Assembly (NCBI GenBank): GCA_033065855.1
Contig: JAVXUO010002792.1
Location: forward strand, 62,001-126,000
Length of the DNA: 64,000 nucleotides
Direction: 5' to 3'
Source of the DNA: Escallonia rubra
Lineage: Eukaryota; Streptophyta; Magnoliopsida; Escalloniales; Escalloniaceae
The notes beneath the pieces were generated by a model. It did no database searches. It was not told the origin of the DNA and saw only the letters and a program-made list of their open reading frames with translations. Of this stretch, positions 1 through 64,000 are shown in pieces (position 1 is the first letter of the stretch; each line of letters starts with the position of its first letter). Both the position numbers and the translations under genes were made by a program.

Positions 1-1503
1 ACATCTATGCTTGTATTACTCCAGGGCCAATACATTTAGGCTTGTATTACATATCTACTGTTCTTCGTTATATTACCACGAGGGCTGATGTCATTGCTCT
101 GACTTTGCTGACATATGTTCCTGTAAAATGGTCGGCAAGTAGTCTCTATTGTTTTCCCTTACGAGCCATTGAATGTGGGGAAACTTTAGTTGCACTTGGT
201 TTATAGTTCGAAGAAAACTCAATTTTGTGTGTGCAATACGTCAAGATGGCGACCTTATTGCTTTGACTGATAGATCATGGGCTTCCAAATTGGCCTATGA
301 TAAAAGGGCCTGACATGGCCATGCAAAAACCACGGAGATTTGGCCCATCCCACGTGCTTTACCCAATAAATAACCGATTGTCTGCTTCATCTTCCTCTTT
401 CTCTTTGAAACCCTAGCCTACATTACTGATGACCCATGAAAGAAGGTCTCCATCAACAATGAAAAGTTCGTGCCAGCGAGGGTTAAGAATCTACGACCAC
501 TTATGTTCGTGATATCAACTTACCTAGAATCATTCCAACATGCCTCCAAGTTGGGGAGCATAAATCTGCAAATCTCAGGCAGATTCCTTGGTGAATCCTG
601 CGACTAAGTGATAAATAATTACCGGACTCCAGTTTTAGCCACTTGTACTCGATTTTTGTCCCTCAAGATGCCTCTTACTGTCAATTTTTAGAACTTTTGG
701 CGACGTATGTGGTGTAAGTGCCTCCTTTGGATCAAGATATGGTTCTTGTACTGGTAGGCCTTATGCAGTGACGGATCAATGAAATTAAAAAGGAAATATA
801 ACAAAGGAAGGCAAAGTTCATAGTGAACAAGGGCCCAACTGGTGAAGTCTTTCAATTACTTCTCTGCATTTTCTATGTCAAGCACTATTTTAATAGGATA
901 TTCAATCAAATGAATATAACAGACACTCCATTCGTCCAGAACTTTTGCCCCCATATGACCGGCACAAAGTTTAAGAAGGTGGTCAAATATCATCAACTTT
1001 CCTTTCGTTCGTTTGCTTGTTTCTCTCCTTCTCTCGTCTGTTACCCAAACAACTCATCTCCAGTCTCCACCCTGTAAGTCTTTATACATACAGAGACATC
1101 TAAATACACCCATGAATACTCAAATTACTTCTGATTTAATCCATCATCAAACTTCGGTATGTCTGCTACATCTTCTACTACTTAACTGCAAAATTTCGAC
1201 GTAGAATTTTGCACATTTCCTTCTGATGATGAAATTGCTGACGAAGGGAGAGACCATGGTGGTCAGGAAGAGGCAGCCATGGTTGTTCAAAATAGTGTTG
1301 ATCGGAGAGACAGATAAGATGGATACTAGTGTGTGGCAATGGTGGCTGGAAAGGGGCAACATGACGGTGGTGGTCGAAGGGAAATACATAGACAACACCA
1401 AAATGAAAGAGAAGAGGGGCACGAGGTCTTTGTCGATCATGGTGGATTGCTGGCTCGGAAATAAAGAGAGGGATTCATATGTAGAGTGAGCTTGGAGAGT
1501 GAG
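1..1503. other. No gene recognised; probable TOP3B intron sequence
   Basis: I see no recognisable coding exon, RNA gene or transposon end here. The open frames are short (under 100 codons), overlap on both strands and match no family I know. The next TOP3B exon lies at 8275 and no earlier TOP3B exon is visible, so this stretch is probably the left part of a large TOP3B intron. That is inference: the preceding exon is outside the window. Confidence 0.4.
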
Positions 1504-1744
1504 TTTACCCCCCCCGGAATTTGGAAGCCTTTACTAAAATTCAATGTCCTAAAGTGAAATATATTCCACTATATTTTCAGTTACTCCAAGGTATAAACAG
1601 AGCATCTAACCCATTAACAACAAAATATCTCTATTAGGTAAACACTTAAAGAGAATCAATCCTCTTCAAAGTCCAACTAAAACAAGATAATAAACTTACG
1701 GCTAAATCCAATTACAAAGTTCAAATCCAATCAAATTACTGACT

Positions 1745-4700
1745 TCCTGGTAAATTTCTCAAGGATAAAATGAATTAGTCAATTACGCTAATAAAATAAA
1801 TGCTCTAGTTTCCCAAGCGTGCCAAGCATCTAATCACGTCTAGTACCTGTGGTAAGGGACAAAGCAAACAAATAAGGGGTGAGCTCGAATAGCCTAGTAA
1901 GGGGTAACCAAATGGGAAGCAATACAACAATCCAAAGTCCAAAACAAAGCCAAAACTTTGATGAACAAGTGATGACAATTGACAACGATACAATTAAGAC
2001 GAAACAAGACCCAAATCGAACTCAAAACCCGAAGGTACGAATTGCATACCGGTGGCGTGATAGCTATTGTCGAGAGGGCTATCCAAAAGTCAATAGGTGA
2101 CTACAAAAGTTACGAAGTACCTACAAAAGTCACTGAAGTGACTACGAAAGTTTTAAAGACACCTCTTTTATAAAAAGAGAGGGTTGTGCTTCTTAATTAT
2201 CAAATGCAAATTAATTAGGCAAATATGTCAAAAAGGTATGCAAATACGAGTCTAATCCAACAAAGCAGCCAATAATAGTTTAACGACCAAATCAACTCTT
2301 TTGACCTCATATAGTTCAAAATTAGCTGTTCATTTACCTAAATGCCCTTTTAAGTGCCATAAAAAGGCAGTTTTGTCATTTCACACACACAAAAAAAAAA
2401 AAAAGTTAACCATAATAAGTATTATCTCTTTCCCCTTTCCTATATCTCATTTCTTCCCCCTTACCTGTCAAAATGCTGCCACCTTCGCGCTGCAAGCTAT
2501 TGCCGCCGCCATCAAGCCATAGTCCTCATCCCTATTCCTCTATATCTCCTCTCCTCCACTTCCTCTTCCTCTGCTAACCACCACCATCATTGAATTGCTA
2601 CCACCACCAAATCATCACTAACACTACAACTGTCCCACTAACCCAACACTGCCATTACAAATCACAGACGCCACCAATACTGTAATTGCCCACCACCCTT
2701 GAATTGCCCACCACCGAACCGCCACCAATACTGTAATTGCTGCCATCAACACAACACAGCCACAAAACAAAACTCCTTGTCTACTTTCTGGGATAATTGA
2801 GGACCAATAAAAGATTACTGAAGCAATGTGCTTTTAAGGCATTACAGCACGGAGCAATCCAGTTTGAATGTGTCGGACAAATCAGAATGCAATTTGGAGT
2901 TCAACAACTCTTGAAAAGGAATTTCTCATAACCTTTATCTTAACAAACCAGAAAGAATAGCTTAATAGAGATCGAATTCGGTATCAAAATGGGAAAGTCA
3001 CTTTTTCCTGTATAGTAGATGGAGATGGATTGCACTCGTCTTGACTCCCGATCTACATGTCTCGTATCCTTAAGCCATAAGGTTAGGCACTTCCCATAGG
3101 CAGAATGTGAGAGTTGTATTATTTGGTAGTTGTGGCTGCACAGAAGAAACGATTCATGAAATGAAGATGCTGCTCTTTCTTATTCCAGACTAGCAGTTTT
3201 GAAATGAATTCCAGCTTAGGGCAGGAATCAACCTCACCGCATGAAAAATTACAAAGTTCCTTACCTTATGTTCAACAATTCGGCAACGTCAAATCCCAGC
3301 GCAACTGTGACGTGATTGCACTCAAGGACCACCTAATGCCAAAAGCCAAAAAGTACACTTAAGGCTGAGTCAACTTCCAAAGAGACTATACTTTTCGGAT
3401 TTACGTAACCTATAGCGACAAAAATCCACTACGAACTAGTTAGTGGGTTGAATTCCAATTTAGGGCGTGCCTTGGACAAAATGGCAAGGAGCAACAGAAA
3501 CAGCAACACGTGCCAAGCCTCTAATCCGGGTAAAGCTCACAAGAATAAAAATAATTTGTTCATTTACACTAATAAAATAAATGCTCTAGTTCCCCAAGCA
3601 TGCCAAGCCTCTAATCACGTCTACTACCTGCGGTAAGGGACAAAGCAAACAAATAGGGGGGAGCTTGAATAGCCCAGCAAGGGGGAACCAAACAAGAAGC
3701 AATACAATAATCCAAAGTCCAAAACATATCCAAAACTTTGACGAGCAAGTGATAGCAATTGACAACGACACAATTAAGACGAAACAAATGTGCAAAATTA
3801 TCATTAAGTGGTTTAAATGACCCAAACCAAACACAAACCCGAAGGTACGAAACACATATCGGTAGCATAGTAGCCGTCGTCGAGAGGCCTATCCAAAAGA
3901 CACTAAAAGTGACTTCAAAGTCACTAAGTGACTACAAAAGTTACTAAGTAACTTCAAAAGTCACGTAAGTGACTACAAAAGTCTTACAAAATCCTCTTAT
4001 ATAAAAAGAAAGGTTTCTGCTTCTTAATGATCATATACAAATTAATAAGACGAATATGTCAAAAAGGTATGCAAGTATGAGTCTAATCCAACAAAGCAAA
4101 ATCATTACAAAACAAAACTCAGTGTCTATCATTCTGGGATAATTGAGGAAGAATAAAGATTATCGAAGCAGTGAGCAATTTAGTGGGGTAAAGACGCTAA
4201 TGGTATGAACGTTGGCATGACCCAAGCCAATTGAAGTTATTGGCATGACATAAGCCAGCTAAAAATAAACCAAGTTGACACCTAACAATTTACAAAGAGA
4301 AGCAAACTGCCTATGAAGCACCGGTGCGGCACTTAGGGTGAAGCTCCGGCACCGGATACGCGTCGGGTGTGGGTGCGCCTTGGGTGCGTGTCCAACTTTT
4401 TTTTTTTTAAATCTTAAATATCGGGTGCGGCTCGGGTGCGTATCCAGCGATCTGTGGCCATCGGGCAGATTGGTGACCACCGGCCACTCCAGTGACACCG
4501 GCAAGGACCCTGAAGAGTGGGGACTGGAGAGAAGAAGTAGAAGCAGAAGAAGGAGAAGTACTTACCGGCGATGGCGACGGCGTGCGGCCAGAGAAGAAGA
4601 AGAAGAAGGGTCAGTCGGTCGATGTTTTCTATGTGGTCGATGTTATCTATGTTACACATAGTTTGTTATAATCTCAGATAACCGACTTGTATTGGGCTTT

Positions 4701-5850
4701 ATTTTATGTCTATATTGGCTCAATATCCATTTTAATACCAAAAGGGGTCTTTCAAGTTCAGCATTAGTTTGTTATTTTATGTTAAATACCCATTGTTAAG
4801 TTATTACAAAAAACCACCCCAGTGCTTCAAAGAAATAAAAGTGATACTACATAAAAACTTTATTCTTTTCAAATATACAATTTTAATATTTATAAAACAG
4901 CCCATTAAATTTAACAAATTCTCACTAATTTGGTTGAAAGCTTTAAAATTTATGAAAGAGCCCATAAAAGTTAAAAATTCACTACTTTGTTTGAAATATT
5001 AATATCTTTTTACATATATCAAACACATATATTATGATTATTGAGATTCAAACTGTTTTAAAATTTAATACTAAGTGTATATAATTAATTTTTTTTTTAT
5101 AAAATTTGCCGTATCCCGCCGCACCCGTATCCTAAAATTTTCAAAAATGCCGTATCCACATATCCATACCCGTGTCGTATCCGCACCCGCACCTGCATCC
5201 GTGCTTCTTAGCAAACTGCTACGTGGGTGTAATGACTTTAAAAAGAAATTAGATTCATGTTATAGGGATTTAGGACTTAAGAACACATCTGCACCCGTTG
5301 AGGTTCGAAGTGACTAAGAAGAATGAAGTAATCTTGAACACCTAGTCTGTTAAAGGACCAAATAAGGAGGATTCTAAGACTTGATAATGGCTAACCGATT
5401 AAGTATACCCAGGGTGCTTATATGGCATTACAACACGGACAATCCAATTTGAATGTGTCTGACAAATCAGGATGCAATATGGAGTTCAACAACTCTTGAA
5501 AAAGGAATTTCTTGGAACCTTTATCTTAAAAAAAACAAGAGCAAGAAAGCTGTACTAAAGCAAAGTATGCGAATAGACCTCACCATACGGAGAATCACAA
5601 AATTCCTTACCTTAATTCAACAATTCGGGAACGTTAAATCCCAGCTCAACTGTGATGTGATTGCACTCACACAAAACCTAACGCTTAAAGCCAAAAAGAA
5701 CACACTAAGGCTAAATCAACATTCAAGAAGACTATAAATCTCTGAGTTACATAACCTATTAGCGACAAAAATCCAATACAAACCTAGTTAGGTGGTTGAA
5801 TTCCAATCCGGGGCGTGCGTTGGCAAAAAACAAAGAGGGAAAATGGCAAG
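1745..5850. repeat. Large diverged direct duplication inside the LTR
   Basis: Unit A (about 1745-3526) and unit B (about 3527-5850) are direct repeats. Matching blocks are 1785-2260 with 3565-4105, 2795-2955 with 4130-4180 and 5420-5535, and 3255-3480 with 5600-5830. Unit A holds about 500 bp (roughly 2264-2762, rich in CCACCA) that is absent from unit B. Unit B holds sequence missing from A plus the MULE at 4311-5210. The copies are clearly diverged, so the duplication is older than the MULE insertion. Confidence 0.65.
4311..5210. mobile_element. Non-autonomous Mutator-like element (900 bp)
   Basis: The element is flanked by a perfect 9-bp target-site duplication, GCAAACTGC, at 4302-4310 and 5211-5219, which is the length typical of Mutator-like elements. 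Its left end reads CTATGAAGCACCGGTGCGG and the right end, reverse-complemented, TAAGAAGCACGGATGCAGG. Inside each end is a subterminal array of short GGGTGCG or CGCACCC-type repeats in opposite orientation (4330-4445 and 5107-5200). No transposase is present. The interior has a purine-rich GAAGAAG tract near 4520-4610 and an AT-rich part; I recognise no captured gene. The clean duplication suggests a relatively recent insertion. Confidence 0.85.
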
Positions 5851-6082
5851 GAGTTGCAGAAATAGCAACACCAGAGCACCGTGCGGCAGGGGCTGCTGCT
5901 GAAGAGGAGAAGATGTGATTTAAGAAAATCTAAATTCGCCAATTACGCAAACACCCCCAAAATTTAAGTTACTATTCAAAATGCACCAAAACTTTTCTAA
6001 TATTACAAAAAGGGCACTAACTTTATTAGTTTATTATTATTTCTCTAATATAATAACCTCAATAATATAATGGGATCTTACA

Positions 6083-6377
6083 GTGAAAACTTCGTAACAG
6101 CAAGGGAAGAGAGAGAAAAGAGATGAGTGGATGGAGTAAATGAGGAAAGAGAAAATATAAAGCAAATCGACAAAGAGCAAAGTTAGAAAATCAGATACAA
6201 GTTCTTTCCTTACTGGGAGAATGAGCAATTTTTTGGGACTGCCCAAATATGAACGATGAGCAATAATACTGGGACGGAGCGATTATGAAATAAAACTCTG
6301 ATGATAGCAAGTAGAAGCCCGAACCATAGGTAGAATTTAGGAGATCAAACCTTCATAATTCACATGAGCAGACCTAT
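6083..6377. other. Unassigned spacer
   Basis: A short AT-rich stretch between the solo LTR and the tandem duplication. I see no coding or structural signal beyond the possible 5-bp target duplication at its left edge. Confidence 0.4.
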
Positions 6378-7920
6378 GTGTTGGCATGACCTTGTGAATT
6401 TAGTTTCAATGGTGTTATTGCGTTACGAAGAAAGTGCAAATAAAAGTAACGATATATGCAAATCGTAGGACAGTTTTTGGCTCATAAGTTCATCTGATAC
6501 ATTGTTTGATAAGAGATACAAAAAGATGAATGTATAGTTGTCAAGTTGGGCATTTGGATTAACCAAGTGAAGAGACCCACTCACTATGAGACACTATGAA
6601 GCACCGGTGCGGCAGTTTGGGTGAAGCTCCAGCACCCGGTGCTGGTGCGGCGTGGGTGCATTTCCGTTATTTTTGGTTTATTATGTTAATGTCCTAGATA
6701 CCGGGTGCGGATAGGATACGGATTGGGTGCGTATCGGATACTTATGGGTTAAAACACAATTTTCAAAAGAATTTTCAGGGGTCAAAACATCGAGTAGAAG
6801 TTTCATGGATCAAATCATAAATAATAAAACGTTTACTTAAAACCTTAAATCAACAGACCTGTGAAGATGGGAGAGGCTGAGCGAGAGAGAGAGCAGCGGC
6901 GGCAGCTGACCACAGGCAAAGGATTTGAGACAAGAGAGAAGAGGATGCAGCAGCCACCGACCGGGGGCAGCGCCGTCGATGGCCATCAAGCTGACGGCGA
7001 ACGGCAGCGGCAATGCGGACATGGAGGCGAGACCAATGCAACAGGTCTGCTGTTTTTGTCGACTGGTTCATGTATCTGCTTTTCTGACTCTCTTTCTCCC
7101 TTTATCAGAGACTTGGACTTCTTTTTCTTTTGTAGTTGTGGGGACTTCGTCACTTGTGTAGTGCAGCTGTAAATTTATTCTTTTGGATTAATTTTGTATT
7201 CGGAAATGACTAAATGACGCACAATTTCTATTTATTTATACAAGAGCCCATTAATGTATACATTTGAAAAAATAAAAATTAATTACTTAAAGTTATAAAA
7301 CTTCTTTGTATCCTAGCCGCACCTATATCTTGCTTTTTAGAAAATGCCGTATCTGCATATCCGTACCCGTATAGTACCCGCAACCGTACCCGTTTCCGTG
7401 ATTCATAGATACGTAATGTGTGAATAAAGATGAGAGCGTTACTTGTCAACTTTCGCCGGTGAAGTGGCCCACTTATGATATGGAAAGTAAACTAGAAAAA
7501 GTACAAGTGAAAACAAATTTTGTACTTTAGTTACTGTTAAAAAAACTTTCACAAAAAACAGAAAGGAATGAGATGTATGTGTTGGCATGGCCTCGTAAAT
7601 ATACTTTCAATGGTGTTATTGTATTGTGAAGAAAATGCAAATGAAAGGAATGAGATATGCAAATTGAAGGACAGTGTTGGGCCATTGAAATTTCTTGGAT
7701 GCATTGCTTGACAAGAGATACAAGAAGATGAGGGCATAGTTCTTTAGTTGGGCATTGAAATTAACTAAAAGAAGATACTCAATTACTACGATAAATAATG
7801 TGTGAGTACAGATGAGCATTAGTTGTCAACTTTGGCCAGTGAAATGGCCCACTTCTTATGTAGAAACAGAATTAGAAAAAGTATGAGCCAACACAATTTT
7901 TGTGCTTTGGTTACTTTTTC
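6378..7920. repeat. Tandem duplication, first copy interrupted by a MULE
   Basis: The block beginning GTGTTGGCATG near 6380 and continuing to 6593, then 7408-7560, is repeated at about 7579-7920. Both copies share TTTCAATGGTGTTATTG, then an AGAGATACAAGAAGATG-like stretch, then TTGTCAACTTTsGCC and GGCCCACTT. The second copy is uninterrupted and so shows the empty site of the element at 6594-7408. The copies are diverged by many point changes. Confidence 0.7.
6594..7408. mobile_element. Second non-autonomous Mutator-like element, same family
   Basis: The left end reads CTATGAAGCACCGGTGCGG, the same first 19 bases as the element at 4311. The right end, reverse-complemented, reads CTATGAATCACGGAAACGG. 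Subterminal GGTGCGG/CCGTACCC arrays lie at 6605-6750 and 7320-7395. The target duplication is not clearly preserved (the flanks around TATGAGACA and ATACGTAAT match poorly), so this copy is older than the one at 4311 or its ends are altered. The interior holds a short purine-rich open frame near 6861-7160 that I cannot identify and do not regard as a gene. Confidence 0.7.
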
Positions 7921-7935
7921 TGTGGAAGAAATCAA

Positions 7936-7989
7936 CCCCCCCCCCCCCCCCCCCCACCACCACCACCCCAAAAAAAAAAAAAAAAAAAA
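7936..7989. repeat. C20 run, short CCA repeat, A20 run
   Basis: A run of 20 C (7936-7955) is followed by ACCACCACCACCCC and then 20 A (7970-7989). Runs like this often mark slippage, or an assembly or polishing weak point. The predicted proline- or lysine-rich peptides across it are artefacts. Confidence 0.9.
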
Positions 7990-8274
7990 GGCCAAAAAAG
8001 AAAATTCCACCTCTTCTGCCTGCCCCTGCTTGTATGTGGACTTCTTTCCAGGTGCATGCTCAAGTTTCTTTGTCCTCAGTTTGTCTTATTTAGGCACTGT
8101 CATCATTCAAGGTGGTGGCTAGTGCCTGGCCTCGGGAGATACACCAGTACGAAACTTAGACTTAATATGTCAACTTATGTTTCGTGTTTCCTTATATCAA
8201 CAGTTCGGTTTCTGAAAGGAATCCTTATTCTAAATGATTGCCCCGTTATGTTCACTGCTTGATGTGCACTCCAG

Positions 8275-11200
8275 AACGAAGATTGATTTTTCCGCTGGAG
8301 GAGAATTCTTCCACTGTATTGGGCAGCACGTAATGGTGAAAGGATTTACATCAATTATGCCATGGTTGGCAGTGAATGAGAAAAATCTTCCTCCGTTTAC
8401 AAGAGGGGAGAAAGTTGAGATTTCAAAGGTTGAGCTATATGAGGTACTGTGGTAAGCAAAATGTCTGTACATTTGGCTTCCTTTTCAGCACTCTTTAATG
8501 GAGCTTTATGTTTTGTTTGTTTAGTTTTGAGTTTCCTTGTTGTTCTTCATTAGTAGTTTGATTGCATGCTCTCTCCACTGTTTCGAATTGATAATTAAGC
8601 AAAATAACAATTGGTGGTTGTGGGGTGGTACTTGATATGTGCATATGCTCCATGGCTAGGTTGGTGGCACTACTTCTAATATGATTTGTATGATTACTAC
8701 TTATATATGTGTATGTGTATGCGCGTGTTTGTGTGCCAAAATGGTATTGGCAGCTGGCTTTATTGTAATTTTCTAGCACCTCATCATTTTTTATTTACTC
8801 CTACAAATAAAGAACTTTTGAATTTTGTAGGGGAAAACTGTGCCTCCGGATTACCTTAGTGAGAGTGAGCTCATCTCCTTAATGGAAAAACACGAAATCG
8901 GAACCGATGCATCTATTCCTGTCCACATCAACAACATAAGTGAACGCAAATATGTACAGGTTTGCAAACACTCTCTGCAAATACTTTGGACTTTTTATCA
9001 CGTGCTGGCATGAATGGAGAAATAATATGTAGAATCTTCAGTTCGTTCAATATATGGTTGTCCATCGTGCCTTGGAACTGCAGGTACAGGCTGGAAGGAG
9101 GTTGGTCCCAACTGCTTTAGGTATAAGCCTAATAAGAGGTTATCAATGCATAGATCCAGATCTCTGTTTGCCTGACATCCGGAGTTTCATAGAGCAACAA
9201 ATTACTCTTGTTTCTAAAGGTCAAGCAGATCATTCTCTTATTGTGCAGCATGTACTTGAACAATTCAAACAGAAGTTCAGCTATTTTGTTAAGCAGGTGA
9301 TGACATGTCAAATTTTTCACACTTATCTTGTTTGTGGTTGCATATAAGAAGTTAGTCCGTACACTCACGCGCGTGGGGCCCCTAAAAATCTAGTGCTAGA
9401 AAGAGCTCCATTTCTCTAGCTGATCTCTACCCATCAAATTAACTGGCGGAGGCCGAGATCTACTTTTTAACCTTTCTAAAACTCATCAACTGCCATTTTT
9501 TCTAGAAGTTTGTTACATTTTCCTAGAGGGTTTATTACACTTAGCATGCATGTTATTTGATTTTTTTTTTGCATTCTACCTATATAGTATTTCATCTACC
9601 CAAATGCCCTTGTCGAGCACCTTTGCAAGTCAACCGCCTCAGATCCCTGATGTGTGCTTCTCCATAGAACTCCACGGCCCCTAAATACCCAGCTCAGAAT
9701 TGTGATCTTGAAAAAGCTCTAGCCTTCTTTTCCTTCTTCATTTTTTTCGATCGGTGTGTGTCTGCGTGTGCGGTAGGTGTCTATTTGGTGTCCAAATCTT
9801 CAACCTTCTATTGAACATTATGATTTTGTTTCATTGATCTGTTGAAATCCCGATTGATAGCGATTCTGTTCTTATGGTGGTCTCTGAATCTGGTTGATGC
9901 CTACAGTTCATCCTTTATTTTCGATTTTTCGTTGTTTTTGTCGATCTCAACAAACCAATCCTTAAACGCTGGTCTGGAGTTTTGGTGGGTTGAAACTGTG
10001 AGATTGTAGGTGGCCGAACGAAGGTGATGGACGGCGGTGGACTAGTGGTATTGAGATCATTAGCGGTGCTACTTGCTGAGGTAGTTTGATGGTGATGAGA
10101 TCGCCGGCCGTCATAAATAGTTGCAAAGATATTAATCGATGATTTAGATGGTGGAAGAGACCTTTGAAGGAAATAGGACAGAGGAGAGAAAAGAATGGTT
10201 GTGTTGTGTTTTTTAGTGGCACCATTGTAATTAAGTTAAGAAAATTGATGGAAAATTCAAAGGGCAAAAATTTTGTACTTATATTTTGTTAGATCTACCA
10301 CCTAAGAAAGGGACTGTGTAATTTTTAGATGGGTCATCTTGTTGAGTGTAATAAAGCAAAACCTCAATGTGGGTTCAGTTCCTATAGTGCTCCTGCCTTT
10401 TTCCAAAAATTCCGAAAGCGTGTCCCCCACCCCACTAGTCGGCCTCATCTTTTTCCTATTCTCAATCACATCACGCAATTCTCTCTCTTCCCAATTTAAC
10501 TCCTATTTGTTTTTCTTCTTAAGCACAAATCTCCATCCAATTTTTCAACACTACAGATACGCGCAAAACAAAACCAGATTTACAATCATAAGTTTATGGT
10601 CTCATTGGTCTCAAACTGAGTTTTGGTGTTGATCCACACCCTGATGGTGGCGGGTTCTGAGGCGAGGTTTCCAAGGAAAGGGTGGTGACGCAGGTAAAGT
10701 GCGGAGGTGGGGATAGGGGTGTGGTCGGCATATATCATGGTGGTTGAGGGGGGCTGGAGGGTGTTAGTGTGGTGGTGATGGCAGCTGAGGAGGCCTGAGA
10801 ACCGAGACTTGGCTCTGATTCGTTGGCAACAACATTTGAAAAATACTTTGAACCCGCAATAATTCACTATACTGGCTTTGATTATTAACTTCCACTGACA
10901 TTCATCTTTGGAATGTACCTAGATGTTTCACACGTTCATTATTCTTTTCTTTACAGAGTATTACTTTTTGGAGATCATAAAAGTGGGCTCGTTTATGAGA
11001 AGGGCAATTCTATGCCATTCGCTAAAAAAGGAGGCAGTTGGTAGTAAACTTGATTCATTTTTTGAAAAAGGAACAAAAAGTCTATCTTGGCCGTCCGCGT
11101 TATGGTTGAAGATTAGCTAGCTAAAATGTGGATTATCTAGCGCTATATCTGCATAACACACACGCTGACATACACTTGTAGATATACGTACGAACATAGA

Positions 11201-14200
11201 TCAGTTTTACTTGTGATTGAAGGGTTAGTTGGAAGTCATGGGTGCTTTGAACAGCTATCTGCGTGCATAACTCAACACATAATTTCATACACTAATTAGC
11301 ATCAGTGGGATTGAGATTCACTTATTCCATGTTGTACATATCTACATGTGTTGTTACTTGATATTTGGGCAAGCTATATGTAGATATGTTCAACATGGAA
11401 TAAGTGAATCTCAATCCCACTTATGCTAATTAGTGTATGAAATTATGTGTTGAGTTATGCACGCAGATAGCTGTTCAAATCACCCATGAATTCCAACTAG
11501 ATAAATTTTACTTGTGATTGATGGGAATATGTATCCACTCCATAAGAAATTGTATCTCTAGCTTAGATCAGAGATTTTGAGGGCAAAATATGGTGATCCA
11601 GGGTAAGAGTTCCAGTCCTCGTGCAGTACTGCAGTTGTATCTCTGAAACAGATAATTATTGCACCTTAGCATATTAGAACGATAAAAGTATGAGCATGAG
11701 GATTTCACCGCTCCAACCACTCTTGAGTGGCTTTATCTCTGTGCTCTCAACGTCCTCCGCACATCTGATTAGAGGAACTTTCTTCTTCAAATCCAAATCA
11801 GCAACAGTCTCAAAGTCCAAGATACACTCAATGGGATTGGGATGGTGCGACATTACCGAAGGAGTGGTAGAAACAGGATGCAAAGCAGTGGAATTGAAAG
11901 TAACACCTGCAGACAATGTGGGAGGCTCAACAGTGCCTCGATAGGGTAACAAGTCCTCCATGTTGAACACCAGGTTAATGCTCATATTAGTTGGTAAGTC
12001 GAGCAAATAAGCCTTTGGGCCTTGTCTAAGAATGATACAGGATGGTCAAATGGCTAGAGTGTGCATCTTTTTGATGTAATTGCGAGGGTAATGCTTTGGG
12101 CGTATACAAGCAAGAAGTCTCTTGCATTAAACTCAACTTTCAGCAGTGATTGCATTACTCAACTCAATACGACAGCATTACTCAACTCAATACGACGATG
12201 GATTTTAGCATGAAAAGCATGGAAATTTGAAGTTGGTCAATTGACAATCCTTAATCAATCCGATCGCTTCAAAAATTATAAGTTGCTCAATTCCTAAAAT
12301 CAAGGTAAAACAAACCATGGAATTAATTTGTCTTGGATCGGTGAGAAATAAATCTTCCAATTCCCTTGTGTTCGATTATTCCCATCAACACGTTTGCATC
12401 AGTTAGCAGTCAGCTATGATTTCCTTATAATCGTTTCTAGCCAGATGGATGCTAAACTATGCTTAATATTGGAAGGTCATGCCAATTGCCAAAACGGTGC
12501 TAATCACAGGGGCTCAATAGGTGTATAATTAATAAATTAAGTGCACTTCTTATTTTGTATGCCTTTGCCCCTCCTCCTCCAAAGAAATCAAAATCCCAAG
12601 TAAAGAGAGAAGCCCTGAAACATTCAAGCCTTTATTGTTCAGCACTTAATCAATTTTTTCGCTACTGAACTTATGGGCCTGTTTTGGTGCAGATAGAAAA
12701 CATGGATGTACTGTTTGAAGCACAGTTTTCTCCACTCTCAGATTCTGGACGTGCGCTTAGCAAATGCGGAAAATGCTTGCGGTACATGAAGTACATCTCT
12801 ACCATGCCCTCACGGCTATACTGTAGCACCTGTGAGGAAGTTTATTATCTTCCTCAAAAGGGTACAATAAAGGTAATTTATTTATTACCTTACGTTATAA
12901 ATCCTTGTAGTGTAATGTGAACTTCTATGCTAACATTATAGCATCTTAGTGTAGATATTGGATGTTTTGCAAGATTCTGCTTTTCCACATTGTGCAAGTT
13001 GTTAACCCTATTTTATTCAGTAATCAGGTCACATGATGTTTGTGGACTTTGACTTTCAGGGTTGAAACTGCAAGCATTAGTGTCATTATCTGTAAAATTT
13101 TGGGGGCATTTTTATGATATCCCCGAAAGTTCGTTTCTGGTAGAAATTTCTTGTTTCAAGATTTTACTATTTGAAGATGCCCAAACCCTTTAATAGCAGC
13201 CCTTGAGCCGAAAAACAAAGACAACTCCTCGAAGACCCCAAAAGATTAATCCTAAACCCTAGTTTTAGATTTCCTCCCTACCAACCCATTTTATATGACC
13301 ACCACCAGTAACCGATACCACCACCAAAGAAGAAATCACCATACATGGTGGAGTGAAAAAATTTGGGGCATGAATATTAAGTCATATGTTCAATCATTTT
13401 AGAGTATACTTCTCAGATACTTCGACCTGAATATGATTGTTGGGATAAATACACTAAAGTACTATCATGCATGTCTCGTATTCCAAGGTTCTGAATTTGT
13501 ACTTAGATTTGTTTGATTGATTTTTCCTTTTCAAGTAGTTTTTTTCCTTAAATACTGACTAGCTTTTACAAACCTTAGAAATGTTTCCTTTCAAGGAATC
13601 TTGATACAAGGTCTGATTTGACCTTTTCCTCAGTGTTGGAACACGGGGATTTGATGTAGGCAGTTCACCAATCCGTAGGTCATTCAAAGATGTCGATTCA
13701 ATCTCGCTAAAAGTATGAGCTAGGTGTTCTTTGGTGTGTATCTTGTGTAAAGCAATTGCAATCTACATTTAGGGTGCGTAGAGTGCTTGAACCCTTCTCT
13801 TCGCATAACTTAGTCCCAAGCCCCTTCTTTTGGTTTTCTGCATGTGAGTTTTTTTTTTGAGTTCAACAGAATCTGTGGGGCTATTCGTTAAGGCTGTCCA
13901 CCTTTTGTTTTTTGTAATGATGGCAAAAAGGATTTCCTTTTAATGTTCGTTTATAATATTCTGTTTTTGTTTTGGAGAAAATTGATCCAAACAATAGAAA
14001 GAGGTATTTTTACAAATTTTGATCAAATTTGATCCTTTGTCAGAGAAAAGCAAAAAAAAAACGCTATATACTCTCTTTCTTCCCGCTTTTCGACACATCA
14101 CATCATGTCTCTCTCTCTCTCTCTCTCTCTCAGAGTACTAGCACCACCGTAAAGGACCACGAAGAACCACCATTAACAACCACCTCCATAGCTACCAACG

Positions 14201-17200
14201 AAGGACCATCCCAGCGGCTATACCGCTGATGGCAATGACGACCTTACGCTCTGACTCACGCTGGCGGTGATACCATCGCTAACAATGCTTCCTCTAACCA
14301 CCTCTGCATTCAAAGGACCATCAACACGCTAGCTTTGATCACTATCATGCTCCTCTGCCAACCCGGCATCCTGACGCGCAACCGCCTCTGAGCAAACCTT
14401 TATCCCCACCCACAACCGCCTATGAGCAATCCTTCATCCCCACCCACAACCGCCTTTGAGCAACCCTTCATCCCCGCTTCATGCCGCATCTGAGCAACCC
14501 TTCATTCTCACCTGCAACTGCCTTTGAACAACCCTTCCTTCCCGCCATTAACCGCTGCTATAAACCTCTCAGCATCGTCACAACCATCAATTTTGGGTTG
14601 AAGAGAATTGTCGTCGCCACGCGTCAGACGTCAGGCATTTTAGGGGCCTTTTAGTAAACCACGACGTGAATAGTAGGTGTATTCATGGAAATCAATGAAA
14701 AAATTGTTGTGGATAACAAATATGAAAAGTGTAAACAAATAAAAAAAAATGCGAAAAAGGCAACATTGGGTGCTTTTTGGAAAGGTGTAAATGAACAAGA
14801 TGGTTTTTCACGTTTTTAAAACAAAAATGCACAATAAGAATATAAGTGAAAACAAGAAATAAATACAGAAAACTGAGAAGCCCAAACGAACAAGCCCTTA
14901 GTAACTCGTGTTTTGACTTGTTTCGAGCTGCCCACTGGGAAGCTTAGGAAAACCCGAAATGGTTATGGGAAATTCATAAAGGAACTAGAATGCTAAAAAC
15001 CATAAGGGTGTCGAGGTCTATGTTATGCAGAGGGAAGAGGTTAAACACCGTGTGCACCCTAATAATGGGTTTTAATTGCTTAGTTTGCTTTAGCACACAA
15101 AAGGAAAAAAGAAAAACCTAAATTTTGTTTTAGCAAGATTGAAGCGAACAACAGGGTAGAGTGGCCTACGTATGGGCAGAATACAGATTCAAACCTCCAC
15201 ATTTCGACGCTAAGGGTGAAAGTTAAAACCTTGTATCAACAGCTATTCAGTATTGAAGGACAAAACAATTCCATAATAGAATGTTGATTTAGTTTGAAAA
15301 TGACGTTTTAATTAAACGAGTCTAAGTAGGAACCTGAGAATGGGAGACATGCATAGTACTACTTTAGCTTATCTCATCTAAATAGTCATAGTCATAGCAA
15401 AATATCTGAGTGTTGTACCTTTGGACAGTGGACAATTGAATACAATTTTCACGTGTTGCGAGCTCCGAATTTGATCGCTTCCCTCGTATAGTGATTCCCT
15501 CCTTGATTGTGATGGTGGTTACGGTTGGTGGTGTAGAAGTAGGGTCTGGTACGAGAGAAATCTAATGCTAGTGCAGATATAACATTGGGGAATTTTTGCA
15601 AAGTTCTTTTGTCCTTTTTAGGCTCAAGGACTGCTTTTATAGGGTTTAGGCAGCGGCCAAAAGAAAAATGCCAAAACCCTAAAGGAATTTCTGGGAAAAC
15701 TAACTTCGAAGAAAATTACCAAATTGGCTGCAAAGTTGTAATAGAACTAACAAAATTGCAGTTTCACCCTTCAAAGCTCTTTTTCACTCCTTTTAAGCTT
15801 GAAGACCACAAAAGTCATTTGACATGATTATCAAACAAAATAGACATACTTAAACAACTCGCTCATCATGAAAGAGGCAATCTAGCAAAATGGGGTGTCT
15901 ACAATTAGCTTGACCCTACACAACTTATTGCATCTTACAATCTAAAGGCTTAAGCTATCTCTGTCAAACTTTTGTTGTCATAGATTGTATTAGGAGAGTG
16001 TCTAGTTTCACATTTGTTCTTGTCGGGGTTGTTCTTGGATGGATTCTTGTATTTTTGAGCACCGCTGTGGCTTCACTGCTTTTCAGATGCAATCTGGCTC
16101 CTCATGTACTGGCGCAAAAAGTGAAAAATAGAATAAACTTTGACAGTCTTTTAACCTCCTATAATCATTGAGGACCACCTTTTTTTTTTTTTTCATTGAC
16201 TAAGACCTAAAGTCAAAAGACCTCAGGTGTTCGATAAACAGTTCTTCTTTGGTGTCCTGAGCAAAAGCAGCTTAGAGAGAGTCTACGTGTACCTCCACAC
16301 TACATTCTTTTACAGGCTTTCGTGTTTGGAACAAGCTATACAGCAATTTTGTACCTGAATCCAGACATAAATCTCAATGTATTTGTCTTCGGTCTGAACT
16401 CCAACACCATCGCTACTGCTGCCGCTGGCACCAACTAGCACCACCAAAACCCCCTTCAAATTTTAAACCGAACTAAATATTTTCCAATCTAATCCAACCT
16501 GAAATCAGGTTTTAACCAGCATGCCAATCACGTACACGCACACAATATTCAACAATCTAAGATCTCGTATCTGAGGATAATCTATTCCGAAATTGCTACT
16601 CCATTCACGGGCTTGCCACAAGACGGTGATGGGACATGAAGCTCAGCCAGATTGGAGGTGTGGGTGTTGATGTGAAGAAGTGGTCATGGGTTGTCGATGG
16701 TGGAGGTTGGTAGTGGTCATGGGTGATGAAGGGTGGTCAGTGGTTGTTCCGAACCATTCAGATTTGTGAAGATTTGGCGGTTATGATGTGGCAAAGTCCT
16801 TGGTGGTGAACTGGTGATGGAGCGCAATGGTGGAGGTGATGGTTTTCATGTGTAACGGTGAAGTAAAGAAGAAAGAGAAGAGAGACTAAAGGAAAGAGAA
16901 GGAAGAAGGACCGAAGAAAAAGAAAAATGTGATAACGGGAGAAAAAAACGTGTTATAAGTGAACAGGGACATATGTGTAATGTATATTGGCTCTTCCGCT
17001 ATTAATTGTGTGGATGGCTTAAAAGTGCCAGAAAAAGTGATCCCCGCTGTCCACGATGCTTATATGGCCAGATTATAACCGCACGTTCCCTAACTTGCCT
17101 GTGCTTGATGTGGATCAGCTCCAAGGTCTATAATATATACATAAAAGCAAGTATCTGTTTTATATGTAAAAGCACGTATGGGGTTAAATTACTCAACTCT

Positions 17201-20200
17201 TTTTTCCTTAAAAATTGTCCTTTTAAGTTAAAGAGTTGAACAAAATAAGGGTGTTTTTATCTTTTTGTGTGTTCCAATTTTTTTGTTGCTATGAAATTTG
17301 GAATCCTTTGCAAGGCCAACGCCAGATTTGTTACTCACATCATGATAAAGAGAAAATTATATCACCTTTAGAGTTTTCTCTAGGTATTTCACACAAGGAG
17401 AAGAATATTAACAACGCACACGTAGTTCTTAAACCATGGCATCAAAATGTAATATTAGAACAGTCTAACATGTTATATCAGGATAAACCTGGAATAAACC
17501 TCGGTTAATCTGAACACCAGGATAAATTAGATCGATGAACTTATGGTAACTAGTGTGGAGTACGTGCGTGCATGTGGATATGACCGAAAGTAATTTTCTA
17601 AGTAATATCACCCTCTCTTGTGATATGTTGAATGTTTGGGGATCTTGTTTGCAAGATGTTGTACCAAAGAAATGTGGTGGGTGAAAAGAAGAGCCGATGG
17701 AGAAATTGAAAGAAGCAATTTGCATTCAATGGTGTTAACTATTAAATTTGTTTATGGCATACACTCGAGATGGATAGTTGTTTGGGCTTTCTTACTGATT
17801 GAGCGAAGAGTAAAAGACTAATGGACATTGCACTTGCGCATTCTGCAAGAATGGTTTGGCATTCAATGGTGGAACTCGAGTGCGTATGCACTCCTTTTCA
17901 TTTATCTATTCATTATGCTTCCTCTGCTCTTGCTGCGGCATGTAGGTATGCATATACAATACAAACTTTGGGGCTTATACAATACTCTTTATTCTTACAT
18001 GTATAATCTTGCTTCACAATTACATTACATTATAAGGTACTTGGTAAATACAATTCTTTAAGAAAGTCACTGTACAAGTGAACTCAGAAGCTTGGTGAGG
18101 TTTCACCTTAATTTTGCAAATATTTCTGTGGTAAAAGTCCTTGTAATTTTATTTCAGCTTTAAGAATTACATCTTAGGAGGAATCTTAACATGGAATCCT
18201 AGTTAACTCAAAATCATTTCCGGAATTCCCTAAGTGAGGCATGACAACCAGTTTCTTTCTCTAAGCTTGATCCATTGTTCAATAACTCCAAGCATAAAAA
18301 AAATACATCGGGAATATCCCATAAACACCAATTCATTATTATAATTATATCACACTCCCCTAGCAACAAACCAAAAACACAAATTACAGAAGAGAAGAAG
18401 CCTATTCAACTACTATAGGTTATCTGTCGTTCCATTGCAGTTATGATGTGATCATGTATTTTGTTTTGCTTAATCCCTTTAGTTGTCCTTTTTTATTAAT
18501 TAACAGACATTACTGAGAGAGAAGCATGAATAGTTGAAGAATAATTAAGCATACAAATTTGCTATGTTTCCATGAAAAGCTTCGCATTTGAAGTTCATAG
18601 CAAATACAAAACCATAGACACCCAAAAAATGGTAACAAAAAATTCATACATGATGAAGTTATTTTCTAACCATTAACTTTCCAACCAATTTCGTCAATTC
18701 CAGATTTCCCATATCGTAACTAATATGGATGTTGAAAAGATCGATTACTTTGGTTCTCGCAAGTAAAACCGAGTTGGGTTTTTTCTCATACCCCATTAGT
18801 GTCCACAGAGGATGAACTCACCATGCATGGAGGAAAATCCAGAAGAAAATACGATCAACAATCGAAGAACAATCATAAATGCCAAATACATATGTAACCT
18901 TTCCCCCCCCCCCCCCCCCTTTTTTTCTGTTTGTTCCTCTTTTTTTTGCTACTTTTCCAATGCCTTTTTTTTCCTTAACTGATTTACACGCTTCAACTTT
19001 TTTGAGTTGTTTTTTTTGCTAGTATATTTCACTTTCTTTGCTTTATTTTTCCTTTGCAGTTTTTAAGTACCCTAATTAACTCTCTGCTTTTTTTCCCCTT
19101 CGAGTTAAAGAGCTTCCATTCTTTTTTTCTCACTCTTTCTCATCACACCTTTTATTTCCCAATGTATAGATTTGGATTACATTCATCACCTAATGTTCTC
19201 ACAACCACCACATTAAAAAGATAGTGATTACAGAAGGGTGGGACTGTTATTGGAGTACTCAATGGAGGGCATAATCGGTCAAAAATGATTTGCAACATTG
19301 ATACTTTTATAGGTAGTGTAGAGTAGTATAGAGCACGTGTGTTGCACATGGATATAGTCGTCGAGAGTAATGTTTGATGTGATATTATTATCTTTCTAGG
19401 ATCAAAATAATGTAATTCAATTATGTTCTTATTTCTTTTATGACTTGTTTTAGAAGAAATGTATATTTGAAGTTCGCAATTGTAATCAGTTCAATGTTTG
19501 GAGATATTCTTTGTAGGCTTCTTGATTGAAGAAATATTTAATGGTTCTGTTGAAAATAAAAGTAAGAAATTAAAATAATGAATTTACGTATTTGTTTTTG
19601 TAATCTATTTAATTAGTTTATGGTTTAGATTTGTAATTTTCTATAGCAGGTGCTTTGCATTTCATCAACAAGAAATGCAAAACACCCGGTCTTCAACTGC
19701 CATAACCGTACATATTTTCAGTTCAAATTGGCACCATATTTAAGCCTTGTTTTTTCATGCATATTTAAACCTTTTTCGTTTTTTTTTGTTTTTGTTTTTA
19801 CAACAATTTTTTGTTTCTTAATTGATTTTTCATGTATTTCAATTTCTATATATTTTGTTTTTCAGTTTTTCAATTGGCTAATTGTTTGCTAACCTAGAAT
19901 TCAAGAAAAAAAATCACAGTTCTCATTAACTAGTTCAATATCTAATGTTTATTTCATTTTAACCAAATTAAAGAGAAAATAATAAAGGAATTTCTTTGTT
20001 CAGTTTTTCTTTCTCATCCCACTTTTCATTTTTCAATGTATAGAATAGATTTATTATTTAGTGTTCTTTTAATTTCATCAAAATTTTAAAGGGAATAATA
20101 AAAGAAGGGTAAGAATGTAATTGACGTAATTAACGGAGGACATAATTGTTCCAAAATGATTTACAACATCCATACTTTTATATGTAGTACATACACACAC

Positions 20201-23200
20201 ACACACACATGAATATATTTTTCGCAACCACACATTTTGTTTCCCAATGTGTAAATGTAAGTTTAGATTAAATTTATGACTTAATGTTTATTAAACGCAT
20301 TACAAAAAAACTAATTAGAGAAGGGTAGGGTTGTCATTGGAATAACTAACGGAGGGTAGAACCGGAAATGATTACAAAATTAGTAATTAATAATAGTATT
20401 TAAGAAAGGATAGGAAAATAATAGTATTTATGAAAGGGTATGATTGTTATTGGAGTGATTAACGAAAGACAAAAATATAATAAAATGATTTACAAGATTC
20501 ATACTTTAATAGGTAGTATATATTTAAGCATTCAGAGTGTCTGCAGTTTCATTCCATCAAACTTGCAGGGCCAAGGTCACTCTAAAGTAACAACCACAAA
20601 CAAGGTGTTTTTGATTTCTTTTTATTTTGACACCTTTTTTCTTCACTTCCCAATAATCTAAGAATGCATAGGAAGTTCTTTTTTTTCCTTCCCTTCTTTT
20701 TGCATCTAATAAGATGCTCGTAACATAGGCTTTGTTTATTAGGGTAAGCTGGTCACCTAAGTATTCTATGTTTAATTTTGGTGATTGTCGTGTGTGTGGG
20801 CAGCTGAAAACGTGGAATCTATTGATGCTTCAGACTACTCAAAGACGGGAATGAAAACAGCTGAACTAGTGGGCAACTTTATGGAGACAATAAGGGTGGA
20901 AAATATGGTTGGCAATAGTGCTTTGGCTAATTGGCTGAATACGGAATTTTTTTTTACTCTGGTTTAAAATTGATAGCACCCCTACCCCCCTCCACCTCCT
21001 CATAGGATTTTTTTTGGAAACAACGTACCCGTACTTGTATTAGACACCATGAGCATCCCACGGCGTGGAATTAATGTTAAAGAAATCTTCAAGTTGCAAA
21101 GCATGAAGAGAATATTTCAATGGGGAATAATTTTGAATGCTTATATTTTTACTCGCCCTGGTGTGGTGAACTTGATGAGAAAATGCACCAAAAATGCTGA
21201 GTTACTTCAGCTTGCAAAACTCGATTTGCAACAGCCTTCATTCCTTACGAAGGATTTGCAACCAGAAAAGTAACTTATGGAAGATGTTTATCTTAGAAGG
21301 GTGGGCTGCTTAGTATGTGGGCAAAGGAGCCACAAAGCAGAAGAGTAAGTGATGTCATCTTGATGGCCTCTCTTGGAATAATGCTGTGTTTGCCTTTAAG
21401 GTGGCAATCCTCTTGTTCGCGTGCTCAGATGGCCGTTGGTGAGAGGAAGCCTGCAATGGGATAAAATCTATGAGGCCACTGGTAGAGCTAAAGAAGCCAT
21501 TGATGGGTCCTTCAATGGCGAGGAAGCAAAATATGAGCATGTTTTTCAAATCATTGATGCAAGGTGGGATGTTCAACTCCATAAGCATTTGCTCGCTGCT
21601 GTTCCTAATTGAATCCAGAAATCCTTTTGGGAATAGAAGTATTGGTGACGATGAGGTCGTGAATGGTTTGTGCATTAAAAAGTTGATCCCATCTCTCTCT
21701 AAACAAGACCGTAGTATAGACGAGTTAGCTATGTACAAGGTACAGAAGGGTTGTTTGGGAATTCTGTGGCAATTAGGCCGAGCTAAAAAAGCACCGGGCA
21801 CATCTTAAACCCTTAGTACCTTCAGCTCTAACTAGTATTCAAAAAGCATTATGTAAGTATATGTATGGCCAAACAGCTCCAAATTTGCAAGTAAAGTTCT
21901 GAGCCTCACTTGTAGTGCATAAGGTTGTGAACAGAATTGGACTGTCTTTGAACATGCAAGTACATATTTAATTACTTCTAAGTGTGTGTGTGTATATATA
22001 TATATAGGGAGTTGATCCGTTGACCGCGTGGGCAACTTGGGTTAAGTTGCCAGCGCGATCTTGTCGTCCATATGCGATTTATGGACGGTCCAGATCTTTT
22101 TTTACATTTTTTTAATGTAGCGGATGATTTTTGACAAAAAAACCCTTCTGCTTGAGGGAGTAACAGGATGCTACAGTGCCCATCTGCTCCATTATGGAGC
22201 GGATGATGGATGGGGCTGCTATAGTGCCTTCTCTTCCCACGAAGTGCTTTCTCTTTATGCAAATGAAATGGCAGTTTCCACCAAGAAGAAGAAGAAAACC
22301 AGAGGCTGTTAGAGCAGGGAGTGCCATTTCATTCGTGAAAAGAAACCATTGGTAATGAGAGATTCCACATGCCATTTTATGTCTTGTTCTTTGCACTTCC
22401 ATTAGTTGCGTAAGAGTGAAAAAACCCTTGATTGAAGGTAAATGTGAAGGCTTGAATGGGTGCTGGAGAATGTAAGGACTCAAAACAATGTATATATGTG
22501 CGCGTTGTGTGGTAATTGGTGAGAGCTGATATGAAGATATGGTGGTTGCGACAACTAACGGTAATTCCCTCGTGCCTTCTCTCAGAGCACGGGGAGCAGC
22601 ATTTTTTCTTCTAGTACGGTGGGTATGGGTAGATAGTTCAAAGAGAGTTTCGGTTCTTCCAAATTGCCACAGACCCAGCAAATTCTCTCCCTCTTTTCCT
22701 TACTCTCAATCTCTATAGCATCCTAAAGCCTGGTTCAACAATACACAGCCTCTCATCAGATCTAGAAATTCAGATTAGATGGAGTGCTATAAATAGTGAC
22801 TTCCTGGTTTACGCGGTTTACGAACCTGGCACTTCTTGCTCTCAGCCTCTGGTTTTCTTCTTCTCTTTGATGGAGACTGCCGTTTCATTTGTGAAAAGAA
22901 AAGTCACTGCCATTTTATTTGTGAAAAGACAAGGCAGCTCCTTCCATCATCCGCTACATTATGTAGCGGATGGGTACTGTACCATCCCGTGACTCCCTCA
23001 AGCTGAGGTAATTTTTTCAGAAAATCGTCCGCTACATAATGTAGCGGATGTACTTAAAAAGACAAGGCCAGATTGCGGGCAACTTAACCCAAGTTTCCCG
23101 CATGGTCAACGGATCAACTCCCATATATATATATATATGGACTGCCAAATCAGGACCGTCCATTGATTGCGTATGGATATATATTTCCATGTACATGTGT

Positions 23201-25256
23201 ATATGAATATATATGCACAGAGTGCTAGTACTGCCACTGCTTGCAACTTAGCTCGGTTGCGGGTGCTGATTTGGTCGTCCATACGCAATCTATGGACAGC
23301 CTTGATACTTATTTTGCATTATTTAGTCCATTCGCTTAATAATGGACGTACGAGAGATTTTACATTTTTTGCCCTTTCTTTAGAAGAAAAAGAAAAACAA
23401 AATATGGTCCGCCCTATTATGGGATGGACGTTGATTTTGCCTAGGCTGTTTCCTTTGTTCTCTTCCACCCGCACCACAGCTGGGCACCAGTACCAGCCCA
23501 CCTCTGACCTCCCACACACACACACACACACATTTACCATCACAAACGCACGCGCGCGACACACTGTCATACACACACGGCACATAGACACACTGGGAGA
23601 TGATGGGCTGCTTGTGTGCCGTGTGTGTGACTGTAGGTGCTGTGTGTGTGATTGTGTCGTGTCCATGTATGTGCCCGAGCGCGTGTGTAGGTAGATGGGG
23701 GTGTGTGGGTGTGGGAGGTGGGCTGGCCGTGGTGGTGGGTGGCGGGGGGAAGAAGAAGAAGAAAGTGAAGAAGAAGAAAAGAAGGGAAAAAATATCCAGT
23801 GATCCGTCCGCGCCATAACGGTCTAGACGTACTTAAAATTCTTGGAAGAAAAAACATCTTGGTCATCAATTTGCGATGGATGGACGGTCATACCCTCTTG
23901 CAACTTAATTAAGTTGTCAGAGGTGGTAGCGGATCAGCTCCCATAAGCAAATCTGTGTATATATACACACTCATACACAAATCTAAATGGTGATCGGTCC
24001 CCATAAGTATATATATGCGTGTCTATGTATATGTCTATCTGTAAATGTTTATCGGTGAGGGCTTCAGTTGTGCGCTACCTAGATAGAAGCTCAATGTTCT
24101 TTGACGTTTCTTGGTGTCTTTTCAGTTTTTTTGTTTTTAAGAATATCCTTTTCAGAGTAATGCCAAACTTGCAAAATGATGGTTCGCGATGCGTTGGATC
24201 GTATAATCGCATCATAAACTTGAGTTAAAGAGTTCTGTTGTACTAAGGGTTATGCAATCGGTATCCCAAACCTTAGTTCCACAATGTTGAATCCGAAATG
24301 ATTTGGCTCAATGTAGACCGCTCGTAGTAGTATTACCATCATCACTCGCTGTTACCTCAAAATGCCACTGCTACGTTAGTTGGAATTTGATCTTTAGTAA
24401 CTAAGGTTGGGATCCCTATAATTACTCATAGGTACTGATAGATCTACCATTTCTAAAAAACTACGACTTTGAATCTGAACAAGAGAAAAAGCAAATTAGG
24501 ATTGATCTATTCAACATGTAGTAATTTGGCTTCTTTTGAAAAATAACTGGCATTGCACGTTGCTCTCACGTTTCACTAACATAGTATGTCCTTATTTTCT
24601 TTTGTCAGCTGTACAAGGAGCTTACTTGCCCTCTGGACAACTTTGAGCTTTTGATCTACTCCTTGGCTGGTCCTGAAAGCAAGTCATTCCCACTCTGCCC
24701 GTACTGTTACAACAGTCCTCCATTTGAAGGTATAGACACATTGTTTGGGGCAACCAAAGGGGGTGTTTTTGGAAAGTTGGGAAAGGGAGCTGGCATGCCG
24801 TGTTTCCTTTGCCCACATCCCACATGCGGGCATTCTCTGATATCCCAAGGTGTTTGCGCCTGCCCAGAGTGCAGTGGAACGCTTGTCCTAGACCCAGTAA
24901 GTGCTCCCAAATGGAGGCTTTATTGCAATACGTGCGATTGCCTTGTCTATCTTGCTGAAGGTGCTCATCGGATAACTACAACTCGAGAACGCTGTCCAGA
25001 ATGCGACACCACTATCATACAAGTGGACTTCAACAAGAAAACAACTCCTTTGGAGGACGGAGCTACCCTACATAGTGGGTGCATTCTTTGTGATGAATTG
25101 TTGCATTCACTTGTGGAGATGAAGCATGGAAAATCATTTTTCAAGCGGGGGAGGGGAAGGGGAAGGGGAAGGGCGAAAGGAAGAGGTGGACATGGTCGAA
25201 GAGGACGAGGTGGCTGGAAACCACAAGATCCTAAAATGAGTTTTCGGGATTTCTAA
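8275..25256 (+). CDS. TOP3B: DNA topoisomerase 3-beta, C-terminal half (5 exons)
   Basis: Exons: 8275-8443, 8831-8959, 9084-9296, 12693-12872 and 24609-25256, with the stop TAA at 25254-25256. All introns are GT-AG and phases agree throughout. The first visible exon starts in the third base of an Arg codon. The encoded 446 residues match plant TOP3B: part of the type IA topoisomerase core ([43 protein letters not shown]), then a cysteine-rich zinc-ribbon region (CGKC, CSTC, CPYC, CFLC, CPEC, CILC) and a C-terminal RGG-type tail ending MSFRDF. The family relaxes negatively supercoiled DNA and, in animals, also acts on RNA with TDRD3; the RGG tail fits nucleic-acid binding. The N-terminal half, including the active-site Tyr region, lies left of the window. 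Introns are 387, 124, 3396 and 11736 bp, the last two full of transposon remains. No frameshift or premature stop is seen, so the gene is probably functional. Confidence 0.95.
11226..11499. repeat. Near-perfect inverted repeat (hairpin), 122-bp arms, 30-nt loop
   Basis: The left arm 11226-11347 and right arm 11378-11499 are reverse complements. Over the inner 119 bp I count 4 mismatches (about 97% identity). The loop is 11348-11377. Just outside the arms, a direct repeat of about 25 bp sharing TTTTACTTGTGATTGA occurs at about 11202-11224 and 11502-11524. RNA from the intron would fold into a long hairpin. It could be a foldback/MITE-like element or a young hairpin-RNA locus. There is no protein-coding signal. 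Confidence 0.9.
11674..12150 (-). pseudogene. Ty3/gypsy pol C-terminal relic
   Basis: On the minus strand the reading includes [25 protein letters not shown], split here as [13 protein letters not shown] and then [12 protein letters not shown]. This is the conserved tail after the integrase core of Ty3/gypsy polyproteins, usually (Y/L)xLDLP...FNVEDLxPY. Upstream, up to about 12150, a weaker match with frame changes continues. The reading drifts into unrelated sequence towards 11674. No LTR, RT or integrase core is attached, so this is an isolated fragment inside a TOP3B intron. Confidence 0.7.
14108..14131. repeat. (TC)12 microsatellite
   Basis: An uninterrupted TC dinucleotide run in the large TOP3B intron. 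Confidence 0.95.
14390..14559. repeat. 34-bp minisatellite, about 5 units
   Basis: Five consecutive 34-bp units begin GAGCAA or GAACAA and contain CCTTCATCCCC and CAACCGCC. A partial unit precedes them near 14360-14389. Units 1 to 3 are closest; units 4 and 5 are more diverged. Confidence 0.85.
14560..19139. other. Intronic stretch with nothing recognisable
   Basis: About 4.6 kb of AT-rich intron sequence. Short frames at 15585, 17006, 17236 and 17821 match no family I know. Homopolymers and T-rich runs (for example 18903-18970) are present. Parts are probably old transposon sequence but I see no diagnostic end. Confidence 0.5.
19140..20525. repeat. Diverged direct copies of a ~200-bp module
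   Basis: At least three, probably four, related modules occur at about 19140-19380, 20010-20190, 20218-20365 and 20400-20525. Shared landmarks are TTTCCCAATGTATAGA-like sequence, GAAGGGTAGG followed by TTATTGGAGTAAT-like sequence and AACGGAGG, then AAATGATTTACAACATTCATACTTTTATAGGTAGTA-like sequence. The copies are diverged and AT-rich. They look like remnants of one transposon family repeatedly inserted or locally duplicated. I cannot assign a superfamily. Confidence 0.55.
20803..21808 (+). pseudogene. hAT-type (DUF659) transposase relic
   Basis: The first part (20803-20965) reads [19 protein letters not shown] followed by VENMV, the opening of the DUF659-type hAT transposase core. The second part (21049-21270) includes [11 protein letters not shown] and [19 protein letters not shown], the conserved block after the core. 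The third part (21430-21800), in changed frames, contains [19 protein letters not shown], again typical, and a GLFGxxxAIR-like stretch. Frames change between blocks and several stops interrupt them, and the N-terminal BED finger is not seen. It cannot make a working transposase. It sits in the sense direction inside the last TOP3B intron. Terminal inverted repeats were not found. Confidence 0.8.
22007..23122. mobile_element. Long-TIR foldback element (about 1.1 kb)
   Basis: The ends are inverted copies: the left starts GGGAGTTGATCCGTTGACC, and the right, reverse-complemented, starts the same. Inverted similarity continues for about 300 bp into each side (22007-22312 against 22838-23122, with gaps). 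It includes a CTTGAGGGAGT block and an AAGAAAACCAGAGGCTG block. The element lies in an AT-dinucleotide run, so its target duplication cannot be measured. The interior, 22313-22837, is unassigned. The right arm contains palindromic ATCCGCTACATTATGTAGCG-type sequence twice (near 22945-22968 and 23027-23050). No transposase is present. Mutator-like is plausible from the long inverted ends but unproven. Confidence 0.75.
23123..23942. mobile_element. Relative of the long-TIR element, partial
   Basis: The right edge GGATCAGCTCCC (23931-23942), preceded by CAACTTAATTAAGTTG and GATGGACGGTC, resembles the ends of the neighbour at 22007-23122. Inside, GTCCATTGATTGCGTATGGA (about 23158-23177) and TCCATACGCAATCTATGGAC (about 23277-23296) form a smaller inverted pair. 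The middle (23510-23700) is rich in CA and then GT dinucleotides. It seems to be a second, damaged member of the family abutting the first. Confidence 0.5.
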
Positions 25257-26723
25257 GTATTGACACTGAAAATGTACACTCGAAACTCTGTATTTCCCCA
25301 AAGGTGCTGAGCCTTTATGGCTAATGCATCCATCTCGCCTGTGCCTATGCAAACACAGCATCCACAAAAAAGGGCGAACATTGTGGATCACTGAAGTACG
25401 TGAAATTGCTTTGGGAATAACTCATCATGAAGCAGATCAATTATAAAATTAGTAGGAGTTTGTTTCTGGTTCTGCTAACTGGGATCTTGAATTTGTATTT
25501 GCCTTTTTCTTTCTTCATCGTTGGGTTTGGAATCAAAGCTAATTACAAGTCTTCGCGAAACTTTGTAATTGGAACTGGTGTTCCCAATTCAAGTTGTGTC
25601 GATTCCAAGTTATGGCATCCTCGTTGGAATTGAGAGCCATGACCATGACATTTGCGATGAAGAATTGAGTGCAGCAAACAAATAGGATGAACCCAGAATG
25701 TAGGTGAGAGAAAATAGTTGAGGTAAATTACAAAGAGGATAAAAGAAATATAACTAACTGTTGATAGGAAGCAGCAAACAAATAGGATTAACCCAGAATG
25801 TAGGTGAGAGAAAGTAGTTGAGGTAAACTACAAAGAGGAGGAAAAAAAAAGAAACTATAACTAACTGTTGATGGGAAGCATTCAACCGCGGTTTTGTTTA
25901 GGCAATTTTAGTGGCAAATTAGTTTTGATCTCGTGTCTTGCAAACAGAAGTCCACTTTAAAACTATTATAAGGATATTTTAATAAGTCAGGCCACATTAA
26001 AAATATAAATAAAATTGGAAACAAATTGATGCTGGAAATAAAAACACGAACGAAACGAATTAATAACGTTTCGGCAATGCACGTTCATGTATCTATAAAA
26101 TGCTTAAAATTTTCACAACCTGATTTGTTTTCGTAAATTATAATAAGCCGAGCTTTTTACAATTTACTCTTGAACCAATATAAGATCGACCATAAAGCCA
26201 TTTAAATAAAAAGAAGTATGACTGATAACTGTTAGTGTAGGTCTTATAACAGAAACACTAAATTACTACAGAAGTAGCATGAAGCTTCTGGTAAAGTGTG
26301 TGGTGGTTGACGATGAACAACCACGATCTAGGAAGAAACTCTCAAAGAATCAGAGAAAATTCGTTAGAAATTTAAAATAACAGCAAGTGTGTTTGCAAAC
26401 AAATAAAACAGAGATATGGCCTAGCAAAGCAAACTCTGTAAATGAATGTACAAAACCATAATAAAAGGAAACCGAGTCGTATTTTACCATCACGGAAGTA
26501 AGTATAGCAAGTAAAAATTATGACCAAGTCATAAACGTTTGTACAAGAGCAAATGTACACAAATAAATCATGTTCTCCTAAGTAAGTACAACAAGTAAAG
26601 GATGAGTAAAAAGAGGATGAGATCAAGGATGAGCGAAGAGAGAGATTGTTTTCGCTGAATTTCAGGCTAAAAGCTAAAAAAATATCATCTTGAATTTCAC
26701 ATGTGCTTAGCAGACAAGTCTAA
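25257..26723. other. TOP3B 3' flank with a tandem duplication
   Basis: The first few hundred bases after the stop are presumably the TOP3B 3' UTR; no clear polyadenylation signal decides its end. At 25671-25770 and 25771-25877 a 100-bp unit starting GCAGCAAACAAATAGGAT is repeated in tandem with few changes. The rest is AT-rich with no recognised gene. Confidence 0.6.
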
Positions 26724-27265
26724 GGGATTGTTTGATAGAACTGAAATTTAAGTGCTTAATTTGCAAACTGAAAACTTTAAGCGACTAAATTTTTACTAAA
26801 AAATAAGCTAACCTGTTTGGCAAAGCAAAAGCAAATGTTTGAAAAATGTTCAATTTATAGATCTATCCATTTTACCAAAATTATGCATTTATTTATGTAC
26901 TTTTAAACTTTTTTTTGGAGTCAAAATGGTAGTGGTGGTAGTGGCTAGGTGTGGTAGCAAAAATGAATAATAATTATGGTGATGGTTGTAATGTGGTGGA
27001 GGCGGTACTGCCAGCAAATTAGTTCTGGCAATATCATTGTAATAATGATTCGTTTTATGTAAAATTATGCTAAATAACTTTTAACTATCTCATTTAGAAT
27101 TAAATTATAAGCATTAAATACGTTCATCCTGACTTAAAATATTAGTCTATTTTTTGTAGGAGTTAATTTTAAATGATTTAACGTTAAGCGTTTTCAAACA
27201 CACTAAATTAAAAATTATTGAAAATTTTAAGTTTTAAGTGCTTAATTGCATTATCAAATACACCA
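26724..27265. mobile_element. Tourist-like MITE (542 bp)
   Basis: Flanked by the 3-bp direct repeat TAA (26721-26723 and 27266-27268), the target length of PIF/Harbinger elements. The ends are imperfect inverted repeats: GGGATTGTTTGATA on the left and, reverse-complemented, TGGTGTATTTGATA on the right. Further in, AAGTGCTTAATT and AATTAAGCACTT pair. It is AT-rich with no coding capacity. Confidence 0.65.
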
Positions 27266-27678
27266 TAAGATTTTTTTCCAGAAGGGATAAAGTCTAGAAC
27301 TTTCGCATACAAAAGCTTAAGAGAGAAAGAGAGCATGAGATAAAAGGTATAGACAATTATGTTAGTGTTTTATGAAACTATATGGTACTTCATATGGCTT
27401 TGGGCTATGGTATTAATAAGCTAGGGTAATAAGGTATCAGGTAAAATTACGGTGGCAACGATAAGTATGAGAGAATTAAGGGGTGGGTGTGGCGGTATTT
27501 GTTTTAGAGAGAATTCAAAAAGAACTGGATAAAACATAAGCAATACTCTGATTTGCCTAAAATTAGGAAGAGAGTAAATAAATACAGCTAAATTTCAGGT
27601 TCCATGGAACTATTTGAATTTGAAATGGTTATCAAAAAAGGAAACTATCAATTAGCAAATGGCGTAAAATTGTGTTAA

Positions 27679-28972
27679 GGGGTAAATGCACTTTGCCCCC
27701 CTGTACTTCAGGCCTGTTGAATTATGACCCTCTATTCTTTAAAAAGTTGCACTAAACCTCCTTCTACTCGTTAAAATTGGGCAAATTGGACGGTTTTCAT
27801 CAAAATTAACATACTTCTTGGGCGGGAGTTGTTTGATAAATTTTAATGACCAAAATACCCTTTTTATTTAACACACACAACATGCACACACACTGAACAC
27901 ACGCACACACTCACAAGAACCCACAACCCCACACACACTCACAGGAACCCAAACCCCACACACCGAATGCACAATTACATATGTGTGGTTAGTGTGTTTC
28001 AGATCTGATGATTTTCAGTTTGTTTGGTTGTAGATCATTAACGATCCAGAGACTGGGAGATCAAGGGGGTTCAGATTTGTGACTTTCACCGTCAATCAGG
28101 CCCAATATTGTGGTGGCGGTGGAGGTGGTTTCCACAACGATGGCCGTCGTGAAGGAGGAAGTGGTGGTCGTCGTGATGCTGGCGGCGTTGGGTATGGTGG
28201 GTACTGCGGAGGTGGCCGTTACTCGAGAAATTACGGCAGAGGTGGCCGTTACTCAAGGGGGTTCAGATTCGTGACTTTCACCGTCAATTAGGCTTAGTCT
28301 TGTGGTGGCGGTGTCATGGCGGTGGAGGTGGTTTCCGCAGCGGTGGCCGTCGTGAAGGAGGAAGTGGTGGTCGTCACGACGCTGGCGGAGTTGGGTATGT
28401 GGGTAATGCGGAGGTGGCCGTTACTCGAGAAATTACTGCATAGGTGGCCGTTACTTAAGGGGTTCAGATTCGTGACTTTCGCCGTCAATCAGGCCCAGTC
28501 TTGTGGTGGCGGTGGCACGCCGGTGTAGGTGGTTTCAGCAGCGGTGGCCGTCGTGAAGGAGGAAGTGGTGGTCGTCACGACGCTGGCGGCGTTGGGTATA
28601 GCGGTTACGGCAAATGTGGGTACAGAGGGCCTGGGTTTGTGACCGTGGATGGTGTTGTTTGTGTGTGTGTGGGGTGCAACATTTGGTTTGGGGGGGGGGG
28701 GGTGTTGAACGTGTATGTGCAGGTGAGGGTGGGTTGGTGGAATATGGGTGTGTGGGGGGAGGGATAGCTGATGAAGAAAGGTTAGAAAATGGCAAGAGTT
28801 TGAAAATTTTGTGGATAAAAAGGGGTACTTCTGACATTTCTAATGAATCTGTTACGCCCGTTAGAATTTGCCTAATTTTGACGAGTAGAAGTAAGTTTAT
28901 TGTAATTTTTTAAAGAATAGGGGGCCATAATTCAATCGGCCTCAAGTACAGGGGGTCAAAGTGCATTTACCC
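27679..28972. mobile_element. Pack-MULE-like element carrying a GRP gene fragment
   Basis: Terminal inverted repeats of about 108 bp (27679-27787 and 28865-28972) start GGGGTAAATGCACTTTG on the left and, reverse-complemented, GGGTAAATGCACTTTG on the right, with high similarity throughout. The flanks carry a direct repeat ATTGTGTTAA at 27669-27678 and 28973-28982 (9 or 10 bp depending on where the end is placed), as expected for Mutator-like elements. No transposase is present. Between the ends lies a piece of a glycine-rich RNA-binding protein gene (see 28034-28640), so this fits the Pack-MULE definition: a non-autonomous Mutator element holding a captured host gene fragment. Confidence 0.85.
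28034..28640 (+). pseudogene. Captured glycine-rich RNA-binding protein fragment, triplicated
   Basis: After TTGTAG, a typical intron end, the sequence reads IINDPETGRSRGFRFVTF, the second half of an RRM (RNP1) as in plant GRP7/GRP8-type proteins. In that family an intron lies just before this point. It then jumps to TVNQAQ and a Gly-rich tail with GGRREGGSGG and Tyr/Arg, so about 25-30 residues of the RRM are missing. The block from FRFVTF through the Gly-rich part occurs three times, starting near 28070, 28262 and 28463 (spacing 192 and 201 bp). Stops and frame changes separate the units. Presence of the intron-exon boundary argues for capture at the DNA level rather than through mRNA. Not expected to make a working RNA-binding protein. 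Confidence 0.8.
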
Positions 28973-29089
28973 ATTGTGTTAAAGTAAAGAAAAAAAAAAA
29001 ACAGAAAAGAAAATCATGATTATATGACTTTTAGGGAATGACAATGCTCTTTTAATTTTTATAAGTGTCCAACTATGTAAGAGCTAACG

Positions 29090-31122
29090 TGTAACGCCCC
29101 AAACCCGGGGGTCCGAACACGTCCTTAAATCAAAACTCAATCATGTCTAAAACATAACAACCGTAATGGTATAGCAGAACATCTAAAATACCGCAAATAT
29201 AATGATTTGAATCTCAAAATCTTAACTCCAAAAATAATCCAAAATTTTATTACAATATCTCAGACTAATCATCTGAATCCAAAGGAAAATAAATCAACTA
29301 ACCAATATTTCATCTAAAGAAATTATAAGCTTTACTCTCAATATCAGAAACCAGAGAAATTCTCACCGCTACACTAATATCTCGCCTTTCATGCTACTTT
29401 TGGCCTGAAAGGGGAAGGAAACGAAAAACAAAAGGGTGAGCACGAATTGCCCAATAAAGTTTTTTACACACAGATGGCCAAAACGAATACGAAACATGAG
29501 TTATCGAGTAGAGCCAATAAATAGGAATTTAGATAACTCAATCAAATTTCACAAACGAATACGAAAGTGACCAAAATAGGGTTAAAAAAAAAAGAATAAC
29601 AAATTTGAGTTCTCGAATAGAACCAATAAATAGGAATTCAGATAACCTAATCGAATTTCACAAGCGAATAACAGAAGCAACCGAAAATGGGGTTAAATAA
29701 CGAATAAGTCGAATATCGATTCACACACGAATAACAAATCGACCCAAAAAGGGGTTACATAACTAATAAGTCGAATATCAATATATATTTACCAAATCTT
29801 GAGGGTGTCATATACACAATTGCTTATTATTAAGCATCACAAATCATGGTTATACTATGTCGAATATCACAGCCGACGCGTCACATATAAGTCACGATAA
29901 TTAAAAGTGACTTTCAAACACAAATATCACCCACAAAATAATTTGATAAATATAATGAATATTCATTCGAAGTTCAAAAATAGTCATTGTAGACTCAAAC
30001 TGAAGAGAACGAAAATACAAATTCAACGAAACGAAAATGACCTCAATCGGAGATCGGATATCGTCAAAAGAAATGTTAGAGTGAGAATTGAAGGACATGA
30101 AGATCGATGCACCACAAGGATTTGACACGTGGCAAAGGAGATTCGGAATTCACACGCTAAGACCAAAATTGACGGAATGCAATGATCGGAAAACATAACA
30201 ATAATATAAACATTGTGTAAGGACCAATGAAAACGTGACAAGTGGCTTTGAAGGTTTGGAACTCTTAAAGATGGGCTCATTGGCCATGAACAAAGAATGG
30301 AATTGGGAAACTAAATAGTGAGCACTAAATGAAATTAATATTATGAATTATAAGGATTCGTCTTTAACGCAAGTTATAACACAGTAGCAAATTTTATGGG
30401 TAACGTTAAAGATAAACTTGATGATCAACAATACGTTCCAAGACAAATATCTTTTTGGGAATCAAACCATATCACATAGATCTCGTGTATAAAACGAAAA
30501 GATGACGTAAGAATCTTTACATCAAAGTAACGAATATCATGTCAAAAATCTCCTCTTTATCTTAGATCCTTACTTCAAAGTAACGAATATTATGTCAAAA
30601 ATCTCATCTTTATCTTAGATCAATCACAACTTTTTTTTTGCTTGAATACCCAAAAGAATGCACTAGTTCTTTTCTCTTTTATCTCCCTTGTCTCTACAAA
30701 AATATGAAGACTCTTATGTCTTCTTCCCCCTTATATAGTTTGTTAATCTAATTTTAATGTAACTTGAAGTCCTAATTGCTAGTGCAATCATAACATAACT
30801 AAAAGTCCTTATTGCTAGTGTAATGATTATACAATTAAAAATCCTTATTGCTAGTGTAATTATAACACAACTTAAAGTCTTCATTACTAATTTAATCACA
30901 ATATGACTTAAATCCCTATTTCAAGTCGAAATCTCTTCTTCTTCCTTTTTGTTTAAATAATATATAATTTAATCAAATTAGCCACTAAGACTATTAAATA
31001 TTAATTTTGTCACTAAAAGGACTCCAAGAAAATTTTCTATGGCCCATTACTTGATCCAAAATCATTATAATTTTTTTTTTAATTATTACTTACACAGGTA
31101 GCCCAAAATCCGGGGTATTACA
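29090..31122 (-). mobile_element. Solo LTR with perfect target duplication (2.0 kb)
   Basis: On the plus strand it starts TGTAACGCCCC and ends GGGGTATTACA. The flanking 5-bp repeats are identical, TAACG (29085-29089 and 31123-31127), as expected for an LTR retrotransposon. There is no internal gag or pol, so it is a solo LTR left by recombination between two LTRs. Its sense strand is probably minus (TGTAATACCCC at the start), as in the gypsy LTRs further right. Repeated short blocks occur inside, such as AATTCAGATAAC and CAATCGAATTTCAC at 29540-29690 and CTTATTGCTAGTGTAAT near 30770-30860. Confidence 0.9.
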
Positions 31123-31964
31123 TAACGAGTGACATGAAGCTTCAACCGTAGTATCGTTTAGATAAGCCGTAATGTCAAATTACATGTGTGGCTTTCTTCA
31201 AATGAATGCGCAGCTAAAGAAACATGATAGATAATCACTTTGATGCACGTATTGTCTCGACACTTAAACCTAAATTTTATATAAGGGCTGACATGTGACA
31301 TTAATTTATCCAATACGGGAGAACTTTTCACATGTTGATTCATTAGTGGCAGTTACAAGTTGCTGTAGGAAGCTAAAGGTGTAGTCATTAGATGACCCAA
31401 AAGCAATGGGACAACTCATTCAATGCGTACTCTTGCAGAAACAGGAGGAGGGGGCAGATGCGTTCTCCTCTTCAGACAAGATTCAATTCCGTTGTATGGC
31501 CAAGACTCCCAAATTACAATCGTTGTACTACCAACGCAAGTAAGTCAACTTACTAGGTACGTATTGTGTGCTCATAGTCCGATTGAAATAAAGTTGAGTG
31601 TTCTTAGCGGTTAGATTTGGAATGCTGCATATTTATGCTATATGGAAGTGCTTGAGTTAAAAAAAAACACTACTAAATCCACATACTTAATTAAATTAAC
31701 TCATTTGTTGTGATTACAATATTGTTTGAGATAATCTCAAACACCTTAGTAAAACTGTAGAAGTCATGCTTGCTTCGACAACGGGACTAGCTCAAAAACA
31801 AAAAGAAGAAGAAGAAGAAAATGTTCCTTTTAAACTTCGCATAGTGGTGGGCATTGGTAGTAGTAACTATTAGGGCTAAGTGGAGATACAAAATGCATGA
31901 TCATCATCTTTATGCTGACTCACATAAAGAGTGGAACATACCATTAAATCGGGATCACATATAG
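31123..31964. other. Spacer between two LTRs
   Basis: About 840 bp with no recognised gene. A short frame at 31423-31614 matches nothing I know. Confidence 0.5.
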
Positions 31965-33661
31965 TGTAACGCCCCGAACTCGAGGGTCCGGACGTGTTCT
32001 CAACCAAGATCCGAACACGTAAAAAACGTAACTATTATAAAGGTAGGGCAGAGCATCAAATCCATTAGCGACAAAATATCTCCATTAAAACTTAATTAGA
32101 ATATTTCCTCTTCCAAATCCACTAAGACCAAATAATAACCAACCTAGTAGCCATTACAAAAATTTCAATTTCAATTTCAATCTCAAATCAAATTACCCAC
32201 ATCCGGGTAAAGTTCTCAAAATGAATTATATTATTCAATTTCGCTAACAAAACCGATACTCTAATTTCCCAAGTATGCCACGCATCTAATCACATCTATT
32301 TCCTGTGGCAATGGACAAAACAAACAAATAGGAGGTGAGCTTGAATAGCCTAGTAAGGGAAAACCAAATAGGAAGCAAATCCAATAATTCGTATTCCGAG
32401 ACAAAGCCAAAACTTTGACGAACAAGTGATAGCAATTGGTAATAATGCAAGTAAGGCAAATCAAATATACGAAATGATCATTAATGGCCATAGGCCCAAA
32501 GCGAACACAAAAGTCCGAAGGTACGAAACACATACCGATAACATAATAGCCGTCATTTTGAGGACTATCCAAAAGCCACTAAAAGTGACTACAAAAGTTA
32601 CTAAGCCACGAGGTGATTATAAAGCAACTACAAAAGTCACTAAGTGACTGCAAAAGTCACCGAAGTGACTACAAAAGTCTTAAAGACTTCTTTTTTTTTT
32701 TATCAAAATGTTGTTTAACTTAATGATCATGTACAAATTACGAATTGCGAACTCAATAGTAACAAAGGCAAATACGAAGCAATTTGGACAAAACTCCAAA
32801 GTTGTACAACAACTAGAAGGTGATATTATGTAACGATTCCTTACCACAGCAAGAAGTACGAAATCCTTTACAAACAATTAAGTCAGGCCATACGAAATAT
32901 ATATAGCTCGATTAAATCAGAAACAAAACAATGAGCTGTGCAATTTCATAGGTGAGATCGCATGTCCAATCTCACAATTTTAAGTAAAGAAAACGTAAAC
33001 CCTTTGCCACAGCAAGAACGCACCAACCCTTACCTTAATCAAGTTTTTTGGTAATGAAATCCTCAAGCTCCACCTTAGAACCCAAATAGCTTCCCAAGCC
33101 TTCTCCCCTCTCTCTCTCCCCTCCTCAGCCTTTACAAAGAGAAGCAAGAGAACCCAAATGAAAAGGGCTAGAAAGGAAAAATGAAGCTATTTAAAGGATA
33201 AGCCCTAAGTTGACAAATTACACTAACACTCTCCAAACTTTTGATACTTTTTCAAAAAGCACCCAAAACTTTCTAATGTTTATAAAAAGGGGATTTTACA
33301 CTTTCATTTAAAGGAAAGAGTATTCCTTCGACTGAATTTTTCAGACGCGAAATAATCTCCTTCGCCTTTGCTCTCTTTTCATTCGACTGAATCTATTTCA
33401 TTCGACCGAAAATATCATTCTATTCGACTGAATCCTTCCATCCCCTTTTTTCTCGATTTAAAATACTTTTCATTTGAAGCGAACACTATTCATCCGACTG
33501 AAAATACTATTCATTCGAAGCAAATACTATTCATGCCATTCGAATATATCTTTTAGAGATGGTTTAACGATCGATTTTCTATAATGATTTATCCCTTAAT
33601 TTATTTTTCAACAAATATAATCCTTCTTAGCATAAAAAGAGGGGGGGAATGTACCATTACA
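31965..33661 (-). mobile_element. Damaged LTR of the same family
   Basis: The left edge TGTAACGCCCCGAACTC is clear at 31965. The block 32270-32700 matches 1810-2150 and 3590-3990 closely in order: AATTTCCCAAG, the CATCTAATCAC block, GGTGAGC, GAAGGTACGAA and repeated GTGACTACAAAAGT. A block near 33240-33290 (CACCCAAAACTTTCTAATG) matches 5975-6000. The right end is uncertain: a TTACA occurs at 33657-33661, but the flanks (TATAG, ATTTA) do not match, so the copy may be truncated or recombined. No internal domain is attached. Confidence 0.6.
33327..33545. repeat. Interspersed TTCGACTGAA motif cluster
   Basis: Exact or one-mismatch copies of TTCGACTGAA occur at 33327, 33382, 33401 (TTCGACCGAA), 33423 and 33493 (TCCGACTGAA), mixed with CATTCGAAGC and CACTATTCAT. 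Spacing is irregular (19-70 bp). It lies in the tail part of the damaged LTR. Confidence 0.75.
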
Positions 33662-36355
33662 ATTTAGTGTAGTTAAACTGGAAAATAGTACTTAGCTGCT
33701 GTTTATAGCTACACAGTTTTCTATTTTGCCTTGGAAAATCAATAGTAGCCAAGGGTATTCTAGTCTGCACCTAAGTAGTTAGTTAAAAGCCCTTTATTCA
33801 ATTATATTGTCTTTTCAAATCAAAGGTAGCCAGTACGTAAGGCAACCTTCATTAGGTGATGTAAAAGCCTAACGCTTTCAAAGGCAAGCCACACACTAAA
33901 ATGTTCATTCTCACGGAGTATTCTTGATGGGGCTGCTTTATTTCCTCATGCAACCATTCATAATCAAGGTATTTTACTTTCTAATCATGCTACTCTTGTA
34001 TTGTAAATAAATCCTGAATCCTCCCCCCCCCCCCGGCAGGCGTAGACCTTTCAGATTTGTACCAGATTATTTAGAATGTTCTGGAAATTCCTATATATAG
34101 TTCTCAATTGAACAAAACTATTGTTAGGGGGCGACACTTAGCAGTTGCCCTTTCTTAGTGGAACTGACGAGCTTTTGATTTGAGTCTACAAATTCTCAAT
34201 TTATGAAATTCAGCTCCACCTGCCTGATCCTTTAGCCCAACACCAGTTCTTCTACTTATCACATTTTCTCAATTGGCTTTTGGACTACGAAGAATTACAT
34301 TGGGCAAAAAAAAAAAAAAAAAACCTAGGGAGACTTTGATGAAATGTGGAGATTATGATACAAAAGGTTTCCACGCCTCGACCACTATATATCTTTGCGC
34401 TTGGAAGCAAACTCTCAACAAATTTGCAGGCAATTGTAATTGACTCAATTTGGGAGTTCTTTATTTTTTTCTTCTTTTTGAGGACTTCTTTAATGTTGGA
34501 AACAAATCTTAACTATGACTACAATAGAAAGAAATGGAATACGCCCACTAATTGTCTAAATTTCATTGATAATGAAGATGATTATAGAGTACAAAGTCTC
34601 ATGTATAAAACCTGAAATCGGAATTACAATTGATTGACAGTAAAGTCGATACATTTGAAGAAAAGGACTTAAATCTAAGTCGTGATTTGTTTGGGGGTAG
34701 TTGTGTCCTTTCTTCATGTTCTTTCTTTTTCTCTCTTTAAGGATTACTAAATTGTAACCGTCGTCAATTGTTTATCCTCTATATACAGTTGTATGAAACC
34801 GTCCTTGAATTTTTTACAAACAGGCTAGCTATACGTTTTTTTTTAACTGCTATATTTACCGCCACTTTCGGTTAATAGCCACATGTGACAAATAATCATC
34901 ATAAATAAGCAGTAAGAACAATGACGTGTGGCATATATTTTAGCCTCTTTGACGCACACATGCGTGCAAACCTCTCGCTAAAAATTGTACTTTTGCATGC
35001 CAACAGATCGAGGGATGTGAAAGGCACATCTAAAGCCATCTACTTTGTTCCTTACTTCCACAGTCCACGATTCAGGGTTTACGGATGCCGGCTGCTCATA
35101 AGCGTGATTCAGATGCTTTAAACCCTAGAAAATAAATGCTGAGAATTGCATTTAGCAGCGGTAACACCAAGTGCTTTAACTACCTTTTATTAGGAGATCA
35201 AGGGCCTCTTCTGATTGTATACGTGACAACTAATCCTATTAGGATTTGCACACCCACCAATTTCCATACCAATTTCCATAAGGTCTCATGTTCATTACTT
35301 AATTAGGACTCCAAATTACTGGTGTTTGGATGCTTAATCTACCGGGCCAGAAGCAAATTGGCTGATCTCTTCAAAGATACCATGTTTAGAGCATCAGTGG
35401 TCAGTGTTACACAGTGGTGCAACCCGAGTTGGCAACAGTGCAGCCCAAGTGGGCACCGTAGTCACAGAAAATGAAGAAGCGTATCCACATGGCGCCAGTC
35501 GCGTACCACCTAACCTAACTAGGTGAAGTTTTTTTACACAAAGCATCATAATTCTGTATTGATGCCAAAATACGAGTTACGAATTAGGACTGCTCTCATT
35601 TCTCCAGAGCGAATTGAAATGGTTATCAATGCTTCACGTTTTCCCCAAACGAGGACCCGCTCAATCAATACTTCTTTGCTTGCCGGTAAGCAGAAAAATG
35701 AAAAACATGGCAGATCTCCCACTATTTAAATCTCATTGTTGCTAAAATATAATTGTTTCTGGCTATGATGCCCTTCTCGTTACAAGCAAAGCGTGAATAA
35801 TCTAGTGTGTGACGACCTCTCCTTTAAGATGAACTCCCTGTTGTGGTAAGTAGAGTAATCAGCAGCTTGGTCCTCTATAACTGTTTCTTGTGCATGTTCA
35901 AATTTAGCCACATCTCAGACTCAAGTACCAAGTCTTAAGCAATTTACAAATGTGAGAGTATTGATGGCCGGATTGGCTCCGGGACACTTACATGGCACTT
36001 GTTGCCAAATGGATCCGTCACCAAATTTGGAGGGAGTCTCAGAACTCCATTAGTTATGTGTTAAGGGAGAGTTGGGGTTTCAAGGTCTAATTGATATCCA
36101 GTAACAGAAAACATCAAACTTCATTATCACAACATAACCATCTAGCAAAACAAGGCTGCAGGTGCGACATAATCGCAACACGTCAACCTTCATGGTGCGA
36201 CCTCATTAGAGAAGAAAATTGAAGAACAAAAGTCCCTTCCCCTTTGAAATTGCTTAGGCTAGAGGAGATAAATCAGATGAACAGGCATTCATCATAAGTA
36301 CTCGAACTAAATAAGGAACTTCCACAAAGATGTAAGAACTGAGAATCTCATCTAA
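33662..36355. other. Intergenic, 3' side of the zinc-finger gene
   Basis: About 2.7 kb without a recognised gene. It contains C12 (34023-34034) and A18 (about 34305-34322). The frame at 34346-34615 has no family match. The last few hundred bases before 36355 are presumably the 3' UTR of the minus-strand zinc-finger gene. Confidence 0.5.
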
Positions 36356-38046
36356 CTAACTACCAACATTTGAGGAAGATGCATAACCATAAGCAGCGAC
36401 GTGTTTAGACACAACACCATCTTCGTAGTCCATGGGTGGTTCCTCATTTAGATCCCAAAAGATAAACTTATTGCCCGTGTCACTGGCACTGGTTTCACCA
36501 GGTGATGTCACATGGCTCGAAGGAGCGTCTACGGCCTGACCGTTCCAATGGGACCTCTGGTGACCTCCGAGAGCCTGACCAGTGGGGAAAGTCTTGTTGC
36601 ATATCTTGCATCGGTGTGTGCTTTCCACCGTCTTCAGGACACACTCCATTTCGCATTCTTTGTTTTCTTCTACTGGGTTTGGCTCATCTTCTTCTTCATG
36701 AAGCCCATTTGTAATGGAAAGCTTGAATTTGTTGTGGCTAGATTTGTGACCTCCAAGGGCCTGCGGACTTGGAAAGTACATGCTACAAGATGTACATTTG
36801 TACTTACCTGGAGTACTCGTGGTTGCTATCGTAACTGGCTTCTTCTGATGACTCGACTCAAAATTCAATGCCGCCTTCTCCTTTTTCTTCTTCTTGTCCT
36901 TCTTAGTCAATGCCATTTTGCCACTAGAATTCCCCGTATTGTTGTCGAAACTAATTATGCCAACAGGAGCTTGACTTTCCCTACTTGTAATAGGGGTTAG
37001 GCCTTGATACAATGATGCGATACTACTATCACTGAAAAAAGCCAATTAAAGAAGAAATTCTGTTAACTACAAAACCTCTAAGCAAACAAACAGGAAACAC
37101 AAACTCAATAGAGTGATCACGGTAAACCTAATTGAAGAATTATTGGAATACGAGATAGAGGATACCTTGCATATGATTCGTCTGAAGGCATCAGATCTTT
37201 CCCTTTGGTTTCATCCAATATCCTAGTAACATTCAAGGACGTACAGGGAAAATCAATTCTCCTCTTTCTGGATCTAGAAGTGCCGCTTGCATGCTCGATT
37301 TCGCTGTTCGTGTCCTCAACACAGCGCTTTTCCAATATGCTTGACAACTTGATAGAGTCTGTATCAACGAGTTTTAAGAGATTAGTTGCAGCCTCTCGTT
37401 CCTCAAAAAGCTGCTCGCTATCCTCAGACTCCGAGCTTGAGCTATCAGACTCAGTTGTCTTTAGGCCACGCCTGGCCATCGCAGACCAGCTCGGCAAAGA
37501 CTTTACCAGATCCATTACGGGCGGTGGTGTCTTCGTAGCACCAGCTGAAAGCACGTAGTTCCCCTCATGATTGACATCTAGAAGAGGCAGGTCGTCATCT
37601 TCAACTTCATCCTGATCAGACAGAGTTGGATTAATGCAGTGTTTGGCAGAGTGTGGAGGGGGTTGGATTCCCCTCCACTCCCTCTCCGGATGGCACCTCA
37701 TGTGCCCAAACAACGACTTCATCGACACAAAGTCCTTTCTGCAAATCTGACAAGTCGGTTTCTTGAACTTGTTTGGATGGTTGTCGTTCTTATGTTTGAG
37801 TTTCCTCAGGGCTGCTAATTCTTCTTTTGCTGCTTGGAGGTGAATTCTGCGATGACCACCAAGAGCCTTGCCTGACTTGAACTCTTTCGAGCACTCTGGA
37901 CAAATCCGAGTTGTTGGAACCCTTTGATCGGGGCTATCTTTGATCGGATCCTCCTCCGCCTCAAATCCTCCAACCTTGAGCTTGATGACCATTTTGGGTA
38001 ATATTCCAGATATTTGTTCACCCTTTTCGATCTGGTAATCCTCCAT
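36356..38046 (-). CDS. C2H2 zinc-finger protein with four fingers and EAR motif
   Basis: Two coding exons on the minus strand: 38046-37166 (ATG at 38046) and 37031-36356 (stop TAG at 36358-36356). The 134-bp intron is GT-AG and splits a Ser codon; the joined frame gives 518 residues. Four C2H2 fingers have the plant C-x2-C-x12-H-x3-H spacing: residues 49-69 (KALGGH), 99-119 (KSLFGH), 373-393 (QALGGH) and 435-455 (QALGGH). Basic stretches (SRSRKRR; KKDKKKKKEK at 337-346) suggest nuclear import. Near the end, WDLNEEPP (about 486-493) matches the DLNxxP form of the EAR repression motif, which recruits TOPLESS-type corepressors. So it is most likely a DNA-binding transcriptional repressor. The two finger pairs are about 250 residues apart, wider than in typical ZAT proteins. 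Targets cannot be inferred and I do not recognise the exact orthologue. Confidence 0.92.
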
Positions 38047-38420
38047 TGAACAACTAGAATAAACAGAATTTCAACAGAAAAAGATTTAGGGCACTCGAGC
38101 GGAAAAAACCTAGAGATAACTAAAGGGACCCGTCACTCAGAACCCTAGATAGAGACTAGCTTGTGCAAAACTGTTGGGTTAAAAAAGGCCCGCTGCTTCA
38201 GCTTAAAAGAATTAAAAAAAACAAATAGAAAAACAAAAAATCATAACAAAGGAAAGAAGCTCGAAAAATCAGCTCCCAAAAAAGAACCAAGATTTTTTAT
38301 ACAAAAATTTAAATCAAATCAGTGAGAAGATACATACAGGAGCTGGTAACAGGGAACCAGAAGAGAGGGAGAACAAGTTTAAGAAGATAAAGAAGAAGAA
38401 AGGAAATAAAAGTCATTATG
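38047..38420 (-). promoter_or_regulatory. 5' leader of the zinc-finger gene, probably with an intron
   Basis: Reading from high to low coordinates, a pyrimidine-rich leader (about 38420-38338) is followed by CCT/GTATGT, a good donor, at 38337. It ends at TTATTCTAG (acceptor at 38055-38054), seven bases before the ATG. This suggests a 284-bp 5' UTR intron, common in plant regulatory genes. No convincing TATA box is seen upstream. Inference from splice signals only. Confidence 0.45.
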
Positions 38421-39471
38421 ACTGGAAATTGACAGTCATTTGGTCTCTTTGGCTATGTAGCATTAATACGAGCTTTAATGAAATTAATTTCTCAAATTAA
38501 AACTAAAACCAAAAGGATAAAAAGATGAAAAACGAAAGAAAAAAAAAAAAAAACAAGGGTTACAAGAATTTAAGCTGTTACTGTAATCTGCTCCTACTAA
38601 CTAAGAAACTTGGTTTTCTTAAAATCTTCAATGAGAAAAGAAGTTGCTAATATTTTGTAATTAAATTATATTGAGTAAATCTCCGGTTAATCTTTTCCAT
38701 AAATATCAGGGTAATAAGAAGACCTTCCAAAGATAGTCCGACTTCCCTAAAATCTCTCGATTGTAATTGAGATCTCTCAGATATTTTTCTCAAGGTTGAA
38801 TTGATACTTATCTTTATCTCTCTCTCTCTAGACTTATATTCATTCTTATTCTCTTATGTTTTTATTTTTCATTTTTTTTTGTAATTAAATCGTTTTCTAT
38901 TTATTTTTTGTTCCCGCGGAATCTATGGTGAACGACAATGATTTAGATGAATACGATCATGGTTCGCGGCCTTTAATCTGTGGTTCAGTAATGTTCGTTC
39001 ACCTATTTTATATTTTCTTAAGCAGAGAAATATATTAATGACCGGGCTGAAGAATACAAAGGGTGCAATGCAAGTAATGGGGAGATCGAGCGAGCATGTG
39101 TACAATACAATGCATAATGACATTTATTTATCGTACTACTGGTAAACACTTGTTTGGGATGCTGCTGTTCCAAATTCCAGAGGTACCCACCACCACCCAC
39201 GTCTTTTGAGACTCTATATGTTCCCACCGGCGGCATTCGAACATCCTTTCCATACTAGAAATCACAGCAACTCATTTTCCATTGTAATTACTTTCTACAT
39301 AGGAGATTGGTAAAAAAATTCTTATTTCTTAATTCTTGACCGTTTTTTTTCTTTTTTTTTTTGTAAGAAAAAAGGGAGACGGATAAAATAACGCATATGT
39401 TATCCATTCTTTTCTTTTTTTGGGGGGAATTGTATCTAGATAAAATAAAAAGTCAAAATTATTCTTTTTTA
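38421..39471. other. Upstream region of the zinc-finger gene
   Basis: AT-rich with a TCTCTC tract near 38817-38830 and T-rich runs. I see no further gene. It presumably contains the minus-strand promoter. Confidence 0.4.
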
Positions 39472-40070
39472 GAGGGTGTTTGAAATTGATTTTGTTGTTG
39501 TCGAACCCGTTTCAAACAATTGAAATATGTTGGCGAGTGTTTGACAAAACAGGTAGCATTTAAAACACCTTTTAGAAAACATAAAAAAGTTCTAAAACCA
39601 TAGAGAAACAAGTTTAACCAAGAAAAGTACTAGATTACAATAGGACATTGGATGCCCTTTTATAACTACAATATTTTATTTTGACTCTTTAGACTTCTTT
39701 TAACTTAATTGTGGTTGCGTTGAAGTTTTTTCACTAATCAGGCTTGGGAATATATTTATATGGGATATGATAACATAAAAGGGTAAGAGAAGTAACTACA
39801 ATGTATTGTTTACTTAAAAAGCATAGAGAATACTGCATGTGTATGTTAAACAATAGCAGAATCAGTGTCTTTGATGCCCTTGTTGGGCATTTCTTTACAC
39901 TAAACAGTTTTTTATCGAAACAATTTTCACAGCTTTTAGCATGAGTTTTTGTAACTTTTTTGGCAAACGGCGGTTACTGATTTTGAATTAATATTATTAA
40001 AACTGCTTTTTCAAAGTTGTTTTTGTTTTAATTTAAAAATTATTTTTAAGTATCAATCCCAAACGGAATC
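39472..40070. mobile_element. Tourist-like MITE (599 bp)
   Basis: Flanked by TTA on both sides (39469-39471 and 40071-40073). The ends are imperfect inverted repeats: GAGGGTGTTTGAAATTGAT and, reverse-complemented from the right, GATTCCGTTTGGGATTGAT. It is AT-rich and non-coding. The target and end layout match PIF/Harbinger-derived MITEs. Confidence 0.6.
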
Positions 40071-40199
40071 TTAGTAAAATTGTGAAACCCTGGTGTGTAA
40101 CTTCGAATTTAATAAGGTTGAGCCATCAAACTCTCATGGAGGCTATATGTAAACATCTCTCTATGAGCATAAAACCCAAGACAAAAAACACAAAACTGT

Positions 40200-42694
40200 A
40201 GTGGACTATCTTGTTAACATCAAGAAACCTGATTGTGAACAAGTCTCTGGACAGTGGGGATGATGCTTGTTGGCATGGTGGCTAGTAGAGCTTGGGTTAG
40301 TGGTTGTTACCATGGTGATTAATGGGCCGGGGTTCTAATTGTTGGCTGTTGGCATGGTGGCGAGTAGGGGGTTGGGTTAGTGGATGTTGGCATGGTGGCC
40401 TGTGGTGTGTGGTTGGTGATCACCGGGATTGGGATGGTGGCAGGTGCGGTTGTGGTTGATGACTGTTTGCTCGTGGCCTCTAGCCATCTCCATCCCCATT
40501 TCTTGATTGTAAGATCATGCCTTCGTTTGCACCAAAAAAAAAAAAAAAAGATCACGCCTACGCTCCCAGTTTCCATTAGTGAGATCTCGTCAGTCCCTGA
40601 TCTCCACCGGAGGGGATCCGGTGGCCTTACTTTGCTATCAGGTCTATAAACTGGTGTCATTGGTGGCTATTGGCGAGTAAAGGGGTGGTCCATGGTCAGT
40701 CAAGCACTGGTTGATGGTTTTTTTTTTCTTTTCATTTTTAACTTTTTCATTCTGTTTAGAGAGAATTATAGTCTTTGATTCTTTGTAACCTATGTAATAA
40801 TTGTTCTTTGTGGAACCATTGAATCTTCAAAGCTTTTTTTTTTTAAACTTGTGATATTCATATATATTGGTCTTTCAATTAGGATATGGTTGTATTGCTT
40901 CCAGTTCATAATTTTGCAATTAGCACCTGTTTCTTGAAAAAACAGGAATAACATGTTCAACCACATTTTGTTCTTTATATTTCAGGATGAATGTAACAAT
41001 TCAAATGCACTTCGTTCTTTTCTTATCCTTCAAATGGGGCAGTATTCTTGATCTGGCCCCTCTAAGAAAAAAGAACATGGAAAAAAAAAAACGTTTCGAA
41101 CAGTGTTTCGTGCTTTATGCTTTCTTCTTGGCATGATATACTGTCATCCCCAAGAAGCAAGACGCCATAACACATATTCTAACACGCTAACCACATAGCA
41201 AGTCTTTTAGACATATTACATACAACCATCCTTACAAATCCAAGCTTATACACACATACAGATCACACTTTCACACTAGTTCATAACATATAACACATAA
41301 CTATATAGCACACCTCACTATCTATTTACAAGTGTACAAGGACTTACTATCCCTAATTCTCAGGCACAAAAGAATACTCAAATTTTTCGTAGCCAACACC
41401 CTCGCCTCTCGCTTCTTGAATCTTTCTTGTATCTAAAAAGTAGAGATGGAAAAGAGTTAGCTACATATAAGTAGAGCGAACATATGACCAACTTAAACAC
41501 TATATCTTAATCAGAACAAGCTTGCATAAACAAATCAAAACATGCTTATCTTCATTTCGTACATGACATATCATAGATTGTAGTGAACAAGCGATATTGA
41601 ACGCATATATAGAATACACATCATAATGACTATGAAGAGCCCAAAATGTAAGCCAAATGCTCATTCACCTATCATTCTTTCCTGGTAACACCTTTAGCTA
41701 ATTAGCCAGAAGCTGAGCCGGTCAAGTTCAGTCTGTCAGTGATAGATTTTAGACCTTACACAAGACTTCACACATATTAACAGCATACATGACACAACGT
41801 AATGCCCCTGCTGAGCAAGCTCAACATATATTTCATTTCCATATAATTCATTTTTTCGGCCTTCCACCCCGACCACTACTCCGAAGAATCACATGATTTG
41901 TAGCATGCTATCGTACATAGAGAGTGTTAAACACACCAGGTCTCATATAAAACACCAATATGTATTTCCTAACTCAAAATAGTTTTAGTGAAAGCAGACT
42001 ACTTTCATATTTAAGCAATTTAGGACAACATACATTCAAATTTGAGAGTGATAAAAAAGAGAATGTTAAAGCACACATCTTTAACTTTTCAGAAAGTTAG
42101 AGAACACTCGACTCTGACAAGTATTGAATGAGATATGCTTGTTTAAATAAGAATATATAATTTGGCCAGATTAATCAGCTTCAGCTAGTTCCATATTTAA
42201 ACAATTTAGTGCAATATACACTTCAAATTAGAGAGTGATAAAAGAGACAATGTTAAAGCACAATCTTCAGCTTTTCAGTAAGTTATAGAACACTCAAATC
42301 CACAATTATTCATTAGGATATGCTTGTTTAAATATCAACACAAAATTTGCCTAGATTTTTCTAATCAAATTCTAACACCCCATAAGCACATAACACACCA
42401 ACCATGATTAAAACCATGCTTAAGGTTACTCGTATGTAAAACCCTACAAAATTATAATAAAAAATTCTCTTTTTTTCCTTCATTCTTCATGCTCTCAAAC
42501 CTCTTGTTTAGTTTTTTTTGCAAGCGTATGTACGGTGGAGTGTTTGCAGCTTATGTGTGGGTTTGCATGCATTAATGTGTGTAGGTCTGTGTGTATGTAT
42601 GTGTGCGCGCGAGTGTTATGGGAGGGTATGCTTGTGTGAGTATCGTTGTAATGTACAATTATGTGTGCGCATAGTGTGTGATTGCTTGTACATC

Positions 42695-42740
<46 letters not shown>

Positions 42741-43040
42741 TGTGTTTGTGTTTGTGTTGGAAAAAGATAGAGACATAAAGAAATAGATAAGAGGTGTACT
42801 AGTGTGGATTGTCACGAGGGTGTGGGTGTGTCAGTTGTTGTCATGTATAGTTCACGAAAGGGAGTCGGAGAGTATAAAATGTAAAAAGAGGTTGGACATG
42901 TATGACGACAATAAGAACAAATGTGCTTGTGGGAGAAAATAATGAGATTTATCCGCAATGGGTAAGTGGAAGAAGAAAAGGCGGGCGCATAAGGATCTGA
43001 CTCGTTCAAGAGGACCTTAAAATGGCATTGACAGTTCTTA
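40200..43040. other. No gene; repeated and low-complexity blocks
   Basis: At 40270-40480 a phrase with GGCATGGTGGC recurs several times. An A-run lies near 40534-40551. A tandem duplication of period about 186 bp occupies about 42000-42185 and 42186-42370 (shared CATATTTAAGCAATTTAG, GAGAGTGATAAAA, AATGTTAAAGCAC and ATATGCTTGTTTAAAT). A (GT)20 microsatellite is at 42698-42737. Frames here are artefacts of low complexity. Confidence 0.6.
42698..42737. repeat. (GT)20 microsatellite
   Basis: Forty bases of uninterrupted GT dinucleotide. Confidence 0.95.
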
Positions 43041-43535
43041 TAGGGTGTGTTGAATGTGGAATTTTAAATACCACATACTTCAAAAATTTCCTCATTTCGA
43101 AATCCCCTCATTTACATATCCCTGCTTGGGCATTTTTCACTACTATGTGAATTCTAACTGAGTATTTGCAATTTTTGTTTGGATGAGTACCAATAGATTC
43201 AAGACTTGGATGAGTACCAATACATTCAGGACTTCCCTGAAATTAGACTTGTGAACTAGCTTATTCCGCATATTCTAAATTACACAAACCAATAATTAGA
43301 TAATCTACACGCATTATGAATCAACAACATAAATCATAACAAAGGTCAGGGTAACATAAGAAGAAAATAAAATGTCATAATCCAAACCAAAACAAAGGCA
43401 AACACATAAAATTTATGCATCTAACTAAACTCTATGTTGGTGGAATAAACATCAGCACCCAATTCTTTTCTTGTCAATGGATAATGTCTTTAGCATGCGA
43501 AACTACTATTCATTCTCCATAAACCAGGCAATAGC

Positions 43536-44193
43536 TTAAAATTTTTTGTTTTCCTCAAAATCTCGTATTGCTATCACCTCCTCAAAAACCTCATTAGCAT
43601 CAAGTTTTTGTATTGTTGCACGCATGAAATTGTCAAGAGTTGATGCCATTGTAGCAACTGAAGAAGCAAGAACATCCCTACTCCCTACTTTTCTTTTGCG
43701 GGGCACATTGGTTGGCGTTGAGGAGGGCACTTTTCTCTTTTGAGTTTCTTTAGTAGCTGGAAGAGGATTGTTAGGTACCAAAGGAAAATCATCTAAGCCC
43801 TATATATGTTCCAAAATATAAATCAATATCATAAAGGTCTGCAATAGAACTCATCAGCTTATCTCCATCTATAACAGTTTCAGCCCTTCTCCAATTGCAC
43901 TATCTTTCCCATATAATTCTACCATATCATCCCAATTCCTTATCACTTCATACCTCTATGGTATTGCTTCGTCATGTGACTGTTACATACAAAGCAAAAG
44001 TTAAATTATTGAAAATTGACATAAAGTAATAAAAAATCATACCAACGTAAGAAAATTGTACCGCATCATATGCATTCTTTCCATCATCCCAACTAAAACC
44101 ACTTTGTGCAAGTATAGGACTCACTATGCCAAACATTTTTATCCAAAGCTTAACACGATTTTTCACGTCGATTACAGTGATATCTTTCTTCAT
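43536..44193 (-). pseudogene. Harbinger ORF1, Myb/SANT-like protein relic
   Basis: The upstream segment (44193-44060) reads KNRVKLWIKMFGIVSPILAQ then SGFSWDD, the conserved core of the Myb/SANT-like DNA-binding domain in plant Harbinger ORF1 and L10-interacting MYB-type proteins. The downstream segment (43781-43536) is the variable C-terminal part: basic, with RKRKVGSRD, then a helical stretch MASTLDNFMRATIQKL. The two are in separate frames with a stop between them. ORF1 normally helps bring the transposase to the element ends. Confidence 0.75.
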
Positions 44194-44822
44194 CTGAACA
44201 ATTTAGCATAGGCTGTGGTATACGCAATCGACTTTCACCCAACATCTCCTTTGTTACCCATATTGTTTTGATCTCTGAGTATGTCAGCCAATGCAGCATC
44301 CATATCTAATTTATAATGCACATATTTTGTGTCATTACAATCACTATATATATATACTTCTTCTTCTTCTTTTCTTTGCTAGCACATGTTCATTCGTTTT
44401 TATTATCTCAAATATCTTGCAAAAGCCTCAATTATCATTGTGTAAAAGGACACAACATATAAAACCTGACCAATTACCATTAAGCTGAAACATACCATAC
44501 ACCAAAATCAATACAATGAAACAAATAGAATCAACAAGTTGTTCCTATATACCCAACTACATGCTTGCAAAGTTATATGTTCCAATTATAAACCCAATTA
44601 TACAAATAGGGATTGTCTAAATCATCAACCAAACTTAAGAAAATACGACTTGATATTAAGTTCCAGGGCCTCTTTGTGCTTGATAATCCTCAAACATCTA
44701 TGTTGCTAATGTATCTCTGAATATAGTCTATGGCTCTGTCAATTGTGAAGATGTAAGCATGTATGGATCATGTAGACCCTCTTCTGACATAGATTGAGCA
44801 ATGTCACGACTTCTTCATGCCC

Positions 44823-46197
44823 TTATATTGGATTATTTAGTTGCTCAGATCGGATGAAGTTATGGAGTACACAACAAGCACTGGTAATCCTAACTTGTTT
44901 CTTTATGTCAAAGAGTGAAGTTGTCTGTAGTATAGCCCGTCTTTTTTTCAATAATACAAATGTCCTTTCAATGACATTTCTTGCAACTGAGTGTTGTAGA
45001 TTACATAACTCTTTATAAGTTTCTGGATTATTTCTAACCCATTTGTTAAGATGGTATCGAGTCCCCCTGCATTGAGCTAAGCAACATGGTCCGTTGGTAT
45101 ATCCGCATTCCCAACATAATACTTATCTACATCATGATGAATAACATATGAAAAATAACTGGGTGAATACTCCTTAAAGCTTTAACCAAATCAAATAGAA
45201 ATAAGTACCAGTAAGAATATAAAAGCGTTTACGCCTACGTAAAACTTGCGAATCAGATGCATATACTTCCCACCCTGGTAGTACATATATGATTTTAAAG
45301 TCAGGGGCACACACTCCTAGCACGTGTGTACTTATACCACCATTTTGATTTCGGTATATAGGTCGTGCTTCTCCAGAGACAGTTGCTGGAATATATGTTC
45401 CATCGATTGCTCCTAAAGGATTCTATAAATATAAAAGAAGAAGCATATCTTATTTACAAGAAAAATATATGATACTTAAAAAAAGAAAAAAAGGAATGTG
45501 GTGGTTTCCTTTTTATAAAAAGTACCTCAAACCATTTCCATTTCATTGCATCATCTTGATCTAAGACTGAATCTTTCAATCTTAAGTACTCCTTACTAAC
45601 TTTCATCAAAGCATGTAGGACTCCATTAACTTGCCTACTAACTGTTTCGGTAGATTGAAAATACATAAATTTGACTAACCTATTTTTCAAATAACAAATT
45701 TTGGCTGCTATTCAGGTTGTAGGAATTTTCCTTCAACCCCATACCTAGTGACAATTAGTAATCACTATATGTTTCTAGTGGCTTTTCTACTAACACTTTT
45801 AACGGCAATTCTTACCAGTATTTTTTTAGCATCACTAAATAAAAACCACTAGAAACATTCAGTGACCATTAATTATTGTTATATACGGGATAGGAGGAAG
45901 ATTCCTTCAATCCAGATAGCATAATATTTTTTTTTCCTTTTTCAAAATATGTAGAAAACTTGCTATGGCTTCCTTAACTAGAACATTTCTTTTTGCCACC
46001 AAGTCCCCCTTCTCACACAAGACATTGCGAAGTTTAAAGAATGCATGCTTGCTAATGCGCAGTTGTTCTATGCAATCAGTTTCTTGTCCGTCGTATAAAC
46101 GCTTCAAATAGGCTCTTGCATTATCCCAATCGACACGTGGTTCTTTGACCATGAATTTGTTATGGTACCACACTATCACAGAAGTCATGGTTGTCAC
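44823..46197 (-). pseudogene. Harbinger transposase (DDE_4 nuclease) relic
   Basis: Segment 46197-45907 contains the N-terminal helical domain (CIEQLRISKHAFFKLRNVL). Segment 45690-45529 contains STETVSRQVNGVLHAL and ends KWKWFE. After an intron-like gap (about 45528-45426, GT...AG) comes NPLGAIDGTYIPATVSGEA with the first catalytic Asp, then GWEVYASDSQVL with the second. The last block, 45105-44823, reads GTRYHLNKWVRNNPE and ARNVIERTFVLLKKR with the catalytic Glu, and ends in TAA. A frame change near 45110 and an insert of about 200 bp at 45700-45906 disrupt the gene, although all three acidic residues survive. Normally cuts and pastes the element as a nuclear protein. Confidence 0.85.
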
Positions 46198-46499
46198 TAT
46201 TGTGCCTACAATAAATTCTAGTTTCTTGTGACTTTCATCCTCTTATTTTTCATGCATTCTTCGTAAGTTTTGCAATGCGTTATTCATACAACTCATGATT
46301 GATTAATTGTAGAAAACCTAAATGACATCAATAAAGATGAGGTATCGATTCACCAAGCTAGTCATCCAGCAATCAACACGAGATGGATTGCCAAAATGAC
46401 AGGGACATAAGCACATGACGACAAACATATTTTATATGAAGCTATGAGGGTATGTTTACCATCATTTGGCTGATTGACCTCAACCCTAAGTCCCTAGAT

Positions 46500-46980
46500 C
46501 AGTTACTCCTTTCTTCCGATAGACATCCAGACTTTCAATGTATTTCACCACCTCCCTGTCACCACCTATCACCATTTTCATCAACCACCAAATGCTGTGA
46601 CACTCCTACCACCATCTTCCAATAGACATCCAACACCCGCATATCACCATCTATCACCATTCTCATCAACCACCAAAAGCTGTGACACTATCACCACTGT
46701 CTTCCACCCACCCCACCACGCCACTGCCATGTTCCACCACCCCTACCACAATCTTTAGCCACCACTTGTCACCAGGAATCATTATTAAATTATTAAACCA
46801 CTAACAGCTGAAACAGCCCCACTACTATCTTTTACCACCGGACGGTCGCATTCCACCATCCAAAGTAGTCTTTAACCACCTCCTATCACCGTCATTAACC
46901 ACCACAAATCACTATTCTCAACTACAACCAATATACATTAAAACCTCACCACCGTCTTTTACCACCAACAATCAGTAAAT
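46500..46980. repeat. CACCA-rich low-complexity tract
   Basis: Repeated ACCACC, CATCACCA and ATCACCATT phrases with two closer copies (ATAGACATCCA ... CACCATCTATCACCATT) around 46520-46570 and 46620-46675. Non-coding. Confidence 0.7.
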
Positions 46981-47030
46981 AAAATTTCAACTCGACAATC
47001 TCAACACAGTGACGTCAACAGGCGGCCTCA

Positions 47031-47138
47031 ATGGCGAAAGCGGCTTTGATCAAGCTACGCGATCTGATTGTGTGGAACCCCGACCAATTGGCCGATAAAC
47101 TCGCTTGGATATGCGGCCGATTCCATCCGGTCGAGTCA
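47031..47138 (+). pseudogene. PI4-kinase alpha N-terminal fragment
   Basis: From the ATG at 47031 the first 36 codons resemble the N-terminus of plant phosphatidylinositol 4-kinase alpha (PI4KA1): LIKLRDLIVWNPDQLADKL, then AWICGRFHPVES. In that family the start reads roughly L-x-L-C-D-L-I followed by an NP..F-A-E-K-L-A-W-I-C-x-R-C-P-P-x-E-S. Similarity stops after that point. The open frame continues to 47378 (115 codons) with unrelated sequence, and no later PI4K exon is seen. The real kinase is about 2000 residues, so this is only a fragment. It lies on the plus strand between the Harbinger transposase start and the right candidate terminus, which suggests capture by the transposon. The match was recalled by eye, so a search is needed. 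Confidence 0.55.
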
Positions 47139-47647
47139 CACACAGCCCCTTCTCGTTTCCCTTTGACCTCCTCCTTCTGCCCCCCTCGACCTCTGACTCC
47201 TTCATTGTTAATGCCCAATTTTAAATGGAGAATGATCACAATCAAGGAAAAAAAAGTAATCCAAACTGAATTTATCAAGAAACGAGATTGGATACTTGTA
47301 TACGAGATGGCAGACATGTCGACCAAGGAAAGAGAAGCCAGAATGACAAAAAAACAAAGAAGCTTGTTAAAAGGGTAGGGGCAGAAATCCTAGAAACTAG
47401 ACATCGGTATCTCACTCATGTAAAGTGGATTTATAAATGACCTTTTTGAAAGATTTGACAAATAATTAGTTTAGACTAGTTATTTGAACTGGAGATTTGG
47501 AGACCGGATCCCCATCTCAAATCCCTCTGAAAATTTCGCAAATTCCTTTTTAAACCATCCAAACAAGAGATTTTGTCCAAATAATTTGCACATACCCTAT
47601 CAAAGTGAAATTCTCATATGAAATCCCACATCCAAACACACACTTGG

Positions 47648-48871
47648 TAAAGATGTAGCAAGTGATCATCGCGCTAGATTCTAGTATTAAGGAAATACGT
47701 AGCATTAATGTAAGTGAACTTTTGATCCATGTAGTGATTCATATAAAGCTTATATTTTATCTATAAGCACTTGAAACCAATAAAATAACTAGGGGGTGTG
47801 AATAGGGTTTTAAGAATACTTTAAAAAATTAACAATTAATCACCAACTTTGAGAAACTAGGATTAACACTTAGATACCTCAAAACACCAATCCTCAAATG
47901 CAATATCTCAAATAAGCATGCTAGCCAATCTCAAAACAAGTAGAAGGCAATAAATAATGTAAAGAGAGAAGAATTTAGAGATACTTGACAATTGAGATTT
48001 AGATGGTTCGGCTTGAATTACCCTCAAGCCTACTTTCACTCCTTCAAGGAAGTCCCTTGAAAGATCTAGAATTCATTAGAATGGTCTTCCTTACGGGTCA
48101 AGAACAAACCTCTTACAATCCCTTGATGCTATACCCACATCAAGAATAAACTTTGATAATTTCAAAGCTCGAAAGCTTGACAACCCCGAGCTTTGATATA
48201 AGAGACTTCAGATGAGTATTGTGTACAAGGATTAACACTCAAGAAGTTGAAGTGTATAAGTTTAAGCTTCTAGAAGAAGAGAGATTAGTATATTAATGAT
48301 TTATGAAAGTGTGTATCTCTCCAATGTAAGCTCACAATGAATACTCCCTTGAATTGTATGAGAAAACAACAAGGACTAAGAGAGATTGAAGAATTACTTT
48401 GAGCTTTGAGAATTTTGCAAGATAAAAAAGGCTTTGAATGCCATAAATAAATCAAATCGATGCCCAAAATCATGTTATATAGCTTTGGGAATAAATAAAT
48501 CGGTTTGGAAGCAGGTAGGGCATTATATGTGCCAAAATGGCAAAAGCATTTGACTGTATTACCCATTGCAGTCGAATGTATTCCCAAAATAGCCGGTGAA
48601 TATTCAAATTTTCCTTATGTAGTCTGCTGTATTCCCATGCAATCGACTATAGCATCGCATTTGACTGTATTCTAATAAAGTCAACTGTAATAAGCTACTC
48701 CCCAAATGTGCAGTTAACAGTATTCCATTGCAGTCGGCTGTATCTCAGGAAATACAGTTTTCCTAGTTTTTAAAGTATGAAATTTTTAAGCGTGCATGGA
48801 AAACCTATGGAAAATTTCTAGATCACAATCATCGATACGATCAACTCTCTTTGTCTATTTACAATGCTAAG
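47648..48871. other. Repetitive spacer, retroelement-like, no gene
   Basis: Includes AGGGGGTGTGAATAGGGTTTT near 47790, a phrase common in plant retroelement-derived repeats, and a cluster of CAGTCGACTG-like motifs at 48550-48750. No coding domain recognised. Confidence 0.45.
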
Positions 48872-50960
48872 TGTAGACACCCTATTTTTGGAGGCATTTT
48901 CAATAAATTAAATAATGGGTTTCATTATTAATTAGAAAGCATTATTGAGTTTGGGCTTAGTAATGCAATTGAATTAATTAGTCCAGTCCACTTTATTTAA
49001 TTAATGTGTTTCACTCTAGTTTAATTATCCAATCATGTCCAGTTCAGTATTGTCCAGTCCAGTCCAGTCCGTAGTTCCATTTCACTTCATTAGTCCAATC
49101 CACATAGATTTGGTCTGGTCTATGGTCTATATTATCTTAAATGATGTACTAACTTTCACAGTTTTAACCATTATTTTGGCATGTTACGGTCAGCGTACAA
49201 GCCCCTATGACTAGGGCCCAAAATCCCTCCTACACCCAGTATAAATATTTCGTGGAAACATGGACGACCACTTTTAAGAGTAATGTGCATTACGTTAACA
49301 TACAAGCCCTGTTGACCCGAGCCCGAAATCCAACTTTTTTCCGTTGGATATGGGGCATAACAACCAAGCCAAAATCTCTGTCTCATTCAACGTAAACCAG
49401 TTTTAAAACAACTACAAATAGAAATGACACTTTTATTTCATTTTCTTATCAAACAAGTTAACACAAAAGCAGTATCATAACAAAGACTATAAAGCTTTCA
49501 TTTGGTAAAATCATGTATACATTTAGCTAGAAAGTAGGGTATACGGAGGAACTGGGCAGGAGTACTTACTTGACTTCATAATTGGTTCTTATACTTGCTT
49601 GAATTTCAATCCTAGCCCTCGTCTACCGAAACCTAATGATAAACCACAAGAGTGTTAATTCTTGACGCTCAATCATGCATGACTGCTAAATTTTCCTCCC
49701 AAGTAAGTGAAAATTAACAACATACACTTGGACTTGTGAAAAATTATCAAAATACCGCCGACGCCTAACGTACCATTACACACCCAAAATATCCCACACA
49801 TCTTTATAATGACTAGGTGGGTTTTTCAGACTAAAAGGTCCCTCGGGAGATTTTCTGCTCAAAATCTTAAGTCGCTCCTTCAATTGAGCGGTATGGGCCA
49901 TATTCAAAGTATAGAAATCGGCACCAGAATGTTGTAAAATTTAAGACACTCAAGAACCTCAGTGAAATAAGGTTACTGTAAAATATTCGGCTAAAAATAT
50001 GTTTGTTTTCTATGTCAAATAATTCAAAAGCTCTTTTTCAAAATGAAACCATTTAATGGCCTTAGCAACCTCAGAAAAATCTGACATTTTCTCACATCAT
50101 AGGTTCCTTAAAAATAGCTAGGGTTTATTCTTTAAACTTTATCAGATTCTGCTCCAAATCATTTTTAAAAAATCACGCAATGAACTAATATGTAATTATA
50201 GAAAAAACATTTTTCAGCGAAAACTAGTTTTGTACATTGACCATTTTGAAGCCGAATGATAAAGATTCTCTGAAAACTCAAAATTACAAAGCTAAAATAG
50301 GCTCATGAAGTTTTTAGAAAGATAAGAATCGCTAAAAACCAATGAATAATCATATTCTGTAGCTTGTCAAAGTGGCTGACAGAAACAACAGATCTATGCA
50401 CAGACAAGTTTTATTCAATGGTTATTTTGAAGAAGCATAACGAATCTCAGAAAACTTAAACCTAAAAAGTTAAATTAGACTTTTGGATGTTTTCATAAAT
50501 ATAAAAATCACAAAAAATCAATGAGTAATGAATTTTCTATAGCAAATTGAAGTGGCTGCCAAAAATCAAAAAATTATGGACTTCTACTAGACATTGATTT
50601 TAAGATCATTTCTCGATATACAAACGTGAGATTCTACGAAAACTTAAAACTAAAAGGTTGGAGTGGACACAAAAAAAAATCCGAAAGTGTAAAAACACAT
50701 CAATCAGATTAGTAATGAAAGAAATATCGACAAAAACCCTAACCCACTCTTATACAGCTTTATAGCAGCCTTCTTCTCAGACACGCCCATATCTCACACG
50801 GTGACACACACACAATACACACATAAAACCCTAGCACTCAACACATCAACACCCTCTGAAATACACCCAAAAGGACACACTTTATACATCCAATTAATGG
50901 TTGAAAGTAGGGAGAAAGAAGAGATCATACCTAGAAAATTTTGCCCTAGCTTTTCTCTCT

Positions 50961-51007
<47 letters not shown>

Positions 51008-51180
51008 CCTATCCCTCTCTCTCCCTCCCTTTCTCTAGGTTTCACATTAAAAAAGAGACCAGAATGTTAATGGCTATATTAACCCTAAAAGTACCATTCT
51101 CACTCATAAATCAAATCATTAACTTAACCACTAGTCATACCTAATGAATTTTCAAACACTACTAGGGTTCCCTTGACAAT
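48872..51180 (-). mobile_element. LTR-like sequence, boundaries uncertain
   Basis: It begins TGTAGACACCCTATTTTTGG, a typical plant LTR start. The stretch 49550-51060 parallels the layout of the LTR at 53221-56587: short A-rich AAAATTACCAAAAT-like phrases, CA-rich sequence, then a CT tract before a CCTAG-type sequence. This suggests a gypsy LTR with sense on the minus strand. No clear right end or target duplication was found. Confidence 0.4.
50964..51004. repeat. (CT)20 microsatellite
   Basis: About 40 bases of CT dinucleotide, followed by imperfect CT-rich sequence to about 51040. Confidence 0.9.
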
Positions 51181-51199
51181 TTACGGATACGTGATTAGA

Positions 51200-53206
51200 G
51201 GATAACCACTCCCCGACTAGTATGATTATCAAAGTCTCTAACAGGAAATGGGATGAGATCCACCTAAAGATCTCTCCCCAACATGGACATCACAGTCACA
51301 GAGAACCGTAGAAACAATCAAAATCTCTCACAATAGAGTGCCTATCTCAAGATTAGTTCCTAAAGGATCCGTTTTCACCCTCAATCACTACGCCAAAGTA
51401 AGGGATACAAAAGAATATGACGCTCCAAAATTAAACAATATACGAGCATCTAATCGGTTAATTTGTAGTGTACGTGACACCATGTCATCGGATGTAGCAA
51501 CATCCTGAACAGACATTAAATAAAGTCTAACTGATGATCTAGGCCTCTGCCCCTATTGGACATGAGACTGTTGGGTCTGCCCTTTGGCCTTGTCCTTTTC
51601 CCTGACGAGGAACACTACTCGTTATTGCACTAGCTGTAGGTGTAGGACAAAAAGTTAACTGATTATCTCTAACAAATGGACGGCCTCGAACTTGATGTTT
51701 ACACTACCACACCTAAAACATCAACCAGTAAATCTATAGTATAGCCTACATCCATGACACCTCCCGCACATATTACATGGGATGGCCAGAAAAATGCTGG
51801 CCCGCCCGTCACCCTTACCAGTACTCTGTGTAGGTCGAACTCCAAAACTATGTGATGGTCTAAGTCTAATACCCTGAGTTGATCGAGCACCTATACCCTG
51901 CGCTCCTTTAAATCCCCTGGTCAAATTTTAGAACTCTACTCAGGTCTAAATCCTTGAGCCGATGCAGGCCTAAATCCCCGACTCTGCCCTATCCTCGAGC
52001 CTTGGGCACCCTGCTATGCCAACTGTAAAAATTAATGATGCCTGTTAGCTTCTACATATCTGTCCTGGAAAAAATCTTGCCTATCTCTCTTTTGTCCACG
52101 TAGTGTTTGCTCATCCCTTATTCTATTGCCAAACTTAGATTGCTCCAATATACATGCCAAGTAAAGACATTCCATATAGCTCATCAATCGAGCTGAGATC
52201 ACTCCATATCTTAGTCCAGGCCTAAGGGCCCACTCAAACTTCTGACATCTATATGCCTCCGTTGGTAACATCCTGACTGCAAATCTAGCGACACGAAAAA
52301 ATCCTCTTCAAATTCTTCTATCAATTCTTGATCTGCTTGCGTCACATTGGCAAATTTCCTTAACATTTGTTCATTAAATCTCGTAAAAAAATACCGGTTG
52401 AAGAACAATTCCCGAAATTGTTCCCAAGTGATATCAATCAATTGTTGATGAGTCAGACTCTTCCCTACCAATTTCCACCATTCACTGGCCTCATCTCTCA
52501 GTTTATAGGTAGCAAGTTCAATCTTTTACGTCTTACTGTAGTGAATGGCTCGACAAATTTTCTCCATCTCGTTAATCCAATTCTCTGCCCCCATAGGGTC
52601 CAATGATCCCCTAAATCCAGGCGATTTTGTTAGGTAAATTCACACAAGGTACTCACGTCTTGAGGTTGTGGCTATGGTGGGACTGGATTCGGTATTCCTT
52701 GCTACTGGTTAGCCGGATTCTGTGTCATCAAGTCAGAATTTGGTTCATAATGTTCAGAACCGCAACAATCGGTTCAGGGTACTGCTATTCCTCTCTATTA
52801 GGTAGAGGTGCCCTCAACAATCATAAAAACCTCCATATAGCACATTTCCAAATCTAAAGATTGTTTGGTCATGTCTTTCCAATGCCAGGAAAACAATCCC
52901 TGCTCATCTTATACAAACCTGTTGGAATCTCATCTATCGGGGACCTCTTGGCCCTTCATTCTATCTTTACTGCCAATGCTATAAATGCGAGCCACGCTAA
53001 TACCATTAACAGTTATCAGCGTTATACTAACACGAGTCTAAAGGATAATACAATTACAAACTAAAGGTGGACACCTTAACTCTACCATCATCCTACCCCA
53101 ATCTCATTAACCGAAATACAATTCTACAGAATCGTGTTACATATACTTTATGGTTCTGTGCCTACAGAATCTCATACCTATACTCTTAATACCACGAGAT
53201 CGAACT
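51200..53206 (-). pseudogene. Ty3/gypsy gag-protease relic (minus-strand element)
   Basis: Reading right to left after the primer site: gag sequence including TWEQFRELFFNRYF (about 52430-52390) and EEFEEDFF, then ALRPGLRYGVISARLMSYMECL (shown here in two parts: ALRPGLRYGVIS, ARLMSYMEC; about 52230-52160). Next is a low-complexity Arg/Gln region, and near 51480-51400 a protease-like DARILFNFGASYSFVS; the usual catalytic D-S/T-G is altered to N-F-G. Stops and frame changes occur throughout. The reading fades near 51200 and no RT is attached, so the element is truncated. Gag packages the RNA and protease would process the polyprotein in an intact element. Confidence 0.8.
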
Positions 53207-53218
53207 GCTCTGATACCA
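53207..53218 (-). other. Primer-binding site, initiator tRNA-Met type
   Basis: On the minus strand this reads TGGTATCAGAGC, an exact 12-base match to the 3' end complement of plant initiator tRNA-Met. It starts two bases after the LTR end, the usual place for priming reverse transcription. It fixes the orientation of this element. Confidence 0.9.
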
Positions 53219-53220
53219 CC

Positions 53221-56200
53221 TGTAACTCCCCAAAAATCTGGGGCTCCATTGCCCCGAACTCGTGGAGCGTTAACCTACCACTTCACATCCAACTTGTCAA
53301 ATCCTATTTACTGATACATACTTCAAAGCATCTAATTAGACATCAACTCAAATTCCTCAAATTACAAGATTATAGAACTGCTTAAACTTAACCTATTAAA
53401 ACTAAGGTTCTTTATAAACTCAAGTTCTTACAAAATGAATTAACAGTACCGACCCACGCAGGGGCCTTATATACAGTAGTGGTGGGCTCGTTGGAATCTC
53501 ACACATACTCTAAACCCATTCCCGAACATTCTACAGCTGAGCATTACCTGCAAAAGGGAATCAAACGAAGGATGAGCCTTTGAAAACTCAGTAAGGTCGT
53601 TCAAGGACACCAATGATAACTTTTCAAAATATTTTAAATAATCATAAATAGTTTCATGATTTTCAAAATGATCATAAGCAGTCATAAAAGCCTATATCAA
53701 AATCGCTCAAGGACAATCATAGACCGACACTAAGACAACCATTAACAATCATCCCAGTTTCCAAAACAAACATTAACAAGCATAACAAAATCCCAAAACA
53801 ATCACTTGAAGATCATTCCCAAAGCCATCATTTTAAAATGCAAGGATGATTTTCAAAGGGTTTCAAAACGAACAAAAATACTTCAAAGGGAAATAGGGGA
53901 AGGGTTTCAGACAATAACAAACAGTTTGATCATATTTATTTGAACATCATTTTCCAAACAATCGTTGTAACATACAATGTAAATGAATTAAGCAAATACT
54001 GATCCTAAGCAGAAGCAATGCCATTTAGGCAATGCGCAGATGTACACATGCATGATTTACGATAACTAGCCCTTTCCATCGATCAAGGGTCTAGCCTTTG
54101 TTCCCTGTAGGAAGCTGTAACAGTCCTTTCTTATAACGCCTTCCTCATAACAGACCCCCAAGTCAACACATAAAACAACAATCATAGAATCAACGAGAAA
54201 TTCCATGCTTGACATGCAATAAAAATGTGCCTCAACATGAATTTAATTAACCAAGATCGATTAGTGTTTCGATGACATTTAAACATGTTGATATTAATTC
54301 ATCACTCAAGATTCAAAGATAAACTCAAACAAGTAGCAAGAACATATACGGACAGTTACCAAACTTAGGCACCACAATTTGGAAGAAAGAATGCAAACAA
54401 TTAACAAATTTCCTCAGCATGCAATAACATGCGAGCATCAAAAGGATTTCCAAATAACCGATTTAGGTTCAATGTTAGGGTTTGTTCGGCAATAACATTC
54501 TAATATCAAATGCATGTCTCAATATTTGACAATAGTTATAAGCAAAATGAAAGAATACTTGTGAACACCAGTATCGAAATTAAAGTTTGGACAGAAGTCC
54601 TTACCTAGGGTTCGGATAGAAACTCTTACCTGGATCCGAAGCTAAGCTAATCTAATCGAAAAGTCTGTCGCTTTAACCTAAACGGAACAATCCAATTATT
54701 AGTATATAGTGTACATTACGATACTATGAATTCAATACTGACTCACGCATATGCCCAGAACGGACCCTTCACCGAATATGTAAAATTACCAAAATGCCCC
54801 TCATGTGTAAAACTACAACAAAAAAAAACACCCCCCTCACACTTAGATCACCAAAACAGACTTTTCATAAGTAAAATCACTAAAATATCCTTATTTTACG
54901 TGATTTTACATAAAAACAAAAACCTTTTACAGGTAAAATTCCCAAAATATCCCCATATGGGTGGTAAATTACCAAAATACCCCTAGGGGTTCTGGGCACC
55001 GGGAAAATATAAAAAACACTTTAAAACACTATTTTAAGTATCCTAACATCATTTGTGGGCTAAAAAATATTTTAAGAAATTTTTGTCCGAAAATCCCGAA
55101 CTGATGTTCGGACCGAGCGCTTAGAAACCGGTTCTGTTAAAAATACCTATTGGCCTCGAAATGGCACGAAATTTTAGAAATGGAACACATCAGTAAAATA
55201 AGATTTCCCTAAAAAAAAGTTTCGATTAAAATAGCTTGGTTCATAATGCTAAACAAATCAAGAATTTCTCTTAATCGATACCCTAATTTAGAGTCCTTTG
55301 TAGACACCAAAAATTCTCAAAAATTTCTATAGCGTACATCTCGTAAAAATAATGGGCTTACTATTTTGGACTTTGTCAGATTTTGATCCTAACTATTTAT
55401 AAAAGCTACACAAAACAGCCTAACCTAACCCCCCCCCCCCCCCAAGTGACAATTATGCTTATTGTTCAAATTCAAACACACTATTACAGCTTTTGCACAC
55501 GCACTTCATCTTCCTTACTTCTCCCCCTCTCTGCCGAAGCACCCATAAACACATACACAATTTACACACACTGTTACCCATAAACACACACTCTAACACA
55601 CTTAAGCACACACTCTAACACACCTAAAACACACAATTACACAGTCCACATCCGAGCACACGCACACCCCATCACTCAAACACACCCTGTCACACACTTA
55701 AACACACACATAATCCTCAGCAACCCATTGAAAACACCCAAAACTTATCCAATTCCCTCCTACACGACACTAACAGTATCATACACCAATCTACACACCC
55801 AATTACTCATAAACACACACACCCGAACACACTTTCTAAAACACACTCAGAATCACACATACAACATTCACTGATTAATCTCATCCCCCCCCCCCCCCCC
55901 CCCCCTTAACTTAACACCTAAACACTGAATTTATACACCATCTTACACCACCAAAACACACCAACTCATTGCACTGTTACATGCTTTGGCATGCACAAGA
56001 ACACACTCCACACAGTGTTTGCCCACACACACTCCACACAGTGTTTGCCCACACACACACTTGATGAAAAAGCGCACATAGAAGGGGTAGAGAGATACCC
56101 TTGAAGAAAAATCCCTCAATCTTTCCCTCTCTTCCTCTGATTTCCTGCCTAAATTCCTTCTTCTTCCTCCCCTGTTTTCCCTTCTCTATTCTTGCATTGT

Positions 56201-56587
56201 TCTCTATTTTTGCTACTAATCTTCTTTTTATGTTTTCTCAGATTTTGATTTTCCTCTCCAAAATTTCCTTTTCTATTTTATTTTGTTTTTATCTTATCTA
56301 ATCCATTAGTTTATATTTAATTGGATTCATCATCATGTTAAATAAGTATGAGGTGTCATCTTTTCAAGACACATTTTACAACAATTAGACACATAATGCC
56401 TAACTTTTAAAAAAATTCAGTTTAGCCCCCAAAGTTTTCCAAAATTTCAAAATTACATTTTTGCCCCAAATTCATTTTAAGCTCACATACCGTACTAATA
56501 CCCGAGCATTACTAAAATTATCGCCCGTTCATTTTTGGGGTCACAGATAATTATTTTTAAACTGCTCGAAATGTGTGGGATATTACA
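53221..56587 (-). mobile_element. 5' LTR of the minus-strand gypsy element (3.4 kb)
   Basis: The plus strand reads TGTAACTCCCC at 53221 and TGGGATATTACA ending at 56587, so the sense LTR runs TGTAAT...GTTACA on the minus strand and directly abuts the primer site. A length above 3 kb fits Tekay/Del-type chromoviruses. Inside are C15 (55429-55443) and C21 (55885-55905), CA-rich sequence (GT-rich on the sense strand) and a 26-bp direct repeat with CACACAGTGTTTGCCC near 56000-56055. Confidence 0.8.
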
Positions 56588-56735
56588 AATACATAGTATC
56601 TTTTGATCTTCTCCCCCATTACATATATTTATATACTTTTTCTTGCATCGTAGATACATCCAAAACGATATCCAAACCTACATCCAGGATCAAACCTGAT
56701 CGTATAACTATTCTACTTTTCTAGTTTGTGTAGAG
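56588..56735. other. 148-bp gap between two head-to-head LTRs
   Basis: A short unassigned stretch, with no repeated flank shared by the two elements, so they are separate insertions. Confidence 0.6.
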
Positions 56736-57706
56736 TGTAATGCCCCAAACTTTTTTCGGACCATTAATTACAAATAAAGATAGGCATATATGACCTCTTA
56801 AAAATTGGTTATTCGAAGCATCTAAAAAAGTCTCCAAGTTACATAACTAAATACCAAACCTGTAATAACTGAACCTAGATATTTCTAGCCTGTTAATTTA
56901 TTTTGCTTAACGATAATTTTTATACGCAATGTCTAGCATTGATGTGTATAAGCAAAATTTTATTGGCAACACTTAGCGACAATTTTGAACCTGGGTATAA
57001 TAAGCAATTTATAATAGTTAAAGGAATAGTTTAAAATTTTAATATTGGGGTTATTAAATTATTAAGGAGATAATGATCTGATTATTTGTTTTGAACCCTT
57101 TATGTTTGGAAAGCTAAAATTAGCGAGGGAACATGGGAGGGGATAATGGAGAGAAATAAGCTATTTCAGTTACACAACAGAGAAAGAGAGAGAGTTCTAC
57201 TGATAAACAAAGGGAGTCTTAGCGTGTGAGAGAGAGAGAGAGAATTGAGAGAGGGATAGTAGACATAGGAAAAATCGGGCAAGGAGTCCAATTTTTTCGT
57301 TGAGTTTTGTCCTCCTTCCAACTTGTGTGTGTGTGTGTGTGTGTGTGTTGTGAGTTTTTTTTATGTGCCGTGAGGGGTGTTAATGTGTGTTTGTTTGTGT
57401 GTAAAGAGTAAGGCTACAAAATAATCGTGAAACAAGAGCAATGAGTGAATTTTTCTGAAAAGGGCAGCCAAGTGGCTGCCGTGGTTTTGTGGGTGTATGC
57501 AAGTTAGAGAGAGACAGTCGTGAAGGGCTACCATTTAGAGAGAGATAATCGTCATGAGGGGCTGCTATTTAGAGAGAGGGAGCATATTGCCTCACGGCAG
57601 TGAGTGCTGGGTGTGTGTTTTGTACCCAACTGTGTGTTTATATTGTGTGTGACTATGGGTGAAATGGGTGCATGAGTGCATTTTTGTGTGTCCATGAGGG
57701 TATGTT

Positions 57707-57738
<32 letters not shown>

Positions 57739-59702
57739 AGTGAGTAATGGAAGAGGAAGGTGGTCGTACATCAGCTGTGAGGTGAGTGTAGTGTGTGAAA
57801 GTATGGGTGGTACTGCCGCGAGGCAGTAGTTGTAATGTGAGTGCGATGCATGTGTTTTTTTTTTAATGTAATGAGAGTGTATTATGTGCATTTATAGATG
57901 TAAGGGGGGAGCGCACGCGCGCGCGCGTGTGTGTGTGTTCTGGGTTTGGACAGATGGTAGAAGGAAGAAGAAGATGAGTTAAGAAGAAATGGTTTGTGCA
58001 ATAAAGGTGGTACACTATGCATACACAGTTGTACAACGTGGTTGTGGGGTATCGTTCGATTCTCGTAAATTACCTACATTTTACAAAAAAATTCTTAGGG
58101 TAATACTAGAATTACTGGTAAAAGTTCAGATTTTCTGGAATCGGTTAGTATTTTTAATAATTTATGCAAGTTCAGTTTTTCTAAAATTCATTTGGAGTCT
58201 TTGAAATTCTTATTAAATTTTGGGAAACTTCCAATAATATTTTTATAATATTTTTATAATATAAAGAAGTCTCAATTTAAGTTTCATGAATTTTAGATTT
58301 GAATTGGTACGTTTATCCATATCGCATTTGATTTAGCGAAATGAATGATTTTAAAATGATTTTGATGCTTTTTAAATCCTAATTTCAATTTTTATATTTT
58401 CCTTATATATCGTTACGCTATTAGCAAAATTGTTGGACTTTGATTTGAGCTAGAAGTATTAATGGCTATTTTTGGGCTTTTCTAGTATTTAAGAAAATTA
58501 TTTTTTATTTCAAAAATATTTGAAATTTCAAAGAATTCATATTTTAATTTGTTATGCTATTAAGCCACAAAAGTATTTTATAAGAATTTATTAGTAAATT
58601 CTGTGTCATTAATAAGTTTCAAAGAGTGTGTAGGGTTCTTAGTTAGGTTTGGTCGTTCTAGGGATCTGTTACGATTTGGGTTGTATTGTGAGTGTCAGAG
58701 TGAGCAACATTTAAGAAATATTAAGTTCAGAGTGTTATTAATCTAGATTGTATTTTGATAAATAATTTGTCATTATGTTAATTCAAGGATTATTGAACGA
58801 GGTTGCCCAAAACCTAATTCTCATAATTGATTCTGTTTATTTCATTCTAATTTCTTATCCCTATTTCTTCAAATTTTGTTATGTTGATACAAGAATGCAT
58901 TGTTTGCCTTTAAAATCTTGCTTTGAGCCTTAAGCGATCATTGAAAATCCTTATCGATGCTTATTGCTTATTACTCATCGAGCATCGATTTACACGCTGA
59001 AGTAGAGGTTGTTGTATTCTGTATATTGACATGAGATAGTGTATTGAGGCATTATAAGGATGGTCTATATCCAGGGTGATACAAGGATGGTTTGTTTACT
59101 GTGGGGGACGCTAGTACCTTGATGGACTAGCTAGTGTACATATGCATATGTAGTTACATTGTTATTGAGCACTACCCGTGTGGCTTTGCTAAGTGTTACC
59201 ATGCATTGCCTGTGTGGCTTTGCAATCACTCATGTTCAATATCATCTGCATTGTCACAGTGTATCCAAAAGTGTTTCATATTAATATCTGATTTTGGGGA
59301 ATTGAGTTGAACCTTTCCCATATTGCCTTCTTATTAAATTATAAATATTTTGTATCACTGGCTCTTGAGCAACCTTATTGAGCTTTCAAAAGCTCCCCCT
59401 ATTATGTTCCCAACTACAGGTAATAATCATCAGTAGTATACTTGGGAGTGATTAGAGTCTGAATAAGAAGTCGGCGTGAAGTTATTAATTCATTTAGTTA
59501 AGCCCCTGCGAGGGAATCGTTGTGTAAACTTATTTTATCGAGTACTTTAATTTAGTCTTTTCGCTTAAGAGCAATAGCTTGAATCAAGTTATTGTAGAAG
59601 CTTTGATATACATTGGGGCTGTCTTATTGAATTAAGGTTATTGAATGATTCGGTATCAATTGAATGGTTGTTTTAACGCTTTGGAAATTTCAGGGTGTTA
59701 CA
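56736..59702 (+). mobile_element. 5' LTR of the plus-strand gypsy element (3.0 kb)
   Basis: Starts TGTAATGCCCC and ends AGGGTGTTACA just before the degenerate primer site. Its sense strand carries GT-rich tracts ((TG)n at 57324-57348 and 57710-57738, a CGCG/TGTG run at 57910-57938) and GA-rich sequence, in the same order as the sense strand of the neighbouring LTR. It is therefore related to that family. Confidence 0.8.
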
Positions 59703-59716
59703 ATTCGTGTTAGAGG
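59703..59716 (+). other. Degenerate primer-binding site
   Basis: Immediately after the LTR, ATTCGTGTTAGAGG can be aligned with the TGGTATCAGAGC primer site seen on the minus-strand element, with about four changes. Position and partial match support the call; it is probably non-functional. Confidence 0.55.
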
Positions 59717-59829
59717 TTAGGCTTATGATGTAGACTTTAGAAGTGTATACTAGGAAGCTTACATGATTAACGAGAGTAACTGGGAGAAACCAAATAATTT
59801 TTAGTTAGAAGATAGGGTAGCTCATATAT

Positions 59830-61440
59830 ATGAATTCGTATCGACAAAGGTATCTTGATGACGTTTGCATCTTTGTCGATGTAGGATATGGCGGGGTACA
59901 TAATGATGTGCAACTAGGTATTGGAGTATGGACCGAAGATGATGAGTTCGATGAGGAACCCTTCGAAGAGGATCCTGAAGAAAATCCTGAAAAGGATTCT
60001 GAGGAAGACCCTGAGGAAGAGGACCTAGATGAGGAGGAAGGGCAGGAAGAAGGTCCAGTTGAGATTGACGTAGAGGGGCCTATTGAGGAAAAGGATGGGG
60101 TCGAGCACTTCAATTGTGAGGACCCCAAACCTAATGAATGGAAGCAAAAGTACTCTCAAATGGCTAGTGAGAGAGATGAGCTGATACGTCAGTTGTCATC
60201 CTGAAGGTTGATACCACTCAAGCCAAGAGGTCGCATGGGGAGGTGCCCCATGTAGAAGAACATCAGTATAAGCAAGAGCTTATGACTACGGTTTTAAACA
60301 CAATGAACCAGATTCTGGCTCTGATGACTCAGAATTTGACCAGCCAACCCCAAGGAGTACAATACCCGATTCTGCCACAGCCACAAACTCGGGAAGGGAG
60401 TACCCTAAGTGAATTCAACAAGCAGAATGCAACAAACTGCAACCGATTAGTGGACCCTTACAGAGGTAGAGGGTTGGATTACAGAGTTGAGAAGATCTTC
60501 CGTGCCATTAAACACAGGGAAAAGTAGAAGGTCAAATTTATGGTGTACAAGCTGAGGGGAGAGACCGACCACTGGTGGAGATAGTGAAGGCTAGCAAGAC
60601 TCCTCAGCAACGGGCTGAGATGACTTGGGAGCAATTCAAGAAGCCGTTCAATAACCAGTATTTCTTTACGAGTTATCACGAGCAAATACTGATAGAGTTC
60701 GTCAATGTAACTTAGGCGGCTCGAAAGATAATAGATGAGTACGAGATGAGGTTCTCGCGGCTGGCGAGATTTGTGTATAAATTGCTGCCAACAGAGGCCG
60801 ACAAGTGCCGAAAATATGAGTGGGGGCTCAAGCCTGGTTTGAGAGATGGAGTGATCTCTGCTCGTTTATCAAGCTATATGGAGTGCGTAAATCTGGCACG
60901 TGCATTAGAAAAGTCCAGTTGACAACAAAAAAAAGCAAGGTGGCCAGAAGAGGGATAGACATAAAGATATAGGCTCAGAGGCTAACAAGCATCAGCAGCT
61001 CTCTTTGCACTACTACAGGGTGCTCATAGTCAACAAATGGGGCAGAATCAAGGGTACTGGCCCTCTTCATCTCAGGGATTTAGATAGAATTCTGGAGGTT
61101 GACCAGGGCTGAATACGGGTTTTAGAGGTGCGCAGAGTGCAGGAGCTAGATCGGAGTAGAGTGTTGGGTCCAGACCGCATAAGTGCCACAGTATCGATTT
61201 ACAAAGATTGTGGGTTAGGGTACCAGATCAGTTTCTGAAGTCGCTCATTGTGCTACGTGCGGGATGAGTCATGGTGGTAGACCATGGTATAAACTTACCA
61301 GAGGATGTTATAAGTGTGGCAGTACAAAACATTAGGTTCAAGATTGCCCATCTACTAGAGAAAATTAGCCAGCTTTTTGCCTCGCACCAACAGCTAGTGT
61401 AGCAGCCTAGCAGGAGTAGCACTCCTCATTCTGTAGGAGG
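59830..61440 (+). pseudogene. Ty3/gypsy gag relic (plus-strand element)
   Basis: An open segment at 59830-60204 is unusually acidic (many Glu/Asp, alternating with Pro) and ends in a short coiled-coil-like MASERDELIRQLSS. Next, 60243-60527 leads into the gag core: VEKIFRAIKHREK, stop, then KVKFMVYKLRGETDHWW (60530-60585) and TWEQFKKPFNNQYFF (about 60625-60670), both typical of retrotrans_gag. Near 61250-61350 a CCHC-type zinc knuckle is recognisable (CYKCGSTKH ... VQDC) but interrupted by a stop. Several stops make it non-functional. Confidence 0.85.
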
Positions 61441-62108
61441 TCAATTCCAGTAAGGACAGAGTCGACAGGGCCATACTCAATAGGCTTAGACTTAGCAAGG
61501 GCATAGGCCTAGGACCTCAGCCAGAATCTTTGCTATGTCAGCTCAGGATACTGCAACATCTAATGATGTGGTGTCAAGTATACTTTCGATTAATATTCCC
61601 TAGATGCCCATATATTATTTGATTCTGGAGTGTCATACTCATTTGTATCACTTTTCTTTGTAGGAAGGCTGAAAGCAAAAACTCGTACATTGTGTCTGAT
61701 ATTGTGATAGGCAATCCAATGGAGGAGTCTTAGTAGTTTCTTCTACCTTCTATGATTGTACTATTCGTATTGGGGATAAAGATCTTCTTGTAGATCTTAT
61801 TACATTAGCCATACGGGATTTTCATATTATTTTAGGCATGCATTAATTGTTACCATGGATTCATTAATTGTCATGGGAAGTTGGTTAGATTTATTGTTCC
61901 GGGGCAATTTGAGTTTGTTTATCATGGGTCTAAACCAAGTAGGTTGGTAAATATTATTTTTGCTATCAGAGCACAACGATTGCTCCATCGAGGTTGTGAA
62001 GGCTATATTGCTCACATCAAAGTTACTCGTCAGGACAGCCCTTAGTTGTCTTCTATCCTTGTAATAGATTAGTATCTAGATGTTTTTCCTGAAGAGTTAC
62101 CGGGAGAC

Positions 62109-62222
62109 CGTATTGATGGTGAGATTGATTTTGTGAACGATCTTATTCTTGGTGCGCTGGGAAGGCGTATTGATCGTGAGATTGATTTTGTGATCGAACT
62201 TATTCTTGGTGTGGAGCCCATC
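62109..62222 (+). repeat. 57-bp in-frame duplication within pol
   Basis: Two adjacent copies of a 57-bp unit share GTATTGATsGTGAGATTGATTTTGTGAwCGA and TTATTCTTGGTG. Nineteen codons long, it repeats the conserved stretch just before the RT domain ([15 protein letters not shown]). Confidence 0.85.
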
Positions 62223-63647
62223 TCTAAAATTTCGTATCGTATGGCTCCAGCTGAGATAAAGGAGCTGAAGAAGCAGTTGCATTAGTTACTCGACTAGGAA
62301 TTCATACGTCACTAATGTATCCCTGTGGGGTGTCCTAGTCCTTTTTGTGAAGAAGAAGGATGGCACCATGCGACTCTCTATGGATTACAGAGAGCTGAAC
62401 ATGATCACGATCCATAATAAGTACCCATTGTCCCACATCGAAGACTTTTTTATCAGCTTCAGGGTGCTTGTTGGTTTTTGAAGATCAATCTGAGATCTTG
62501 GTATCATCAGTTGAAGGTGAGAGAGAAGGATATATCGAAGAAAACGTTCTAGATACCCTATGGGCAATACGGGTTCCTTCTCTTGCCTTTTGGTTTGACG
62601 AACGCTCTTGCAGCATTCATGAATTTAATGAACAGGGTTTTCAAGGATTATCTGGACCAGTTTGTCATCATATTCATCGATGATATCTTGATATTCTCTA
62701 AGTCTAAGGAGGAAACAAGGAGCATGTGAAACTGGTATTACAGCGGTTGAAAGATCACAAGCTATATGGGAAACTCTCAAAGTGTGAGTTTTGGATCTAG
62801 CAGGTGGTGTTCCTTGGACATATTGTGTCTAGGGATGGGATTTATGTGGACCCGACAAAGATCAAGACAGTGACCGAATGGCAGAGGCCTAGTACAGTGA
62901 AAAAGGGTTGTAGTTTCTGGGTCTAGCTGGTTACTATAAATGGTTCGTGGAAGGGTTCTCTAAGATTACGGGACCGTTGACCCGATTAACATGCAAGAAT
63001 GTGCGTTTCGTCTGGTCTGATGATTATGAGTCCAGTTTTCAAAAGCTTAAATAGAGACTAGTAACCACACTAGTTTTGACACTACCGTCAGGCTCAGGAG
63101 GGTTTGTAATTTACTGTGATGGCTCTAGGAGAAGGCTTGGTTGTGTTTTGATGTAGCATGGAAGGGTCATGGCTTACGCCTCGAGGTAGCTAAAGAATCA
63201 TGAGCATAATTACCCGACTCATGACTTGGAATCAGAAGTAGCGACATTTTTCCTTGAACCTCTAGAGGTACCATTTGTACTGTGAGACTTGTGAGATATA
63301 CACACAAGAGTCTCGAGTATATCTTTACTCGGAAGGAGCTTAACATGAAACAACAGAGATGGTTGGAGCTTTTGAAGGATTATGAATGCTCAATTCACTA
63401 CTATCTCGATAAGTCCAATATAGTGGCTGATGCTTTTAGTAGGAAGAATACTGGGAATCTGGCAACATTAATTATGATGCAGCCCCAGTTGTTGGAAGAG
63501 ATAAGGAAATTAGACCTAGAGATTAGACGTCCAGGATATGATGCGATGCTAGCAGCTATGCAGGTTCAACCCCTATTGTTCAGGAGGATTAAGATTGCAC
63601 AAGCGAGCGACCTTGAGATCACTAAAATTATTGAAAATATGAAGAGT

Positions 63648-63737
63648 GGGAAATAGACTGAGTTTAGGATTGACTCTGAGGGAAATAGACTGAGTTTAGG
63701 ATTGACTCCAAGGGAAATAAACTGAGTTTAGAACCGG
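63648..63737 (+). repeat. 32-bp tandem repeat, 2.8 units
   Basis: Units starting GGGAAATAGACTGAGTTTAG lie at 63648, 63680 and 63712 (the last partial). They interrupt the pol reading between RNase H and integrase. Confidence 0.85.
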
Positions 63738-64000
63738 TTATGTGTCCCCAATGATGAGGAGTTGAGATGATTATTGTTGTTTGAGGACCACAATTCATAT
63801 TTTTTGGTGCATCATGTGAGCATCAAGATGTACCACGATGTTCGAGAGCATTTTTTATGGGCATGAATAAAGAAGGATATAGCAGAGCATGTTTCTCGTG
63901 TTTGGTGTGGCAACAGATCAAGTCTGAGACTCAAAAGCTGGCAGGTACAATATAGTCCCTAAAGATCCTAATTGGAAATGGGAGCACGTTATTACAGACT

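Follow-up and report, generated by a model that had tools for sequence, protein, structure and literature searches.

Structure of the element

Positions 27679 to 28972 of the window (here, the entire 64-kb stretch of DNA that was analyzed) most probably, with a likelihood of about 85%, represent a decayed, non-autonomous Mutator-like transposon of the Pack-MULE type that carries a tripled fragment of a glycine-rich RNA-binding protein (GRP) gene. The 1,294-bp element, to which no strand was assigned, was delimited by its terminal inverted repeats (TIRs) and direct flanks. Its size, its ends, the target duplication, and the gene fragment that it carries all agree with this type. Capture and transposition are inferred from this anatomy.

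The TIR cores are 108 bp long, lying at 27680 to 27787 on the plus strand and at 28865 to 28972 on the minus strand. In a gap-free comparison, 95 of the 108 positions were identical (88%), and the element begins with GGG and ends with CCC; a repeat finder reported the same pair as 111 nt at 87% identity. Past the cores, gapped alignment identified only a loose likeness with many gaps, the CA-rich left subterminal part (plus strand, 27788 to approximately 27975, an estimated limit) weakly resembling the reverse complement of its right counterpart. Immediately outside the repeats, exact copies of ATTGTGTTAA were found at 27669 to 27678 and 28973 to 28982. This putative target-site duplication (TSD) is AT-rich and can be read as 10 bp or, equally well, as the 9-bp TTGTGTTAA. 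The original prediction had described TIRs of about 108 bp and direct flanks of 9 to 10 bp, and both descriptions hold. An exact search of both strands of the 64 kb found ATTGTGTTAA twice, at the two borders of the element only. At the base composition of the window, two given 10-bp words would agree by chance approximately 1.7 times in a million.

The TIRs were also compared with 1,000 random pairs of stretches drawn from the window at the same distance from each other. The element itself scored 151 and 997 of the 1,000 random pairs scored ≤34; the higher scores came from start 27664, which is the studied element (drawn twice; 123), and from start 21911 (97). As only inverted-repeat elements exceeded 34 among the random pairs, the TIR pair is far from chance. 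No further copies of the TIRs were identified in the 64-kb window. Searches of viral and bacterial contigs with a 26-mer from the TIR (0 and 0 matches) and of a phage collection (no match) are uninformative for a plant, the source suggested by the GRP cargo and by C2H2_6-type zinc fingers in the window. Five TIR strings of 16 to 24 bases had no match in the literature, and five of 11 to 16 bases matched 16 publications, none of the titles listed being on plant transposons. Between 27660 and 28990, 26 stop-to-stop frames were listed; the longest encodes 124 amino acids, and none reaches the size of a transposase. Scans of the window for tRNAs and Rfam families returned no hits.

Two other inverted-repeat structures lie in the window. 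The first, at 21993 to 23137, has arms of at least ∼290 to 310 bp, carries GGGAGTTGATCCGTTGACC near its ends, and adjoins TA repeats; its left arm is unlike the left TIR of the element described above. The second is a near-perfect hairpin at 11226 to 11499, with 122-nt arms that are 97% complementary around 30 nt and a flanking direct repeat, TTTTACTTGTGATTGA. The predicted RNA fold of 11200 to 11530 has a free energy of −214.8 kcal/mol (z, −29), a value that none of 100 shuffles reached, and the hairpin may represent either a young MITE or the precursor of a small RNA.

A probable captured gene fragment

Judged by homology, the cargo is the latter half of the RNA-binding domain of a GRP7/8-type protein followed by a glycine-rich tail, as originally predicted. 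The plus-strand frame at 28034 to 28291 reads IINDPETGRSRGFRFVTF, then TVNQAQ, and then a glycine-rich stretch. Its first part, IINDPETGRSR (28034 to 28066), corresponds to 4c7q from residue 38 and to AtGRP7 from residue 39. Comparison of the cargo with the PDB gave 51 matches up to an E value of 1. The best was 2mpu (RBP1; E value, 0.00014), which matched from its residue 40 and which we take to be a cyanobacterial protein. It was followed by 2cjk, a nuclear polyadenylated RNA-binding protein 4 that is not glycine-rich by name (E value, 0.0002), and by 4c7q, an RNA-binding glycine-rich protein, presumably of tobacco, matched from residue 38 (E value, 0.00046). Pfam RRM_1 was detected weakly, under its curated cut-off (E value, 0.014; 15.7 bits versus 20.7).

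When an AtGRP7 sequence was used as the tblastn query, the unfiltered search aligned 28034 to 28150 (E value, 7.6e−5) with a 23-residue gap between VTF and TVN, and the search with a low-complexity filter aligned 28034 to 28102 (E value, 1.9e−5). This AtGRP7 sequence aligns to 4c7q without gaps from residue 4 to 87, a range that covers the 23 residues missing in the cargo. The sole other row, at 4288 to 4344, had an E value of 0.25 and contains a stop. The GRP reading did not continue beyond the inverted repeats anywhere in the 64 kb by tblastn. The cargo also differs from its surroundings in composition: between 28011 and 28650, limits chosen by the analyst, GC content was 56% versus 38% for the window, and the CpG observed/expected ratio was 1.09 versus 0.60.

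These results bear on whether the fragment is cargo or the remnant of a resident GRP gene, broken in place and by coincidence enclosed by a pair of inverted repeats or by nested insertions. Such a local pseudogene could be imagined because the identity of the inverted repeats is incomplete (88%) and because inverted-repeat pairs are not rare in the window, two others having been seen. However, neither exon 1 nor any further GRP sequence was found by tblastn elsewhere in the 64 kb, and the exact target duplication sits directly against the repeats; we consider this explanation very improbable.

Three internal units

The captured sequence is present as three plus-strand units with heads at 28067, 28259, and 28460, giving spacings of 192 and 201 bp; the spacing of 203 reported by the repeat finder conceals an 11-bp gap. 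Units 1 (28067 to 28258) and 2 (28259 to 28459) each comprise the RRM end with an inner deletion and the glycine-rich tail. The GRP frame is open in the former, and the latter has two stop codons and a frameshift. Unit 3 (28460 to approximately 28599, where repeat homology ends) shares the same head and is frameshifted; it matches for ∼140 bp, and from ∼28600 a different glycine-rich-like tail follows, translated as YSGYGKCGYRG (28600 to 28650, the right limit being a guess), which presumably derives from the tail of the parent. Units 2 and 3 were recognized by DNA identity to unit 1 and were not found by tblastn alone. Of the three units of about 200 bp originally described, all three copies are present and the third is cut short. 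The sequence encoding IINDPETGRS, with the intron-like border that precedes it, occurs before unit 1 only.

All three units carry the same VTF/TVN-type joint (VTF/AVN in unit 3), where a stretch of 23 codons is missing relative to GRP7 and 4C7Q. Because all three share the joint, the deletion preceded multiplication, in agreement with the order first proposed. The joints between units are also alike, reading CGTTACTCAAGGGGGTTCAGATTCGTG between units 1 and 2 and CGTTACTTAAGGGGTTCAGATTCGTG between units 2 and 3, and the exon head at that place reads ATCAAGGGGGTTCAG. A short shared TCAAGG-like word was probably what directed the first duplication. Eleven bp that are absent from unit 1 are common to units 2 and 3, which places these two out of the GRP frame and leaves unit 1 in frame. 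This difference, together with the shared junction, suggests that growth from one to three units took two successive duplications, refining the internal triplication previously put forward to a probable two-step process. In the simplest order, one duplication would have been followed by a frameshift in one copy and then by a second duplication of the frameshifted copy. The order is an inferred one, leaning mainly on the single shared 11-bp difference, since the comparison has no outgroup and the units differ by near-equal amounts in their shared 140-column head (14, 11, and 10 differences). A simple tandem duplication would predict a tail for unit 3 like that of the others, so a further, later deletion has to be assumed.

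K2P distances between units were 0.094 (1 and 2), 0.108 (1 and 3), and 0.089 (2 and 3), whereas that between the inverted repeats was 0.132. As TIR divergence is above the 0.089 to 0.108 among the units, the units may have multiplied after the element inserted. Dating in years was rejected, since the two TIRs of an element may already differ when it inserts and no rate is available.

Coding capacity and decay

The 85-codon open GRP frame contains no methionine. A complete RRM with a start codon is absent from the cargo, which lacks methionine, the first half of the RRM, and the 23 residues. The two stops in unit 2 are both TAG and stand opposite CAG or CAA in the other units. Changes from the majority of the three units were counted in 126 aligned columns per unit, forming two gap-free blocks that exclude the 11-bp region and the tails. 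The 15 changes found, a small number, comprised 6 silent, 7 amino acid-changing, and 2 stop changes; without constraint, and with a weight of 4 for each transition and 1 for each transversion, 29%, 69%, and 2% would be expected. This near-neutral mutation pattern suggests no sign of selection on a protein. Taken with the stops, the frameshift, and the lack of methionine in the open GRP frame, it argues against a protein, and the element most likely has no protein function now.

There is little to recommend a living new gene in which the tripled glycine-rich frame is expressed, or a putative regulator that damps the parental GRP gene through antisense or small RNA. The spacings of 192 and 201 bp are multiples of three and the 23-codon deletion is in frame relative to GRP7, and one report credits Pack-MULEs with a potential for regulating parental genes (PMC3310237). 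Against a gene stand an open frame without methionine, the frameshifts in units 2 and 3, the two stops of unit 2, and near-neutral changes. Either role would be surprising. It is similarly doubtful, to the point of being speculative, that capturing elements go on reshaping what they carry and that microhomology-driven tandem multiplication of a glycine-rich repeat, in multiples of a codon, once gave the Pack-MULE a longer repeated glycine-rich frame that was used before decay.

Unit-specific changes numbered 18 in 132 columns. Ten were C>T or G>A, of which nine lay in CG or CHG contexts (read by eye). Methylation-type decay was not retained as a firm claim, given that 42 of 81 consensus C/G positions are already in CG/CHG contexts and that ancestry was taken as the majority of three. 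The high CpG ratio of the cargo (1.09) is a further argument against prolonged, heavy decay of this type.

Proposed capture and origin

Exon homology begins immediately after TTTGTTTGGTTGTAG, which resembles a 3′ splice end (TTGTAG). Upstream lies a T-rich, plus-strand stretch resembling the 3′ end of an intron (27990 to 28033, the left limit being a guess) that ends in TTTTCAGTTTGTTTGGTTGTAG, with TAG directly before the homology. In GRP genes the intron would lie at the codon where the homology of the cargo starts, and the intron-like stretch was probably captured together with the exon. The earlier reading, that the captured piece starts after TTGTAG, applies to unit 1 but not to units 2 and 3, which start inside, at SRGF. 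A retro-copy, in which the fragment arrived via RNA and was then enclosed by transposon ends, would likewise start sharply at one codon if truncated, yet it is very improbable, as the T-rich stretch has the look of an intron left unspliced and unit 3 is not followed by a run of A.

In the literature searched, which included excerpts of PMC5663106 and PMC11021534, the codon position of the GRP intron was not found; intron number and alternative splicing are given there, with a single intron stated for 76.92% of the members of branch I (PMC11021534).

Under the Pack-MULE reading, a Mutator-like element would have acquired part of a GRP7/8-type gene by DNA-level capture, from the 3′ end of an intron into the beginning of the next exon and including the glycine-rich tail. 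Approximately 69 bp inside the RNA-binding domain (a length relative to GRP7 and 4C7Q) would have been lost before or during capture. A tandem duplication may then have fused a CTCAAGG-like word of the glycine-rich tail to its counterpart in the exon head, ATCAAGGGGG. Three units could have arisen afterwards through slippage or unequal exchange, and both events may have preceded or followed insertion. Insertion at this site by a transposase from elsewhere would have created the 9- to 10-bp target duplication, and the inserted element would subsequently have decayed.

Comparison with known elements

The Pack-MULE-like anatomy proposed at the outset is upheld by the long TIRs, the target duplication, the GRP fragment inside, and the lack of a transposase-size frame. 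As described in an excerpt of PMC3310237, MULE hallmarks are target duplications of 9 to 11 bp and TIRs of typically 100 to 500 bp; the exact ATTGTGTTAA on both sides and the 108-bp TIRs at 88% identity fall within these ranges. Pack-MULEs are described there as non-autonomous elements carrying genes or gene fragments (PMC3310237), and this element has a GRP-type exon and a longest listed frame of 124 amino acids. In barley, Abermu MULEs have GGG...CCC ends, also borne by this element, and lie in TA-rich sites with duplications that are mostly of 9 bp (PMC9168764). Rice and maize Pack-MULEs have a stated preference for GC-rich sequence (excerpt of PMC3310237), in agreement with the 56% GC of the cargo against 38% for the window.

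The tomato Pack-MULE PM-ZIBP, as portrayed in the same excerpt (PMC3310237), shares long TIRs, a 9- to 11-bp duplication, a gene fragment, and the absence of a transposase frame. Its tandem-TIR form is said to be 1,300 to 1,400 bp, a size like that found here; it is the TIR that is duplicated in PM-ZIBP, whereas here the captured piece is multiplied. Ssk-FB4 Pack-MULEs of Drosophila similarly carry a gene fragment between MULE-type ends with 9- to 10-bp duplications, and differ in their animal host and TIRs of ∼700 bp (excerpt of PMC8277862). They may constitute a functional protein family, of which the present element shows no sign, and tandem duplications are among the structural variations reported for FB4 elements (PMC8277862, in part). 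Tandem rearrangement inside such elements has therefore already been published, for plant TIRs (PMC3310237) and for fly FB4 (PMC8277862), at least in the portions cited. Relative to GRP7/8-type genes themselves (AtGRP7/8; 4c7q), the second RRM half and glycine-rich tail are shared, but the copy in the element lacks exon 1 and 23 codons and is tripled and frameshifted.

A limited search of the open-licence literature found no published Pack-MULE with a tripled captured fragment, from a GRP gene or otherwise; the sole match combining Pack-MULE with glycine-rich RNA-binding was, by title, on transcription factor families. By itself, the element leaves the general view unchanged, being a neat but unexceptional gene-capturing transposon of a known kind. 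As a compact case, it reveals in one sequence that the inner deletion came first and the multiplication second. Sister copies, if present in the host, might allow the steps to be dated and reveal whether glycine-rich cargo is prone to growth in Mutator-like elements.

Other features of the window

A dispersed repeat occurs in three copies (1765 to 2267, 3546 to 4098, and 32221 to 32740) that are 62 to 88% alike, depending on the stretch. Retrotransposon-like fragments were identified at 11677 to 12045 (Tf2-1-like SH3; E value, 3.6e−5) and 63258 to 63653 (RNase H-like; E value, 0.00046), both under the curated cut-off. On the minus strand, two adjacent frames at 36359 to 38070 carry C2H2_6 zinc fingers (E values, 7.5e−20 and 1.3e−16) and are possibly one plant zinc-finger gene.
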